Part shown: piece by piece, positions 1 to 64,000 of the stretch
How positions within the stretch are numbered: position 1 is the first letter of the stretch
How the letters are laid out: each line of letters starts with the position of its first letter
Source: Asaia prunellae JCM 25354
GTDB taxonomy: Bacteria > Pseudomonadota > Alphaproteobacteria > Acetobacterales > Acetobacteraceae
Direction of reading: 5' to 3'
Length of the DNA: 64,000 nt
Assembly: GCF_000613885.1 (NCBI RefSeq)
Contig: NZ_BAJV01000015.1
Location: 1-64,000, forward strand
Made by a program: the position numbers and the translations under genes
Notes under the pieces: generated by a model
What the model was told of the DNA's origin: nothing
Database searches by the model: none
Seen by the model: only the letters and a program-made list of their open reading frames with translations

Positions 1-678
1 TGCAGCAGCCGGAAGCGCCGCCGGTTCTCCCGCAGCCCCCCGATTCCTGACTCACCCGACCTGCCCAAGGCAGCACCGCCCCCGGCTGCCCTGCTGGGCG
101 TCATCAGCATTCCAACTGTCATGCGTCTGTCCAGCGCGGCGGCTGAAGCGCAGCGTGTACTTGGCGAGCGTCGTGACAAACTGGCCGCTGCTGCGCAGAA
201 GGAACAGGCCGGCTGGCGCGTCGAGCAGCAGAAACTGCAGGAAAGTGCGCGTACACTGACCTCTGAGCAGATCCAGATTCGTGAGCGTCATTTGCAGGAG
301 CGTCGTGCGAAAGCGCAGCGCGATTTTGCCAACCGGGCGCGCATCATCCAGGAGGCGGCCAATGTGTCGCTTAACCAGATTGAACGCGAACTTGTACGTA
401 TCGTCCGGCAGGTAGCGGCTTCGCATAGCATGAATCTTGTTTTGCACAGCGAGCAGGTGGCACTTCATGTTGATGGTCAGGATATCACGGAAGAGACGGC
501 AAAGGTTCTGAACAAGATCTTGCCTCATGTCTTTATTCCTGCAGAAGATGTTGATCCTGAGGTGCTGGCAAAATCAGGCAAAATGCCGACCACCGCTGAC
601 GAAGACACAACATCTCAGGTTGGTCCGGGTCCGACGACCCAGCCTGCTCCGCCTGCCTCGATCCTCAGGAAGCATTGA
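1..678 (+). CDS. skp: OmpH/Skp-family periplasmic chaperone, 5' end outside window
   Basis: Skp (OmpH) binds unfolded outer-membrane proteins in the periplasm and hands them to the BAM complex. The frame is open from base 1. A short hydrophobic beta strand (about 83-120) is followed by a long Lys/Arg/Glu/Gln-rich helical stretch, the Skp tentacle, and then a Pro-rich tail. The protein clearly starts upstream; the internal ATG at 121 cuts into the core fold. Upstream of about base 36 the other frame gives a more typical post-signal Ala/Pro-rich linker (QQPEAPPVLPQPP), so the C run at 36-41 may carry one extra base. It is followed six bases later by lpxD, the usual skp-lpxD order, and bamA would be expected just upstream of the window. 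Confidence 0.85.
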   Translation, partial: CSSRKRRRFSRSPPIPDSPDLPKAAPPPAALLGVISIPTVMRLSSAAAEAQRVLGERRDKLAAAAQKEQAGWRVEQQKLQESARTLTSEQIQIRERHLQERRAKAQRDFANRARIIQEAANVSLNQIERELVRIVRQVAASHSMNLVLHSEQVALHVDGQDITEETAKVLNKILPHVFIPAEDVDPEVLAKSGKMPTTADEDTTSQVGPGPTTQPAPPASILRKH

Positions 679-684
679 TCTGTC

Positions 685-1746
685 ATGAGCCTGTCATCCA
701 CCGATGGTCTACCCGGTGATCCGCGTTTCTTTGATCGTCAGGGACCCTTCTCAATCTCGGAGCTTGCAGCGTGCGCCGAGGCCGAGATTGTAGGGCCGGC
801 GGGGGCGGCGGAGCTTCAGCTTCGTGGTGTTGCGCCGTTACAGGCGGCCACGCGGCAGGAAGTCAGTTTTCTTGATAACAGACGGTATCTGCCACTTCTT
901 GCCGATACCAATGCTGGCGCTGTCATCCTTGGTCCGGCTTTCAAGGACAAGCTGCCAGAGGGCGTGGTAGGACTCGTCAGCAAGGCGCCTTATCTTGCCT
1001 GGGCGCGTATTGCTGCCCGTTTTCACCCTGTCTCTCCATCGCGTCCCGGGGTGCATCCCACGGCTGTGGTCGATGAAACGGCCATCCTGGGTGAGAATGT
1101 TGAAATTGGTCCCTTCGTGACAATCGGCGCCCATGTCGAAATCGGGTCGGGAAGTATCCTTTCGACGCACGCTGTCATCGGCGACGGAGTGGTGATCGGT
1201 GCGCATAATCGTATTGGTGCCCATGTTTCGGTTTCGCATGCGATACTGGATGATCGGGTCACGCTCTATCCCGGAGCCCGCATCGGTCAGGACGGTTTCG
1301 GCTTTGCCGTTGGTCCGGCAGGGTTTGAGACAGTGCCGCAGCTCGGGCGCGTGATTCTGGGCCATGATGTAGAAATCGGGGCCAATTCGACGATCGACCG
1401 CGGCTCGATGCGGGATACGGTGATCGGTGCGGGAACACGTATCGATAACCTCGTGCAGATCGGTCATAATGCGCAGCTTGGTCGCTGCTGTATTGTCGTT
1501 TCACAGGCGGGTATCTCGGGTTCAACCGAACTTGGTGATTTTGTCACCATCGCCGCCCAGGCCGGTCTGATCGGCCATATAAAAATCGGTGACAAGGCGC
1601 GTATCGGAGCTCAATGCGGTGTGATGTCCGACGTAGAGGCCGGTGCTGATGTCATAGGTAGCCCCGCCATGCCGTTCAGGGAGTTTTTCCGTAACGTGGC
1701 CTTCCTTCGTCGTCTGGCAAAAAAGGATGGCAAGAGCGAGACCTGA
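685..1746 (+). CDS. lpxD: UDP-3-O-(3-hydroxyacyl)glucosamine N-acyltransferase LpxD
   Basis: LpxD adds the second hydroxyacyl chain to UDP-3-O-acyl-glucosamine in lipid A synthesis in the cytoplasm. The 353-residue length is normal. An N-terminal uridine-binding domain (to about residue 105) is followed by a left-handed beta helix of repeated hexapeptides (IG, VEIG and VVIG turns) and a C-terminal helical tail. IGQDGFGF and the probable catalytic His in NLVQIGHNAQ are present. The ATG at 685 is six bases after the skp stop, so the two are probably co-transcribed. fabZ and lpxA follow on the same strand, the standard lipid A order. Confidence 0.97.
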   Translation: MSLSSTDGLPGDPRFFDRQGPFSISELAACAEAEIVGPAGAAELQLRGVAPLQAATRQEVSFLDNRRYLPLLADTNAGAVILGPAFKDKLPEGVVGLVSKAPYLAWARIAARFHPVSPSRPGVHPTAVVDETAILGENVEIGPFVTIGAHVEIGSGSILSTHAVIGDGVVIGAHNRIGAHVSVSHAILDDRVTLYPGARIGQDGFGFAVGPAGFETVPQLGRVILGHDVEIGANSTIDRGSMRDTVIGAGTRIDNLVQIGHNAQLGRCCIVVSQAGISGSTELGDFVTIAAQAGLIGHIKIGDKARIGAQCGVMSDVEAGADVIGSPAMPFREFFRNVAFLRRLAKKDGKSET

Positions 1747-1875
1747 TTTCTCGCCTGCACGCGCCTGTGGTCACGGGTTCAGAGTTTTGCTAGAAGCTGG
1801 CGGACATATCAAACCTGCCGTCACGTTAGTGGCGGTTGAACGTGGCGATTAACCGGCTGCGTTCAGGAACAAGAA

Positions 1876-2385
1876 GTGAGCAGAACATTGGACGCCTCTG
1901 CGGAAGAAAATAACAAGGAAATGACGGCCAAGGCTGAAGCGGTTGATATCGAAGCCATCGATATCATGCGGATCATGTCGGCTATCCCTCACCGTTATCC
2001 TTTTCTGATGATCGATAAGATGGTCGATATCAAGCTTGGTGAGTCGGCAACCGGTATCAAGAACGTCACCATCAACGAGCCATTCTTTACGGGGCATTTT
2101 CCTGCACAGCCGGTCATGCCTGGTGTGCTGATCGTTGAGGCAATGGCACAGACAGCGGCGACGCTGGTTGTCCTCACGCTTGGCGATGCCTTTGAGGGCA
2201 AGCTCGTCTATTTCATGACCATCGAAGGCGCGAAGTTCCGCCGCCCGGTTGGTCCCGGTGACCAGCTGCATATCACAGTTGTCAAGGAGCGCGCCCGCGC
2301 CAATGTATGGCGTTTCAAGGGTGTCGCACGTGTCGATGGTGTTTCGGTTGCCGAGGCGACCTTCAGCGCCATGATTATGGGTTAG
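1876..2385 (+). CDS. fabZ: 3-hydroxyacyl-[acyl-carrier-protein] dehydratase FabZ
   Basis: FabZ dehydrates beta-hydroxyacyl-ACP in fatty acid elongation and shares its hydroxyacyl-ACP substrate pool with LpxA and LpxD. The hotdog-fold signatures are clear: [10 protein letters not shown], then [19 protein letters not shown] with the active-site His and Glu. The GTG at 1876 gives 169 residues; the ATG at 1921 would give 154, closer to the common length of about 150, and may be the true start. About 130 bases without an obvious gene separate it from lpxD, so an extra promoter there is possible. Confidence 0.95.
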
Positions 2386-2395
2386 AAACAGCTTC

Positions 2396-3259
2396 GTGGA
2401 TCGTTCCGTGTCAAAATGGCCCAGCACTGTCAGCATTCACCCAAGCGCATTGGTCGCTCCAGAGGCGGTTCTTAGTGAGAATGTCACTATCGGGCCCTGG
2501 TGCTCAATTGGTCCCGATGTTTCCCTTGGTGACGGGGTAAAGCTCCATGCCAATGTCATCATAGAGGGTCAGACCGATATTGGTGCGCATGTCGAGATTT
2601 TCCCTTTCGTGACTGTGGGTTTGGCCCCACAGGATCTGAAATATCGTGGCGAGCCGACGCGCTGCATCATCGGCGCTCATACGGTTATCAGAGAGAATGT
2701 CACGATTCATCGTGGTACGGCGCAGGGAACTGCGTTGACCCGTGTGGGGGGGCATTGTCTGATTATGGCCAATGCGCATGTGGCTCATGACTGCGACATT
2801 GGGGACGGCGTCATCATCGTTAATAATGTGGTGATGGGTGGTCATGTCGAAATCGGTGACGGGGCCCGAATCATGGGGGCTGCTGCTCTGCATCAGTTCG
2901 TACGTATCGGACGTGGGGCGCTTGTCGGTGGTGTCTGTGGTGTCGAGGCCGATGTCATTCCCTATGGCAGTGTGCTGGGCAACAGGGCACGCCTGGTAGG
3001 TCTGCACTGGATATGGCTGCGTCGTCAGGGCGTGAGTGCGGAAGAAATACAGCAGATGCGCCGGGCTTTCCGGACCCTTTATCCACGGACAGGGCGCAAC
3101 GAAAATGTTCTGGAATCACGTCTTGCTTCAGTAAAGCGGGATTTCGCCTCCAGCGCACGTGTGCAGGAAATTGTCGCATTCATGGAAGTGCAGAGCCGGC
3201 GCGGTCTTGTGCGCGCAGCGAGCCCCTCTCAGCTATCGGTAGAAACCGAGGGCGCATGA
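2396..3259 (+). CDS. lpxA: acyl-ACP--UDP-N-acetylglucosamine O-acyltransferase LpxA
   Basis: LpxA catalyses the first lipid A step, 3-O-acylation of UDP-GlcNAc. The protein is a left-handed beta helix of hexapeptide repeats, with the catalytic His in NAHVAHDC and a C-terminal helical region (RRAFRTLY). Two in-frame GTG starts exist, at 2396 and 2408; the second gives the more typical N terminus (MSKWPSTVSIHPSA). The stop at 3257-3259 overlaps the lpxI start (ATGA), implying translational coupling. Confidence 0.96.
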   Translation: MDRSVSKWPSTVSIHPSALVAPEAVLSENVTIGPWCSIGPDVSLGDGVKLHANVIIEGQTDIGAHVEIFPFVTVGLAPQDLKYRGEPTRCIIGAHTVIRENVTIHRGTAQGTALTRVGGHCLIMANAHVAHDCDIGDGVIIVNNVVMGGHVEIGDGARIMGAAALHQFVRIGRGALVGGVCGVEADVIPYGSVLGNRARLVGLHWIWLRRQGVSAEEIQQMRRAFRTLYPRTGRNENVLESRLASVKRDFASSARVQEIVAFMEVQSRRGLVRAASPSQLSVETEGA

Positions 3260-4098
3260 ATACCGCACCTGTCGGGATTCTGGCCGGGAGCGGACCTTTG
3301 CCGTTTCAGGTGGCTGAAGCCATATCTCGGCAGGGCGGCAGGGTCTTCATTGTCGGGTTTCAGGATTTTGTCGACCTTGAGCAGATACGGCATTGGCCCC
3401 ACAGGATTATTCGCCTGGCTGCGGCGGGTGAAATTCTGTCTGCTCTTCGACAGGCCGAATGTCGCGATATAGTACTTATCGGTCCCGTACGTCGTCCTGC
3501 CTTACGCGATCTGCGTCCCGATGCCGAAGGGGCCAGACTTATGGCCCGGGTCGGGCGGGCACTTTTTGCCGGCGATAACGGGCTTTTGGGCGCACTCATC
3601 CGGATTTTCGGAGAGGAGGGGTTCAATGTGCGTGGTGCGCATGAGTTTCTTACCCGGTCTCTTGGCAAGGTCGGAGCTTTGGGGCGTGTGCAGCCCGATT
3701 CCCAGGCAATGAGCGATATCATGAGAGGCGTGTCAGTCGTGCGCGGTCTCGGTGCGCTCGATATAGGTCAGGGCTGCATTGTGCAGGATGGGGTTGTTCT
3801 GGCTGTAGAAGCGATCGAGGGGACGGATCGTATGCTGGCGCGGGCATTGCATCTGGCACAGCCCGGCCCCGGGGGTGTTTTGGTCAAGATGCTCAAGCCG
3901 GGTCAGGAAGCGCGTGCCGACATGCCCACAATCGGCCCCAATACGGTTGTAAATGCCCAGGCTGCAGGGCTGCGTGGTATCGCTTTCGAGACAGGCTTTA
4001 CCTTGTTGACCGATCCTGACGAATGTGAGGCAACCGCTGATCGCCTAGGGTTGTTTCTCTATGGTCTGAGCCGTGCCGAAAGTCAGGGCGCAGGTTAA
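3256..4098 (+). CDS. lpxI: UDP-2,3-diacylglucosamine diphosphatase LpxI (DUF1009)
   Basis: LpxI hydrolyses UDP-2,3-diacylglucosamine to lipid X and UMP; it is the alphaproteobacterial replacement for LpxH. The 280-residue protein begins with the N-terminal GILAGSGPLP motif and has the DUF1009 C-terminal half with EAIEGTD, VLVKMLKPGQ and DMPTIGPNTV. The ATG at 3256 overlaps the lpxA stop. A longer in-frame extension into lpxA exists but is not needed for the fold. In many relatives lpxB follows; here a glyoxalase gene follows instead. Confidence 0.95.
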   Translation: MNTAPVGILAGSGPLPFQVAEAISRQGGRVFIVGFQDFVDLEQIRHWPHRIIRLAAAGEILSALRQAECRDIVLIGPVRRPALRDLRPDAEGARLMARVGRALFAGDNGLLGALIRIFGEEGFNVRGAHEFLTRSLGKVGALGRVQPDSQAMSDIMRGVSVVRGLGALDIGQGCIVQDGVVLAVEAIEGTDRMLARALHLAQPGPGGVLVKMLKPGQEARADMPTIGPNTVVNAQAAGLRGIAFETGFTLLTDPDECEATADRLGLFLYGLSRAESQGAG

Positions 4099-4122
4099 GG
4101 CGCATCTTTCAGGAGTAAAATC

Positions 4123-4517
4123 ATGGCAACCTACTTGCACACGATGATCCGCGTATTCGATCTCGACAAGAGTGTGGCTTATTACAGGCTGCTCGGTATG
4201 CGCGAAATTCGTCGCCGGGAAGTGCCGGAGGGGCGTTATACGCTTGTCTATCTTGGCTTCAACGACAATGCCCATGGCGAGGCAGAAATCGAACTGACCC
4301 ACAACTGGATCAGGCAACGCCTTACGAGATAGGCAATGGTTTTGGTCATTTCGCCGTTGGTGTCGCGGATGCGGCGGCGACAGTCGAGAAAATCCGTGCC
4401 GGTGGCGGCAAGGTGACACGTGAGGCTGGACCCGTGAAATTCGGTACGACAATCATTGCCTTCGTTGAAGATCCCGATGGTTACAAGATCGAGATTATCC
4501 AGAAGGACACATATTGA
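4123..4517 (+). CDS. gloA: lactoylglutathione lyase (glyoxalase I), frameshifted
   Basis: Glyoxalase I converts the methylglyoxal-glutathione hemithioacetal to S-lactoylglutathione. The first frame encodes [18 protein letters not shown] through an IELTHNW segment. After one missing base near 4307 (TGGGATCAG read as TGGATCAG) the second frame continues with [11 protein letters not shown] and [12 protein letters not shown] and stops at 4515. Repaired length is 131 residues, normal for GloA. Metal-ligand positions (the early HTM, the Glu in [15 protein letters not shown], the Glu in YKIEI) are retained. It is more likely sequencing error than decay, because both halves are intact up to the break. 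Confidence 0.9.
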
Positions 4518-4524
4518 GGCTTTT

Positions 4525-4550
4525 CTGCCCGGCGTGTTGACGCCGGGCAG
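4525..4550. terminator. hairpin between convergent gloA and 4560-4772 gene
   Basis: A perfect 10-bp inverted repeat (CTGCCCGGCG, 6-nt loop, CGCCGGGCAG) lies between two convergent genes. Neither side has a good T tract, so it is a terminator-like hairpin rather than a classical intrinsic terminator. Confidence 0.45.
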
Positions 4551-4559
4551 AGCTGGCAT

Positions 4560-4772
4560 TCAGGCCGTTTTTTTTGAGCGTTTCAGGTGTTCTGTCGCTC
4601 TTTCCAGCGCAGCAACGATACTCAGTGCATGTCGGCGAACCGTTTCATCCGCATTGCCGGCAAGAAGATCAGCAGCAAGCAATGCTGTAGCCAGATCATT
4701 GCGCAGGTCGTGGCGGAGCGTTGACAGACGTTTTTCCGCATCTTTCGACGATAAATCCTGTTGCTGCGTCAT
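4560..4772 (-). CDS. solo histidine-kinase phosphoacceptor (DHp-like) small protein
   Basis: This 70-residue protein looks like one helical hairpin of a histidine-kinase dimerisation/phosphoacceptor domain. The segment [19 protein letters not shown] resembles an H-box with a candidate phosphorylatable His. A second amphipathic helix ([19 protein letters not shown]) follows, and then a basic tail. No ATP-binding domain, membrane segment or receiver domain is present or adjacent. It could be a phosphotransfer or decoy partner for a separate kinase. The gene is convergent with gloA and divergent from rpmH across about 150 bases. That it is a real gene is likely; its role is inference. Confidence 0.7.
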
Positions 4773-4921
4773 TACCAGACTCCTTGATTTTATTGACAGG
4801 GCAGTTCGGGCCTCGTAAAAGCCCGCGCACAGAGGAAGATGGCGTCACCCTTGTGTCGTCTTCTTGTCAGGGTGGGCCTTCACTGGTCTCGCCGTCAATC
4901 ATTGCCTTGAGGAATGACGCC

Positions 4922-5056
4922 ATGAAGCGTACCTATCAACCGTCCAAGCTCGTTCGCAAGCGTCGCCATGGCTTCCGCGCCCGTATGGAAACCGTCGGTG
5001 GCCGTCGCGTCATCAACAACCGTCGTGCCAAAGGCCGCAAGAAGCTCTCGGCCTGA
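4922..5056 (+). CDS. rpmH: 50S ribosomal protein L34
   Basis: L34 is a small basic protein of the large ribosomal subunit. The 44-residue sequence begins [18 protein letters not shown] and ends [11 protein letters not shown], the canonical family ends. A longer in-frame upstream extension starting at 4721 is not L34-like. rnpA begins within a few bases downstream, as is usual. Confidence 0.98.
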
Positions 5057-5063
5057 TTACGAC

Positions 5064-5405
5064 TTGGCGGACCAGCCCCAGAAACTTCGAAAAAGACCCG
5101 AATTTCTCCGGGTGGCCAGTCGGGGGCGGAAAGTTGCCACACCGGGTCTTGTGCTTCAGGTTCTGAGAACGGAACATGAGGCTCCGGCCCGTGTGGGATT
5201 TACCGTGACCAAGAAAGTCGGTAACGCTGTTGTGCGTAACCGCACACGCCGCCGCCTGAGGGCGGCGTTGCAGCATGTGGCTCGCAAGACTGATCTCGCT
5301 GCTGTGGACCTTGTGCTGATCGGACGCGATTCGACCAGAGGGCGTCCTTTCGACAGGCTGATTGCAGATCTTGAACATGCCCTCAGAAAAGGCGAAGCCC
5401 TGTGA
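5064..5405 (+). CDS. rnpA: ribonuclease P protein component
   Basis: RnpA is the protein subunit of RNase P, which matures tRNA 5' ends. The motifs [25 protein letters not shown](T)RRRLR are the RNR signature of the family. I choose the TTG at 5064, just after the rpmH stop, giving 113 residues; the frame remains open into rpmH, but that upstream part is the rpmH shadow. Its stop overlaps the yidD GTG start (GTGA), so rpmH-rnpA-yidD-yidC form one transcription unit. Confidence 0.93.
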
Positions 5406-5635
5406 TCGCTGTGGTCAGAAAGACGGTACTTACCTTTCTTCTGGCCCTGCTGCATATCTATCGACGGTATGTCAGCCCACAACTTGGCACCAATTGCCGT
5501 TTCCACCCCTCCTGTAGTGTTTATGCCCAGGAGGCCCTGCGCCGCCATGGGATCGGGCGGGGTCTCTGGTTGACGATCAGAAGGCTTCTACGCTGTCATC
5601 CCTACTGCAGCGGAGGTTTCGATCCGGTGCCCTGA
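5402..5635 (+). CDS. yidD: membrane protein insertion efficiency factor YidD
   Basis: YidD is a small membrane-associated protein that assists YidC-dependent insertion. The 77-residue sequence has an N-terminal amphipathic/hydrophobic helix ([17 protein letters not shown]) and the Cys-rich family core: [15 protein letters not shown] and [14 protein letters not shown]. The GTG start at 5402 overlaps the rnpA stop. Confidence 0.95.
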
Positions 5636-5775
5636 AGGGCATAAAATATCGAATTGTGCTCCTCCCTATTGTTTTGTCGTCGGAATTCGGTCACTTGAAC
5701 CGCTACGGATGCGGCTTTTGACCCGTGTTCCTCACCACTTGTTTCATTCTCATTGGAAAGACCGGTATTCGGCTG

Positions 5776-7544
5776 ATGGATATCAAGCGCATCATCGTGG
5801 CAACCAGTCTCTCGGCCGCGATCGTGGTCGGCTTCGATTATTTCGTGCCGCAGCACGCGAAGAAAGACGTCGAGACCCGGACATCACAGCAGGCTCAGGG
5901 CAAGACTCCTGATGCGGGGGGCAAGGTCTCTGCTCTTCCCGTGGCGGCGCCAGGAGGAGCTCCGGCGAACAGCCCGGCAGCCGCAACCGCACCGGCCGGA
6001 CATATAGCCATTGAAGGGCCTGATGCCACGGGCTCGTTCAGCCTGCGCGGTGCGCGTTTCGATAATCTCGTTCTGACTCACTATCATGAGACGATCGAGA
6101 AGAATTCGCCTCTGGTCCGCCTGCTGGAAAATGTCGAAGGGCCACAGCCGAGTTTTGTCGAGATCGGGTGGCAGGCGCCGGCCGGTTCGACGCTGCGTCT
6201 GCCTGATGCCAATACCGATTGGTCCAGCGACGACAAGACGCTATCACCCGATCATCCCGTCACGTTGCAATGGGATAATGGTCAGGGCCTGCTTTTCAGG
6301 ATCGAGATCAAGCTCGATCGTCGTTATCTGTTTGATATCACACAGAGTGTACAGAATCAGGCAGGTGGCCCGGTTTCCCTGACACCCTATCAGCGTGTCG
6401 AGCGTGATTACAAACCCGTCGAGACCGGCGGTATGATTGTGCAGGAAGGCCCGCTCTCGGTCGTCAATGATCGGCTGGATGAGGAATCCTACAAGACCAT
6501 GCGCAAGGGGGCGACCAAAGCGGATAATGCTGCCTGGTCGGCCGATGGCGTGGGTGGCTGGGCAGGTATTACCGACAAATACTGGCTGACAGCTGTCATT
6601 CCCGACCAGAAAGCAGCCGTCTCGGTTCGCTATCGCTTTGTACCGAACGCCAAGGAAGGATCGTATATCGTCGATACCCAGTCCAGCCAGCCAGTCCAGA
6701 TTGCGCCTGGCTCGACAGTTCAGACGACGAGCATGGTCTTTGCCGGGGCCAAGGAGGTCAATCTTCTCGACCAGTACACGAATGACCTGCATATTCCGTA
6801 CTTCTACAAGGCGGTCGATTTTGGCTGGTTCGCGTTTCTCACCCGGCCGATGTTCCACGTATTGCACTGGCTCTATGACAAGTTCGGCAATTTCGGCATC
6901 GCCCTGCTGGCTTTGACCCTGATCATCAAGCTGATCCTCTATCCTCTGGCGACCAAGTCTTTCGCTCCATGGCACGCATGCGGACACTTGCTCCCCGTAT
7001 CCAGGCCATTCGCGAACATAACAAGGGTGACCAGCTGGCACAGAACCAGCAGATCATGGCGCTTTACAAGGAAGAGGGTGTCAATCCTGCCGGTGGCTGT
7101 CTGCCTCTTCTGGTTCAGGCCCCGGTTGCTTTCTGTCTGTACAAGGTGCTGAACATCACGATCGAGATGCGTCATGCGCCTTTCTATGGATGGATACGCG
7201 ATCTTTCCGCACCGGACCCGACGACAATCTTCAATCTGTTCGGACTTCTGCCGTTCAATCCGGCCTTCATGCCCGAAATGCTGCATATAGGCATCTGGCC
7301 GATCCTGTTTGGCATCACCATCTGGCTGATGCAGCGACAGAGCATGGTCAGCATGGATCCCGCCCAGCAGAAGATCATGCAGTTCATGCCGGTTATCTAT
7401 ACGATCTTCCTTGGTCGTATCTCGGCTGGCATCATCATCTACTACACCTGGAATAACGTTCTCAGCTATGGGCAGCAGAAACTGATCCAGATGCAGATTG
7501 ACCGGGGTGTGAAGAAGGGCGGTACAGCCGTCAGAAAGCCGTGA
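5776..7544 (+). CDS. yidC: membrane protein insertase YidC, frameshifted
   Basis: YidC inserts and folds inner-membrane proteins with or without SecYEG. The ATG at 5776 begins MDIKRIIVATSLSAAIVVGF, the N-terminal signal anchor, followed by a periplasmic beta domain (about residues 80-340). The insertase core starts with WFAFLTRPMFHVLHWLY and the next transmembrane segment (FGIALLALTLIIKLILYPL). One base is missing at about 6964-6967, so the KSFASMARMR stretch and the rest (NPAGGCLPLLVQAPV through YYTWNNVLS) continue in another frame. Repaired length is 589 residues, normal for a long proteobacterial YidC. The gene is expected to be essential, so this is almost certainly a sequencing error. 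The stop overlaps the engB start (GTGA). Confidence 0.94.
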
Positions 7545-8218
7545 GCCAGAAAGAAGATCCGACCATTTTCACCGAAGAGCAGATCGAGAATGGCCGTCTG
7601 CTTTTTGCGGCTGAATGCGATTTCTTCTTCGGGGCGCAGAAGCTTGATCAGCTTCCGCCTCTTGCGGGGCCGGAAGTGGCTTTCGCGGGGCGTTCGAATG
7701 TTGGTAAATCCAGTCTGATCAATGCCCTTACCGGGCGTAACAGGCTTGCGCGTGCCTCTTCGGAACCCGGACGCACCAAGCAACTGAATTTTTTCAATCT
7801 CGGTGGTCGTCTGGCTCTGGTTGATATGCCGGGCTATGGCTTTGCAAAAGCGGCGAAATCGGTAAAGGAAGAATGGCAGACGATGATGTTTGCCTATCTT
7901 CGTGGTCGTCCGACCCTGACGCGGGTTTTCCTACTTCTGGACTCCCGTATAGAGCTGAAACAGGCCGATCGTGATGTCATGGAGATGCTCGACCGTGCCG
8001 CTGTGCTGTTTCAGATCGTACTGACCAAGGCTGATGGCCTGGGGCCAAACAAGCTGAAGGCAAAAACTGCCGAGGTCGAGACTGTTCTGGCCAGACATGC
8101 TGCTGCCTATCCGCATATTGCGATAACCAGCAGCGAGACCGGTCTGGGTATCGACACCTTGCGTGCTGAAATTGCCCGCTCGATCGGGAACTCAATGGTT
8201 GAAGGGGAGCAGGGATGA
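7541..8218 (+). CDS. engB: ribosome biogenesis GTP-binding protein EngB/YsxC
   Basis: EngB is a small TRAFAC GTPase needed for large-subunit assembly. All G motifs are visible: [12 protein letters not shown] (G1), PGRTKQ (G2), DMPGYG (G3) and TKAD (G4). It has 225 residues. The GTG start at 7541 overlaps the yidC stop, and its own stop overlaps the argB ATG, so translation is coupled through yidC-engB-argB. Confidence 0.96.
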
Positions 8219-9137
8219 CCAGGGATACATTGGAGTTCACGCTCCCTGACATGAATGATGAGGGCCAGCAGCAGGCAGCTCTCCTTGCGAGCGCCCTGCC
8301 TTTCCTTCGTCGTTATGCTGGCGACACAATCGTGGTCAAGTATGGCGGAAACGCCATGGGTAAGGATCATCTGTCGAGTGCATTCGGGCGGGACATCGCG
8401 CTTCTGAAGCTTGTCGGTATCAATCCGATTGTCGTGCATGGTGGTGGGCCGCAGATCAGTGCCATGCTCAAGCGCCTCAATATCGATTCACGCTTCGTGG
8501 ATGGACTGCGTGTTACCGATCAGGCCGCTATCGATGTAATCGAGATGGTGCTGTCAGGGAGCGTCAACAAACAGGTGGCTGACCTTATCAACCGTGCGGG
8601 AGCCCTGGCGGTTGGTATTTCGGGCAAGGATGGTGGATTGCTTCAGGCACGCAAGCTGATGCATCGCAGCCGTGATCCACGTTCGGGTCAGGAAGAAACA
8701 CAGGATCTCGGTTTTGTTGGCGAGCGACAAAAATCGATCCGCGCGTTCTTTATTCCCTCCTTGGCTCAGGTCTGATCCCTGTCATCGCGCCCATCGGTGT
8801 AGGTGAAAAAGGAGAGACCTATAATATCAATGCCGATACTGCGGCAGGTGCGATTGCGGGGAGTGTCAATGCTTCCCGTCTGTTGATGCTGACCGACGTT
8901 GCCGGCGTACTGGATGAAAATGGCACGCTTATACCAGAGCTGACGGCAGAGGAAGCGCAGCGACGTATCGAGGATGGATCAATTTCCGGAGGAATGATCC
9001 CCAAGGTCGAGACCTGTCTTGCTGCTGTCAAGGCCGGCGCCAGTGCAGCGGTTATTCTTGATGGGCGCGTGCCTCATGCCTGTCTGCTGGAGCTGTTTAC
9101 CCATAAAGGCTCCGGTACGATCATCAGGGCAGCCTGA
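8215..9137 (+). CDS. argB: acetylglutamate kinase ArgB, frameshifted
   Basis: ArgB phosphorylates N-acetylglutamate in arginine synthesis. The first frame carries KYGGNAMG and VVHGGGPQI, the nucleotide and substrate loops, up to DLGFVGE. One base (probably one C of CCG) is missing near 8725. The other frame then gives [36 protein letters not shown] and GGMIPKVE. Repaired length is 307 residues, typical of proteobacterial NAGK. Start ATG overlaps the engB stop. It runs tail to tail with the gene at 9138. Confidence 0.93.
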
Positions 9138-10167
9138 TCAGGCGTCTTCGTGGGCGAAATACCAGTCCACGTTTTCTTCCTGTGCGATTGTAAGAGCAAG
9201 ACGGGCTCTTTCGAAGAATACGTCCACGGTATCGGTCGAGTGGGGCTCTCGCGTGACGAGACCAATCTTGACCGATATCAGGGGATTGGCTCCTGCCGCG
9301 CACATATAGCGCCTTTTGCAGATCAGATCGGCTCGTTCTACCGAAGCAAAACGATCCCCGCCATCAAGCCAGAGCACAAAACTTTCGCGATCCAGCTGTC
9401 CGATCAGGTCGGTTGGTCTAATCGCACGCTGCAGAAATATGATCGCATCACGCACATGCGCAATCTGTTCGATAGCGGCTTCGGCATTCCCCAGCTCATC
9501 CGGCGTGTTCAGCAAGCCTGAGAAAGAGACGAGCATAAGCGTGGCTGCAAGATGTTCCCGATCCAGCCGGGAAAAGCGCTGCTCGACTTTTTCTCTGAAA
9601 GCGACCAGACCGGAAGGTGGGTTAGGGGATCGTAGGGCAGGGCGCGCATCAGGACGCGGTAGCGATAATCCACCTCGATCATCGCCCCAGCCGTTTGTAT
9701 CAGCGTGCCGAGGATACGACGGAGGATTCTGCCGCACGGGTCGGGAAACGCTGCGGGTAATAGACAAAAATGCCTATTTCGCCCTGATGCCTGACTTCCG
9801 TGATGGCTCGGAGACAAAGATTTGTGTAGCTCCGGGCACTGCTGGTTTCGTCATGCGAGACATCGTCAGGATCCGGCCAGGAATAAAGAATATGAAGCTG
9901 TGGTTCCGAAGGGGGAGGAATAACCAGAGCCCCGGCACTCATGAGAATACCCCGATCAGGTTTTGTCTGTTCGCAGAACTGCTCGAAGGCCATGCGCAGA
10001 CCCTCGGATACCGAAATGGCAGCGCGCAGGGTTTCAAGTAAAGATGCCTGAAACTCGACTTCGCGCTGCTTCCATTTTCGCGAGAGGCTTGGCGAGGCGT
10101 GTTTCGAATGACCTGACACGAAATTCGATAGTGCCGAACGCATGGTGTTCATCATGAATGCGTTCAT
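9138..10167 (-). CDS. GAF-like / degenerate GGDEF domain protein, two frameshifts
   Basis: Two missing bases (near 9718 and 9612) split one gene into three frames; repaired, it encodes 343 residues. The N-terminal part (about residues 1-150) resembles a GAF-type sensory domain. The C-terminal part starts with the canonical GGDEF-domain entry DPLTHLP and ends with a VKIGLV strand and the terminal helix. At the active-site hairpin the GG(D/E)EF residues are replaced (GQLDRESFVLWL), so diguanylate cyclase activity is not expected; a sensing or binding role is more likely. There is no signal peptide or transmembrane segment. It is divergent from dapD across about 215 bases in which I see no gene. 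The GAF assignment is tentative. Confidence 0.72.
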
Positions 10168-10382
10168 CTGGTATATTCCCGAGGAGAGAAAGGAAAATGC
10201 TGCGGTGCTCTCGATAGCATGGTTTTCTGGGGTGAGCCTCCGTTTCCTTGCTCACGATCCAGTATAGGGTCGGGTATTTAATTCATCCTTAACGCTTATC
10301 TGACGCATGATTCGTTGACTTCCTGATGCGTCCTGAGCATGGTCCGCTCACTTGAGTAACCCCGTCAAAAGGACGCCCCGAG

Positions 10383-11213
10383 ATGCCCGCTTCCGATTTG
10401 CGTACTGTGATCGACTCGTTGTGGGAGCGTCGTGATACGCTCAATGCCCAGACGGAAGGCGAGGCGCGCGAAGCGATCGAGCGTGCACTGACCGCTCTGG
10501 ATGAAGGCAGATTGCGTGTGGCAGAGCCCGGAGAGAAGGGCTGGACTGTACATGAATGGCTCAAGAAAGCGGTTCTTCTTTCTTTCCGCATTACTGACAG
10601 CCGTGTGGCGGAACGTGGCTGTGGTGGTGTTCCCGGTTTTGACAAGGTGCCACTGAAATTCGATGGCTGGGATCAGTTCCGCTTTGCTGAAGCCGGGTTT
10701 CGTGCCGTGCCCGGTGCCATTGTACGTCGCTCCGCCTATATTGCTCCCGGCGTGGTTCTGATGCCGAGCTTTGTCAATGTCGGTGCACGTGTCGACAGCG
10801 GCACGATGATTGATACCTGGGCGACAGTCGGTTCCTGCGCCCAGATAGGCAAGAACGTGCATATCAGCGGCGGTGCCGGTATTGGTGGTGTGCTGGAACC
10901 CCTGCAAGCCGCACCGGTCATCATCGAGGATGACTGCTTCATCGGTGCCCGTTCGGAAGTGGCCGAAGGTGTTGTCGTCGAGCGCGGTTCGGTACTGTCC
11001 ATGGGCGTGTTTATCGGCGCGTCGACCAAGATTGTTGATCGTGCGACAGGCGAAATCTTCATGGGGCGTGTTCCGGCGTATTCGGTCGTTGTGCCTGGTA
11101 CATTGCCCGGTCGTACACCTGACGCGCCGCATCTTGCCTGCGCTGTCATCGTCAAGCGTGTTGATGAGCGCACACGTTCCAAGACCTCAATCAACGAATT
11201 GTTGCGCGACTGA
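10383..11213 (+). CDS. dapD: tetrahydrodipicolinate N-succinyltransferase
   Basis: DapD succinylates tetrahydrodipicolinate in the succinylase branch to meso-diaminopimelate and lysine. The 276-residue protein has an N-terminal helical domain and a left-handed beta helix with [17 protein letters not shown] and GGVLEPLQA, both typical of the family, followed by [12 protein letters not shown]. dapE starts two bases after its stop, so they form an operon. Confidence 0.97.
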
Positions 11214-11215
11214 TC

Positions 11216-12346
11216 GTGTCTCTTGATGTTGTCAGCCTCGCGGGTCAGCTGATCAGCTGCCGCTCTGTTACACCCGCGGATGACGGAGCGATGGCACTGC
11301 TTGCCGAAACGCTGGCCAGTCTCGGTTTCAGGACAGAGCGTGTCGATCGTGGGCCGGAAGGTAGCAAAACGCCCAATCTCTTTGCACGTATGGGCGAAGG
11401 GGGGCCGCATCTGTGTTTTGCCGGGCATACTGATGTTGTGCCGCCAGGGGACAACTGGCGTCACGATCCGTTCGGGGCTCAACGCGTCGACGGAATGCTG
11501 TATGGGCGCGGCGTTGCGGATATGAAGGGCGGCATCGCGGCCTTTATTGCTGCGGTGGCCAGTCTCAAGGCCGAACGAGCCCTCACGGGGGCTGTCAGCC
11601 TTCTGATCACAGGGGATGAGGAAGGTCCTGCGCTTTACGGGACAAAAGCAGTACTGCCCTGGATGATGGAGCAGGGACACCGTCCCGATTTCTGTCTTCT
11701 TGGTGAACCGACCAACCCTGACAGGCTTGGTCAGGTCATCAAGGTCGGACGTCGCGGTAGTCTGAATGCCGAAATCACGGTAGAGGGAGTTCAGGGTCAT
11801 GTTGCCTATCCGCATCTGGCTGATAACCCGATCCATCGTTTGCTGTCGATCCTGAGTGAGCTGACTGCGCGTGTTCTGGACGAAGGCAATGTCCATTTCG
11901 CGCCCTCCTCTCTGCAGGTCGTCAGTGTGGATGTCGGTAATTCCGCCAGCAACGTGATTCCAGGCAAGGCGACGGCAAGGCTCAATATCAGATTCAATAC
12001 CGAGCATCGCGGCGAAGATCTGGTAAAGTGGATAAACGAGGTCGCTGCCCGTCATGCAAATAAGGTACGGCTCGAAGCGAGTATCAGTGGCGAAGCGTTT
12101 CTTACAGAACCAGGAGATGCTGTGGAGGCCTTGTCGCGTGTCGTGGCGCGTCACACGGGCCTTGTCCCGAAGCTTGATACTGGCGGTGGTACATCGGACG
12201 CTCGATTTATTGCCCATTACTGTCCGGTTGCCGAATTCGGGCTGGTAGGTGCCACAATGCACAAGGCGGATGAATGTGTTGCCATTGCCGATCTGCAGGC
12301 ACTGGTCCTGATCTATCGTGATTTTCTTGAGGCTTTCGGATTGTGA
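11216..12346 (+). CDS. dapE: succinyl-diaminopimelate desuccinylase
   Basis: DapE is a di-zinc M20-family hydrolase that removes succinate from N-succinyl-LL-diaminopimelate. FAGHTDVVPPGD carries the first metal-ligand His, and GRGVADMKGG, ITGDEEGPA, LGEPTN, and a dimerisation domain follow. GGGTSDARFI and the C-terminal His (TMHKADE) complete the metal site. It has 376 residues with a GTG start at 11216. Its stop overlaps the next gene's GTG. Confidence 0.96.
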   Translation: MSLDVVSLAGQLISCRSVTPADDGAMALLAETLASLGFRTERVDRGPEGSKTPNLFARMGEGGPHLCFAGHTDVVPPGDNWRHDPFGAQRVDGMLYGRGVADMKGGIAAFIAAVASLKAERALTGAVSLLITGDEEGPALYGTKAVLPWMMEQGHRPDFCLLGEPTNPDRLGQVIKVGRRGSLNAEITVEGVQGHVAYPHLADNPIHRLLSILSELTARVLDEGNVHFAPSSLQVVSVDVGNSASNVIPGKATARLNIRFNTEHRGEDLVKWINEVAARHANKVRLEASISGEAFLTEPGDAVEALSRVVARHTGLVPKLDTGGGTSDARFIAHYCPVAEFGLVGATMHKADECVAIADLQALVLIYRDFLEAFGL

Positions 12347-12972
12347 AAACCGGTTCTCCCACTCCGACCGAAACACCGGCAGGGGCTGCTTCGCGCATTC
12401 TGCGTGGTGTCTTGCAGCTGGGTCGCGGTGACGCCCAGGGACTTGAGGCGTTTCGTAACACGCCCGAGGCCTTGCTATCAGCGATAGCACCGAGCGTTGC
12501 CCTGTTTCTGGTGATTGGACTATCGCAGCTGGGGCAGAAGCTCGATGCCGTCCAGATGACCAAGGTCATGATCCTGATCACGGTCCTGCTGACCAGACTG
12601 GTCGTTTCCCAGCTCGCTGCAAAATTCTGGAAACGCGAGGCGCTCTGGCTGCGCTATGCAACAGCTCTGCAGTGGAGCAGCTGGCTGCCGCTGGTTCTCT
12701 CACTGTTTGCATTGAGCCTGGTCGAACTTGTCATGCCTGGTCGTGCCTCAACGCCTGCGGGTCTGGCCGGTGTAATGCTGGGGGTCGAACTGTATGAACT
12801 CTGGCTTGGCTGGTTTATAGCCCGCAAGGCATTACAGATCAGCGGTGGCAGGGCTGCTGCTCTTGTTGTTCTGATCAATCTGTCTGTTGCAATACTCTAT
12901 GTCATCGCAGCTCTTCTGCCGCCGCATTACAATGCACTGCGGGAAATCATGGTGCCCCTGCCAAAATCCTGA
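12343..12972 (+). CDS. multi-pass inner-membrane protein, unknown function
   Basis: A 209-residue protein with an acidic/Pro-rich N terminus and about five hydrophobic segments (near residues 47-67, 75-90, 108-130, 139-158 and 167-190). I do not recognise a catalytic motif; the topology is loosely Yip1-like. Its GTG start overlaps the dapE stop, so it is translationally coupled to dapD-dapE, but nothing in the sequence shows a role in lysine or cell-wall synthesis. Confidence 0.75.
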   Translation: MKTGSPTPTETPAGAASRILRGVLQLGRGDAQGLEAFRNTPEALLSAIAPSVALFLVIGLSQLGQKLDAVQMTKVMILITVLLTRLVVSQLAAKFWKREALWLRYATALQWSSWLPLVLSLFALSLVELVMPGRASTPAGLAGVMLGVELYELWLGWFIARKALQISGGRAAALVVLINLSVAILYVIAALLPPHYNALREIMVPLPKS

Positions 12973-13030
12973 GTGTTTTCGGGGTGGCCGGGTCAGGGAA
13001 GCCCGGCAGGCAGCCTATCAGATCAGACAG

Positions 13031-13821
13031 TCAGGCGAACGGGTCCTGCAAATATCCGACGCCGACAAGACACAACCCTTCCGGTGGCGCTGTAGGCCCC
13101 GCTTTGCGTCGATCGCAGGCGTCGAGAACAGTACGCAGCTTGTCTATCGGCCATTGCCCGCTACCAACAAGCTGCAATGAGCCCGCCAGATTGCGCACCT
13201 GATGATGCAGGAAGGAACGAGCCTCGACATCCAGATAAATCAGCATGCCGTCTCGGGTCACGTTGAGGCAGTCCAGTGTACGCACCGGGCTGCTGGCCTG
13301 ACAGGAGGCAGCACGGAATGATGAAAAATCATGGCGTCCGAGAAGCGTCCGGGCGGCTTCATGCATGGCCACTTCGTCAAGGGGGCGTCGGACATGCCAT
13401 ACATGATCTGCATTCAGTACAGCGCGTGTGGGACGATTGAGGATCGTATAACGATAACGTCTGGATATCGCTGAAAACCGGGCATGCCAGCCTTGCTTGC
13501 CGGGGCGGCCTCCAGCACGGCTACACGATGCGGCTTGAGATGAAAGCTGATTCCGTCGCGTATCTGACGCGCATCAAGACGATCCTGCTCCGGCAGATCC
13601 AGTTGCACGACCATTGCCGAGGCATGGACTCCCGCATCGGTACGACCAGCAGTTGCGCTCATGACGGGTGCATCGCCTGCAAGGCGAGAGGCTGCTTTCT
13701 CAAGCAGCTCCTGCACGGATAGGCCATTATTCTGTCTTTGCCAGCCTACCAGCCCCGTCCCGTCATATTCGATTTTCAGGGCCCAGCGGCGATAACCCTG
13801 AGCAGGGCCATCATGTTCCAA
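13031..13821 (-). CDS. truA: tRNA pseudouridine(38-40) synthase TruA, frameshifted
   Basis: TruA modifies uridines 38-40 in the tRNA anticodon stem. The N-terminal frame contains KIEYDGTGLVGWQRQ and the catalytic Asp in TAGRTDAGVHA. One T is missing near 13489 (GCTTGGCAT read as GCTGGCAT). The second frame resumes with RYRYTIL and then HDFSSFRA, FLHHQVRNLAG and APPEGLCL. Repaired length is 263 residues, normal. It overlaps the end of fmt by about 11 bases, so def-fmt-truA is an operon. Confidence 0.94.
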
Positions 13822-14725
13822 GAGATGTCCCCTTGGGAACAGGCGTGCCGCGCAGAAAATCCGAAGCGGCCATCATTGCCTTGCCAGGACGTTGCAGTGT
13901 GAGAATCTGAAGGGCATTTTCACCGCAGGCGATTGTCAGCATGTCATCAAGGGCGCTGCCTGGCGTCTCCTGGGTAGCGCATTCGACGATACGGGCCTGA
14001 CCGATCTTGAGTACGTTACCATTCAGTGTGGTAAAAGCCCCCGGCCAGGGTGTCAGCCCCCTGATCTGCCTGTCCAGCCTGTCAGCCGGATTATGCCAGT
14101 CCAGTCGACCAGTCTCACGCGTCAGGCGCTCGGCATAGGTTATACCCTGATCGGATTGCGGTACAGGCGCGAAGGGGCGGCGCAGTGTTTCGAGCAACAA
14201 CTCGGCACCAAGACAGGAAAGCCGGTCATGCAGGGTTGAGGCTGTTTCGTTTTCGGTCAGATCGAGCGCCGCTTCTGCAAGGACGTCACCCGTATCAAGG
14301 CCGGCATCCATCTGCATGATCGAGGTGCCACTGCGTCTGTCGCCGGAGAGAATTGCGGACTGGATCGGAGAAGCACCACGCCAGCGGGGTAGCAGGCTGG
14401 CATGAACGTTCAGGCAGCCTTTGAGCGGAGCATCAAGCATGCGTTGGGGCAGGATCAGCCCATAGGCAACCACGATGCCAAGCTCGGCATCGAGTGATTC
14501 GAAAAACGCCTGTTCCTCTTCATTGTGTCTGATCCTGACCGGGCATCGTACCGGGATACCCGCGCGCTCTGCTGCATTCTGCACAGGGGAGGGACGCAAC
14601 GCCTTGCCGCGACCAGCCGGACGGGGGGGTTGCGTATAAACGTGTATGATGTCGTGCCCATCGGCACGAAGGGCTTCGAAAACCGGAACTGCAAAATCCG
14701 GCGTACCCATGAAAACAAGACGCAT
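13811..14725 (-). CDS. fmt: methionyl-tRNA formyltransferase
   Basis: Fmt formylates initiator Met-tRNA using 10-formyl-tetrahydrofolate. It has 304 residues, with the N-terminal GTPDFAVPVFEAL, the active-site region LNVHASLLPRWRGASPI with catalytic Asn/His, and a C-terminal OB-like tRNA-binding domain (IRGLTPWPGAF). It starts five bases after the def stop. Confidence 0.97.
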   Translation of the reverse strand: MRLVFMGTPDFAVPVFEALRADGHDIIHVYTQPPRPAGRGKALRPSPVQNAAERAGIPVRCPVRIRHNEEEQAFFESLDAELGIVVAYGLILPQRMLDAPLKGCLNVHASLLPRWRGASPIQSAILSGDRRSGTSIMQMDAGLDTGDVLAEAALDLTENETASTLHDRLSCLGAELLLETLRRPFAPVPQSDQGITYAERLTRETGRLDWHNPADRLDRQIRGLTPWPGAFTTLNGNVLKIGQARIVECATQETPGSALDDMLTIACGENALQILTLQRPGKAMMAASDFLRGTPVPKGTSLGT

Positions 14726-14729
14726 GGTG

Positions 14730-15275
14730 TCAGCGCCCTTTCTGTTCCTTGGCCAGACGGCGCATGATCATGTTGCGCTTGAGCTTGGAAAGATGGTCGA
14801 CGAACAGGATGCCGTCGAGATGGTCGATTTCATGCTGGATGCAGGTGGCCAGAAGATCGTCCGCTTCCATCTCCTCAATGGTGCCGTTCAGAGTGCGGTA
14901 GCGCAGACGCACGCTGAGCGGGCGCACGACCTCGGCATATTGGTTGGGGAGAGAAAGACACCCCTCTTCACGAGCGGAAAGCTGCTCGGATTCCTCGATG
15001 ATCTCCGGATTGATCAGCACAAGCGGATGGCGCTCCCCTTCATCAGCGACGTCGACAAGAGCAAAGCGCAGGCCGAGGCCGATCTGGGGCGCAGCAAGAC
15101 CGATGCCGGGTGCTTTGTACATGGCCGAAAACATGCCGGGCAGATGCGATCTGACAAGTGCCATGTCGTCGGCAGTAACTTCCCGCGCTACAGCCCTGAG
15201 GACGGGTTGTGGGGCGACCAGAATTGGAGTGGGGGCGATGGACTCGATGTCCGGGAGGAAAGAAAGCGCAGTCAT
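14730..15275 (-). CDS. def: peptide deformylase
   Basis: Def removes the formyl group from nascent proteins, reversing the step set up by Fmt next to it. All three motifs are present: GIGLAAPQ, EGCLSLP (metal-ligand Cys) and QHEIDHLDG (two metal His plus Glu). I choose the ATG at 15275, giving 181 residues; a longer frame from 15383 adds 36 residues without family similarity. The gene is divergent from hsp20. Confidence 0.96.
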   Translation of the reverse strand: MTALSFLPDIESIAPTPILVAPQPVLRAVAREVTADDMALVRSHLPGMFSAMYKAPGIGLAAPQIGLGLRFALVDVADEGERHPLVLINPEIIEESEQLSAREEGCLSLPNQYAEVVRPLSVRLRYRTLNGTIEEMEADDLLATCIQHEIDHLDGILFVDHLSKLKRNMIMRRLAKEQKGR

Positions 15276-15462
15276 GATGCTGGGGATGTAACGACTCGAT
15301 GAGAAGAAAACCAGATTTAAACAGAGGATCGTCGCTGCGTATTTGATGGACAGGCAGAGCGGGTGTCTTGCGCCTGCTGGCAAACATGACCATATCGGAC
15401 AGGTGATCCAGCGCCGCTTGAGGGCTTGATCGCGCTACCGTCTCGCTCATGGAGGAGGCTGC

Positions 15463-15960
15463 ATGTCAGGCCGCTTGTTCACGTCACCCATGTTTCTGGG
15501 CTTTGATCATCTTGAGCAGATGCTCGAGCGCGCATCCAAGACGGCATCCGATGGATATCCGCCTTACAATATCGAGCAACTGAATCAGACCACGCTGCGC
15601 ATCACCCTGGCCGTCGCCGGATTTGTGATGGACGATCTGCATATCACACAGGAAGATAACCAGCTGGTTATACGTGGCCGTCAGACCGATGATAGCCAGG
15701 GCAGGATATTCCTTCATCGTGGTATTGCCGCGCGTCAGTTCCAGAAAGCGTTTGTGCTGGCAGAGAATATCGAGATTGGTGAAGCATGGCTCGATAACGG
15801 GCTGCTTCATATCGATCTGCTCCGTCCTCAGCCGGAAGTGCGGGTCAAGCGGATCGAGATCAGTGCCGGTCGGCCCGGTCATCCGGTTGCGCGGGCTACC
15901 CATATCGAGATGCCCAAACCACGACGCAGTCGAACCATTCGTGATCTCGACGACGAATAA
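15463..15960 (+). CDS. Hsp20/IbpA-type small heat-shock protein
   Basis: Small heat-shock proteins hold unfolding proteins in a refoldable state in the cytoplasm. The 165-residue protein has the YPPYNIEQ entry and an alpha-crystallin domain (about residues 30-135: LRITLAVAGF, QLVIRGRQ, FLHRGIAARQFQKAFVL, LDNGLLHIDL). The C-terminal IxI-type tail is RIEI. A strong GGAGGAGG Shine-Dalgarno lies just before the ATG. A DUF1150 gene follows, a common alphaproteobacterial pairing. Confidence 0.92.
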   Translation: MSGRLFTSPMFLGFDHLEQMLERASKTASDGYPPYNIEQLNQTTLRITLAVAGFVMDDLHITQEDNQLVIRGRQTDDSQGRIFLHRGIAARQFQKAFVLAENIEIGEAWLDNGLLHIDLLRPQPEVRVKRIEISAGRPGHPVARATHIEMPKPRRSRTIRDLDDE

Positions 15961-16063
15961 TCGGGTCTCGCCTCTGCGAGGAAGAGGTTTTATCTTGAAC
16001 TCAAGGGTGTTTTGACCCGGTCGGCCCTCTGTCTTCTGGCCGACTCGACAGGAAGAATTTATT

Positions 16064-16318
16064 ATGAGCAAAACTGTTCATGACGATGAAGCGGTTAAGG
16101 TGCAGGCACCTTTATCGGATCTGCGTCACATGACTCATCAGGATCTCAAGGAATTCGGGATGAGCCACGTCGCTTACGTCAAACCCGTTCTTTACGAGGG
16201 TGAAGCCGCTTTTGCCATTCATGCAGCGGATGGAACGCCAATGGCATTGGCCGAAGACAGAACAAGCGCCTTCGAAGCGATTGTTGATCATGAAATGGTT
16301 CCGGCCTGGGTGCATTGA
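16064..16318 (+). CDS. DUF1150 family protein
   Basis: This 84-residue protein has the DUF1150 pattern: an L-x-x-M-T helix, LKEFGMSHVAYVKPV, FAIHAADGTPMALAEDR, and a C-terminal EMVPAWVH. The function of DUF1150 is not established; it is often next to small heat-shock genes, as here. RidA starts two bases downstream. Confidence 0.88.
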   Translation: MSKTVHDDEAVKVQAPLSDLRHMTHQDLKEFGMSHVAYVKPVLYEGEAAFAIHAADGTPMALAEDRTSAFEAIVDHEMVPAWVH

Positions 16319-16319
16319 G

Positions 16320-16682
16320 ATGAAGAGTTCTGCTGCTGATATCGAGCGTTTCGCTGAAGAACATCGTCTGAGCGGTGCGGTGCGTCATGGCAATACGCTT
16401 TATCTGGCGGGCCAGGTTGCTGATGATTCCTCTCTGGATACGGAAGGACAGACAACCGATATCCTGCACCAGATTGATGCGATTCTGGCTGAGGCAGGGA
16501 CGGACAAAACCCGGCTTCTTTCCGTCCAGATCTTCATGACTGACATTACAGAAATCGATGCGGTCAATCGCGCCTGGGATGCCTGGCTTGATCACGACCA
16601 CAAGCCAGCGCGTGCAACAGTTGAGGCACGTCTGGTCAATCCCGACTGGTCAGTCGAAATCACGGCAGTCGCGGCAATATAG
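16320..16682 (+). CDS. RidA/YjgF-family protein
   Basis: RidA proteins hydrolyse reactive enamine/imine intermediates, protecting pyridoxal enzymes. The 120-residue sequence shows the trimeric chorismate-mutase-like fold signatures: LYLAGQVADD, QTTDILHQIDAILAEAG, LLSVQIFMTDI, and the family C terminus ARLVNPDWSVEI. The Arg expected in the typical archetypal RidA site is not obvious before the terminal motif, so this may be a paralogous RidA subgroup. ATG at 16320 directly follows the DUF1150 stop. Confidence 0.9.
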   Translation: MKSSAADIERFAEEHRLSGAVRHGNTLYLAGQVADDSSLDTEGQTTDILHQIDAILAEAGTDKTRLLSVQIFMTDITEIDAVNRAWDAWLDHDHKPARATVEARLVNPDWSVEITAVAAI

Positions 16683-16712
16683 CCTGCCTACAGGTAGACA
16701 GAACCGGGTAGA

Positions 16713-18137
16713 TCAGCTTTCGGTAGCGTTGGCCAGATGGGCTCTCAGTCTGAATTCCCTTCGGCGTTGCGCCGAACTGGCGATACCCAGCGCTTCCCGG
16801 TATTTTGCAACAGTGCGCCTCTGAATAACATGGCCTTCGTCCTGCAAGGCGCGGGTGAGCGCATCGTCAGAGAGAATGCCGTCCGGTTTCTCTTCCGTGA
16901 TCAGGTGTTTAAGGCGTGCCTTGACCGAGTCTGCGCTGGTCTGTTCATCGCCATTTCCCAGCCCTGTCGAAAAAAAGCGTCGAAGAGGTAACAGGCCACG
17001 CTGCGTCCCTATAATTCTTGACGTAGTGACACGGCTTACAGTGCTTTCGTGCAAGCCGGTCTTTTCGGCAATCTGTGAAAGTGTCAGAGGCCTGAGAGCT
17101 GTGATGCCCTTTTCGAGAAACTCAGCCTGATATCTGGCGATCGCCTGACAAATCAGAAGAAGCGAACGGGCGCGCTGCTCGACAGCGCGTAGCAAAGTAG
17201 TCGCTTCGTCATGCTTTTCTCGTGCATAGAGTTTTGCTTCTTCCTGGCCCGACAGAAGACGGCGATAGAGTGCCTCATCAAGAGTGAGCTTTGGCCACGT
17301 TGCCTGATTGAGAGAGATAACAGGGCCATCCGGACCAGGATGGATGAAAAGATCAGGTTCGGGGTCAGGGTCCGGTGGGGCGAATGAAGCACCCGGTCTG
17401 GGCTCGCATCCCCGTAGTTCCTGCAAGAGATCGGCATAGTCCCGGGCATCAAGTCCGCAGGCTTTTCTAAGCCTGTCATGCTCGCCATGTGCCAGCCAGT
17501 CCAGATGATCGAGAAGCGTTGCTACTGCCGGATCATATCGGTTCCGGGCACGAAACTGGGTGGCAAGACATTCTGTCAGGGAGAGGGCAAAGCAGCCAAC
17601 AGGCTCGAAGAAAAGCATCTTCCTGCGAACGGCTTCAATATGCTCAACTGAAGCATCAAGCGCCTTGGCGATATCGCAAGGAGACGTCTCCAGACGGCCG
17701 GAAGCATCAAGGGCTTCAACGAGGGCGAGGGCGATGAACCGATCTTCGATCCTGTTAAAATACCGGCTTATCTGGGTCAGAAACACCTCGATCCGGCCTG
17801 GTGACGGCACATGAGGCTCCTGACACAGTCCCTCTTCAGCACTGTTGCCACTATGACGCAGAACAGGGTCGTCATCCCAGTCGGCTGCGATCTGTGGATC
17901 TTCGGGGTCGTAATCCTGAGGAAGATCGTCGCTGCGATAGTCTTCAGGTGTAGTATCATATTCGGGTGTGTTGCCCTCCGGGGAAGAGACGACCAGAAGA
18001 GGATTGGACTCTGCGATGAGGGTCAGTTCGGAAAGCAGCTCCTGGTTGGAAAGCTGCAGTAATCCTATCGCCTGTTGCAACGCCCCGGTCATGATCAGAC
18101 CAGAGGTCTGACGCGTCTGGAGTGAAAGACGCGCCAT
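16713..18137 (-). CDS. rpoN: RNA polymerase sigma-54 factor
   Basis: Sigma-54 directs RNA polymerase to -24/-12 promoters that need an AAA+ activator. Region I is Gln/Leu-rich (MARLSLQTRQTSGLIMTGALQQ..LLQLSNQEL), region II is acidic, and the core-binding domain follows. An HTH is visible (LSQIAEKTGLHESTVSRVT), and the RpoN box region QRRTVAKYREALGI is near the C terminus. It has 474 residues. It sits six bases after lptB, the conserved lptB-rpoN order. Confidence 0.96.
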   Translation of the reverse strand: MARLSLQTRQTSGLIMTGALQQAIGLLQLSNQELLSELTLIAESNPLLVVSSPEGNTPEYDTTPEDYRSDDLPQDYDPEDPQIAADWDDDPVLRHSGNSAEEGLCQEPHVPSPGRIEVFLTQISRYFNRIEDRFIALALVEALDASGRLETSPCDIAKALDASVEHIEAVRRKMLFFEPVGCFALSLTECLATQFRARNRYDPAVATLLDHLDWLAHGEHDRLRKACGLDARDYADLLQELRGCEPRPGASFAPPDPDPEPDLFIHPGPDGPVISLNQATWPKLTLDEALYRRLLSGQEEAKLYAREKHDEATTLLRAVEQRARSLLLICQAIARYQAEFLEKGITALRPLTLSQIAEKTGLHESTVSRVTTSRIIGTQRGLLPLRRFFSTGLGNGDEQTSADSVKARLKHLITEEKPDGILSDDALTRALQDEGHVIQRRTVAKYREALGIASSAQRRREFRLRAHLANATES

Positions 18138-18143
18138 CAGGAA

Positions 18144-18920
18144 TCAAAGGGAGAAATTTTCTCCCAGATAGACGCGACGTACGTCTTCATTCGCGACGAT
18201 CTCCTCAGGGAGGCCTTCCATAAGGACCTGACCGGAATGCATGATATAGGCCCTGTCGATGACCTCAAGGGTTTCGCGTACGTTATGATCTGTGATCAGC
18301 ACCCCGATACCACGATCCTTGAGATGTGACACCAGATCACGAATTTCGCCAACAGCGATCGGATCAATACCTGCAAGCGGTTCGTCGAGCAGGATGTAAT
18401 TCGGCTGACTGGCCAGGGCACGGGCAATTTCCAGACGACGACGTTCGCCACCCGACAGGGCCAGGGAGGGCGAATGACGCAGATGCGAAATGCCGAACTC
18501 AGCCAGAAGTCCGTCAAGCATGGTCTGACGACGATCGTAATCCGGTTCTATCACCTCAAGAGCGGCCAGAATATTTTGCTCAACATTCAGCCCGCGGAAG
18601 ATGCTGGCTTCCTGTGGCAGATAGCCAATTCCGAGACGGGCTCGCCGGTACATGGGCAGCTGCGTGATATCGGCACCATCAAGGGTAATTGTACCTGTAT
18701 CAGGCTGTACGAGACCAACGATCATGTAAAAACTAGTGGTCTTGCCTGCACCGTTCGGCCCAAGCAGTCCGACGGCTTCGCCGCGCTGTACCTGAAGGGA
18801 GACGTTGCGAACGACCTGTCGTTTTTTATAGCTCTTGCCGATCCCGTGGGCGATCAGCCCCGTCTTCACCTGAGGGTCATCCATGACCTCTTGCAGGATG
18901 ACGGTTTCGTTGTCGCTCAT
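18144..18920 (-). CDS. lptB: LPS export ABC transporter ATP-binding protein LptB
   Basis: LptB powers extraction of LPS from the inner membrane by LptFG. Walker A GPNGAGKTTS, Q loop (GYLPQEASIF), signature LSGGERRRLEIARAL, Walker B ILLDEPLAGIDP and switch His (ITDHNVRETL) are all present. It has 258 residues. Its start overlaps the lptA stop (ATGA). Confidence 0.97.
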   Translation of the reverse strand: MSDNETVILQEVMDDPQVKTGLIAHGIGKSYKKRQVVRNVSLQVQRGEAVGLLGPNGAGKTTSFYMIVGLVQPDTGTITLDGADITQLPMYRRARLGIGYLPQEASIFRGLNVEQNILAALEVIEPDYDRRQTMLDGLLAEFGISHLRHSPSLALSGGERRRLEIARALASQPNYILLDEPLAGIDPIAVGEIRDLVSHLKDRGIGVLITDHNVRETLEVIDRAYIMHSGQVLMEGLPEEIVANEDVRRVYLGENFSL

Positions 18921-19899
18921 GGATGTGTCTCTCCGGGCTTGCTGCTCGAGGCTTCATTGGGAATGACCATGCCTTCGACGCGCTGGCCCGGCGCCGGATT
19001 CATGATCGCGACACCCGTTTTCATGTTCACGATGGCTGAGGCGCCGTTATTCTGGTTCTGGCCACTTGTAACATGCACATGGCCGATGAGCCGTGCCATC
19101 TGTGTGTCAAATACATAAACGCCCCGGTCACCTGTTGCTGTTTCGTTGGGTGTTCGCAACATGACATGGCCCCAGGCATAGGCACGATCAAGTTTGGACG
19201 AACGCTGCGCCGAGCCATCGCTGCCGGAGGCAGTTTTCGCCTGAGCAGGTCCGGCGTTATCCGGTTTGCTGAAAGCGACCAGAACATCAGCTTGATGCGC
19301 TTGCCGTCATTGGTGGTGACAGTGGCGTCGCCACGGCCGACCGACATGCGCGTATTGGCATGATATTCCATCACATCCCGCGCTGTCATGACGTCCTGGG
19401 GGGTTGTGAGTTTGAGCGCCTTGCCTGTCATGACCAAGACAGCCTGATCGATGTCATAAAGCGCCTTGTCTCCCCAGGCCTGGTCAGTGGATGTGTAGAT
19501 GTGCACGTGACCAATGGCCTCCATACGGTACAGCTCCATCGAGCCGCCCATGGCACCATCGCCGTCTCCTTTGCCGTTATCGGCTTTTGAATCACCCTGG
19601 GGCGGTGGTGGCGCATTGGGGTCGGGTGCCTTCTTGCGCAGGAAACCGATCAGCTGATCCGCGTCGATCGTCACATCGCCTCTTACAGCCCGCGCCTGAT
19701 CAACGAATGTAACTGTCTGGGCGTCGTGGTCATAGGTCTGAGGACCGGCAGAGCTGATATGAACCTGTTCGCCATGAGACATGTCGATGGCCTGTGCCAG
19801 AGCCCCGGAGCTGGAAAGACCGACGAGTGTTACACCGGCAACAGGCAGGCCGATCAGAAGCGAGCTCAGGGTCAGGGCAGGGATGAGGCGACGCATCAT
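18917..19899 (-). CDS. lptA: LPS periplasmic bridge protein LptA, frameshifted
   Basis: LptA forms the periplasmic beta-jellyroll bridge that carries LPS. An N-terminal signal peptide (ALTLSSLLIGLPVAGVTLVG) precedes repeated OstA-type strands. One G is missing near 19291 (AAGGCTGAT read as AAGCTGAT); after it the other frame gives ADVLVAFSKPDNAGP through RLIGHVHVTSG to the end. Repaired length is 327 residues, long for LptA because of Gly/Asp/Pro-rich insertions and a C-terminal extension. The gene is expected to be essential, so sequencing error is likely. It overlaps lptC and lptB at both ends. Confidence 0.9.
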
Positions 19900-20663
19900 G
19901 GGGCCTTGTGTGCGGGTGAAGTAAGGGCAGGCATGGCATCCTGACGGTCATCATTGCGGATAACGCGTTGCGGTCCGACGAATTGCAGCAGATTGTCATG
20001 CTGGTCGATAAAATAGCCTTGCGCATCCAGGATGCCAAATGGCCCTTCGGCATGCACCCAGTCATTCGAGGCAATGACACCCCGATGCAGATCGATGTCA
20101 GCGGTCAATCCGTTCATGAGCGTACCATCATCGCGATAGAGTACGACATGACCGGTCAGGTTCAACGTCTGCTCATGCTGCATGTAGACACCCTTGTCTG
20201 CCGTGATTTGTGCCCAGTTACCGCCGGCCATATGCGTGTCAGCAACCGGATCAACCAGATCGATGCGATCAGGGCCATTCTGATGGGCAATGCGCGCCGT
20301 GACCATATAGGGGCGGTTATGGACGTCGAGACCGCGATAGATGGCCCCCTCGAGATTACCGCTTTCAACGCGCATCTGCGCCATTTCCTGCATGACAGCG
20401 CGATTGGCGCTGAGCCATCGTGCAATTTCGGGCCAGACGGCAATCGATCCCAGAAGCAGGGCGGCGAGAAGGGGAAGCGCCCATTTGGCCGTGTCGAGCA
20501 GGCGACGACGCGAAGCGAGATCGGATGAGGTCGGTATGGCGCGCTCGCGCGACTGGCCCTGCTCACGCATGGCTTCCCGCAATGCGGCCAGTTTGACAGC
20601 ATCGCGAGAGAAATCATCGCGCTGCGGGCGCTTGTGGTCTTCAGGAGGCGAACTCTCCGTCAT
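19896..20663 (-). CDS. lptC: LPS export protein LptC
   Basis: LptC is the single-span inner-membrane protein that passes LPS from LptFG to LptA. After an Arg-rich cytoplasmic N terminus of about 55 residues there is one transmembrane segment (WALPLLAALLLGSIAVWP), then a periplasmic jellyroll (YMVTARIAHQNG, LTGHVVLYRDDGT, IASNDWVHAEGPFGI). It has 255 residues. Its start overlaps the kdsD stop and its stop overlaps the lptA start. Confidence 0.92.
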   Translation of the reverse strand: MTESSPPEDHKRPQRDDFSRDAVKLAALREAMREQGQSRERAIPTSSDLASRRRLLDTAKWALPLLAALLLGSIAVWPEIARWLSANRAVMQEMAQMRVESGNLEGAIYRGLDVHNRPYMVTARIAHQNGPDRIDLVDPVADTHMAGGNWAQITADKGVYMQHEQTLNLTGHVVLYRDDGTLMNGLTADIDLHRGVIASNDWVHAEGPFGILDAQGYFIDQHDNLLQFVGPQRVIRNDDRQDAMPALTSPAHKAP

Positions 20664-21693
20664 GCGATTCCCGTGCGAAGCAGGTCGTGAAGTCGGACGA
20701 TCCCCAGAGGGTGCCGGTCATCGTCAAGGATAAAAAGACTATTGATCGCTTTGCGTCGTGCCGTCATCAGGTGAACGACCTCCTGAGCGAGTATGTCACC
20801 TTTTGTGGTGATTGGGTCGCGATTCATGATCTCGCCTGCTGTCGTTGTATCGAGATTGCGCGTCAGGGCAGGACGCAGATCGCCATCGCTTACCAGACCG
20901 ATCAGTGCCCCGGTTTCATCAATAATCCCGATGCAGCCGAACGCCTTGCGTGTCATTTCCATGATGACATCCGAAAGCGTCATGTTGGCCGTGCCAAGCG
21001 GCATGGCATTGCCGACATGCATGAGCTTGCGGACCGGCTTGAGCAGCGCCCCAAGCTGGCCCCCGGGATGGAAGGCGCTGAAATCATTTGCGGTAAATCC
21101 CCTACGTTCCAGCAGGGCGATGGCGAGTGAATCGCCAAGAGCAAGTTGCATGATGGTGCTGGTGGTCGGTGCGAGCCCCATCGGACAGGCTTCGCGCGCG
21201 CGCGGCAGGCACAGGACAACGCTGCTGGCCCGCGCAAGGGTGGAGGCTGGCGCAGAGGTCATACCGATTACCGGAAGAGCATGACGGGCCGCATGTTCGA
21301 GTAGCGCTGCCAGCTCACTGGTTTCACCGGACTGGGAGAGCAGCAAAAGCGCGTCCTGAACATCGATCATGCCAAGATCGCCATGGGCGCCTCGGCAGGA
21401 TGTACAAAAAACGAGGGCGTACCAGTGGAAGCAAAGGTCGCCTGAATCTTCTTGCCGATATGGCCGGACTTGCCGATCCCGGAGACAACAACGCGCCCCT
21501 TGGTGCGGGCGATCAATGCAACGGCCTCGGTGAAGGAATGGCCCAGCATATCGGGGATCATAAGGGCGGTTTTCAACGCCGACAGGCCCGTGATTTCTGC
21601 GGAAAGGGTGGCACAGGCGCTATCAAGTGCGGCGCCGGGGCCGTATTCCGGATCGGTCACGCTCCGCGAACCGGATGAGGGAAGCTCGGTCAT
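20660..21693 (-). CDS. kdsD: arabinose 5-phosphate isomerase KdsD/KpsF, frameshifted
   Basis: This enzyme makes D-arabinose 5-phosphate, the Kdo precursor. An N-terminal SIS domain begins in the first frame (RVVVSGIGKSGHIGKKIQATF, FFVHPAEA). One C is probably missing near 21385, and the other frame continues with HGDLGMI, LLLSQSGETSEL, ACPMGLAPTTST and two CBS domains. Repaired length is 344 residues, normal. It opens the kdsD-lptC-lptA-lptB-rpoN operon, joining Kdo supply with LPS export. Confidence 0.93.
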
Positions 21694-21797
21694 GCGTTCT
21701 CTTCCCGCTTTGCTGGCCTGAGGTCAATCACCCAGTCCCATCTGAGCAAGGCCTTTCTGTGGCGTTTCGCTATGATCCCGGGAATATCTGGATGTGT

Positions 21798-21827
21798 CTG
21801 ACCGGGACGCATGATGCGTCCGGTCAG
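21798..21827 (-). terminator. hairpin downstream of ribonuclease D gene
   Basis: A 13-bp stem with one bulged G (CTGACCGG-ACGCA against TGCGTCCGGTCAG) lies a few bases past the stop at 21832. No T tract follows, so termination is inferred from position and stability only. Confidence 0.5.
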
Positions 21828-21831
21828 GTAA

Positions 21832-22479
21832 TTAGGCGCGGTGAGAGAAGATATCAGGCTCTTCATAACCCAGGATATCCAGGCGCCCACGTGCAGGCAG
21901 GAAGTCATAGCAGGCCTGTGCTAGCTCCCGCCGTCCTTCACGAATCAGCAGGGCTTCGAGTTTGGCCCAGAGCGCGTGCAGATGCAGGACATCCGAGGCT
22001 GCGTAGCTGAGTTGTTCGGGGGTAAGTGTTTCGGAGCCCCAGTCGGAAGTCTGCTGCTGCTTGGCAAGATCAACGCCCAGAAGCTCACGGCAAAGATGCG
22101 CCAGACCGTGACGGTCAGTAAAAGTGCGCACCAGTCGGGCGGCGATTTTTGTGCAGATAACAGGTGATACGGTAATACCCAGCGCATGTTGTAGCAGGGC
22201 GACGTCAAAGCGTGCAAAATGCATCAGCTTGGTCACGCTCTCATCGGACATCAATGCCTTGAGATTGGGGCAGTCCTCATAACGGCCGCCCAGTGATCTG
22301 GGACGGATCTGGACAAGATGCGCTTCGCCGTCACCGGCAGAAAGCTGCACAAGACAAAGGCGGTCACGATGAGGATTGAGGCCCATTGCCTCTGTGTCGA
22401 CGGCAACGACGGGGCCGAGATCGAAATCATCGGGAAGGTCACCATCATAGAGATGGATTGAAGCATTCGCTGCGGCCAT
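21832..22479 (-). CDS. ribonuclease D-like 3'-5' exonuclease
   Basis: A DEDDy-family 3'-5' exonuclease domain protein of 215 residues. Exo I is VAVDTEAMGL, Exo II HFARFDVALL and Exo III YAASDVLHLHAL with the catalytic Tyr and Asp. The C-terminal HRDC domains of full RNase D (about 370 residues) are missing, as in the short alphaproteobacterial form. It follows tRNA-Leu and a strong terminator, so it probably has its own promoter at about 22480-22500. Confidence 0.9.
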   Translation of the reverse strand: MAAANASIHLYDGDLPDDFDLGPVVAVDTEAMGLNPHRDRLCLVQLSAGDGEAHLVQIRPRSLGGRYEDCPNLKALMSDESVTKLMHFARFDVALLQHALGITVSPVICTKIAARLVRTFTDRHGLAHLCRELLGVDLAKQQQTSDWGSETLTPEQLSYAASDVLHLHALWAKLEALLIREGRRELAQACYDFLPARGRLDILGYEEPDIFSHRA

Positions 22480-22500
22480 GATGTCGGAACCCTGGGGCTA

Positions 22501-22546
22501 GAAAAAACGGAAGCCGACGATTTCTCGTCGGCTTTTCCGTTTTTCG
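22501..22546 (-). terminator. intrinsic terminator after tRNA-Leu
   Basis: The stem GCCGACGA/TCGTCGGC extended by CGGAA and AACGG pairs, with a TTTC/GAAA loop, is followed on the minus strand by a run of six T. It is a strong Rho-independent terminator; the A/T flanks make it usable on both strands. Confidence 0.85.
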
Positions 22547-22548
22547 TA

Positions 22549-22635
22549 TGGTGCCCAGAAGAAGACTCGAACTTCCACGTCCTTGCGGACACAGGTACCT
22601 GAAACCTGCGCGTCTACCAATTCCGCCATCTGGGC
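22549..22635 (-). tRNA. tRNA-Leu (CAG anticodon)
   Basis: On the minus strand the 87-nt sequence starts GCCCAGATGGCGGAATTGG and ends with the matching acceptor strand CTGGGC plus ACCA, so CCA is encoded. The anticodon arm is CAGGT-TTCAGGT-ACCTG, giving anticodon CAG (reads CUG). A long variable arm (TGTCCGCAAGGACG) marks a class II tRNA, and the T arm GTTCGAGTC follows. A strong terminator lies three bases downstream. Confidence 0.95.
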
Positions 22636-22746
22636 TCAGAGGCTGTCCGGATCGCCGTTTTTTCGGCATCCCGTTCGGTGAAGAGGCGTTTACCGGGGAG
22701 TGCAGGGGGCGTCAACCGTCCCTTTGAAAAAAAGAGGAAAAAATTC

Positions 22747-23694
22747 ATGCAACGCTCTGTCGTTACTGTTTTCGGTGGGAACGGATTTATCGGACGATCA
22801 CTGGTGCGCCAGCTTGTCTCCAAGGGGCATATCGTCCGGGTAGCGTCGCGAGCGCCGCAAAAGGCGACTGCGCTGATTGCAGAAGGACCTTCAGGGACCA
22901 TCATGCCTGTTTATGCCAGTGTGACTGATTCAGCCTCGGTGCAGGCAGCATTGAAGGGGGCGGATGCCGCGATCAATCTTGTTTCGATCCTGACCGAGAC
23001 AAGGAAGACGAGCTTCAAGGCCATCAATGCGGAAGCACCCGGCCGGGTCGCGCATCTGGCCGCCAAGGAAGGGGTCGCCCGTTTCGTTCAGGTCTCTGCC
23101 ATCGGTGCGGCTGCTGACGCACCATCGCACTACGGAAGGAGCAAGGCGGAGGGAGAGAGACGTGTAAGGGAAGCTTTTCCCGACGCGATCATTCTGCGAC
23201 CCAGCGTCGTATTCGGTCCCCGGGACAGCTTTCTGAACATGTTCGGCTTGATGGCCAAACTGCTGCCCGTTCTGCCTGTGTATTATCCTGATACTCGCCT
23301 GCAGCCGGTCTATGTCGAGGATGTCGCCCACGCAGCGCGCCTTTGCCTTATCCAGGAGAGTGAGTCGTTTGCGAAAGGACAGGGCGTGTTCGAGCTGGGT
23401 GGCCCAGACCGTATGAGCATGATGGAAATCATAAAATTCGTCGCACATGCGGTGGGACGCAAACCTCTTTTTCTGGAGGTGCCGAACGGTCTTGCCATGG
23501 CGCAGGCGCGGCTTTTCGAAAACCTGCCTGGAAAGCTGCTGACGCGCGATCAGCTGGCGATGCTTGGTCAGGATAACGTTGTGGCATCTGATGCGGCGAC
23601 TTTGCAGACCTTGGGAGTCGCTCCCCAGGGCGTTCATGATCGGGCTCCTGAATATCTGAGAAAAATCAGCGTATTGCGAACCTTTCTCAACTAA
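22747..23694 (+). CDS. NDUFA9-like NAD(P)-binding reductase (complex I-associated family)
   Basis: An atypical short-chain reductase of 315 residues with an N-terminal Rossmann motif (VTVFGGNGFIGRSLVRQL) and SAIGAAADAPSHYGRSKAEGE with the Tyr-x3-Lys pair. LRPSVVFGPRDSFLNMF is typical of alphaproteobacterial relatives of the mitochondrial complex I subunit NDUFA9. The substrate is unknown. I choose the ATG at 22747; the in-frame upstream extension is not family-like. No nuo genes are in the window. Confidence 0.88.
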   Translation: MQRSVVTVFGGNGFIGRSLVRQLVSKGHIVRVASRAPQKATALIAEGPSGTIMPVYASVTDSASVQAALKGADAAINLVSILTETRKTSFKAINAEAPGRVAHLAAKEGVARFVQVSAIGAAADAPSHYGRSKAEGERRVREAFPDAIILRPSVVFGPRDSFLNMFGLMAKLLPVLPVYYPDTRLQPVYVEDVAHAARLCLIQESESFAKGQGVFELGGPDRMSMMEIIKFVAHAVGRKPLFLEVPNGLAMAQARLFENLPGKLLTRDQLAMLGQDNVVASDAATLQTLGVAPQGVHDRAPEYLRKISVLRTFLN

Positions 23695-23696
23695 AT

Positions 23697-23711
23697 GGTC
23701 CGAAACGGACC
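23697..23711 (+). terminator. short hairpin after NDUFA9-like gene
   Basis: Perfect GGTCCG-AAA-CGGACC hairpin two bases after the stop codon, followed by an AT-rich TATTAATTT stretch. It is a short but plausible terminator. Confidence 0.5.
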
Positions 23712-23870
23712 TATTAATTTCCGGTTTATGTCGTTTTCGTGCAAAAAGAACAAATAAGCGCAGCAATAGGTCAGCATTGATGACTTATCGTTAGTTTGGG
23801 CTTGGCTTACCTCTCCTTCATGTTTCGAGAGGCGCCCGTCGCGCTTGCTCGCTCAAGGGGAGGACGTGAC

Positions 23871-25331
23871 GTGGCCGAACGGATGCTGCAGTTTGTCTCA
23901 TTGCCGCAGGAGATGCCTGAAAAGCGTGCGGCCGCCGAACGGCGTGAGGATTTTGGTGAGATCTACCAGGCCTTTGCAGTGGACCACGCAGAGCGTCAGG
24001 CGAGCCGCTGCTCCCAGTGCGGTGTACCGTTCTGTTCGGTTCACTGCCCGCTGGGGAACAATATTCCCGACTGGCTGAAGCTCACTGCCGAAAACCGTCT
24101 GGAGGAAGCCTATCGTCTTTCTGCTGCAACCAACAGCTTTCCGGAAATCTGCGGTCGTATCTGCCCACAGGATCGACTGTGCGAAGGCAACTGCGTCATC
24201 GAGAAAGGGTTTGAAAGCGTCACGATCGGCGCAGTCGAGAAGTTTATCACGGAGACAGCATTCGAGCAGGGCTGGGTCAAACCGCGTCAGCCTTCACAGG
24301 AACGGGCCCAGAGTGTCGGTATCGTCGGCGCTGGACCGGCCGGTCTCGCAGCAGCGGAGTGGCTGCGGGCGCTCGGTTATCAGGTGCATGTCTATGACCG
24401 TCACGACCGTATCGGGGGATTGATGGTTTACGGGATTCCGAGCTTCAAGCTTGAGAAACACGTAATCACCCGCCGCCATGAATTGCTTGAGGCACAGGGT
24501 ATTGTTTTCCACCTTTCCACGCCAGTTGGCAGTGGAGCGGGAGAGACATCCTTTGAGAGCCTGCGCAAGAAACACGATGCGGTTTTCCTCGGGACAGGTG
24601 TCTATCGTTCGCGTCAGGTCTCTGTGCCGGGCAGCGGGCTGGGCGGTGTCGTTCAGGCTCTTGATTTTCTGACAGCGTCGAACCGTCGTGGCTATCATGA
24701 AACACCGGGTGATGATGCCATTCTTCACGCCGGGGGCAAGCATGTGGTTGTGATCGGCGGTGGCGATACGGCCATGGATTGTGTACGCACCTCGATCCGT
24801 CAGGGTGCCGAGAAGGTGACCTGCCTCTATCGTCGCGACCGGGTGAATATGCCGGGTTCGGTTCAAGAAGTGAAAAATGCGGAGGAAGAAGGCGTCGAAT
24901 TTGCCTGGCTGGCCGCACCAGAAGCCTTTCTGGGCGACGACACGGTGACTGGCGTCCGTGCTCACAGGATGCGTCTCAGTCTGCCTGATGCGTCAGGGCG
25001 TCAGTCCGTCGAGGCTGTGCCGGAGAGTAGCTTCGTCATCCAAGCCGACCTCGTTATCAAGGCGCTAGGCTTTGATCCTGAAGATCTGCCCGGTACGTGG
25101 AATGCGCCGGAACTGGCCGTTACCAAATGGGGCACATTGAAGGTTACGCCCGGTCGCTTCGAGACCAGCATTCCGGGTGTCTTTGCCGGTGGCGATATCG
25201 TGCGCGGCGCCTCGCTGGTGGTCTGGGCCATTCGTGACGGGCGTGAGGCCGCAGCAGAAATGCACCAGTTCCTTTCTGAAAAAGAGAACGCGACAGCAGA
25301 TCAGGCTGCCCATCTGGTGGCGGCGGAGTAA
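23871..25331 (+). CDS. gltD: glutamate synthase small (beta) subunit
   Basis: GltD oxidises NADPH and feeds electrons to GltB for glutamate synthesis. Cys motifs for the N-terminal Fe-S clusters are CSQCGVPFCSVHCP and CGRICPQDRLCEGNC. Two dinucleotide folds follow (GAGPAGLAAAEWL and GGGDTAMDCVRT) and the C-terminal FAGGDIVRGASLVVWA. The GTG at 23871 has an AAGGGGAGG Shine-Dalgarno seven bases upstream and gives 486 residues; an upstream in-frame extension lacks similarity. gltB starts five bases downstream. Confidence 0.95.
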   Translation: MAERMLQFVSLPQEMPEKRAAAERREDFGEIYQAFAVDHAERQASRCSQCGVPFCSVHCPLGNNIPDWLKLTAENRLEEAYRLSAATNSFPEICGRICPQDRLCEGNCVIEKGFESVTIGAVEKFITETAFEQGWVKPRQPSQERAQSVGIVGAGPAGLAAAEWLRALGYQVHVYDRHDRIGGLMVYGIPSFKLEKHVITRRHELLEAQGIVFHLSTPVGSGAGETSFESLRKKHDAVFLGTGVYRSRQVSVPGSGLGGVVQALDFLTASNRRGYHETPGDDAILHAGGKHVVVIGGGDTAMDCVRTSIRQGAEKVTCLYRRDRVNMPGSVQEVKNAEEEGVEFAWLAAPEAFLGDDTVTGVRAHRMRLSLPDASGRQSVEAVPESSFVIQADLVIKALGFDPEDLPGTWNAPELAVTKWGTLKVTPGRFETSIPGVFAGGDIVRGASLVVWAIRDGREAAAEMHQFLSEKENATADQAAHLVAAE

Positions 25332-25336
25332 GAGCC

Positions 25337-28300
25337 ATGACCGAGAAGAGCTATATCGAGTCCTATCAGGACAATGTTCGTGCCCTCGAAGGTCTTTACG
25401 ATCCGACCATGGAGCGTGATGCCTGCGGCGTGGGCCTTGTGGCTGCACTCGATGGCAAGCGTCGTCGTGATGTGGTTCTGGCCGGCATTGCTGCCCTCAA
25501 GGCGCTGTGGCATCGCGGTGCCGTCGATGCCGATGGCAAGACCGGCGACGGTGCGGGTATTCATGTCGAAATTCCGCAGGATTTTTTCGCTGAAGCCATT
25601 CACAGCGCCGGTGACGATCATATTGAGGGTCGTATTGCGGTTGGAATGATTTTCCTGCCGAAGACCGATCTGGCATCGCAGGAAGCTGGGCGCGCGATTA
25701 TCGAAAGCGAGATTCTCGATTTCGGTTATGGCATCTATGGCTGGCGCCAGGTCCCGATCGATACGGCCTGTATCGGTGAAAAGGCCAATGCGACGCGCCC
25801 CGAAATTGAACAGATCATGGTGCGTAACCGGCTCAATCGCTCGGAGGCTGAGTTCGAGCGCGATCTTTATGTCATCCGTCGCCGCATCGAGAAGGCAGCC
25901 GCCAAGGCGCATGTCGATCTTTATGTGTGCTCGCTCTCCTGTCGCTCGCTCATCTACAAAGGCATGTTCCTTGCTGAGAACCTGACGGATTTCTATCCTG
26001 ATCTTCTCGATGAACGTTTTGTCTCGCGCTTTGCGATCTATCACCAGCGTTATTCGACCAATACCTTCCCGACCTGGAAGCTGGCCCAGCCTTTTCGTCG
26101 GCTGGCACATAATGGTGAAATCAACACGCTTTCCGGCAATGTGAACTGGATGCGCAGCCACGAGACCCGTCTCGCGAATGCCGAGCTTGATCCGTACATG
26201 AACGATCTCAAACCGGTCGTTCAGGCGGCGGGCTCTGACACGGCCATGTTCGACAATGTGTTCGAGCTGCTCACCCATGCCGGGCGTGATGCCCCCATGG
26301 CCAAGACGCTGATGGTGCCCGCAAGCGCTGGTGGCAACGCGGCCATGACAGACAAACATCGCGCCTTGTTCTCCTACTGCAATGCCGTGATGGAACCATG
26401 GGACGGTCCTGCGGCCATCTGTGCGACTGATGGGCGCTGGGTGGTGGCCGGGCTCGACCGCGCCGGTCTGCGCCCGCTGCGCTACACCATCACGCAGGAC
26501 GATCTGCTGATCGTGGGTTCCGAAGCGGGTATGGTGCGCGTGCAGGATGCCAATACCCGTATGAAAGGGCGCCTCGGGCCGGGAGAAACTCTGGGTATCG
26601 ACCTGCATGAAGCCAGACTCTACGCGCCGCAGGAGCTGCTCGATCTTCTGGCCGAGCGTCAGGATTTCATTTCCTGGACAAAGAACATTCGCAACATCAG
26701 CTCGGTCGTGCGTGGTGATGTGGCGGAACCGGTGTTGTTCACCTCCGATCAGCTCCGTCGTCGCCAGCTGGCCATGAACCTGACCCATGAGGAGATGGAG
26801 ACCATTCTCCATCCTATGGTTGAAACCTCGGCAGAGGCGATCGGTTCGATGGGCGACGATACGCCGCTTCAGGTTCTGTCGAGCACCTATCGCGGGCTTG
26901 CCCATTACTTCCGTCAGGGCTTCAGCCAGGTCACGAACCCGCCTATCGATTCCCTGCGCGAAATGAACGTGATGAGCCTCGTCACGCGTCTCGGGAATCT
27001 GGGCAACATCCTGGACCAGTCCCCCGAGCAGTGTGATCTGCTGCAATTGCCGAGCCCTGTGCTCACCACGGGTGAGTTCGAGGCACTGCGCAATTTCTGC
27101 GGCAGGGACGGTGCGACGGTGGATTGCACCTTCCGCGCCGCCGATGGCGAGGCCGGGCTGCGCGACGCCATTGCGCGTATTCGCCACGAGGCAGAAGATT
27201 ATGTGCGTGGTGGTTGCACCCATCTCTTCCTTTCCGATGAGGGGCAAAGCGAGGAACGGGTGGCCATCCCGATGATCCTCGCGACTGCTGCCGTGCATAT
27301 CCACCTTGTGCGTCAGTCCCTGCGTACCTTCACCTCGCTCAACGTCCGCTCCTCCGATGTGATGGATGTGCATGGCATGGCGGTGACGGTGGGGGTGGGG
27401 GCCACGACCGTGAATCCCTATCTGGCGCAGGAATGCATCGCTGATCGCCTGCAGCGCGGGCTGTTCGGGGAGTTGTCACTGCGTGAAGCTGTGGAGCGTT
27501 ACCGCAAGGCGCTCGACAAGGGGCTGCTCAAGATCATGTCGAAATCCGGCATCTCCATCGTTTCAGCCTATCGCGGCGGGTATAATTTCGAGGCGATCGG
27601 GCTGTCTCGTGCGCTGGTGGCCCAGTTCTTCCCCGGTATGCCTTCGCGCATTTCGGGTATCGGTCTACCTGGTCTGGCGCGTAATGTGCTCAAATCGCAT
27701 GAGATGGCTTACGCGGGCGGTGTGGATGCCCTGCCGATTGGTGGTCTGTACAAGCTGCGTCGCAAGGGTGAGATTCATGCCTTCAGCGGGCAGCTCATCC
27801 ATATGCTTCAGACGGCCGTCTCGACCGACAGTTTCTCTCTGTTCAAACGTTATGCCGATGCCGTGCGTCGTCAGCCCCCGACCGCACTACGCGATCTGCT
27901 CGATTTCCGTCGTGTGCGGGAGCCGATCCCGGTCGAGGATGTGGAGAGCATCACCTCCATTCGTCGCCGTCTGGTAGCTCCGGGCATTTCGCTTGGTGCA
28001 CTCAGCCCGGAAGCGCATGAGACCTTGGCCATCGCCATGAATCGTATCGGCGCAAAGTCGGATTCGGGTGAGGGTGGTGAGGACGCCTCGCGCTTTACGC
28101 CGCGCGAGAATGGCGACAATGCGAGCTCAAAGATCAAGCAGGTGGCCTCGGGGCGCTTTGGCGTCACGGCGGAATATCTGAACAACTGCAGTGAGATCGA
28201 GATCAAGGTCGCTCAGGGGGCCAAGCCCGGTGAGGGCGGACAGCTGCCCGGATTCAAGGTGACAGAACTGATTGGCAAACTGCGTCATGCCACACCGGGT

Positions 28301-29857
28301 GTGACGCTGATCTCGCCACCGCCCCATCATGACATCTATTCCATCGAGGATCTGGCGCAGCTCATTTACGACCTGAAGCAGATCAACCCCGAAGCAACCG
28401 TTACGGTCAAGCTGGTTGCCCGTACCGGCATCGGCACCATTGCCGCCGGTGTGGCCAAGGCTAAGGCCGACGCCATCATGATTTCGGGTCATTGCGGCGG
28501 TACGGGTGCCAGCCCGCAATCCTCGATCAAATATGCCGGTCTGCCGTGGGAAATGGGGCTGACCGAGGCTAATCAGGTGCTGACGCTCAACCGTTTGCGC
28601 CATCGCGTCACGCTGCGTACCGATGGTGGTCTAAAGACCGGGCGTGATGTGGTGATGGCCGCCATGCTGGGCGCCGAGGAATTTGGCATTGGCACGGCAG
28701 CGCTGGTCGCTATGGGCTGCATCATGGTGCGCCAGTGCCACTCGAATACCTGCCCCGTGGGCGTATGCGTTCAGGATGAGGAATTGCGCGCCAAATTCGA
28801 GGGGACGCCCGAGAAGGTCATCAATCTCTTTTCCTTCATTGCCGAGGACGTCCGTAATATTCTGGCCGAGCTTGGCTTCAGAAGTATGGAAGAAATCATC
28901 GGGCGCACGGATCTTCTGCGTCAGGTCTCGCGTGGTGCAGATTATCTGGATGATCTGGATCTCAACTCGCTGCTGGTTCAGGCCGATCCGGGACCTGATG
29001 CCCGTTATTGTACCCGAAAGGGCCGCAATGAGGTGCCGGAAACGCTCGATGCTCAGGTTATTGCCGATGCAACCCCGCTATTCGAGCATCGTGAGAAGCT
29101 GCATCTGCATTATACAGTGCAGAACACGCATCGTGCCATCGGAACGCGCGTGTCATCGTTGATCACGCGCAAATTCGGAATGAAGACCCTGCCGGAAGGT
29201 CATCTGACCTTGCGTCTGCGCGGTTCTGCCGGACAGTCTCTCGGGGCCTTTGCGGTGCAGGGGCTGAAGCTCGACGTTGTCGGCGATGCCAATGATTATG
29301 TTGGCAAGGGGCTGTCAGGAGGCACGATTGTCGTGCGCCCATCTCCTACGGCGACCTGGCGTTCGGAAGAAAATGCTATTATCGGCAACACCGTGTTGTA
29401 CGGCGCAACGGCAGGAGCGCTGTTTGCGGCCGGTCAGGCCGGTGAACGTTTTGCCGTGCGTAATTCTGGCGCGACAGCCGTCGTCGAAGGCTGCGGTTCG
29501 AATGGCTGCGAATACATGACCGGCGGAACGATCGTGGTTCTTGGGCAGATCGGCGACAATTTCGGGGCAGGTTTCACGGGCGGTATGGCCTTTGTGCTCG
29601 ACAAGAACGAGACCTTCGAAGCACGGGTCAACCCGGAAACCCTTCTTTGGGGTCGTGTCGAGGCAGGAAGCGCCTGGGAAGAGACCCTGCATGGCCTCGT
29701 ACAGCGTCACGCTGATGAGACCGGCAGTGCCTATGCAAAGGAATTGTTACATCGCTGGGATCGTGTATTGCCGCAGTTCTGGCAGATTGTGCCACGCGAT
29801 TACGCACGTATCATCGGTTATGAACTTCCACATGAGGTACAGGCGCTCTCAGCCTGA
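25337..29857 (+). CDS. gltB: glutamate synthase large (alpha) subunit
   Basis: GltB transfers the glutamine amide to 2-oxoglutarate. The 1506-residue protein starts with a propeptide ending before the nucleophile Cys (ERDACGVG, residue about 30), then the class II amidotransferase domain (FAIYHQRYSTNTFPTW, LAHNGEINT). The central domain and FMN/synthase domain follow (GHCGGTGASP near residue 1050). The 3Fe-4S Cys set is CIMVRQCHSNTCPVGVC at about 1128, and a GXGXG beta-helix domain is C-terminal. Full length and unbroken. It is preceded by gltD, the reverse of the E. coli order, and followed by a strong terminator. Confidence 0.98.
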   Translation: MTEKSYIESYQDNVRALEGLYDPTMERDACGVGLVAALDGKRRRDVVLAGIAALKALWHRGAVDADGKTGDGAGIHVEIPQDFFAEAIHSAGDDHIEGRIAVGMIFLPKTDLASQEAGRAIIESEILDFGYGIYGWRQVPIDTACIGEKANATRPEIEQIMVRNRLNRSEAEFERDLYVIRRRIEKAAAKAHVDLYVCSLSCRSLIYKGMFLAENLTDFYPDLLDERFVSRFAIYHQRYSTNTFPTWKLAQPFRRLAHNGEINTLSGNVNWMRSHETRLANAELDPYMNDLKPVVQAAGSDTAMFDNVFELLTHAGRDAPMAKTLMVPASAGGNAAMTDKHRALFSYCNAVMEPWDGPAAICATDGRWVVAGLDRAGLRPLRYTITQDDLLIVGSEAGMVRVQDANTRMKGRLGPGETLGIDLHEARLYAPQELLDLLAERQDFISWTKNIRNISSVVRGDVAEPVLFTSDQLRRRQLAMNLTHEEMETILHPMVETSAEAIGSMGDDTPLQVLSSTYRGLAHYFRQGFSQVTNPPIDSLREMNVMSLVTRLGNLGNILDQSPEQCDLLQLPSPVLTTGEFEALRNFCGRDGATVDCTFRAADGEAGLRDAIARIRHEAEDYVRGGCTHLFLSDEGQSEERVAIPMILATAAVHIHLVRQSLRTFTSLNVRSSDVMDVHGMAVTVGVGATTVNPYLAQECIADRLQRGLFGELSLREAVERYRKALDKGLLKIMSKSGISIVSAYRGGYNFEAIGLSRALVAQFFPGMPSRISGIGLPGLARNVLKSHEMAYAGGVDALPIGGLYKLRRKGEIHAFSGQLIHMLQTAVSTDSFSLFKRYADAVRRQPPTALRDLLDFRRVREPIPVEDVESITSIRRRLVAPGISLGALSPEAHETLAIAMNRIGAKSDSGEGGEDASRFTPRENGDNASSKIKQVASGRFGVTAEYLNNCSEIEIKVAQGAKPGEGGQLPGFKVTELIGKLRHATPGVTLISPPPHHDIYSIEDLAQLIYDLKQINPEATVTVKLVARTGIGTIAAGVAKAKADAIMISGHCGGTGASPQSSIKYAGLPWEMGLTEANQVLTLNRLRHRVTLRTDGGLKTGRDVVMAAMLGAEEFGIGTAALVAMGCIMVRQCHSNTCPVGVCVQDEELRAKFEGTPEKVINLFSFIAEDVRNILAELGFRSMEEIIGRTDLLRQVSRGADYLDDLDLNSLLVQADPGPDARYCTRKGRNEVPETLDAQVIADATPLFEHREKLHLHYTVQNTHRAIGTRVSSLITRKFGMKTLPEGHLTLRLRGSAGQSLGAFAVQGLKLDVVGDANDYVGKGLSGGTIVVRPSPTATWRSEENAIIGNTVLYGATAGALFAAGQAGERFAVRNSGATAVVEGCGSNGCEYMTGGTIVVLGQIGDNFGAGFTGGMAFVLDKNETFEARVNPETLLWGRVEAGSAWEETLHGLVQRHADETGSAYAKELLHRWDRVLPQFWQIVPRDYARIIGYELPHEVQALSA

Positions 29858-29871
29858 CTTTTGACTTCAGG

Positions 29872-29905
29872 AAAAAAGCCGGCATCACAAGATGCCGGCT
29901 TTTTC
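29872..29905 (+). terminator. intrinsic terminator of gltD-gltB
   Basis: Perfect 9-bp stem GCCGGCATC-ACAA-GATGCCGGC, flanked by six A upstream and followed by TTTTT, 14 bases after the gltB stop. Confidence 0.88.
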
Positions 29906-30064
29906 ATGCCCGGTCATAACCGGCTCAGAGATACGGGTGAAATGATAATCATTCCTCCATGAGTTCGGGCTATTTCCTTATTATTCTTGGTCTCTGTTCG
30001 TGAGGTAGGCTGCATTCCTTCTTTGGCAAGGTACCTGACAAGGTCTATCGAGAACGAGTTTTGC

Positions 30065-30982
30065 ATGATCCGTATAGCCGTCATCGGAATAGGGCAGATT
30101 GCCCGACAGCAGCATCTGCCCGTCATTGCGCATGATCCGGATTTCACTCTTGTGGCAGCTGTATCGCCGGTTCCCACCGTCGTGGAGGTCCCTGTTTTCA
30201 GGTCACTTGCCGAACTCAAGAAGAGCGGTCTGGCAGTGGATGCGGTAGCCCTCTGCACGCCTCCCGACCTGCGTTACGCCCTTGCCCATGAGGCGCTCTC
30301 TGCCGGGTGGCATGTGCTGCTCGAGAAACCCCCGACCCTGACACGTTCACAGGCGGTCGCGCTGGTGCACCTGGCCAACCAGCAGAATCTTACGGTTTTT
30401 GCTGCCTGGCATTCTGTCTATTCCGCCGCCGTGCCGGAGTTGCGGAAAGTGCTGCCAGAGCTTGGATTAAAACATGTAACGATTACCTGGAAGGAAAATG
30501 CCGAAAAATGGCACCCCGGTGCTTCCTGGCTATGGCAGGCAGGAGCGCTGGGTGTTTTCGACGCCGGAATAAACGCCTTGTCCATTCTTTGCGCGGTTTT
30601 GCCTGAAACGGTTTTATATGAATCGGCAAAATTGTATTTTCATGCTGGGCAGCAGGCCCCTTGCGAGGCGACGTTATCTCTTCGGGGGTGCAGCTCGGCC
30701 GTGCCGATCTCCGTGCAGTTTGACTGGCGCCATGATCCTGAAAACGAGATCTGGGAAATCATATGGGAGGGAGAAAACAGCAACAGGGTCGTTCTGCAAG
30801 ACGGAGGCGCCCGGCTTCTCGTCAATGGATGTGAAATGATACAATTACCCAGTCAGGAATATGCAGGGGTTTATCAGCATTTCGCCTCCCTGATTGGTCA
30901 GAAGATGTCATCTCTCGATCTGGGGGCTCTTGATCTGGTGACGGATGCCCTTGCTTTTGGTGAGCGGGTACATCGTCAGTAA
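30065..30982 (+). CDS. Gfo/Idh/MocA aldose 1-dehydrogenase (L-arabinose/D-galactose type)
   Basis: A cytoplasmic NAD(P)-dependent dehydrogenase of 305 residues. The Rossmann segment is IAVIGIGQIARQQHLPVI and the family signature HVLLEKPP carries the catalytic Lys. The motifs WHPGASWLWQAGALGVFDAG, SVQFDWRH and YAGVYQHF match the L-arabinose / D-galactose 1-dehydrogenase subgroup, which oxidises the sugar to its lactone. The exact substrate cannot be read from sequence. ATG at 30065; no sugar transport or further catabolic genes are adjacent, so it stands alone. Confidence 0.85.
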   Translation: MIRIAVIGIGQIARQQHLPVIAHDPDFTLVAAVSPVPTVVEVPVFRSLAELKKSGLAVDAVALCTPPDLRYALAHEALSAGWHVLLEKPPTLTRSQAVALVHLANQQNLTVFAAWHSVYSAAVPELRKVLPELGLKHVTITWKENAEKWHPGASWLWQAGALGVFDAGINALSILCAVLPETVLYESAKLYFHAGQQAPCEATLSLRGCSSAVPISVQFDWRHDPENEIWEIIWEGENSNRVVLQDGGARLLVNGCEMIQLPSQEYAGVYQHFASLIGQKMSSLDLGALDLVTDALAFGERVHRQ

Positions 30983-31149
30983 CGCTTGCAGAAATTGTGA
31001 TATGAACAACCGGGTACTGGAATGTTCATGTTTCAAATTATCAGCAGGCGATCACATTCCTCGTTTTGCCCAGATGGAAGTACCTGACCCCGGCTTGTCG
31101 TGGTTGCGAATGCGGTTCATCACAGTGCGACAATATTTCGCGGCTCTGG

Positions 31150-34100
31150 ATGAAAACAATGACAAAAACGGCGCTGGGACGGATAGTGCGCAAAAGCGCG
31201 CTTTTTCTGCCTTTCACGGCTCTATTGATGTGCAGCACAGCGGCAATGGCAGAACCAATGCGGTTCCTGCGTACCCTGCTCAATACAGGGGGCAAGACTC
31301 CTGAACTCTGCCTGCGTTTTGCTGATGCACTCGATAGTCAGGCCGGGCCGCACTATGCCGACCATGTCCAGATCACGCCCGGTCTCCGCCCCGACATCAG
31401 GATCAGCGATCACGATCTGTGTCTGGGAGGTCTTTCCTGGAGTACGCGCTACAGGATCACGATCAGTAACGGGATTCACGATGCCAACGGCAGAATTCTT
31501 GCCCAGCCTGTAACTGTCAGTATGGCCACAGGGGATCGCAAACCAACCCTGAGTCTCGCCGGTGACGGGTTCATCCTGCCTCGTCGCAGCGTAGCCGGTC
31601 TTGACGTCCAGACCATCAATATGGACAGCGTGCGCCTGAGTGTCTGGCGTCTTTCACCCAATGCCGTACAGAACATGACAGGTCAGGAGGTTTATCCTAG
31701 AGTCGATACGACAGAAACCTCGCTGGAAACCTATGAGTTCAACAGGCTCCGCGATACCCGTCTCAGTCAGGTCTGGTCTGGTACGCTGGAGACAAAGGGC
31801 GCGCGCAACGGAAGTGTGGTCACGGCTTTTCCGATCGCGAAGCTGGTTGAAGGCCAGAAGCCGGGTCTCTACCTCGTCACGGCCGAAAATGCGCGTACAC
31901 CCAGAAGCGAGAGTCGTATCGCGACCTCTGAAGACAAGCCAACAGACTCTTCGGACGGATATGACAGTGATTACGGTTCAGCGATTGCTGCGCATTGGGT
32001 GAATGTCAGCGATACGGCATTAACCACGATGCGTGGTGCTGACGGTCTGCATGTCTTTGCACGTGCCTTTTCAACAGCACTGCCGCTCAAGGGCGTCACC
32101 ATTCGTCTGGTCTCCCAGGGAGGAGATGATCTCGGACGAGCGGTCAGCGATAATGAGGGTCAGGTTGTTTTTCCTGTCGCACTGACACGAGGCAAAGGAG
32201 TGAACCAGCCTGTCTCTCTTATTGCGACAAGTCCGAATGGCGATTTCTCGACTGTCTCCCTGACGCAGGCCTGGTTCGATTTTTCCGATCGCGGGGCAGA
32301 AGGTCATCCTGCACCAGGTCCCCAGCAAACGGTCATCGTGACAGATCGCGGTATTTATCGTCCGGGTGAGACAGTCAATGCGACGTTCCTGCTCCGCAAT
32401 CCGCAGGGCAAGGCGCTGGATACGCTACCGCTCACCGTTATTCTGCGTCGTCCCGATGGCGTCAAGGCGCAGACCCTGACCCTGAAACCGCAGGAGGGGG
32501 GAGGATTCGTCAACAGTTTTGCCCTTTCGCCAAGCGCTGCCCAAGGAAGCTGGTCCCTGGAGGCCTATGTCGACCCGACTCTGCCTCCTGTTGGTCGTGC
32601 GTCTGTTCTGGTGCAGGATTTCGTGCCGCAGACTATCGCCGTTGATATTAAACCGGCCAAAGAGGTTCTGATCGAAGGCGAAAAGCTCCAGATTGCCCTG
32701 GAAGGACGCTACCTCTATGGCGCGCCCGCAGCGCATCTCCATGGTGAGGGGCTCGTGCGTATCTTGCGCGATGAGGCGCCTGTGCCAGGAGCGAAAGACT
32801 ATGTCTTTGGCCTGCAGACCCAGAGTTTCAGCCCTGACCAGCAATCTGTCGTCGTGCCCGACACGGATGATACCGGTCATGCGGAAATTGCTGTCTCGCC
32901 GGATCTGCCTGAAGGGCTGACCCTTCCGCTCAAGACGGAAATCAGACTGGGTCTGTTTGATCCTTCGGGGCGAAGCGTCAGCAAGACAATATCGCTTCCG
33001 ATCATGCGTCATCGCCCTCTTATAGGGGTGCGTGTTACGCCCCCTGTCATGGGGGATGATATCGTAACCCGCTCTGTGCCGGTCGACGTGATCGCGGTGA
33101 CGCCTGATAACAAGCCTATTGCGTCTCATGTCCTGACCTGGACGCTGGTGCGTGAAAACGAGACGTATGACTGGATATCCGAAGCGCGTGGCTGGCATTT
33201 TGCCCGTCATGTGATCGATGAGCCGCTTCAGCATGGGCGTATCACGACTGACGCACAGGGCAGGGCGCATTTCGCCACCGAGCTCGATAGCGGCAGGTAT
33301 CGTATGATCCTGACTGATCCTGAAACGAATGCAGCCAGCTCCCAGCGTTTTACCTCTGGGTGGTGGTCCGATAGCAGTGACAAGTCCAATGCTCCTGACA
33401 GGCTGAGTCTTTCCGTGCGCGACAAGGTTCTGCCTGCAGGGGGCCAGACAGTTGTTCATGTTGAAGCGCCTTTTGCCGGCGAAGCCCAGATCGTGATCGC
33501 GACAGATCGGGTGCAAAGCATAAAAACGGTCAAGCTGCCCAAAGGTGGGCTCGATATTCCTGTCACAGCAGAATCTGACTGGCCGGGCGGGGCTTATGTT
33601 CTGGTCACGGCGTTTCGACCCCTCGATACACCGGCCCGCCCCCATGAACCTTCCCGCGCTGTAGGACTCGCCTATATTGGTCTGGATCAGTCGGCACATC
33701 ACTTGAAGGTGGCGGTCGACACGCCCCCGGTCATTCGACCACAGACAAAGACGATGCTTCCCCTGACGGTACAGGGCGGGAAACACGTGCATCTCGTCGT
33801 ATCAGCCGTCGATCAGGGTATTCTTGCCCTGACACAATGGAAGCTGCCTGATGTGTTTGATCTCGTCTACGGACGCAGGGCCTTCGGTCTGGATGTGAAA
33901 GACAGCTACGCTCATCTGATGACACCGGTCGGCCAGGCAGGTGCCCTGCGTGAAGGCGGAGATGAGGGCGGGGATGGTGGCGGCCTCTCCGTGACGTCTA
34001 CCCGTATCGTATCGCTCTTTTCCGGGACGATAACGCCGGATGAGCATGGCCATGCACTTGTCCCGCTTGAAGTTCCCGATTTTGAAGGCACCTTGCATCT

Positions 34101-36153
34101 GATGGTGACCGCATGGTCCGATGACGCGCTGGGATCGGCAGAGTCCGATCTGCTTGTTCGTGACCCCGTGTTTGCCGATCTGACCCTGCCACGTTTTCTG
34201 GCGCCGGGCGATGTCGCCACAAGCCTGGTATCCCTGATCAATACAGAAGGGGCACCGGGGCATTACGTTGTTACACTGAACGCCGATGGGCCAATCCACC
34301 TGACCGGGTCATCGCGTTTTGAGGCGGATCTGCAGAAAGGTGCCCGTCAGTCTTTCGAAACGTCGCTCCAGGCTGGAGAGTCGGGCATTGCGCATCTGAC
34401 GGCCAGGCTTGCCGACAAACGCGGTCACCTGATGCTGACACGCAACTGGTATCTGCAGGTCCGGCCGGGCCATCTGCCGGTCACGCAATCGAGCGAGGAG
34501 AAGCAGGATCCGGGCCAGAGCTATCAAGCTTCCGCCTCGTTGCTTGCTCCTTTCGAGCCCGGAAGTTCTGTTGTCACGCTCGGCTATTCCGGTGTGCACG
34601 GTCTCAATACGATTGCCCTGCTTCAGAACCTTGAGGCAGGGTACAGCAACGAGACGACAAGTCTCGCCGCTTCTGCGCGTGGGCTTCTGGCCTTCAAGGG
34701 CCATGAAGCGCTGGCACGTATGACCGTGCCGGAAGGCGCACAGAAGAGGATCGAGACCGCTATTGCCATGCTGATCGATCGTGAGGATGCGGGCGGGCGT
34801 TTTGGTTCATGGCGGCTCAATGATGGCAGACTGCTCCCCTGGGAGCAGATTTATGTTGTTGATTTTTTGACCCGGGCCAAAGAGGCAGGTTATGCTGTTC
34901 CACAGGATGCGCTTGATCATGCGCTTGACTGGCTCGTCACATCTCAGGTGCAAAGCCCCGGTGTCGAGGATCGCAACCAGGACCAGTCCGAAAATGCGGT
35001 GACACCAGAAACGCGGGCTTATGCCCTGTATGTTCTTGCACGTGCAGGACGTCTTGATACGCCCGCATTGCGTGCTCTGGGCGATAATGTGACATCCCGC
35101 GCGGTCAACGGGGCTCAGCAGGTCTTCTGGGGCAGCTATGCCAGTCAGACTACTTTTGCCAATCCGCTCGCTCTTGGACGTCTGGCTGGTGGTCTTGCCC
35201 TGGCCAATGAACGTCAGATGAGCAACACGCTGTTTGGTCTGGCTATCGACGCTCTTGGAGCGACCAGATCTGGACGCCCCACCTTTGCCGATTACCTCTA
35301 CTGGGTTTACCTGCGTGATCTGGCCGGACTGGTGCCGCTGGCAGCAGAAAGCGGCAACAGGGGCCTTGCCCAGAAACTCACTGATCGCTTTGGCCTGCTC
35401 GATGTGCCTGTTTCGTGGATCAGCAATGCCACCACTACGGCTCTTCTGGAAGCTGCAGTGGCCATGAACAAACCTGATCCGGCACGTGGCATTGCGATAA
35501 ACGGCACCGAGCAGTCCCGTCCGATCGCCCTGCCTCTGGCTTTTACTCCGGATGCCAAAGCGCTTGACGGAACAAAGCTGACCAATACCGGTACGGTACC
35601 GCTCTGGATGACAGTCACGATAACAGGGACTCCCAAAGAGGCTCCTGTACCGATTACCAACGGCTTTACGGTAAATGTCACGACCCGAACGCTCGACGGG
35701 TCACCCTATGATCCCTCCCGCGGAAGACAGAATGACCGTTTCGTGGTGATCGTCGAGGGAGAGGCGCAGGACCGCAATCCTCATCATTGCGTCCTGACCG
35801 AGCTGCTTCCGGCAGGCTGGGAAATTGAAAGTGTCGTACACGGTCATGAGGATGACGAGGATTCCGACACGGCAGTGGCGTCGGCCGGGCCCTCATTCCT
35901 GGGGGAAACAACGCAGACCAGCACTGTGGCTTTGAAAGACGATCGTTTCTTCGCGGCCTTTGATCTCAGAGGCGGCACCTATCATCCCAGCTCGTCCCGT
36001 ATGCTGGGCAGCAATGAATTCCGGATCGCCTATATTGTACGCGCTGTTACACCGGGGCAGTTTCTTCTTCCCGAAACGCTGGTACGTGATCGTTTCATGC
36101 CAGCCTTCATGGGGCGCAACGCTGCCGGCCGGATTGTCATAGCCCCGCGATGA
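31150..36153 (+). CDS. bacterial alpha-2-macroglobulin family protein (YfhM type, no thioester)
   Basis: A large exported protein of about 1667 residues. The N terminus is a signal peptide (FLPFTALLMCSTAAMAEP) with a signal peptidase I site AMA; LLMC is a poor lipobox because Met precedes the Cys. Macroglobulin domains carry the marker TDRGIYRPGE near residue 398, with a bait-like region before the alpha-helical domain. Where thioester forms have GCxEQ this protein reads GYSNETTS (near residue 1163), so no thioester can form. Bacterial members are thought to trap proteases in the periplasm. Its stop overlaps the pbpC start, the classical macroglobulin-PbpC pair. An upstream in-frame ATG at 31066 gives no signal peptide at the N terminus. 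Confidence 0.92.
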   Translation: MKTMTKTALGRIVRKSALFLPFTALLMCSTAAMAEPMRFLRTLLNTGGKTPELCLRFADALDSQAGPHYADHVQITPGLRPDIRISDHDLCLGGLSWSTRYRITISNGIHDANGRILAQPVTVSMATGDRKPTLSLAGDGFILPRRSVAGLDVQTINMDSVRLSVWRLSPNAVQNMTGQEVYPRVDTTETSLETYEFNRLRDTRLSQVWSGTLETKGARNGSVVTAFPIAKLVEGQKPGLYLVTAENARTPRSESRIATSEDKPTDSSDGYDSDYGSAIAAHWVNVSDTALTTMRGADGLHVFARAFSTALPLKGVTIRLVSQGGDDLGRAVSDNEGQVVFPVALTRGKGVNQPVSLIATSPNGDFSTVSLTQAWFDFSDRGAEGHPAPGPQQTVIVTDRGIYRPGETVNATFLLRNPQGKALDTLPLTVILRRPDGVKAQTLTLKPQEGGGFVNSFALSPSAAQGSWSLEAYVDPTLPPVGRASVLVQDFVPQTIAVDIKPAKEVLIEGEKLQIALEGRYLYGAPAAHLHGEGLVRILRDEAPVPGAKDYVFGLQTQSFSPDQQSVVVPDTDDTGHAEIAVSPDLPEGLTLPLKTEIRLGLFDPSGRSVSKTISLPIMRHRPLIGVRVTPPVMGDDIVTRSVPVDVIAVTPDNKPIASHVLTWTLVRENETYDWISEARGWHFARHVIDEPLQHGRITTDAQGRAHFATELDSGRYRMILTDPETNAASSQRFTSGWWSDSSDKSNAPDRLSLSVRDKVLPAGGQTVVHVEAPFAGEAQIVIATDRVQSIKTVKLPKGGLDIPVTAESDWPGGAYVLVTAFRPLDTPARPHEPSRAVGLAYIGLDQSAHHLKVAVDTPPVIRPQTKTMLPLTVQGGKHVHLVVSAVDQGILALTQWKLPDVFDLVYGRRAFGLDVKDSYAHLMTPVGQAGALREGGDEGGDGGGLSVTSTRIVSLFSGTITPDEHGHALVPLEVPDFEGTLHLMVTAWSDDALGSAESDLLVRDPVFADLTLPRFLAPGDVATSLVSLINTEGAPGHYVVTLNADGPIHLTGSSRFEADLQKGARQSFETSLQAGESGIAHLTARLADKRGHLMLTRNWYLQVRPGHLPVTQSSEEKQDPGQSYQASASLLAPFEPGSSVVTLGYSGVHGLNTIALLQNLEAGYSNETTSLAASARGLLAFKGHEALARMTVPEGAQKRIETAIAMLIDREDAGGRFGSWRLNDGRLLPWEQIYVVDFLTRAKEAGYAVPQDALDHALDWLVTSQVQSPGVEDRNQDQSENAVTPETRAYALYVLARAGRLDTPALRALGDNVTSRAVNGAQQVFWGSYASQTTFANPLALGRLAGGLALANERQMSNTLFGLAIDALGATRSGRPTFADYLYWVYLRDLAGLVPLAAESGNRGLAQKLTDRFGLLDVPVSWISNATTTALLEAAVAMNKPDPARGIAINGTEQSRPIALPLAFTPDAKALDGTKLTNTGTVPLWMTVTITGTPKEAPVPITNGFTVNVTTRTLDGSPYDPSRGRQNDRFVVIVEGEAQDRNPHHCVLTELLPAGWEIESVVHGHEDDEDSDTAVASAGPSFLGETTQTSTVALKDDRFFAAFDLRGGTYHPSSSRMLGSNEFRIAYIVRAVTPGQFLLPETLVRDRFMPAFMGRNAAGRIVIAPR

Positions 36154-38171
36154 AGGGGCCGCGGTGGTCTGGTCATCCGCGCTGTACCATAACATGGCAG
36201 CGCGGACTGGCTGGTTTTCTTGCTGTGCTGCTCGGTCTTGCAGCTGCTTTGTATGCTGCTGACCGGATCTTTCCTCCTGATATGAAGCGGGCTGAACAAC
36301 AGGCCCTGCTGTTGCAGGATATGAGGGGAGAGCTTCTCGACGGGCGCGTCAGCGCAGATGATGCATGGCGTTTTGCAACGCAACGTGAAGCGGTCGATCC
36401 TCGCTATCTGGCCTTGTTGTTGCAGGTGGAGGATCGGCGCTTCTGGTTCCACCCGGGTGTTGATCCGCTTTCCCTGATCCGGGCCGGTTTTCAGCTTGTC
36501 ACACGAGGCCATATTGTATCGGGTGGCTCGACTCTGGCCATGCAGACGGCTCGTCTCCTGACGCCTCACCGCCATAGTCTGCGTGGCAAGATCTATGACA
36601 TGCTGCGTGGTGCCCAGCTCGAATGGCGTTACGGGCGGAGCGGGGTGCTCGATCTCTATCTGACCCTGGCGCCGGAAAGTCGCAATATAGAAGGGATCAG
36701 GGCTGCCTCCCTGCTCTGGCTGGGTCACGAACCCTTGCATCTGAGCGCCGAAGAATCTGCACTTCTGATTGTCATGGCGCGGCATCCTCACAGCTTGCGT
36801 CCCGACCGGCACCCGGTTGCTGCACGTGCCGAAGTGGCCCGACTTCTTGCAACCCGGCCTGCTCAGGGCTGGGAGCGCCGCGGTGCCTTACCTTATGTTC
36901 TGCATATCAGTCATCTGGTGCATGACGCTCCGGGGCCGCTGAACTGGCAATGGCGCAGGGGTCTTCGCGGTGTATACCAGACCTCTATTGACCGGCGCCT
37001 TCAGGTCAGTCTGGCAGGTATTCTTCATAATACGCCTCCTCCTCCTGGCGGGACATGGGCTGCCCTGGTGGTCAGACGCAATGGCAGTATTGCTGCCTGG
37101 CAGGGCAATGCAGGTAATGGCTGCTCCGGCTGTGCAGGCGATATGATAACAGCCTGGCGCTCGCCGGGCTCAACCCTGAAACCGGCCATTTATGGCCTGG
37201 CTTTCCAGCTTGGCCTTCTGGCACCGGATACGGTGATCCAGGACAGGGCCAGCCATTTCGGTGGCTATGCGCCGCGCAATTACGACCGCATCTTTCATGG
37301 TACCACTACAGTGCGTACAGCCCTGCAGCGTTCGTATAATCTACCGGCTGTGCGGGCACTGGATATGATCGGTGCCGGATATTTTGCAGGAACGATGGAT
37401 GCTGCAGGGGTCAGGCTCAAACTGCCTCCCAATAATTCTCCCAGCCTGGCTCTGGCTCTGGGGGGTGTTGGTGTTACGCCGCTCGATCTGGCAAGGCTCT
37501 ACGTTGCTTTTGCCAATCAGGGGGTCTCTCACCCTCTGGGTCTAGAATGGCCTGTCGAGCCTACGCCTGGTACGCGCCTGATTGGCGCGCGGGCAAGCCG
37601 ACAGATCCTCTCCATTCTTGGAGGAACGCCCTTGCCGAAAGGGCGCGCCGAGACAGGTCAGACGCGTGTCGCCTTCAAGACCGGAACGTCTTACGGGCAA
37701 CGTGATGCCTGGGCTGTCGGTCTGCGTGGTGACTGGGCTGTTGTCGTGTGGGCGGGACGGCCTGATGGTACGGCGGTTCCCGGGATAACCGGTCTTGGTA
37801 CCAGCGCACCTGTGCTGATGCATGTTTTCGATTTGCTGCCAGAGAGTGACGACACCCCTGCTGATTCCATGCCGCTTCAAGGCGCGCTTTCACCTGCCTT
37901 GCAGAAACTGCATGAAAACCGCGGGCCGCAGATCGTGCAGCCTGCCAATGGCGGGATGGTGGAATGCTTTGACCAGGACGGGCACGTGACGCCGCTTGGT
38001 CTGGTAGCAAGCGGCGGGGTCGAGCCTTATCGCTGGATGGTCAATGGCGTGCCACTGGACATTCCGACAGGGATTACACCGTCATGGACTCCTGATAGTC
38101 CCGGCTTTGCCCATATTGCCCTGGTGGATGCGACAGGGGCGGGGAGTGCCGTCGATATCCGGGTACGCTAG
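36150..38171 (+). CDS. pbpC: penicillin-binding protein 1C
   Basis: A bifunctional class A PBP for peptidoglycan. One transmembrane anchor (LAGFLAVLLGLAAALYAA) is followed by a GT51 glycosyltransferase domain (VEDRRFWFHPGVDP near residue 93, VSGGSTLAMQTARLL). The transpeptidase domain has SPGSTLKP (active-site Ser, near 335), SYN (near 395) and KTGTS (near 511). The C-terminal BiPBP_C-like domain is present. It has 673 residues, shorter than E. coli PbpC. The usual YGGN-like GT motif reads PESRNIEGI. It partners the preceding macroglobulin. Confidence 0.95.
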   Translation: MKGPRWSGHPRCTITWQRGLAGFLAVLLGLAAALYAADRIFPPDMKRAEQQALLLQDMRGELLDGRVSADDAWRFATQREAVDPRYLALLLQVEDRRFWFHPGVDPLSLIRAGFQLVTRGHIVSGGSTLAMQTARLLTPHRHSLRGKIYDMLRGAQLEWRYGRSGVLDLYLTLAPESRNIEGIRAASLLWLGHEPLHLSAEESALLIVMARHPHSLRPDRHPVAARAEVARLLATRPAQGWERRGALPYVLHISHLVHDAPGPLNWQWRRGLRGVYQTSIDRRLQVSLAGILHNTPPPPGGTWAALVVRRNGSIAAWQGNAGNGCSGCAGDMITAWRSPGSTLKPAIYGLAFQLGLLAPDTVIQDRASHFGGYAPRNYDRIFHGTTTVRTALQRSYNLPAVRALDMIGAGYFAGTMDAAGVRLKLPPNNSPSLALALGGVGVTPLDLARLYVAFANQGVSHPLGLEWPVEPTPGTRLIGARASRQILSILGGTPLPKGRAETGQTRVAFKTGTSYGQRDAWAVGLRGDWAVVVWAGRPDGTAVPGITGLGTSAPVLMHVFDLLPESDDTPADSMPLQGALSPALQKLHENRGPQIVQPANGGMVECFDQDGHVTPLGLVASGGVEPYRWMVNGVPLDIPTGITPSWTPDSPGFAHIALVDATGAGSAVDIRVR

Positions 38172-38220
38172 GATCAGAGAAGCTCTGGACAGGGTGATCT
38201 GCCTGGCACTGGTGGGGTGG

Positions 38221-38583
38221 TTACTCTGATGCCGGAAGGGGGCCGTACCGCAATGTCGTGGCGCCGGCATCCAGATGTGGCAGAGAACCATGACGCTCTG
38301 TGAACGCCTCCCGCTCCAGGCGTTCACAATAGTCCAGATAGCGGATCATTGCCCGTTCGGCCCTTGGCGTAGCGCCATACAGTTTCTTGTAATGACGCCA
38401 GAGAATGAGCGCATTGACCGACCAGGCATCATACACATGTTCAGTCAGACGATGTCGGATTGTCTGCGGCAGGGCGTCGAAAGCGGCCCAGGGATCGCCT
38501 TCATACCGGCGCCAGAGCGTCTTGCGACAGGTGCCATCATTGGTGAATTCGGTGGAGGATGAGAGGAGAGAAAGTGCGCGCAT
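38221..38583 (-). CDS. small DUF6525-like protein
   Basis: A 120-residue soluble basic protein with the stretch WRRYEGDPWAAFDALPQTIR and DAWSVNALILWRHYKKLYG. This pattern resembles the alphaproteobacterial DUF6525 family, whose function is unknown; the assignment is from memory. It begins at an ATG that lies inside the left edge of a perfect 28-bp palindrome, so it is probably controlled by whatever binds there, or the true start is further in. Confidence 0.7.
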   Translation of the reverse strand: MRALSLLSSSTEFTNDGTCRKTLWRRYEGDPWAAFDALPQTIRHRLTEHVYDAWSVNALILWRHYKKLYGATPRAERAMIRYLDYCERLEREAFTERHGSLPHLDAGATTLRYGPLPASE

Positions 38584-38609
38584 ATAGTTATGTTATAACA
38601 TAACTATAT
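38582..38609. promoter_or_regulatory. perfect 28-bp palindrome with Zur-box-like core
   Basis: A fully symmetric 28-bp sequence centred at 38595/38596. The core ATGTTATAACAT resembles the alphaproteobacterial Zur box consensus (TGTTATA-TATAACA type) and also holds TATAAC/GTTATA -10-like hexamers on both strands. It sits in the divergent gap between the DUF6525-like gene and amn, overlapping the first codon of the former. The palindrome is seen directly; binding by Zur or any other dimeric regulator is inference. Confidence 0.75.
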
Positions 38610-38673
38610 CAACGTCTATCTCTTGTCTGCACAAAAGGCTAGCCTTTGACGAAATCCGTACCTTCAGAGGTGT

Positions 38674-40125
38674 ATGATGAGCGCAGCAGGGCAGGACAAA
38701 CTCTTCGATCAGGTCGGATCAGGCTTCATGCCTTTTCACGATGCTGAAGCCGCGCTTGACCGTATCGAGGCGCTTTATGATGAAGGGGTGAAACATCTGC
38801 GTGACAGCTTTGCCGCTAGAAAACCGGCAGAGGCGTTTTATCCCTGTCTGGCTTTTTCTCTGGCAAATGGCTCAATTCCCGTGGACGTGAAGCCGCGTTT
38901 TGGTGTGCTGCTCGAACCCGGTTTCTACAGCACGACACTGACCCGTCCTGCCTTGTTCCGCAGCTACTGGCGCGCGCAGATTGATAATCTGGTCAACTGT
39001 TATCGTCAGCCTGTGCATGTCGGTCTTTCCAGACGACCGATACCCCTGCCTTATGTCATGGAAGAAGCTGTTACCGGGCTGACCGAGGCCGATCTCAGAC
39101 GGCTGCAGGACAATTATGCCCTGCCAGATCTGCACAGAACCGATGACACTATTGCCAATTGCGAGATCATACCCGATCCGGAAGCACCGCGTGCCCTCGC
39201 GCTTTTTACGGCCGAACGCACCGATTATTCCCTGGCGAGGCTGCATCACTATACCGGTACGGCGCCACGTCATTTCCAGCGGTTCATCCTGCTGACCAAT
39301 TACCAGCGCTATGTCGATAATTTCCGCGACTATGCACGTGCGCAGGTCAATGCTGGTGGTGAATATCATGCGTTTGTAGAGCCTGGTGACGCATTTTACA
39401 CCCGGGCGGGCCAGGAAGGGCAGGCTGCGTCCTCATTGCCGCAAATGCCCGCCTATCATCTGTGTCGCGAGGATGGCGATGGCATCACGCTGATCAATAT
39501 CGGTGTTGGCCCCTCCAATGCCAAAACCATTACCGATCATCTGGCTGTGCTGCGTCCCCACTGCTGGCTGATGGTCGGTCATTGTGCTGGACTACGTCGT
39601 ACGCAACTTCTGGGTGATTACGTTCTGGCTCACGGTTATGTTCGTGATGACCATGTTCTTGACGATGATCTGCCAACCTGGGTGCCGGTGCCTCCCATTG
39701 CCGAGGTGCAGGTTGCCCTGCAGCAGGCCATGCAGAAAGTGACAGGTCTGGAAGATCGTGAAATCAAGACAAGGCTGCGCACGGGTACGGTCATGACGAC
39801 CGATAATCGTAACTGGGAGTTGCGTTTGCGTGCGCTTTTCACGCAGATCAACATGAGCCGATCGATTGCGGTCGACATGGAATCAGCCACGATCGCGGCC
39901 AATGGTTTTCGCTTTCGTGTTCCCTACGGCACGTTGCTCTGCGTGTCGGACAAACCGCTTCATGGCGAACTCAAGCTGCGGGGAATGGCCAATGCCTTCT
40001 ATCGTGAGCGCGTCAGTCAGCATCTGATGGTGGGTATCGAAACCATGCGGCTTTTGCGCGAACGCGGTGTTGACAGCCTGCATTCGCGCAAGCTGCGCGG
40101 TTTCGATGAACCGGCATTCCGTTAA
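38674..40125 (+). CDS. amn: AMP nucleosidase
   Basis: Amn cleaves AMP to adenine and ribose 5-phosphate, regulating adenylate pools. It has 483 residues; an N-terminal regulatory domain (YYPCLAFS-like FYPCLAF, RFGVLLEPG, YYTTLTRP-type YSTTLTRP) precedes the phosphorylase-like catalytic domain. MPAYHLCREDGDGITLINIGVGPSNAKTITDHLAVLRPHCWLMVGHCAGLRRTQ contains the nucleoside-phosphorylase glycine loop and GHCAGLR; AVDMESATIAANGFRFRVPYGTLLCVSDKP is the C-terminal binding motif. Its promoter lies by the 28-bp palindrome. Confidence 0.95.
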   Translation: MMSAAGQDKLFDQVGSGFMPFHDAEAALDRIEALYDEGVKHLRDSFAARKPAEAFYPCLAFSLANGSIPVDVKPRFGVLLEPGFYSTTLTRPALFRSYWRAQIDNLVNCYRQPVHVGLSRRPIPLPYVMEEAVTGLTEADLRRLQDNYALPDLHRTDDTIANCEIIPDPEAPRALALFTAERTDYSLARLHHYTGTAPRHFQRFILLTNYQRYVDNFRDYARAQVNAGGEYHAFVEPGDAFYTRAGQEGQAASSLPQMPAYHLCREDGDGITLINIGVGPSNAKTITDHLAVLRPHCWLMVGHCAGLRRTQLLGDYVLAHGYVRDDHVLDDDLPTWVPVPPIAEVQVALQQAMQKVTGLEDREIKTRLRTGTVMTTDNRNWELRLRALFTQINMSRSIAVDMESATIAANGFRFRVPYGTLLCVSDKPLHGELKLRGMANAFYRERVSQHLMVGIETMRLLRERGVDSLHSRKLRGFDEPAFR

Positions 40126-40231
40126 GCCAGCAGACTGATAACCGGCCGGAGGTGACATCCTTCGGCTGTCCGGGCAAAGATCCGCAGATCAGGAGTGGTT
40201 TTGCCCTCTAGGAAGATAAGGACATCGTTTC

Positions 40232-42043
40232 ATGGCTCAAGCCGATAGCGTCACCCTGCCACGCTGGGATCTTTCTGATCTCTATAGCGGGCTGCATGAT
40301 CCGGCGATCGAGCAGGATCTCACTTCCTGTGACAATGAGGCGCGTGGTTTTGCCGAACGCTGGAAAGGTAAACTGGCTACAGCAACCGGGCAGGAGCTGG
40401 GTGAGGCGATTGCTGACTATGAACGTATTGATCAGCGTATGGGCCGCCTTGGGGCATTCGCACAACTCAGTTTTGCAGCGCATACGAGCGACCCGGAGAC
40501 CGGACGTTTCTCACAGGGTATGACGGAACGTCTGACCGCCATCTCATCCCACCTTCTCTTTTTTACGCTCGAGCTCAACCGCCTTGAGGAGGGCGATCTT
40601 TCCAGACGTCTTGCTGTACCGGAACTGGCCCGCTGGACGCCTTTCCTGCGTGATCTGCGTGTATGGCGGCCATATCAGCTGTCCGATGAGGTCGAGCAGG
40701 TCCTTGTTGAGAAGTCCGTCACAGGTCGCGCCTCTTGGAATCGCCTCTTTGACGAGACCATGGCGTCGCTTTCGGTTACGCTTGATGGTGAAACCCGCCC
40801 GCTGGGTGAGGCACTCAACCAGCTTTCCAGCCCCGATCGTGAAAAGCGTCGCATTGCTGCGGCTGAGGTGAGCCGTGTGCTGGGGGCTAACCAGCGTCTT
40901 CTGGTGCTGATCACGAACACGCTCGCCAAGGACAAGGCGATTGAGGACGGATTGCGTGGTTTCCCGCGCCCGGGCTCGAGCCGCAACCGTGCCAATATGG
41001 TCGAGGATGAAGTGGTTGAGGCGCTGGTTTCCGCAGTGGATGCCGACTATGCGCGTCTGGCCCATCGCTATTACACGCTCAAGGCTGGCTGGCTTGGTCT
41101 GGACAAACTCCAGCACTGGGACCGCAATGCCCCGCTTCCCGGAGATGAGGATCGTCTGATCCCCTGGGACGAGGCCAAGACGATTGTCCGCAATGCCTAC
41201 ACACGGTTTGATCCGCGGCTGGGCGAGCTGGTCGGTCGTTTCATGGATAATGACTGGATCGATGTGGCCCCTGTGCCGGGTAAATCATCGGGTGCCTTCG
41301 CTCATCCGGTGACGCCTGATACGCATCCTTATGTTCTTCTCAATTATCATGGGCGCAGTCGCGACGTGATGACCCTGGCACATGAGCTGGGACATGGTGC
41401 TCACCAGATACTGGCGGCCAAACAGGGCTATCTGCAGTCCTCAACGCCCCTGACCTTGGCAGAGACGGCGTCTGTTTTTGGTGAAATGCTGACCTTTCAG
41501 GCGCTTCTCGATGCTGAGACTGATCCGGGACGTCGCCGTCGCATGCTGGCGGGCAAGGTTGAGGATATGCTCAATACGGTAGTGCGACAGATCGCCTTCT
41601 ATCAGTTCGAGGTGAAGCTCCATGATGAACGGCGCAAGGGCGAATTGTCGCCGGAGCGTCTGGGCGAGATCTGGCGAGAGGTGCAGACGCGCAGTCTTGG
41701 CTCGGCCTTCGACTTTACTCCCGATTATGATGCCTACTGGTCCTATGTCCCGCATTTCGTCCATTCGCCGTTCTATGTGTACGCCTACGCCTTCGGCGAT
41801 TGCCTGGTGAATGCGCTGTACGGCGTTTATCAGAACGAGAACAAAGAGCAGGGTGGAACAGGAGGGTTTCAGGATCGTTATGTCGCGATGCTGGAAGCCG
41901 GTGGGACAAAGCGCCATGCTGAGTTACTTGAGCCGTTTGGGCTGGACGCCAGTGATCCGGGCTTCTGGCGCAAAGGGCTTGATGTGATCTCAGGCTTCAT
42001 CGACGAGCTCGAAGCTCAGGAAAAACAGGACAAGAGCGTTTAA
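40232..42043 (+). CDS. pepF: oligoendopeptidase F (M3 metallopeptidase)
   Basis: A cytoplasmic zinc peptidase of 603 residues that degrades oligopeptides. The zinc motif is LAHELGHGAHQ with the third ligand Glu in AETASVFGE. The N-terminal PepF helical domain (LPRWDLSDLYSGL; YERIDQRMGRLGAFAQLSF) and the C-terminal substrate-binding FVHSPFYVYAYAFGDCLVNAL are typical. The ABC1 kinase gene starts four bases downstream and is probably co-transcribed. Confidence 0.95.
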   Translation: MAQADSVTLPRWDLSDLYSGLHDPAIEQDLTSCDNEARGFAERWKGKLATATGQELGEAIADYERIDQRMGRLGAFAQLSFAAHTSDPETGRFSQGMTERLTAISSHLLFFTLELNRLEEGDLSRRLAVPELARWTPFLRDLRVWRPYQLSDEVEQVLVEKSVTGRASWNRLFDETMASLSVTLDGETRPLGEALNQLSSPDREKRRIAAAEVSRVLGANQRLLVLITNTLAKDKAIEDGLRGFPRPGSSRNRANMVEDEVVEALVSAVDADYARLAHRYYTLKAGWLGLDKLQHWDRNAPLPGDEDRLIPWDEAKTIVRNAYTRFDPRLGELVGRFMDNDWIDVAPVPGKSSGAFAHPVTPDTHPYVLLNYHGRSRDVMTLAHELGHGAHQILAAKQGYLQSSTPLTLAETASVFGEMLTFQALLDAETDPGRRRRMLAGKVEDMLNTVVRQIAFYQFEVKLHDERRKGELSPERLGEIWREVQTRSLGSAFDFTPDYDAYWSYVPHFVHSPFYVYAYAFGDCLVNALYGVYQNENKEQGGTGGFQDRYVAMLEAGGTKRHAELLEPFGLDASDPGFWRKGLDVISGFIDELEAQEKQDKSV

Positions 42044-42046
42044 GCG

Positions 42047-43413
42047 ATGAGTAATCCCAAAGATCTGGACCAGACCGGCCTGTTTGGTGAATTCAAACGC
42101 ATGGCCCGTGCTTCAAGCACTGTCGGCGGTATTGCGACGCGTGTGATTGGCAACAAGCTCGGGTTCAAGTCCAATCAGGCTATTCATGCGAATGATCTGC
42201 GTGCAGCGCTTGGCGGGCTCAAGGGGCCATTGATGAAAGGCGCCCAGATCCTCTCGACCATTCCCGGTGCTCTACCTGAGGAGTATTCCAGCCAGCTGGC
42301 CGAATTGCAGGCCAATGCGCCGCCAATGGCCTGGAGTTTTGTACGTCGTCGTATGACCACCGAGCTGGGTGTGAACTGGGAGCGGCAGTTCCGTTCTTTC
42401 TCACATCAGGCGGTGGCCGCAGCAAGTCTGGGTCAGGTTCATCGTGCGGTTACTGCCGAGGGGCAGGAAGTCGCATGCAAGCTCCAGTATCCCGATATGA
42501 ATGCGGCCGTGGAATCCGACCTGCGCCAGTTCCGGGTTGTCGTGGGGCTGGTCCAGCAGTTCTTGCCGGCCATCAAGCAGGATGAGGTTGTCAGCGAGCT
42601 TGAGGAGCGCCTGCGCGAGGAACTCGATTACGAGCGTGAAGCCTCACATATGCGCCTTTACCGCGATATGCTTCAGCATATTCCTGAAGTAACGGTGCCC
42701 CTGCCGGTAGAGTCACTTTCCACACGACGTCTTCTGACCATGGAATGGGTCTCAGGGCGCGGCATACAGAAAATTCTCGATACCAATCCGAGCCAGGAGG
42801 AGCGCAACGCCATTGCCACAGCGCTTTTCAAGGCATGGTACACCCCGGTCTATCGCTACGGGATCATCCATGGTGATCCGCATATGGGGAACTTCACCAT
42901 TCGGCCGGACTGGGGGCTGAACCTGCTTGATTTCGGTGCCATCCGGATTTTCCCGCCCCACTTCATCAAGGTATCATCGATCTCTTCAATGCCTTGCGGA
43001 ACAATGACGAGGAAATGGCTTTTGCTGCCTACGACGCCTGGGGTTTCAAGGGACTCTCACGCGAGACGGCTGCAGTTCTCAATGAATGGGCACGGTTCAT
43101 TTACGGACCTCTGATGGATGATCGCGAGCGTTTCATCCAGGAAAGTGATGACCCCAATTTCGGGCGTGACATTGCGGAAAAGGTCTATGAGGGACTCAAG
43201 CGCACGGGAGGGGTGCGTCCCTCACGTGAGTTCGTACTTGTCGACCGGTCCGCTATCGGGCTGGGAAGTGTTTTCCTGCGTCTCAGGGCCAAGCTGAACT
43301 GGCACAAGCTTTTTCAGGAGCTGATTGCAGATTTTGATGAGGTAGCTCTGGCTGAACGTCAGAAGATTGCTTTGGAGGCGGCACGCGTACCACCCCCCTT
43401 GAATGGTCTGTGA
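42047..43413 (+). CDS. ABC1/AarF (UbiB-like) atypical kinase, frameshifted
   Basis: ABC1 family proteins are atypical kinases/ATPases linked to ubiquinone synthesis. The Ala-rich nucleotide loop VAAASLGQVHRAV, Lys (EVACKLQYP), catalytic GDPHMGNF and metal LLDFGAI are present. One G is missing near 42970 (AAGGGTATC read as AAGGTATC); the other frame continues from IIDLFNALRNND to the end. Repaired length is 455 residues, normal. It is one of the soluble-type members without C-terminal transmembrane helices, so the exact ortholog is uncertain. Confidence 0.88.
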
Positions 43414-43430
43414 TTACTGTCAGTCGGCAT

Positions 43431-43464
43431 GCAGGAATCTCCGGAGGTTCCCGGAAATTCCTGC
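43431..43464 (+). terminator. hairpin after ABC1 kinase gene
   Basis: GCAGGAAT...ATTCCTGC outer stem with an inner TCCGG/CCGGA stem, followed by CTCTTTCG. It is a plausible terminator about 18 bases after the stop. Confidence 0.55.
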
Positions 43465-43613
43465 CTCTTTCGTATATCTGTTTGTGGATTTCAGTGATTC
43501 AATAAAATATACAGGAGTTGAACTCTCTCTGGTAATGTGGATGAAAAGAGAGGGATATCGGTAAGAATATATCCACAGGAATAGCCCATTTATCGTCTTC
43601 AGCGGGGATTGAA

Positions 43614-43898
43614 ATGGCAGATTATCATGAGCCCCAGAGAAACCCCTGGTTCAGAGCCAAAAAATACGGTTATGGCTCTGGTCTTCCCATCACCTGGCAG
43701 GGATGGGTCAGTTTCGGGCTTGTGCTCGGTATCCTTCTGATGCCGCCGCTATTCATGTCATTCGTTGCGGAGCGTTATCAGCCCGGCATCATGATTGTCT
43801 ATTTTGCCGTTAGCCTTCTGGCCATGACCCTCTTCTTCTTTGTCTGCAAGACACACACGAGGGGTGGTTGGCGCTGGCGTTGGGGGAATCGGGACTGA
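43614..43898 (+). CDS. small two-span membrane protein
   Basis: A 94-residue protein with WFRAKKYGYGSGLPITWQGW before two transmembrane segments (about residues 31-52 and 60-80), ending with an aromatic/basic tail WRWRWGN. Similar short proteins with the GWGWGLP-type pattern occur across alphaproteobacteria; no function is known to me. The start follows about 200 bases without an apparent gene. Confidence 0.7.
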   Translation: MADYHEPQRNPWFRAKKYGYGSGLPITWQGWVSFGLVLGILLMPPLFMSFVAERYQPGIMIVYFAVSLLAMTLFFFVCKTHTRGGWRWRWGNRD

Positions 43899-44089
43899 GA
43901 CCGGTTTTTTCGGGATATCGATGCGTTTTCAGCAAGGATTTCAGCTTTTCTGCAGGCTGCCGGTCGCAACGGCGAAGAGGCAGCTACCAGACGTGACGAC
44001 ATACGGCTCCAGTAACCACCTGTAGAGTTCATGTCAGGCTATGGCACTGATGCCGAACCGGGAGGAACGGCACAAGGAGAGCTGGGTCT

Positions 44090-45712
44090 TCAGACGTGAA
44101 GGCCCGGCGCTTCCTGGCCTGTTGCAGCCACGTATTCGTGGTAACCACCTTCGTAGCGATGCAGGCCTTCCGGAGTGACTTCCAGTACCCGGTTCGACAA
44201 TGCCCCCAGAAAATGGCGATCATGGGAAACGAAAAGCATCGTGCCTTCGTAATCGGCCAGAGCACGTATGAGCATTTCCTTGGTATCGATATCCAGATGG
44301 TTGGTCGGCTCGTCGAGTACCAGGAAGTTTGGCGGATTATAAAGCATCAGCGCCATGACGAGACGGGCTTTTTCACCGCCTGAAAGCACACTTACATATT
44401 TATCGACATCGTCGCCTGAAAAACCGAACCCTCCAGCGAGGGCTCGAAGAGAACCTTGGGCTGCAAGCGGAAATTCATGTTCAAGCGTCTCGAATATCGT
44501 GCGCCCGCCATCAAGAAGATCCATGGCATGCTGGGCAAAATATCCCATTTTGACACTGGCACCGATCGTGACACTGCCGGAGTCAGGCTCGCTGACACCC
44601 GCGATCAATTTGAGCAGTGTCGATTTGCCGGCACCATTGACGCCAAGAATGCAGCAGCGTTCCTGCCTGCGGATCTGCAGGTCCAGCCCGTCATAGATGA
44701 TGCGTGACCCATAGGCCTTGCGAACCTGCCGGAGCAGTGCAACTGAATCCCCCGAGCGGGGAGCCGGAGCGAAATCGAAAGAAAGTGTCTGTCGACGACG
44801 GGGAGGCTCGACCCGGTCGATCTTGTCGAGCTTCTTGACCCTGCTCTGCACCTGCGCGGCATGAGAGGCGCGCGCCTTGAAGCGTTCGATGAAAGCGATT
44901 TCCTTGGCCAGCATGGCCTGCTGGCGATCGAACTGCGCCTGTTGCTGCTTTTCATTCAGGGCGCGTTGCTGCTCGTAGAATTCGTAATCACCAGAGAAGC
45001 TGGTGAGGGTGCCACCATCAATCTCGAGGATCTTGTTGACCACACGATTCATGAAAGCGCGGTCATGCGAGGTCATGAGCAGGGCGCCGTCATAATTCTT
45101 CAGGAACTGTTCAAGCCAGATCAGGCTTTCAAGGTCGAGATGGTTGCTTGGCTCGTCAAGCAGCATGACGTCGGGCTGCATGAGCAGAATCCGGGCCAGT
45201 GCCACGCGCATCTTCCATCCGCCTGAAAGCAGGCCAACATCGCCCGACATCATTTCCTGTGAAAAGCCCAGACCGTGCAGCACTTCGCGTGCCTTGCTGT
45301 CGAGGCCATACCCGCCGAGTTCCTCGAAACGTGCCTGCACATCCCCGAAACGCTCAAGAATGGTTTCCATCTGGTCCATTTTGTCGGGGTCGCAGAGATC
45401 CGCTTCCAGCTGCGCAAGTTCGGTCGCGATTTCTGCCACTTCACCAGCGCCGTTCATGACTTCTGCCACAACCGACCGCCCATCCATCTCGCCGACATCC
45501 TGGCTGAAAAACCCTATGGTAATGCCGCGATCCTGAAAGACCTGGCCCTCATCGGGTGTTTCCTGCTTGGTGATCAGCCGGAACAGGGTCGTCTTGCCTG
45601 CACCATTGGGACCGACAAGACCGATCTTCTCGCCTTTCTGGATTGCCGCGCTCGTCTCGATAAAGATGACGCGCTGGCCGTTCTGCTTGCTGATCGAATC
45701 AAGACGGATCAT
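44090..45712 (-). CDS. ABC-F family ATPase (YbiT-like)
   Basis: A soluble ABC-F translation factor with two ATPase domains and no membrane part. Domain 1 has GPNGAGKTT, LLSGGWKMRVALARIL, MLLDEPSNHLD. Domain 2 has GVNGAGKST, LSGGEKARLVMALML, LVLDEPTNHLD. The linker between them (EKQQQAQFDRQQAMLAKEIA) is the ABC-F P-site-interacting motif region. At 540 residues and without a C-terminal arm it fits the YbiT subgroup. It likely acts on the ribosomal E site; the substrate complex is inferred. Confidence 0.92.
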   Translation of the reverse strand: MIRLDSISKQNGQRVIFIETSAAIQKGEKIGLVGPNGAGKTTLFRLITKQETPDEGQVFQDRGITIGFFSQDVGEMDGRSVVAEVMNGAGEVAEIATELAQLEADLCDPDKMDQMETILERFGDVQARFEELGGYGLDSKAREVLHGLGFSQEMMSGDVGLLSGGWKMRVALARILLMQPDVMLLDEPSNHLDLESLIWLEQFLKNYDGALLMTSHDRAFMNRVVNKILEIDGGTLTSFSGDYEFYEQQRALNEKQQQAQFDRQQAMLAKEIAFIERFKARASHAAQVQSRVKKLDKIDRVEPPRRRQTLSFDFAPAPRSGDSVALLRQVRKAYGSRIIYDGLDLQIRRQERCCILGVNGAGKSTLLKLIAGVSEPDSGSVTIGASVKMGYFAQHAMDLLDGGRTIFETLEHEFPLAAQGSLRALAGGFGFSGDDVDKYVSVLSGGEKARLVMALMLYNPPNFLVLDEPTNHLDIDTKEMLIRALADYEGTMLFVSHDRHFLGALSNRVLEVTPEGLHRYEGGYHEYVAATGQEAPGLHV

Positions 45713-45868
45713 GGAACCTCTGGAATATCGGGGAAGGGCGTTGATAGGGGCTCGTTATCCGTTAGGCAATTGCGTTCACAACTCTTCAATTTGACGCATT
45801 GCCCGGATCGCGCTTCCCTTGCAGGGCGTGGCTTGTGCCGAATGCCGCTCTGATCCAGGAATATAATC

Positions 45869-46987
45869 ATGAAAAAAGGTAACCGTCTTCCTGAGCGCCT
45901 TTATGCTCTGGCGATGTGGGGCGTTTCGGCAGTATTCGCCGTGTTTCTTGTCGGTCTTGGCGGACTCGTTATCAATGATCTCCCCCGGCATAGTGAGAAC
46001 GTTGCTTTTGCGCCGGTCTATCCGGCTGATCTGCAAAAGCGCAGCCAGGCTCTGAGAGAGGCGCGCAGCGCGCTCAATGCCGAGCGCGAGATGGACAGGA
46101 TCAGGCTTGACGCAGCACGGAGCGCTGCCAGCAACGCGAAAGAAAGTTTTCAGGCATGGATCGATACACGCAAGGCCACTACCGATCCCCGTCAGGACAC
46201 GGAGCTCATCGCCCGTACCCATACTCTCGAACAGTTCCAGAATGCGGCTCACGAGGCTGAACGACGGATAGAAGAGCTCGATCGCAAACAGATTGAAAAC
46301 GACCGGGCGCGTGCTGCGCTCAGCGAGGAGCGTGACGCTGCCGAAGAGGCTTACCGACCGATCTATGCCCGACAGGTTCTTGCGGCCCAGCTCCGGGTTT
46401 TTCTCCTTCGCCTGGCCTTCACCCTGCCGCTGCTGCTGATTGCGATCTGGCTCGTTCTGCGTCAGCGCAAGAGCGCTTACTGGCCGCTCTATCGTGGTTT
46501 CGTTCTTGCATCACTTTATGCCTTTTTCTTCGAGTTGGTGCCCTACCTGCCAAGTTATGGCGGTTACATACGGTATGGAGTGGGGGCGGCTCTGACCATT
46601 CTGGTCTGTATCGTCCTGATCAGGAACATGCAGGCCTATCTGGCACGCCGGCGCCTTGCCGAAGCAGAGTCGGAAAAGGAGCGGCGTCAGCGGGTTGATC
46701 GTGAACAGGCATATGCAAAAATTGATCGAAAGATCTGTCCTGACTGCGATCGCCCTCTTGTACTGGCCGAAGGGCTGGAGACGAATTTCTGCGTTCATTG
46801 CGGACTGACGCTTTATGAGCATTGCGGGATCTGTCAGACGCGTAACCTCGCATTCAATCGCTTCTGCATGAGCTGCGGTAGCAAGGAGATTGGTCACGCC
46901 GGACTGGCATGTGCCGGACAACCGGTCGAAACCCGTGAGGAGGATGCCGATGATAGCCACCATTCATATCACCCGGATCACAACTGA
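45869..46987 (+). CDS. coiled-coil membrane protein with C-terminal double zinc ribbon
   Basis: A 372-residue protein of unknown function. One transmembrane segment near residues 12-34 is followed by an Arg/Glu/Ala-rich coiled coil (about 55-165). Three more hydrophobic spans follow (near 170-190, 202-220, 228-247) and a basic linker. A cytoplasmic zinc-ribbon pair has four CxxC knuckles: CPDC, CVHC, CGIC, CMSC, in a DZANK-like arrangement. The tail is His/Asp-rich. A GNAT gene begins inside its 3' end, so the two are translationally coupled. Confidence 0.8.
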   Translation: MKKGNRLPERLYALAMWGVSAVFAVFLVGLGGLVINDLPRHSENVAFAPVYPADLQKRSQALREARSALNAEREMDRIRLDAARSAASNAKESFQAWIDTRKATTDPRQDTELIARTHTLEQFQNAAHEAERRIEELDRKQIENDRARAALSEERDAAEEAYRPIYARQVLAAQLRVFLLRLAFTLPLLLIAIWLVLRQRKSAYWPLYRGFVLASLYAFFFELVPYLPSYGGYIRYGVGAALTILVCIVLIRNMQAYLARRRLAEAESEKERRQRVDREQAYAKIDRKICPDCDRPLVLAEGLETNFCVHCGLTLYEHCGICQTRNLAFNRFCMSCGSKEIGHAGLACAGQPVETREEDADDSHHSYHPDHN

Positions 46988-47374
46988 TCTCTGCCTGCCG
47001 TTACGTCGTGAGGTTCTCTGGCCAGGCCTGACAGAAGAGGAATGTCGTGTACCCCAGGACCTGAAGCCATGCATCTGGGTGCGTTTCAGGGGGAGCGTCT
47101 GGTGGGATGTCTTTCCCTTTGCCCCTTGAGGCCTGGTCTGGTCCAGCTGCGCAAATTTGCTGTGGCGGCTGATTGTCAGGGGATGGGTATTGGTGGACAG
47201 CTGATGCATGAGGCATTGGCGATTTGCCGTCAGACCGGCATACAGAGACTTGAACTCGATGCCAGAAGCAGTGCGCTCGGTTTCTACGAGAAATTCGGGA
47301 TGGTCCCTATGGGCGAAGTCTTTTTCAAGGGACCGATCGAACATCAGCGTATGGCTCTCGACCTTGGAAACTGA
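46950..47374 (+). CDS. GNAT-family N-acetyltransferase, frameshifted
   Basis: A GCN5-like acetyltransferase of 141 residues after repair. The first frame reads MIATIHITRITTDLCLPLRREVLWPGL; one G is missing near 47063 (CTGGAAGCC read as CTGAAGCC). The other frame continues with AMHLGAFQGERLVGCLSL, LRKFAVAADCQGMGIGGQLM (acetyl-CoA loop Q-x-x-G-x-G) and FYEKFGM. The substrate is unknown. The ATG at 46950 has AGGAGG six bases upstream and overlaps the zinc-ribbon gene. Confidence 0.85.
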
Positions 47375-47513
47375 CATGTTTCCCTCTCATCAAAGCGTGT
47401 TGGAGAGTCATGAGACGCTGGTCTCTCCAGGGCTGACCTGATGAAGGTGTGTCTGGCAGAAGAACAGTGAGACCTGACCCTGCAGAGGGCCAGAGGGAAG
47501 GGGAAGTCACGGG

Positions 47514-48398
47514 ATGAGCCGCTATTGTGTCACGGTGACATGTCCGGCGCGGCGTGGGATTGTTGCCGTTATTTCGGGCTATCTGGCCGGGAAGGGCTGT
47601 AATATCACGGATAGTGCACAGTTCGACGATAATGAGACGAACTGCTTTTTCATGCGTACGAGCTTCATTGCTGAAACCGGCATGACGCTTGATGTGCTCA
47701 GGCGTGATTTTGAACCACTTGCCCGGCAATACGGCATGCAGGTGCATTTCCATGACGAGACTCAGAGACTGAACGTCGTCGTCATGGTCTCACGCTTTGG
47801 CCATTGCCTGAATGATCTGCTCTACCGGGTGCGCATCGGAGCTTTGCCAATCAATATCGTGGCGGTACTTTCGAACCATGAGGATTACCGGAAGCTGGTC
47901 ACCGATCACGGTATTCCGTTTCACTATATCAAGGTTACGAAACACAACAAAACGGAGGCCGAAGCCCGTCAGCTGGAGATCATCGAAGCAGCAGGGGCTG
48001 ATCTGGTCGTTCTGGCGCGCTACATGCAGGTTCTGTCGGATGAGATGTGCTCGCGGCTTGCCGGGAGGACGATCAATATCCATCATTCCTTTCTGCCGAG
48101 TTTCAAGGGTGCCCATCCCTATCATCAGGCGCATGCGCGCGGTGTAAAGCTAATTGGGGCCACGGCTCATTACGTCACTGCCGAGCTGGATGAGGGGCCG
48201 ATCATAGAGCAGGATATCATCCGGGTGTCCCACAATCAGTCACCGGAAGATTATGTGGCGCTGGGCCGTGATGTGGAAAGTCAGGTTCTGGCGCGTGCCA
48301 TTCATGCCCACGCTCATAGACGGGTGTTTCTCAGCGGCAAGAAGACGATTGTCTTTCCTGCAAGTCCCGGCTCTTATGCCTCGTCCTTTCGAGGCTGA
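47514..48398 (+). CDS. purU: formyltetrahydrofolate deformylase
   Basis: PurU hydrolyses 10-formyl-THF to formate and THF, balancing one-carbon pools. It has an N-terminal ACT domain (VTCPARRGIVAVISGYLAGKGCNI, ISDSAQFDDNETNCFFMR-type) and a formyltransferase fold (VVMVSRFGHCLNDLL, HYIKVTKHNKTEAE, NIHHSFLPSFKGAHPYHQAHARG, AHYVTAELDEGPIIEQD). It has 294 residues; ATG 47514. A possible hairpin (ATGCCTCG/CGAGGCAT) overlaps its stop. Confidence 0.95.
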   Translation: MSRYCVTVTCPARRGIVAVISGYLAGKGCNITDSAQFDDNETNCFFMRTSFIAETGMTLDVLRRDFEPLARQYGMQVHFHDETQRLNVVVMVSRFGHCLNDLLYRVRIGALPINIVAVLSNHEDYRKLVTDHGIPFHYIKVTKHNKTEAEARQLEIIEAAGADLVVLARYMQVLSDEMCSRLAGRTINIHHSFLPSFKGAHPYHQAHARGVKLIGATAHYVTAELDEGPIIEQDIIRVSHNQSPEDYVALGRDVESQVLARAIHAHAHRRVFLSGKKTIVFPASPGSYASSFRG

Positions 48399-48584
48399 AA
48401 GCGGCGAGGCATGAGACGGGCATGATGTCGCTTCTGGCAATATGAAGCATTCGGACTGCAAGCTGCTGTAGACGAATGAGCCTTATGCTGGAATGCTTCG
48501 GTATGTAGCAGGCACACTGGCGTGATCAGCGTTGAAACAAACCGGCTTCAGAAGCCATGGTTGATGATGTCCGGAATCATATGG

Positions 48585-49757
48585 TCAACGGGGCGTTTCA
48601 TGGTCTTGTGTTACGTCTGGCGCATTTATGGGCTGGCATGGCGGCAGCTTCATGCGATAGATCGTCGTTGGTCCCTTGAGTGGACGACTGTTCTGGAAGG
48701 CGATCTCATCAAGCCGTGAGTCGCTGATATAGAGCCAGTTCTGGGCGATCGCAAAGCCGTCTGCCCAGTCGAGCACTGCAGGATTGTCGAAGATCTTCTG
48801 CGTTTGAAGCGTCTTCGCTCCGGTTGGCAAGGACAAGGCATAGAGACCGTGGTTTTCAATGTCTCCAACCCAGAGACGGTTGCAGGAATCAATCTCCATA
48901 CCGCCGCTCATGACGGATTGGCCGAGATACTGGGCCTTCTTGTCGAGCTCGGCATCGGTCAGATGCGCATTGCGCAGATCTGCCGTTGCGATGCGCCAGT
49001 AATTATGGTCGGTCAGGGGGCGATAATAGAGCCAGGTCCGATCCGGCGAGAGGGCCATGCCATCATCCTGGGTAACCGGCAGACTGCCATTTTTCTTGCG
49101 TGCAAGCTCACCATAAATATGCAGATGCTGATTAGGATCCGCCACACCAGAGCGTGTATTGGCCAGTACCAGACGATAAGCCCCTGTATCCAGATCCATC
49201 ACGACCAGACCGCCGTTCCCTGACTCATTGGTGATATAGGCTGTGTTGGTCGTGGTATCGACACGGACATCGTTAAGTGAGTCTGCGGGCGTGATATCAG
49301 GGCCGAAATGGTAGATCTGGATCAGCCTGCCTGTCTCGGCGTCGAACTCGACCAGTTTTGGGGGAAGCGTTTTCTGATCGACCGATGGCAGGGAGGAATC
49401 CAGCACCCAGAGATGGTTACGGTCATCCACCCAAAGTGCCGGCACCGAAACCCAGACTTCACGCTCGACAGGATTATGCTCAAAGCGGTTCCAGCCCTTG
49501 TCGGGAAAAGGAATTAATGCGCCGCTTTTTGCGTCGATACGCACGACGCTCGCGCTGTAACGCTTCATTGTGGCAGGGGCTGAAGCATAAACGACCCCGG
49601 AATGCGAAACGCCAACACCTATCATATTGAAATCGCTCGGGAAACGTTTGACAGTCTCAAGGCTGGGCTGCATGGCCATTGGCCGGGCAGGTTCTGCCGC
49701 GCGAGCTGAAGCCGTGAAACTGGCTGTGGCCAAAAGAAGGGTGAGCAATTTCATCAA
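48585..49757 (-). CDS. major royal jelly protein / Yellow-like exported protein
   Basis: A 390-residue exported protein with a signal peptide (MMKLLTLLLATASFTASARA) and repeated beta-propeller-type blades: GKWWVSVPALWVDDRNHLWVLD-like EVWVSVPALWVDDRNHLWVL, LNDVRVDTTTNTAYITNESGNGG, QDDGMALSPDRTWLYYRPL, GGMEIDSCNRLWVGDIENH and DNPAVLDWADGFAIA. These match the MRJP/Yellow family. In bacteria the role is unknown, possibly oxidative or ligand-binding. It stands alone between divergent/convergent unrelated genes. Confidence 0.88.
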   Translation of the reverse strand: MMKLLTLLLATASFTASARAAEPARPMAMQPSLETVKRFPSDFNMIGVGVSHSGVVYASAPATMKRYSASVVRIDAKSGALIPFPDKGWNRFEHNPVEREVWVSVPALWVDDRNHLWVLDSSLPSVDQKTLPPKLVEFDAETGRLIQIYHFGPDITPADSLNDVRVDTTTNTAYITNESGNGGLVVMDLDTGAYRLVLANTRSGVADPNQHLHIYGELARKKNGSLPVTQDDGMALSPDRTWLYYRPLTDHNYWRIATADLRNAHLTDAELDKKAQYLGQSVMSGGMEIDSCNRLWVGDIENHGLYALSLPTGAKTLQTQKIFDNPAVLDWADGFAIAQNWLYISDSRLDEIAFQNSRPLKGPTTIYRMKLPPCQPINAPDVTQDHETPR

Positions 49758-49851
49758 AATAATCCAGCCTCAAGTGTAGTGATCTCAGAAGAAAACCAGC
49801 TTCTTGCGCCCTGATTTAACCAGGCCCTGCACAATTCTGCGCCAGGTCCGA

Positions 49852-51458
49852 TCATTCAACAAAAAGAATGCGATCTACGAAACTGACCAGATGCGGGACT
49901 GTCTGGTTGTAGAATTCGTAATTGCCAACTGAAGATCTGTCCATTTTCATGGCAATAAGGCACAGAACTTTGTGCATATCTGTACCTTTTCTTATATTAA
50001 ATTCATTGGTAGGTTCGAGTGAGTATTTTTCATAATCAGATATTTCTGGTGTTGATGAAGTAACTGTCCCTCCATTTGTTATTGGTCCAGGTACTGTCGG
50101 CGTTATTGTAAGGTACAGATTGACGCTTTCGTCGAGAAGAGATGTTTCTCCATTATTATTTCGTGTGAGCAGAAGTTTTTTTACAGGACCATCCTGCAAA
50201 CTACCCTCAAGACCAATAGACGAATCAAAAATGTTAAAGAGGAATAGATATCTGGACCATTCAGGATTCTGGAAGACAAGGGCAAAGACCTTTTTGTGAA
50301 AAGGACCTTCTTCTGTTGTTAGACGTCCCGTACGAAGGTCGATATTGATATATCTGCCAGTCTGGGATTGAAGATAAAAAGACGTGAAATCAATTGGTCT
50401 GGAAATCGCTTTTTGTCCCATGTTGGGAATATGTATTCCAGATCTTTTGTCGGTGACAAAATCCGAGATATTCTGGGTTAACAAATCAATATTTGTTATT
50501 GTTTTTGTTTCAAAAAATCTATGATCTTTTTGCGGGGACTCTATGATGAGATCACTCTCTATGTAATCAATCTCGGCTTCATTAACGCCATCCATCATCG
50601 TGTAATTAGCATCAACATGGCTCTTGGCATTGATGGCTACCCCCGACGGGTTGGGTGTAAATATCGATGTGTGAAAAGCTGACCCGACAAATCCGACAGG
50701 AGTATTATGGTTTCTGAATAGTGAAATCTGCTCCGGAAATGTCAGTTCTTCCGGATGAACTATCTGGAAGCCGCGATCAATCAATGCTTTTTCAAGGAGA
50801 GGTTCGTTATCAATCAGAAGAGTGCCACCATATAGTTTAGAACGCGACAGATATATTTTTTCTCCCTTTACAGGATTGATCGCACTCTGTGATAAATCTC
50901 CAATCCTGTTGCAGAATTCTGCCATTTTTCTGTAGCAATAACCTTGCTCTGCAAAAGCTGGAGAAGGCACTACGAGTTCTCTGATAGTAACAGGGATTTC
51001 CGGGGTAATAAAATCATCCTTGGTTAACCCAAGAGCGTCAAAGATCTCAGCTTCCCACTTGAATGTAAAAACTTCGTCCAATCCACGCACACACCGTACA
51101 AGTAGCTTGTCACCAGGTTTGCGTATGTTCGCAAGGGCCCAGAGTCTTGAAATAAATTCGGTTATAAGGTGGCCATACTGATCGTGTATGTGGCCTACAA
51201 AGATGGCTCGCTCGATAACAGGATAATATTTGGCACTTTCGGGATTAACCCATTGTGGCTGCCCTTTGAGAACAGCCGATTGCGATGAAAAAATGCGGCC
51301 TGAGGTATCAGATATCCCTCGCGGGTAAAAACGCCACCAATCAGGTCGAAATGTGCTAATCCACAATGATAGATAGCGTTATTGAATGTCATTATTTCAG
51401 GGTTATCATAAAAATTGACAATCTTATTCGGCGCCAGGGTGGCTTTCTTTATTGTCAT
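49852..51458 (-). CDS. GT61-family (DUF563) glycosyltransferase with C-terminal extension, frameshifted
   Basis: A 535-residue protein after repair. The N-terminal frame (MTIKKATLAPNKIVNFYDNP) carries FDLIGGVFTREGYLI, and one base is missing near 51260-51263. The second frame continues with WVNPESAKYYPVI, HIHDQYGHLITEFISRLWAL, IYLSRSKL and VHPEELTFPEQISLFRN. GSAFHTSIFTPNPSG completes the GT61 active-site region. GT61 enzymes use nucleotide sugars in polysaccharide or glycan synthesis. About 200 C-terminal residues have no recognised family. AT-rich codon use unlike its neighbours suggests transfer. Confidence 0.8.
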
Positions 51459-51836
51459 CTCTATTTATCCCATTGGAAATATTTTGGTGTACCAAGTCTG
51501 GATCCTGTAAATTACGCTGTAGAGTGGAGATGGTCTATAGATTCACAGGATTTCTTTGGTCTCGGCTGGCATGACAATACATGCCGGCTTGAAGCTGGGG
51601 GAGGGTAGACCATCCCATGCTTCAGAATATCGTATGAGCTGTCATCCTGGATAATTATCACGGAGAATTTCGGTGAGGTAAATTCGTCCGTAAGGAGCAT
51701 GAACAATCTTTGTCAGGGTTCAATGCCAATGTCATATTGATTGTGTCTGGTTGTGTAAGACAGAACGAGGCGGGGATGGAGACAACTGATCTGACAACTG
51801 GTTCTGAGATGGAAAGAATAAGACATCCCGGGCTTT
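51459..51836. other. AT-richer gap with no supported gene; possible gene debris
   Basis: No gene is supported here. A plus-strand stretch at about 51505-51600 (NYAVEWRWSIDSQDFFGLGW) has a coding-like appearance but is interrupted. It could be debris of a sugar-related gene that arrived with the GT61 gene. The GT61 promoter should be within this gap; no clear element was recognised. Confidence 0.35.
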
Positions 51837-51872
51837 CTGACAGATCCGGGTCCTTGATCCCGGATCTGTCAG
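51837..51872 (-). terminator. perfect 14-bp hairpin downstream of hmp
   Basis: CTGACAGATCCGGG, an 8-nt loop, then CCCGGATCTGTCAG: an uninterrupted 14-bp inverted repeat eight bases past the hmp stop. There is no T tract, so it may act with Rho or as an RNA stabiliser. Confidence 0.6.
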
Positions 51873-51879
51873 ATCACTA

Positions 51880-53072
51880 TCACGCAGCAAGTGCTTCGTC
51901 GGATCCGAAGAATTCGTGATGAATGCGATCGTTTGTTACACCGAGCTTGCGTAGGCCACCGATCAGATCGTGCTGAAAACTGCGAGGACACAGACAAATA
52001 TATGTGTCTCGGGGGTAATATTATCGAATATCCACTGGGCCGAGATATGACCTTTATGGCCGGGCAGGGATAGATTGTTCCCCGCTCCGGTACTGCTGAA
52101 CAAATCAATACGCGGAGCAGTTGGGGCGCCTGCAAGTTCCAGAAGGCTCGATCTGAACGGAATACGATCGTAATCATGATCGCCATGGACGAGATGCAGA
52201 GGTTTGGTAATTCCGCCTGCCCTGGCTGTGAGCAGCATGCTCATGAATGGTGTGATGCCTATACCCGCGCTGGCCAGAAGCACTGGTGATGTGCCTGTGG
52301 CAGCAAGAGTAAAATCTCCGGCCGGCGGGGCGACGTCCAGCTTGTCGCCTTCACGTAGCCTGTCATGGAACCAGCTCGAGACCTGGCCATTCGGGTCACG
52401 CTTGACAGAAATGCGATAGCTTTGTGCATCAGGAGCATTCGATATGCTGTAGCTTCGTCTGGTATTGATGCCGTCACGTTCCAGCTTGAACGTGAGAAAC
52501 TGCCCAGGCTTGTGCAGGAGAACCGGCTTGTTGTCGACCGGCGCAAGCCAGAAGGATGTGACCGTGTCGCTTTCCTGTACGCGTGAGGCAACGCGAAATG
52601 ACCGCCATTCACGCCAGCCGCCCGGCAGGGCTGAGCGTTCGTTATAGATACGCGCTTCGTGGGAAATGAGTATTTCGGCGAGGAAACGATAGGCATCGCT
52701 CCATGCTTCCATGATCTGCGGTGTTGCAGCATCCCCCAGTACGGTTTTGATCGCTCCAAGCAGGGCGGTGCCAACAACCGGATATTGTTCCGGTTTGACC
52801 ATCACCGCGACGTGGCGTTCGACAATCAGACTCAGAGCTGATTCCAGTTTCTCCGGATGATCGATATGGCGAGCATAGGCGAGCACCGCTGCGGCGAGTG
52901 CATGGGGCTGACGACCATTGGCTTGGTCGGTCTGATTGAACATCGCGGCTATGGCGGGGTCGCGCATGAGAGAGCCGTACATGGTCTTGGTGATGGTAAC
53001 GCCATAGGCTTCAAGGGCGGGAATAGTAGCTTTGACAATCTCGGCGGTGCCGGATTTGAGAGGCTCAATCAT
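51880..53072 (-). CDS. hmp: flavohaemoglobin (NO dioxygenase), frameshifted near the 3' end
   Basis: Hmp oxidises nitric oxide to nitrate. An N-terminal globin domain (residues 1-140; proximal-His region ILIVERHVAVMVKP-like LSLIVERHVAV) is followed by the FAD domain with RRSYSISNAP and the NAD domain (LLASAGIGITPFMSML, HGDHDYDR-like). One G is missing near 51989 (TGTGGTCCT read as TGTGTCCT), so the last 31 codons (from GPRSFQHDLIGG to HEFFGSDEALAA) are in the other frame. Repaired length is 397 residues, matching E. coli Hmp. Divergent from nsrR; two NsrR boxes lie between them. Confidence 0.95.
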
Positions 53073-53085
53073 CGGGCGACTCCTA

Positions 53086-53110
53086 AAAGATGTATTTCAC
53101 ACACATCTTT
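53086..53110. promoter_or_regulatory. NsrR operator 1
   Basis: AAGATG-N11-CATCTT, 23 bp, within 12-bp perfect arms (CCTAAAAGATGT and ACATCTTTTAGG at 53082-53093 and 53103-53114). This is the NsrR consensus spacing and half-site. It lies just upstream of the hmp start, so it likely represses hmp and possibly nsrR. Confidence 0.85.
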
Positions 53111-53125
53111 TAGGATGGATGCATG

Positions 53126-53150
53126 AAAGATGCAAATCTGGTACATCTTT
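53126..53150. promoter_or_regulatory. NsrR operator 2
   Basis: A second AAGATG-N11-CATCTT site with the same 23-bp layout, centred 40 bp from operator 1 and ending three bases before the nsrR start codon. It should mediate autorepression by NsrR. Confidence 0.8.
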
Positions 53151-53153
53151 TCC

Positions 53154-53609
53154 ATGCGTCTGACTCTTCATACTGATTACGCCCTGCGCGTGTTGCTTTA
53201 CCTCGGGCTGAACCAGGAGCGTCGTGTATCAATCCATGAAATTGCCCAACGCTACGGGATTTCCGAAAACCATCTGGTAAAGATCGTGCATCGGTTGGGG
53301 CAGGGCGGGTTTGTGACCACGATGCGTGGGCGTGGTGGGGGATTGGTACTGGCGCGTTCGCCAGCCGAGATCAATCTGGGGGATCTGGTCCGTTTTACCG
53401 AGGAGGATATGGCGCTTGTTGCCTGCTTTCAGACCGGGCAGAGCTGCCTTCTGACGGGCGCCTGCCGCCTTCAGAATTTGCTGGGTGATGCGCTTGGCGC
53501 ATTCATGGCCGTGCTGGATGGACGGACACTGGCTGATCTGCTCGCCCCCCCGGAACGAGCAACCTTGATAAAACGTATGGAGAGCCGGCCCTTTCATGAC
53601 GCTTCATGA
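53154..53609 (+). CDS. nsrR: nitric-oxide-sensing Rrf2-family repressor NsrR
   Basis: NsrR is a Fe-S Rrf2-family repressor released by NO. It has an N-terminal winged HTH (MRLTLHTDYALRVLLYLGL, SIHEIAQRYGISENHLVKIVHRL) and the cluster Cys set in CFQTGQSCLLTGAC, followed by a dimerisation helix. It has 151 residues from the ATG at 53154; an in-frame ATG at 53130 lies within operator 2 and is less likely. The two AAGATG-N11-CATCTT boxes upstream support the identity. Confidence 0.94.
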   Translation: MRLTLHTDYALRVLLYLGLNQERRVSIHEIAQRYGISENHLVKIVHRLGQGGFVTTMRGRGGGLVLARSPAEINLGDLVRFTEEDMALVACFQTGQSCLLTGACRLQNLLGDALGAFMAVLDGRTLADLLAPPERATLIKRMESRPFHDAS

Positions 53610-53777
53610 GGGTTATGCCGATCACTGGTGCAGAGGTGTCGGATCGATATCCTGCTGAAGGTACGGAAGCAGAATTCTGTTCCGTACCTGATTGTGTCTC
53701 AGCGGCTGTTTCGCCATCAACGCATGTGTTGCACAGACATATGCTTTTGTGGCGAGACTGCTGGTCGGAGAGACAGG

Positions 53778-54784
53778 TCAGAATTCAAGGCAGATTTTGC
53801 CGAAATGCTGGTTACTTTCCTGATAGCGAAAGGCTGCCACAATCTCTTCCAGAGGGAAAGCACGGTCAAGAACCGGGCGGAGTGTGTGGGCATCAAGCGC
53901 TCGGATCATGTCAATCTGGTTCTCACGGCTGCCTACCAGTACGCCTTGCAGGCGGAACTGCTTGATCAGCATCGGTACCAGTTCCAGCTTCGCCGATACA
54001 CCGCTGAGAATACCGATTGTCCCGATATGCCCGCCGACCCTGACAGCCTCCATTGACTGGGCGAGCGAGGCGGCCCCTCCCACTTCGATGATATGATCCA
54101 CCCCGCGTCCCCCGGTGATTTCCCAAGCGGTGCGTCCCCATTCCGGATTGCTGCGGTAATTGATGAGGTGATCCGCTCCCAGATCGCGCAGACGCTCAAG
54201 TTTTTCGTCACTGGACGAGGTGGCGATGACCGTAGCTCCTGCCATTTTGGCGAATTGCAGGGCAAAAATGGATACACCACCAGTCCCTTGCACAAGGACG
54301 GTACTCGCTGGTGTGATGCAGTCATCAACGAACAAGGACCGCCAGGCAGTCAGGCCGGCCGTGGTGAGAGTGGCCGATTCAGCATGGCTCCAGTTCTTGG
54401 GGGCGTGGGTGAAAGAGGTTGCCGGTGCCGTAACTTCCTCACGGGCATAGCCATCGATCCCGTCCCCCGGGACAGTTCCGAAACCGATGACTTCCGGGCG
54501 TCCCGAAAGCCAGCCTGGAAAGAACGTACTGACGACATGATCACCCGGAGCAAATCCGCTAACTCCCTCACCGATCTCCAGCACTTCTCCGGCACCATCG
54601 GCCATGGGAATGCGAGGCTCGGAGGTCCCCACATGCCACTTACGACTGCATAATCGTGATAATTGAGGGATGAGGCATGAATTCGTACCCGGATTTCACC
54701 GGGACCAGGGGAACGCGTATCAAGTCGGATAACGGAGGCCTTGTCGAAGCCCCCGGGCGGAGCGATTACGATAGCGCGTGACAT
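53778..54784 (-). CDS. MDR-family NAD(P)-dependent dehydrogenase, frameshifted
   Basis: A medium-chain dehydrogenase/reductase of 335 residues after repair. The first frame covers the N-terminal GroES-like domain (IRVRIHASSLNYHDYAV); one base is missing near 54630. The other frame gives PMADGAGEVLEIGEGV, GDHVVSTFFPGW, the Rossmann VLVQGTGGVSIFALQFAK and a C-terminal QESNQHFGKICLEF. Zinc-ligand Cys/His residues are not visible, so it is zinc-independent or quinone-reductase-like. The substrate is unknown. A dyad upstream (54803-54828) probably controls it. Confidence 0.85.
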
Positions 54785-54802
54785 GATAAGAGTAATTCCT
54801 TT

Positions 54803-54828
54803 CTAATTTCGAATTACATCGAAATAGT
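54803..54828. promoter_or_regulatory. operator-like dyad upstream of the MDR dehydrogenase
   Basis: Inverted arms ATTTCGA (54806-54812) and TCGAAAT (54819-54825), separated by six bases and extended to CTA and TAG with one bulge. It is about 20 bases before the gene's start on the minus strand. No regulator gene is adjacent, so the binding protein is unknown. Confidence 0.5.
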
Positions 54829-54918
54829 AAGGAGGATGCCCCTGTGCAAGGGGGCGGCCCTGTCTCCAGGATGCCGCCTCCCCGATGATTTCTGCAAAAC
54901 GGGTATTTATTATGTTGT

Positions 54919-56409
54919 TCAGTTCGGTGTCAGGGTACGCCGTACAGCATCTTGCCAGCCGCGGAGGAGCTCAAGGCGAAGTTGCGGTTCGATCTTTGGT
55001 TCGAACAGTCGTTCCTGTTTCCAGATCGTGGCAATTTCCTCGAGCGAGCTCCAGACACCGGTTGCGAGGCCGGCAAGGAAGGCTGCGCCCAGCGCTGTGG
55101 TTTCGAGATCTGATGGACGCTGAACTTTGGCATCAAGAATATTGGCCAGAAACTGGGAGAACCAGTCATTGGCCGACATGCCGCCATCGATCCGCAGGGT
55201 CTGTGCCTGCATTGCGCCATCTTCGCGCATGGCGTGAGCGAGATCAAAAGTCTGATAGGCCACTGATTCAAGCGCGGCACGGGCGATATGTGCCTCTGTC
55301 GAGCCAAGTGTGAGACCGCAGATAAGTCCCCTTGCCTCGGGGTCCCAATGCGGTGCGCCAAGTCCCACAAAACCAGGCACCATATAGACACCGTGACTAT
55401 CCGGCACACGTGTTGCCATATCGTCGGTCTGGGATGCGTGGGTGATGAGATGCAGTCCGTCACGGAGCCATTTGATGGCGGCTCCGGCCACAAAGATTGA
55501 TCCTTCAAGAGCGTAGATCGTCTTGCCGTTGATGCGATAGGCAATGGTTGTCAGCAGACGATGAGTCGAAGTGACAGGCTTGTCGCCTGTATTGAGCAGC
55601 ATGAAGCAGCCCGTGCCATAGGTGGCTTTTGCCATACCGGGCTCGAAGCAGGCCTGACCAACGAGGGCCGCGTGCTGATCGCCTGCCATGCCGCCGATCG
55701 GAACAGGCTGGCCGAAAAGTTCCGGCGCTGTCATGCCGAGCTGACCGCTGTTATCGCAAATCTTCGGCAGAAGGGCCGCGGGCACGCGGAAGAGAGCAAG
55801 CAGCTCGGGATCCCATTCCTGAGTATGGATATTGAACAGGGCTGTACGACTGGCATTGGTTACGTCGGTTGCATGAACCGTTCCCCCGGTGAGCCGCCAG
55901 AGAAGGAAGCTGTCGATCGTACCCATGGCGAGTTCGCCAGCCTCGGCGCGTTCACGCAGTCCGTCGATATTATCGAGTAGCCAGGTAATCTTGCTCGCAG
56001 AAAAATAGGGGTCGAGCAGCAGGCCGGTTCTCGATCGTACGAGTTCTTCTGCACCATCGCGTTTCAGTTCGGCACAGAAGGCGGCTGTCCGACGGTCCTG
56101 CCAGACGATGGCGCGGTGTACGGGTTTGCCTGTGGTGCGGTCCCATAGAACAACCGTCTCACGCTGGCTCGTGATGCCCAGTCCGGCGATTTTTTCCACG
56201 CCACCGGCTTCTGCAATGGCTTCGCGTGCTGTGGTGAGGGCATCGCTCCAGATATCCTCTACATCGTGCTCGACCCAGCCCGGATTGGGGTAATGCTGGG
56301 TGAATTCACGGCGTGACAGTGAAAGGGTCTTTGCCTTGTTGTCGAAGACGATGCTGCGCGTCGAGGTCGTGCCCTGATCTATGGCGAGGATATGGGTCTT
56401 CTTGGTCAT
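54919..56409 (-). CDS. glpK: glycerol kinase
   Basis: GlpK phosphorylates glycerol to glycerol 3-phosphate. It has the FGGY-family motifs [56 protein letters not shown] and [21 protein letters not shown] at 56409 has an AAGGAG Shine-Dalgarno, giving 496 residues; an upstream in-frame extension to 56532 is not conserved. glpF precedes it, so glycerol entry and trapping are one unit. Confidence 0.96.
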
Positions 56410-56482
56410 CGGGTAAACTCCTTCTGGCATCGGATGGATGCGCAGGGAAACTGAGGCAAGCGAGGAATAAGGACGGATCGGT

Positions 56483-57371
56483 TCAGGGAGCTGGGCTTGC
56501 ACCACTTCCCGGAATATAGGCGGGTTCTCCACCTGTCAGGGCTGAGGGCGCATGCTCTGTTGCGACAACAGATGGCTTGTCGGCTGTGTAATTCGGCATG
56601 AACGGGCGTAGGGTGAACTGATAGATACCCGCGCCAACCACACCGCCTACCAGCGGGCCGGCAATGGGAACCCACCAGTAATGTTCAGGAGAGGGGAAAG
56701 CTGAAGCCCCCCAGCCAGCGAAATAAGCAAATGTGCGTGGTCCGAAATCGCGCGCCGGGTTGATGGCCCAGGCATCGAGAAAGCCGGAGGAGGCGCCGAT
56801 AATGGCAACCAGAAGCCCGATGATGAGAGCTCCGGAATTCGCCTGTGGTGCCATGGTATTGTACTGGCAGGTAATCGCGAAGATTCCGAAAACCAGAACG
56901 CCGGTCAGCACGATCTGCACCACGAAGGAGTGCATGGCAGTCACGGCAAGTCCGGGGTGGGTAAAGAAGACACCGGCTGCCCCGCCATCTCCTGCACGGG
57001 TGAGATGATGAGTCATGTTGTAGTGATCAATGACGGGATGGAAATTGAGATAGACGATTGCTGCTCCGGCAATGCCGCCAAGCACTTGTGCGACCCAGTA
57101 GCAGAACCTTTTTCCACGAAAATCCGCGATAAAGGGCGAGCGCCAGGGTGACGGCCGGATTGGCATGTGTGCCGCTGACAGCGCCTGTGGCATAAATGGC
57201 GATCGTGACGCCAAGTCCCCAGACAATGGCGACGCCCCAGTAGGCGTTCTGATAGGGGTTGGGATCATACAGCACGATCATGGCTGCGACGCTGTCGCCG
57301 AAAATGATGATGATCATGACCGCAATAAATTCGGCAATAAGCTCGCCGAGATAGCGTTTTCTTTCTGACAT
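56483..57371 (-). CDS. glpF: glycerol uptake facilitator (aquaglyceroporin), frameshifted
   Basis: GlpF is an inner-membrane glycerol channel of the MIP family. Both NPA motifs are present ([10 protein letters not shown] in the first frame, [12 protein letters not shown] in the second), with six hydrophobic segments. The frames join at a run of five A/T (57109-57113), where one extra base restores a continuous [19 protein letters not shown] if removed. Repaired length is 295 residues, slightly long because of a C-terminal extension. Located between glpK and glpD. Confidence 0.92.
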
Positions 57372-57415
57372 GAGAGTCTGTCCGTCAGCCAGAGTGGGGG
57401 GAGGGAGAAGAGAGA

Positions 57416-59005
57416 TCAGATGATCTCTGTTACGGATTCAGATCTGTCATCCGGCGCATTGTGGTGAAGGCGGCGGGTAATGTAATCTTCCAGCCTTGAG
57501 ATATCTTCGTCAGTAAAACGAAGGCCAAGTTTCGAGCGTCGCCATAATATATCCTGGGCATTGCGTGCCCATTCATGGTCTATGAGGTAATCGACTTCAC
57601 GTTCGTAAAGGTCGGCACCGAGCAATGCTCCCAGGGACGCATGCTCACTTCCTGTTTGTTTGGACAGGATATGTGTTTCAGCCAGTGTGCCGTAGTTGCG
57701 CACCAGTCTTGTTGCCGTCTCTGTCGATAGACCGGGAATGTGGCGCAGGAGTGAAGCCACGAGCTTGCTGAATTCGGAGCGTTTGAAATCACCTCCTGGT
57801 AATGGAGAGTCCGCTGTCCAGGATACAAGGCTCAGGCCCTTGAGGTGAGGAGCAAGTTTTTCGAGTGCGTGCTCGGCAAGTTTGCGATAGGTCGTGATCT
57901 TGCCGCCAAAAACCGAGAGAACTGGTGCGGCACTGTGGTCAAGATCAAGACGGTAATCACGGGTGACTGCCGAGGCATTGCCAGAGTGATCATCATAGAG
58001 CGGCCTTACACCGGAATAGCTCCAGACGACGTCATCAGGGGTCAGGCTGCGTTTGAAGTAACGGTTTACGCTTTCGCAAAGATACGAAATCTCGTCCTTG
58101 CTTATCGTCACTGAATTCGCGTCCTGATCCCACGGGATATCGGTTGTGCCAATCAGGGTGAAGTCTTTTTCATAGGGAATGGCAAAGACGATACGACGAT
58201 CCGGATTCTGCAGGATATAGGCCTGCTCGGTGTCGAACTGCTTTGGCACGACGATATGGCTGCCTTTGACCAGGCGTACGTGGTTGCGGCTATCGATCGA
58301 AAGTCTGTCCTTGAGCAGTTCTGCTACCCAGGGACCAGCAGCATTGATTACGGCGCGCGCGAATACCTGGCGCGTTTCACCGGTCGTCGTGTCTTCCAGT
58401 GTTGCGACCCAGTGGTCGGGATGACGTTCGGCATTTACCAGCCTGGTGCGTGTGCAGATTTCAGCGCCGCGTCGGGCAGCGTCCTGGGCGTTCAGGGCAA
58501 CAAGGCGGCTATCCTGCACCCAGCCATCGGAATATTCGAAACCACGCACATAATCGGGGCGCAACACACGGCCTGCGGCCTCGTCTTGCAGTCGCAGACT
58601 GCGCGTCTTGGGCAAAGTCATGCTGCGGCATAGATTGTCGTAGAGAAACAGGCCGGTACGCAGCAGCCAGGCAGGGCGCAGCATGGCCGAATGCGGCAGG
58701 ATGAAACGCATTGGCCAGATGATGTGCGGGGCAATATTCAGAAGACGTTCGCGTTCGTTCAACGCTTCCCGCACGAGGCGGAATTCATAGTATTCGAGAT
58801 AACGTAATCCGCCATGGATAAGCTTGGTGCTGGCTGAAGAGGTGTGGCTGGCCAGATCGTCTTTCTCGACCAGTAACACTTTCAGACCGCGACCCGTAGC
58901 ATCGCGGGCAATACCGGTCCCGTTGATCCCGCCGCCGACAATGAGAAGATCATGGATTGGCCCGTCTGAAGACCGTGGCAGGCCAGAAGGGGATAGAGTC
59001 GTCAT
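57416..59005 (-). CDS. glpD: aerobic glycerol-3-phosphate dehydrogenase
   Basis: GlpD oxidises glycerol 3-phosphate to dihydroxyacetone phosphate and feeds electrons to quinone at the membrane. It has the FAD motif [61 protein letters not shown], and [17 protein letters not shown]. It has 529 residues and is full length. The upstream region carries putative GlpR half-sites. Confidence 0.97.
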
Positions 59006-59046
59006 GACAGGAACCTTCGGTAAAAGCGACTACGAAGGCATCAATA

Positions 59047-59072
59047 GAACACAAACGAATAAAAACGAACAG
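59047..59072. promoter_or_regulatory. putative GlpR operator upstream of glpD
   Basis: Two direct AAACGAA repeats (59053-59059 and 59063-59069) on the plus strand, read as TTCGTTT on the minus strand, spaced one helical turn apart. They resemble GlpR half-sites of the TGTTCGTT type and lie about 50 bases upstream of the glpD start. Another ATTTCGT copy is nearby at about 59090. Binding is inferred from the consensus. Confidence 0.55.
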
Positions 59073-59112
59073 AAATTGTTATGAATAACGATTTCGTGTT
59101 ATTGTTTTGCGA

Positions 59113-59892
59113 TCAAGAGCTCTCAATCACGTGAAGTGTAACATTTTTTGTCTCAAGCTGTGTTCGGAATTCTGCGGAAGGAAGGCGGTCAGTGACGAAA
59201 TCGTCGATCATCGTGAGATCTCCCACCCGGCCGACAGGCTTGCGCGTGAACTTCGTATGATCGGCGAGCAGGATGACCCGTCGGGCATGACGCATGATCG
59301 CCCGGGCGCACTGGATTTCGTCGAGGTCAAAGTCGAGCAGGGTACCGTCTTCTTCAATCCCGCTTATACCGATCACACCGAAATCAGCGCGGAATCCCGA
59401 GAGCGATTCCGTTGCACCCGCGCCGATGATCCCGCCATCCTGTGGGCGCACGAGACCCCCGGCCAGAACGGTGCGAAAATCGCGTCTTGGCGAGAGGGCT
59501 ACGGCAACGTGCAGGTTGTTGGTGATGATATGGAGGTCGCGATGACCCGTCAGGGCGCGCGCGAAAGCTTCTGTCGTGGTGCCGATATTGATGAAGAGCG
59601 AACTGCCGTCAGGGATAAGCGCGGCGGCGCAGGCGCCAATGGCATCTTTCGCCCTGGAATGAAGGGTCTGTCTCTCGCCATAGGCAATGTTTTCGGTTGA
59701 GGAACTTGGACTGGCGCCACCGTGATAACGGGCGACATGGCCGGTTTCTGCCAGCGCGTTGAGGTCGCGTCGTATTGTTTGCACCGTGACACCCAGTCGC
59801 TGGGCGAGGTCTTCATTGGACATGAAGCCATGGGCCTGCACGAGGGCGACGATCTGTCTGTGACGGGGCGTGTTAAGCGTTTCATGCATCAT
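59113..59892 (-). CDS. glpR: DeoR-family glycerol-3-phosphate regulon repressor
   Basis: A DeoR/GlpR transcription repressor. An N-terminal HTH ([39 protein letters not shown], with ARYHGGA wing) is followed by a sugar-phosphate-binding domain ([37 protein letters not shown]). I choose the ATG at 59892 (MMHETLN), giving 260 residues. It is upstream of glpD on the same strand, and AAACGAA repeats in between are probably its operator. Confidence 0.93.
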
Positions 59893-59971
59893 GAACCCCT
59901 GTCTGTCATGGGGCGTTGAGGCCTTCAATACCGTACTTGCGACAATGCGATTGAAAGCCCATTTCCACACC

Positions 59972-62187
59972 ATGGCGACAGCGACACGATCCACGATGGA
60001 AGCAATCCCCGAGCACAGGCTTGTGGGATTCAGGCCCGAGCGCCAGCCGGTGAAGGAAAAGCTTCGCCGTATGGTGGTCAAATCTGATTACGAGCCCGCC
60101 GGCGATCAGCCAACGGCGATTACTACTCTGGTACAGGGTGTGGCAGACGGCGAAGTCGATCAGGTTCTGCTGGGGGTAACAGGTTCAGGCAAGACGTTTA
60201 CCATGCGAAGGTCATCGAAGCGACCCAGAAGCCGACCCTGATTCTTGCGCCTAACAAGACACTGGCAGCCCAGCTTTACGGGGAAATGAAGCAGTTCTTC
60301 CCTGATAATGCGGTCGAGTATTTCGTATCCTATTACGATTACTATCAGCCAGAGGCCTATGTGCCGCGCTCTGACACCTATATCGAGAAGGACAGTCAGA
60401 TTAACGAGCAGATCGATCGTATGCGCCATGCTGCGACCCAGGCACTGCTCGAACGAAATGATGTGATCATCGTGGCTTCAGTATCCTGCATCTACGGTAT
60501 CGGTTCGGTCGAAACCTATTCGCGCATGGTGGTCAAGCTCGAAGCAGGCGGCAGCATTGATCGCGATCGTCTGATCAAGGCACTTGTCGAGCTGCAATAT
60601 CGACGCAACGACGCGTCATTCGAACGTGGCACGTTTCGTGTGCGCGGCGAGCAGATCGACATTTTTCCTGTGCAGAACGAAGATCGCGCCTGGCGTGTTT
60701 CGCTTTTCGGCGATGAGATCGAGGCTATTACCGAATTCGATCCGCTCACGGGCAACAAGACCGCTGATCTGTCGGAAATCAGTGTCTATGCCAATTCGCA
60801 CTATGTGACACCGCGCCCGACGCTCAACCAGGCCATGATCGGTATCAAGGCAGAGCTTCGCCAGCGTCTGGAAGAGCTCAACGCGGCAGGAAAACTGCTT
60901 GAAGCCGAACGTTTGCAGCAACGTACCATCTTCGATCTGGAAATGATCGAGACAACAGGCGCCTGCAAGGGGATCGAGAATTATTCACGCTATCTCTCCG
61001 GACGAGGTCCTGGCGATCCGCCTCCGACATTGTTCGAATATCTTCCGGAAGATGCATTACTCATTGTGGATGAGAGCCATGTTACCGTGCCGCAGATTGG
61101 CGGCATGGCTCGTGGTGACTATGCCCGCAAATCGGTTCTTGCAGAATACGGCTTCCGTCTGCCCTCCTGTCTCGATAACCGCCCGCTCAAATTCGAGGAA
61201 TGGGAAGCGCTTCGCCCCCAGAGCCTGTTCGTCTCCGCAACGCCGGGGCCATGGGAGATGGAACGTACCGGTGGCGTATTTGCCGAACAGATTATCCGCC
61301 CGACCGGGCTGATTGATCCTGTGACGATCGTGCGCCCGGTCGAAGGGCAGGTGGATGACCTGCTGGCTGAAGCGCGCGATACAATCAGCACCGGCGGTCG
61401 AGTGCTGGTCACGACGCTGACCAAGCGCATGGCCGAGGATCTGACAGAATATCTTGGCGAGGCCGGGATCAAGGTCCGGTATCTGCATTCCGATGTGGAT
61501 ACGCTGGAGCGTATCGAGATTATCCGTGATCTGCGTCTGGGTGCATTCGATGTGCTGGTCGGGATCAACCTGCTGCGCGAAGGGCTGGATATTCCGGAAT
61601 GTGCGCTTGTGGCCATTCTCGATGCTGACAAGGAAGGTTTTCTGCGAAGCCGTACATCTCTGATCCAGACTATCGGGCGCGCAGCGCGTAACGTCGATGG
61701 GCGTGTTCTGCTTTATGCAGATAAAATGACCGGTTCGCTGGAATTCGCGATTGACGAGACGGCACGACGTCGTGCCCGGCAGATTGCCTATAACGAAGCG
61801 CATGGCATTACTCCCCAGACGGTACGGTCGCGTATTGGCGATGCACTGTCTTCGGTATTCGAACAGGATTATGTCACAGTCGGCCCCGATGCTGCGGGTG
61901 ATACGCAGGAATTCGTCGGTAAATCGCTTGGTGCCTCGATTCAGGATCTCGAGAAACGTATGCGAGAAGCCGCAGGCAATCTCGACTTCGAGCAGGCGGC
62001 ACGGCTGCGTGACGAGATCAAGCGGCTTGAGGCGATTGATCTCGGGCTTGAGCCGCCCCCCTTGCCGAGTTCGACAGCCGGGCGTAGCTCTTTCAAAAGC
62101 AAGGACAAGACACCCCGTCCGCTTGGTCCGGGCGGTGGGGGCTATGACCCCGCAAAGAAGCGGGGCGGCAGGAGGAAGCCAGGATGA
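59972..62187 (+). CDS. uvrB: excinuclease ABC subunit UvrB, frameshifted
   Basis: UvrB is the damage-verification helicase of nucleotide excision repair. Walker [12 protein letters not shown] is followed by a missing G at 60205 (ATGGCGAAG read as ATGCGAAG); the second frame continues with [18 protein letters not shown], the beta-hairpin [14 protein letters not shown], helicase motifs ([32 protein letters not shown]) and a C-terminal UVR motif ([23 protein letters not shown]). Repaired length is 738 residues from 59972 or 730 from 59996; neither start has a clear Shine-Dalgarno. Confidence 0.96.
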
Positions 62188-63077
62188 TCGAGCTCAAACT
62201 GGGTGAAGCCCATCTCGGGTTGTTGCCTGCTCTTGGCAGCAGCATTGCCTTCTGGCGTCTGCGTAATCGTGATCTTCTGGTCCCGACAGCCGATCCCAAT
62301 CTTGCGGCACAGAAAAACACGCCAGTGGCAGGTTATCCGCTTGTGCCGTTTTCGAACCGCATTGGGGGAGGACGTTTCACCTTTGAGGGGGTAGATTATA
62401 CCCTGACCCGGAATTTTGGCGCTGAAGACAATGCCATCCACGGCAACGGATGGGAGCGTGAGTGGCAGGTTGCCCAACATGATGCGGAACGGGCGATTTT
62501 CTATCTCGATCATGATCCAGCCAAAGGAGATGATCCGGCGCAATGGCCTTTCGCCTATCGCTGCGTTCTCTCTTTCATCCTGCACCGCGACGGGTTGAGT
62601 GTGGAAATGCTGGTCGCCAATCGCGACAGTCGATCACAGCCTGTCGGTCTGGGTTTTCATCCCTTCTTCGCACGCAGCGATGACATGACATTGCAGTTTG
62701 TAGCCAGCTCGGTCTGGGAGAATGGGGCAGACATGCTCCCCGTTATGCAGAAACCCTGCGAAGGAGAGAGAGATTTTTCTGCCGCCCGTCCTGTTGGCAA
62801 TACCCGCCTGGATAATTGTTTTGCTGGCTGGGGTGGCAAAACGCGTCTTGCCTATCCGTTGGCCGGTTATGAGATGACAATCGAGGCGGATCCGGTCTTT
62901 CAGCATCTGGTCGTCTTTACTGCACCGGAAAAGCCTTTTGTGGCGGTGGAAGCCGTGTCGAACATGAATAACGGTGTCAATCATCCCGATCTGCTCGAAA
63001 ACGGGGTTCATGTTCTCGCGCCAGGGAACACTGTTTCCGGCACGATCCACTACAAGCTGAAAGAACTTCGTGGCTGA
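62184..63077 (+). CDS. aldose 1-epimerase family protein
   Basis: A mutarotase-fold protein (GalM family) of 297 residues that would interconvert sugar anomers. Key features are [18 protein letters not shown], the substrate His in [20 protein letters not shown] (second His) and [13 protein letters not shown] with Glu. Substrate is unknown. The ATG at 62184 overlaps the uvrB stop, so it is translationally coupled to a DNA-repair gene without obvious metabolic link. Confidence 0.88.
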
Positions 63078-63563
63078 GTCGCTGAAAAACACACTGTCGC
63101 ACTATCTGACGCCTCAGGGGGCGGCACGGATGCGAGAGGAGTTGCGCGAATTGATGCAGGTGGAGCGGCCCAAAATTGTCGAGATCGTTTCTTGGGCCGC
63201 GGGTAATGGGGACCGGTCCGAAAATGGCGATTACCTTTATGGCAAACGCCGTTTGCGCGAGATTGACCGTCGGGCCCGCTTTCTGAGCAAGCGTCTCGAA
63301 CATGCCCTGGTGGTCGATCCTGCAGCGCAGACCGCCCGTGATCGTGTTTTTTTTGGCGCCCGCGTTTCCTATATCGATGAAGAAGATATCAGCCATGATG
63401 TCACGATTGTTGGTTGTGACGAGGCCGATATGACGCGAGGCGAAATCAGTCTGGTTTCCCCCGTTGCCCGTGCCTGATGCGCGCGCGCGTGGGAGATGAG
63501 GTGAGTCTTCAGACCCCGGGTGGTCCTGTAATGCTCGAAATCCTTTCTATTACCTATCCCTGA
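63070..63563 (+). CDS. greB: transcription elongation factor GreB, frameshifted near the end
   Basis: Gre factors rescue backtracked RNA polymerase by stimulating transcript cleavage. The N-terminal coiled coil (LTPQGAARMREELRELMQVERPKIV, WAAGNGDRSENGDYLYGKRRLREIDRR) carries the acidic tip, and the C-terminal FKBP-like domain follows (ISLVSPVARA). One C is missing near 63473 (GCCCTGATG read as GCCTGATG), creating a stop 29 codons early; repair gives RVGDEVSLQTPGGPVMLEI and the stop at 63561. Repaired length is 164 residues. The GTG start overlaps the epimerase end. Confidence 0.9.
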
Positions 63564-63705
63564 AGCATCAGCAGAATTGCTGTCAGGCGCGTTTGTTTGA
63601 AACCGGGTCTCGCTCTGTTAGAGCAGTAAGAGATGGCCCGCTCAGATCATGAGTTGTGGAGATGATCCCCCGGCCGGGGTGTTCAGGATCGAAAGGACAG
63701 AGCCG

Positions 63706-64000
63706 ATGGCGCTCAGAATTGCTGTGCAGATGGATCCGCTCGAACACGTCAATATTGACGGTGATTCGACTTTTGCCCTGATGCTTGAAGCGCAACGGCG
63801 TGGACATGAACTCTTTGTCTATCCTGTTGACTCCCTGTGCCTTGGTGAAGGTGGGGCGGAGGCAGCGCTCGATTGCGGCCGTCTCTCGGCGCGAGCCCGA
63901 CCGGTCAGAGTGCAGCGGGTCAAGGGTGATCACGCGCATTTTGGCGAAGAGTCACGCCTCGATCTTGGTACGACCGACGCGCTGCTCATGCGACAGGATC
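63706..64000 (+). CDS. gshB: glutathione synthetase, 3' end outside window
   Basis: GshB ligates gamma-glutamylcysteine and glycine. The first 98 codons match the family N terminus: LRIAVQMDPLEHVNIDGDS, TFALMLEAQRRGHELFVYPVD, and LLMRQD before the window ends. The remaining ATP-grasp domain is outside. Start ATG 63706; roughly 140 bases without a gene separate it from greB. Confidence 0.93.
   Translation, partial: MALRIAVQMDPLEHVNIDGDSTFALMLEAQRRGHELFVYPVDSLCLGEGGAEAALDCGRLSARARPVRVQRVKGDHAHFGEESRLDLGTTDALLMRQD

Follow-up and report, generated by a model that had tools for sequence, protein, structure and literature searches.

A perfect 28-bp palindrome of Asaia prunellae JCM 25354 is very probably a docking site of the zinc uptake regulator Zur, and the gene under its control is most likely that of a small DUF6525 protein rather than the divergent AMP nucleosidase gene amn. 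On the basis of comparative sequence analysis, it is highly likely that the palindrome is a Zur operator with DUF6525 as its zinc-starvation target in the Acetobacteraceae and Rhodobacteraceae, and DUF6525 is accordingly predicted as a new member of the Zur regulon. The box, the zinc genes that share it and its tie to DUF6525 can be read directly from the DNA. The window analyzed here is the whole stretch of 64,000 nucleotides at the start of contig NZ_BAJV01000015.1; its relevant features are listed in Table 1.

Table 1. Features around the palindrome between DUF6525 and amn.
Feature	Position in the window	Strand	Remarks
DUF6525 gene (PF20135), predicted Zur target	38221..38583	-	start codon overlaps palindrome edge
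28-bp perfect palindrome, predicted Zur operator	38582..38609	.	full 28-mer common to A. siamensis and G006
Core 18-mer GTTATGTTATAACATAAC, two overlapping GTTA-N5-TAAC Zur elements	38587..38604	.	motif as defined in PMC4176598
Putative -10-like element of DUF6525, TAACAT	38590..38595	-	inside the box, 6 nt before ATG
Putative -35-like element of DUF6525, TAGACG	38613..38618	-	17 nt from the -10-like element; plus-strand (C/T)GTCTATC conserved in Asaia
Second palindrome of 14 bp, AAAGGCTAGCCTTT, possible amn promoter element	38634..38647	.	GGCTAGCCT or a close variant conserved in Asaia
amn, AMP nucleosidase, divergent neighbor	38674..40125	+	profile matches, amn-locus comparison

Geometry of the palindrome

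The palindrome ATATAGTTATGTTATAACATAACTATAT consists of two arms of 14 nt (38582-38595 and 38596-38609), which are 100% complementary and follow each other without a loop. At the base composition of the window, chance would yield 0.0003 such palindromes per window and 0.014 in a genome of 3.18 Mb. In a first-order Markov simulation of 100 windows, the longest arm was 11 nt, as compared to the 14 nt observed. The two GTTA-N5-TAAC elements of the core (38587-38599 and 38592-38604) are offset by 5 bp, and the core ATGTTATAACAT has a single occurrence in the whole genome. The exact 18-mer was also seen in 24 viral contigs (L082-L105).

The edge of the palindrome overlaps the ATG of the DUF6525 reading frame on the minus strand, and the ATG of amn (38674 or 38677) lies 65 or 68 bp past the palindrome end. 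The product of the small gene belongs to the DUF6525 family, with 60 bits against a Pfam gathering cut-off of 23.5. The initial annotation, which had proposed a perfect 28-bp palindrome improbable by chance, its overlap with the start codon of the small gene and the DUF6525-like nature of this gene, was correct on each of these points.

The same element at zur and znuA of A. prunellae

It is known that GTTA-N5-TAAC is a Zur motif conserved in many proteobacteria, as used in a study on Caulobacter crescentus (PMC4176598); the Asaia palindrome differs in having two overlapping copies of it. The exact 13-mer GTTATRWTATAAC occurs at only two places of the 3.18-Mb genome, namely in the palindrome and in the divergent promoter of zur and znuA, which reads GTTATAATATAAC. 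Thus, the core had rightly been called Zur-box-like. The zur gene (L109, 1459-1968) encodes a Fur-family protein and adjoins the gene of ZnuA, which was identified by Pfam. By this position and by its best PDB matches, a Fur-family chain (7dh7) and Escherichia coli Zur (4mtd), the protein is a Zur, though its score of 118 bits is below the cut-off of 167 bits of the NCBIfam Zur model.

The motif was controlled with the best 30 zur loci, zur having been found in 130 of 150 genomes. ZnuA was encoded divergently in 13 of these 30 loci, and an exact GTTA-N5-TAAC was present within 400 bp upstream of zur in 11 of the 13. In the same 400-bp search, none of the 17 loci without a ZnuA match carried it.

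When one mismatch to GTTATRWTATAAC was allowed, six further places were found in the genome, as compared to one forward and one reverse match of the reversed control. One of these elements precedes the gene of a TonB-dependent receptor (Pfam Plug; L324, about position 1501; G000:C26:41229-41241) by about 70 bp. The site TATGATATAACAT (L107, 1501-1518; G000:C33:110516-110533) lies between a receptor-like gene, a candidate zinc receptor assigned by reading of the open reading frame (no match in Pfam and NCBIfam), and a royal-jelly/SMP-30-like gene. The genes at the remaining one-mismatch places, coding for MesX, triosephosphate isomerase, PdxJ and a Hint-domain protein, suggest no role in zinc metabolism, and these places were therefore taken as chance matches.

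Comparison to known Zur boxes

The Zur motifs of Paracoccus denitrificans are GTTACGATATAACAT at znuA and GTAACGTAATAACAT at pden1338, and the promoters of both genes were tested in gel shifts (PMC5387054). The half-site pattern and the kinds of genes concerned (zur/znuA, COG0523) are alike in Asaia. However, the Asaia box is a longer, perfect palindrome, and its DUF6525 gene is separate from COG0523. The E. coli Zur box is bound by two dimers (PMC6103462; 4mtd), and overlapping dimer sites are plausible in Asaia too, where the outermost T/A of the E. coli box is unmatched. The palindrome matches the E. coli consensus TRWNAYRWTATAWYRTNWCA in 18 of 20 positions; since unrelated places of the window reach 17 of 20, this motif is too loose to discriminate and adds little. 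Clusters of COG0523 genes under Zur, with DUF1826, were described by Haas 2009 (PMC2770081). The clusters found here are of a like kind with DUF6525 added, a family unnamed in the available parts of that cluster account.

Conservation of the inner box across Asaia

The AMP nucleosidase of the window shares 87-91% identity (best segment) with six Asaia records. When the site was recognized by its flanks, the core was found to be kept between amn and DUF6525 in all nine Asaia genomes. Only A. siamensis (L002) and genome G006 share the full 28-mer of the window without change; the other six genomes retain the inner part of the palindrome alone, with substitutions. Since the full 28-mer is rarely retained, the inner box rather than the whole 28-mer is taken as the functional unit.

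It is extremely improbable that the palindrome arose by chance or is a structural element of DNA or RNA such as a terminator. The variation of the outer arms in most Asaia would fit such an origin, but the low number expected per genome, the retention of the core in every Asaia genome and the strong enrichment of the box at DUF6525 loci described below argue against it, and a search for terminator-like sites found none.

With one mismatch allowed, TATGTTATAACRT was found at two to four places per Asaia genome (reversed control: zero to two matches per strand). The TATGATATAACAT site is present in 9/9 Asaia genomes, its gene context having been read in A. prunellae only (L107). Further one-mismatch sites were noticed in G001 (C33) and on C36 of A. 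prunellae. In G005, the Zur-like TATGTTATAACGT (L114, 1501-1513) lies between the gene of a NicO-family nickel/cobalt transporter and a gene that was considered TonB-receptor-like by reading.

Five Asaia genomes (G002-G005, G008) carry the perfect 18-mer at a further site. It is located just upstream of a ZigA-type COG0523 gene in all five Asaia genomes having that gene, and in the three contexts read (L120, L122, L132) the box is flanked by genes of a DUF1826-type protein and the COG0523 GTPase. The family scan, done for L120 only, gave its GTPase 579 bits on the ZigA model, of which the cut-off is 600. The other four of the nine Asaia genomes, A. prunellae included, possess only COG0523 paralogs of 32-43% identity, with two of these four genomes being less than 90% complete. 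As these four genomes keep the DUF6525 site without a ZigA-type gene, DUF6525 would seem able to work in the absence of ZigA.

The checks proposed together with the initial annotation thus came out in favor of Zur: the motif is present at zur/znuA of the same genome rather than absent from its zinc genes, an identical 18-mer precedes the COG0523 gene of five other Asaia genomes, and the palindrome is conserved in relatives as far as its inner box is concerned.

The box at amn loci with and without DUF6525

The best 80 of 412 relatives with amn were searched for the box within 350 bp upstream of amn. DUF6525 adjoins amn in seven of these 80 loci, i.e., in six Asaia and in Acidomonas. In all seven, the best match in this interval scored 13/18 or higher, a value reached by none of 200 shuffles in each case. 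By contrast, none of the 73 amn loci without DUF6525 exceeded 11/18 in the same interval. These 73 controls comprised 47 loci of Acetobacteraceae/Rhodospirillales (L008-L054) and 26 from outside, namely five of other groups and 21 of Cupriavidus or Ralstonia. The upstream intervals were counted from the tblastn match, which begins at residue 82 in L050, so that the interval of this locus is not truly upstream. The contrast of 7/7 to 0/73 indicates that the box goes with DUF6525, and amn was therefore rejected as the primary target.

DUF6525 loci in Acetobacteraceae and Rhodobacteraceae

Of 150 Acetobacteraceae genomes searched for DUF6525, 39 contained it. In a second family, it was detected in 31 of 100 genomes; this family is called Rhodobacteraceae here because the plasmid records matching its DUF6525 are from Paracoccus, Roseivivax and alike. 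A class-wide search yielded 13 of 385 genomes, six of them over the cut-off, in three families. The Acetobacteraceae set comprised 27 stretches (25 non-Asaia loci with strong matches, A. prunellae and a further Asaia, G002 being excluded). A separate count was kept for 14 weak or divergent loci. The Rhodobacteraceae set comprised 31 stretches, i.e., 30 of the 34 places from the search of this family and one from the class-wide search.

A match of at least 14/18 was present in 21 of the 27 Acetobacteraceae and 19 of the 31 Rhodobacteraceae stretches. The null means were 0.30 and 0.21, respectively, and none of 200 permuted palindromes reached the observed counts. No box at 14/18 was found in the 14 divergent or weakly matching loci (L224-L237). 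The 73 amn loci without DUF6525 gave two matches of at least 14/18 anywhere in the stretch, with a null mean of 0.43 and as many matches in 17 of 200 permutations.

A box was assigned to a transcription unit if it lay no more than 250 bp from the unit front and matched in 13 or more of 18 positions; this cut-off was controlled by the amn-only loci (0/73), the permutation null covering 14/18. By this measure, 19 of the 25 non-Asaia Acetobacteraceae loci and 18 of the 31 from Rhodobacteraceae have a box in front of the unit, be it DUF6525's own or that of the COG0523 operon. It is missing in 6/25 and 13/31 loci, respectively. Among the 13 Rhodobacteraceae misses, the operon front lies beyond the stretch in five, two have DUF1826 only upstream, and six are true misses at this cut-off.

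The gene order at these loci varies. DUF6525 follows COG0523 on its downstream side, whether or not DUF1826 is present, in 10 of 25 Acetobacteraceae and 18 of 31 Rhodobacteraceae loci; the COG0523 of L212 is no more than a short piece. In two of the 31 Rhodobacteraceae loci, it follows DUF1826 alone. DUF6525 faces amn in four of the 25 Acetobacteraceae loci, each with a box. In 11/25 and 11/31 loci, respectively, DUF6525 stands alone, which means that the stretch showed none of COG0523, DUF1826 and amn upstream of it; not all other genes of the stretch were identified. A box of at least 13/18 is present at 9 of these 11 units in Acetobacteraceae and 8 of 11 in Rhodobacteraceae. The boxed genes standing alone argue that DUF6525 itself is under Zur control and does not merely ride with COG0523.

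The initial annotation had treated the small gene as incidental and had proposed that Zur links zinc status to adenylate turnover via amn. Its Zur part holds, but DUF6525 is the likely target, and the link via amn is not supported, since none of the 73 amn loci lacking DUF6525 showed the box upstream and a box accompanies DUF6525 where amn is not its neighbor. Control of amn as well, or mainly, by the Zur box, tying zinc status to adenylate breakdown, is considered unlikely. Such control would be in line with the position of the box in the promoter region between the two divergent genes, where its core ends about 70 bp short of the amn start in A. prunellae, and with the retention of the boxed DUF6525/amn arrangement in Asaia and in one genome each of four further genera of the family. 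However, besides the amn loci without box, amn is found beside DUF6525 in only 4/25 non-Asaia Acetobacteraceae and 0/31 Rhodobacteraceae loci, most others keep the box, and the presumed promoter elements of amn lie downstream of it. It is doubtful, and a little more so, that the box acts both ways in Asaia and the genera with this gene order, zinc starvation inducing both DUF6525 and the AMP nucleosidase. If this were true, adenylate breakdown with its release of adenine and ribose-5-phosphate would have joined the zinc response once DUF6525 and amn faced each other. Among the open-licence PMC papers searched, Zur and AMP nucleosidase were found together only in a Corynebacterium glutamicum FtsH proteomics study.

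A zinc-responsive operon of Paracoccus

The plasmids of P. ferrooxidans and P. versutus carry genes for a GTP-binding protein, DUF1826 and DUF6525 in this order, the DUF6525 protein of P. ferrooxidans being annotated as hypothetical and recognized through similarity. In P. ferrooxidans, GTAACGTAATAACAT is located 19-33 bp before the start of the GTPase gene. The Zur motif of pden1338 is located 19-33 bp upstream as well (PMC5387054); the operon box was equated with it because sequence and position are identical. pden1338 belongs to COG0523, and the next two genes, pden1339 and pden1340, are hypothetical; promoter DNA of motif-bearing P. denitrificans genes was shifted by Zur (PMC5387054). According to the same published account, pden1338, pden1339 and pden1340 were upregulated 13.2-, 10.6- and 8.6-fold in zinc-depleted medium and 9.8-, 9.6- and 8.3-fold in zinc-chelated medium. 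From the gene order and the identical upstream box in the relative, we infer that pden1340 encodes DUF6525. The genes beyond the operon differ (arsH on the plasmids vs. an ABC transporter in PD1222), and the match is therefore limited to the operon. When 394 genomes were searched for the published P. denitrificans box, a single match was obtained, located close to the end of a contig of G805.

These data also bear on the regulator. Palindromes of this kind suit many dimers, and A. prunellae possesses a second Fur-family gene (G000:C36); nevertheless, use of the palindrome by this protein or by a GntR- or TetR-type repressor is quite improbable, since the same element occurs at zur/znuA and COG0523 genes, and its close variant in the Paracoccus operon equals the box that was gel-shift tested in P. 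denitrificans (PMC5387054).

The DUF6525 protein

The DUF6525 sequence of the window was aligned with those of 47 hand-chosen loci out of 65 extracted. Among the 48 sequences, L38, P39, R43 and W54 are invariant; no Cys or His is invariant, and no conserved set suggesting a zinc site was seen. The AlphaFold model is all-helical (mean pLDDT 78.7, pTM 0.66). A Foldseek search of the PDB with this model gave no match at E ≤ 0.001 and 11 at E ≤ 10. The best VIA-align hit, a chain of a Vpr complex with Z 4.0, is too low for a helical protein, and no fold was assigned. A PHROGs search with DUF6525 gave no match.

In the DUF6525-like subfamily without box, W-C-P, once W-C-S, was read by eye in 10 of the 14 loci (L224-L231, L233, L237), at about the position where the Zur-linked family shows W-S or W-A. 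Both kinds were matched in genomes G080 and G109. A pair of zinc-using and zinc-free DUF6525 paralogs was considered but is not argued here.

Proposed regulation of DUF6525

On the minus strand of A. prunellae, TAGACG-N17-TAACAT is followed by six bases and the ATG of DUF6525. In eight aligned Asaia sequences, the spacing between the box and the conserved (C/T)GTCTATC is constant and free of gaps; the DUF6525 start codon is less certain in A. lannensis. A generic sigma-70 promoter scan listed one weak plus-strand match and not the TAGACG/TAACAT pair. Judged by this layout, the box probably overlaps the DUF6525 promoter, with transcription starting at or near the start codon. The amn promoter may include the second palindrome, which lies some 27-30 bp ahead of amn.

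From these positions, we infer binding of Zur at the palindrome, repression and the location of the promoters as follows. When zinc is plentiful, zinc-loaded Zur, encoded next to znuA, would bind the two overlapping 13-bp elements, cover the -10 region and the start of the minus-strand DUF6525 transcript and thereby block RNA polymerase, so that the gene would be off. When zinc is short, Zur would lose its zinc and leave the DNA, and DUF6525 would be expressed. Production of DUF6525 would often go along with that of a ZigA-type COG0523 GTPase, and at times also of DUF1826, whereas in Asaia and some related genera the gene would form a separate unit that faces amn by coincidence.

The operator is an ordinary kind of element; what is new is that DUF6525 is assigned to the Zur regulon. 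The open-licence PMC papers searched contain neither the term DUF6525 nor a pairing of Asaia with the zinc uptake regulator. The analysis also does away with an appealing but hitherto unsupported connection of zinc to AMP nucleosidase. The unstudied DUF6525 family gains a predicted setting, zinc starvation, in two large alphaproteobacterial families, and the question of whether DUF6525 acts within or independently of the poorly understood ZigA/COG0523 zinc system becomes directly testable. Since it retains such a box in many related bacteria, DUF6525 seems to have been missed as a component of their response to zinc shortage.
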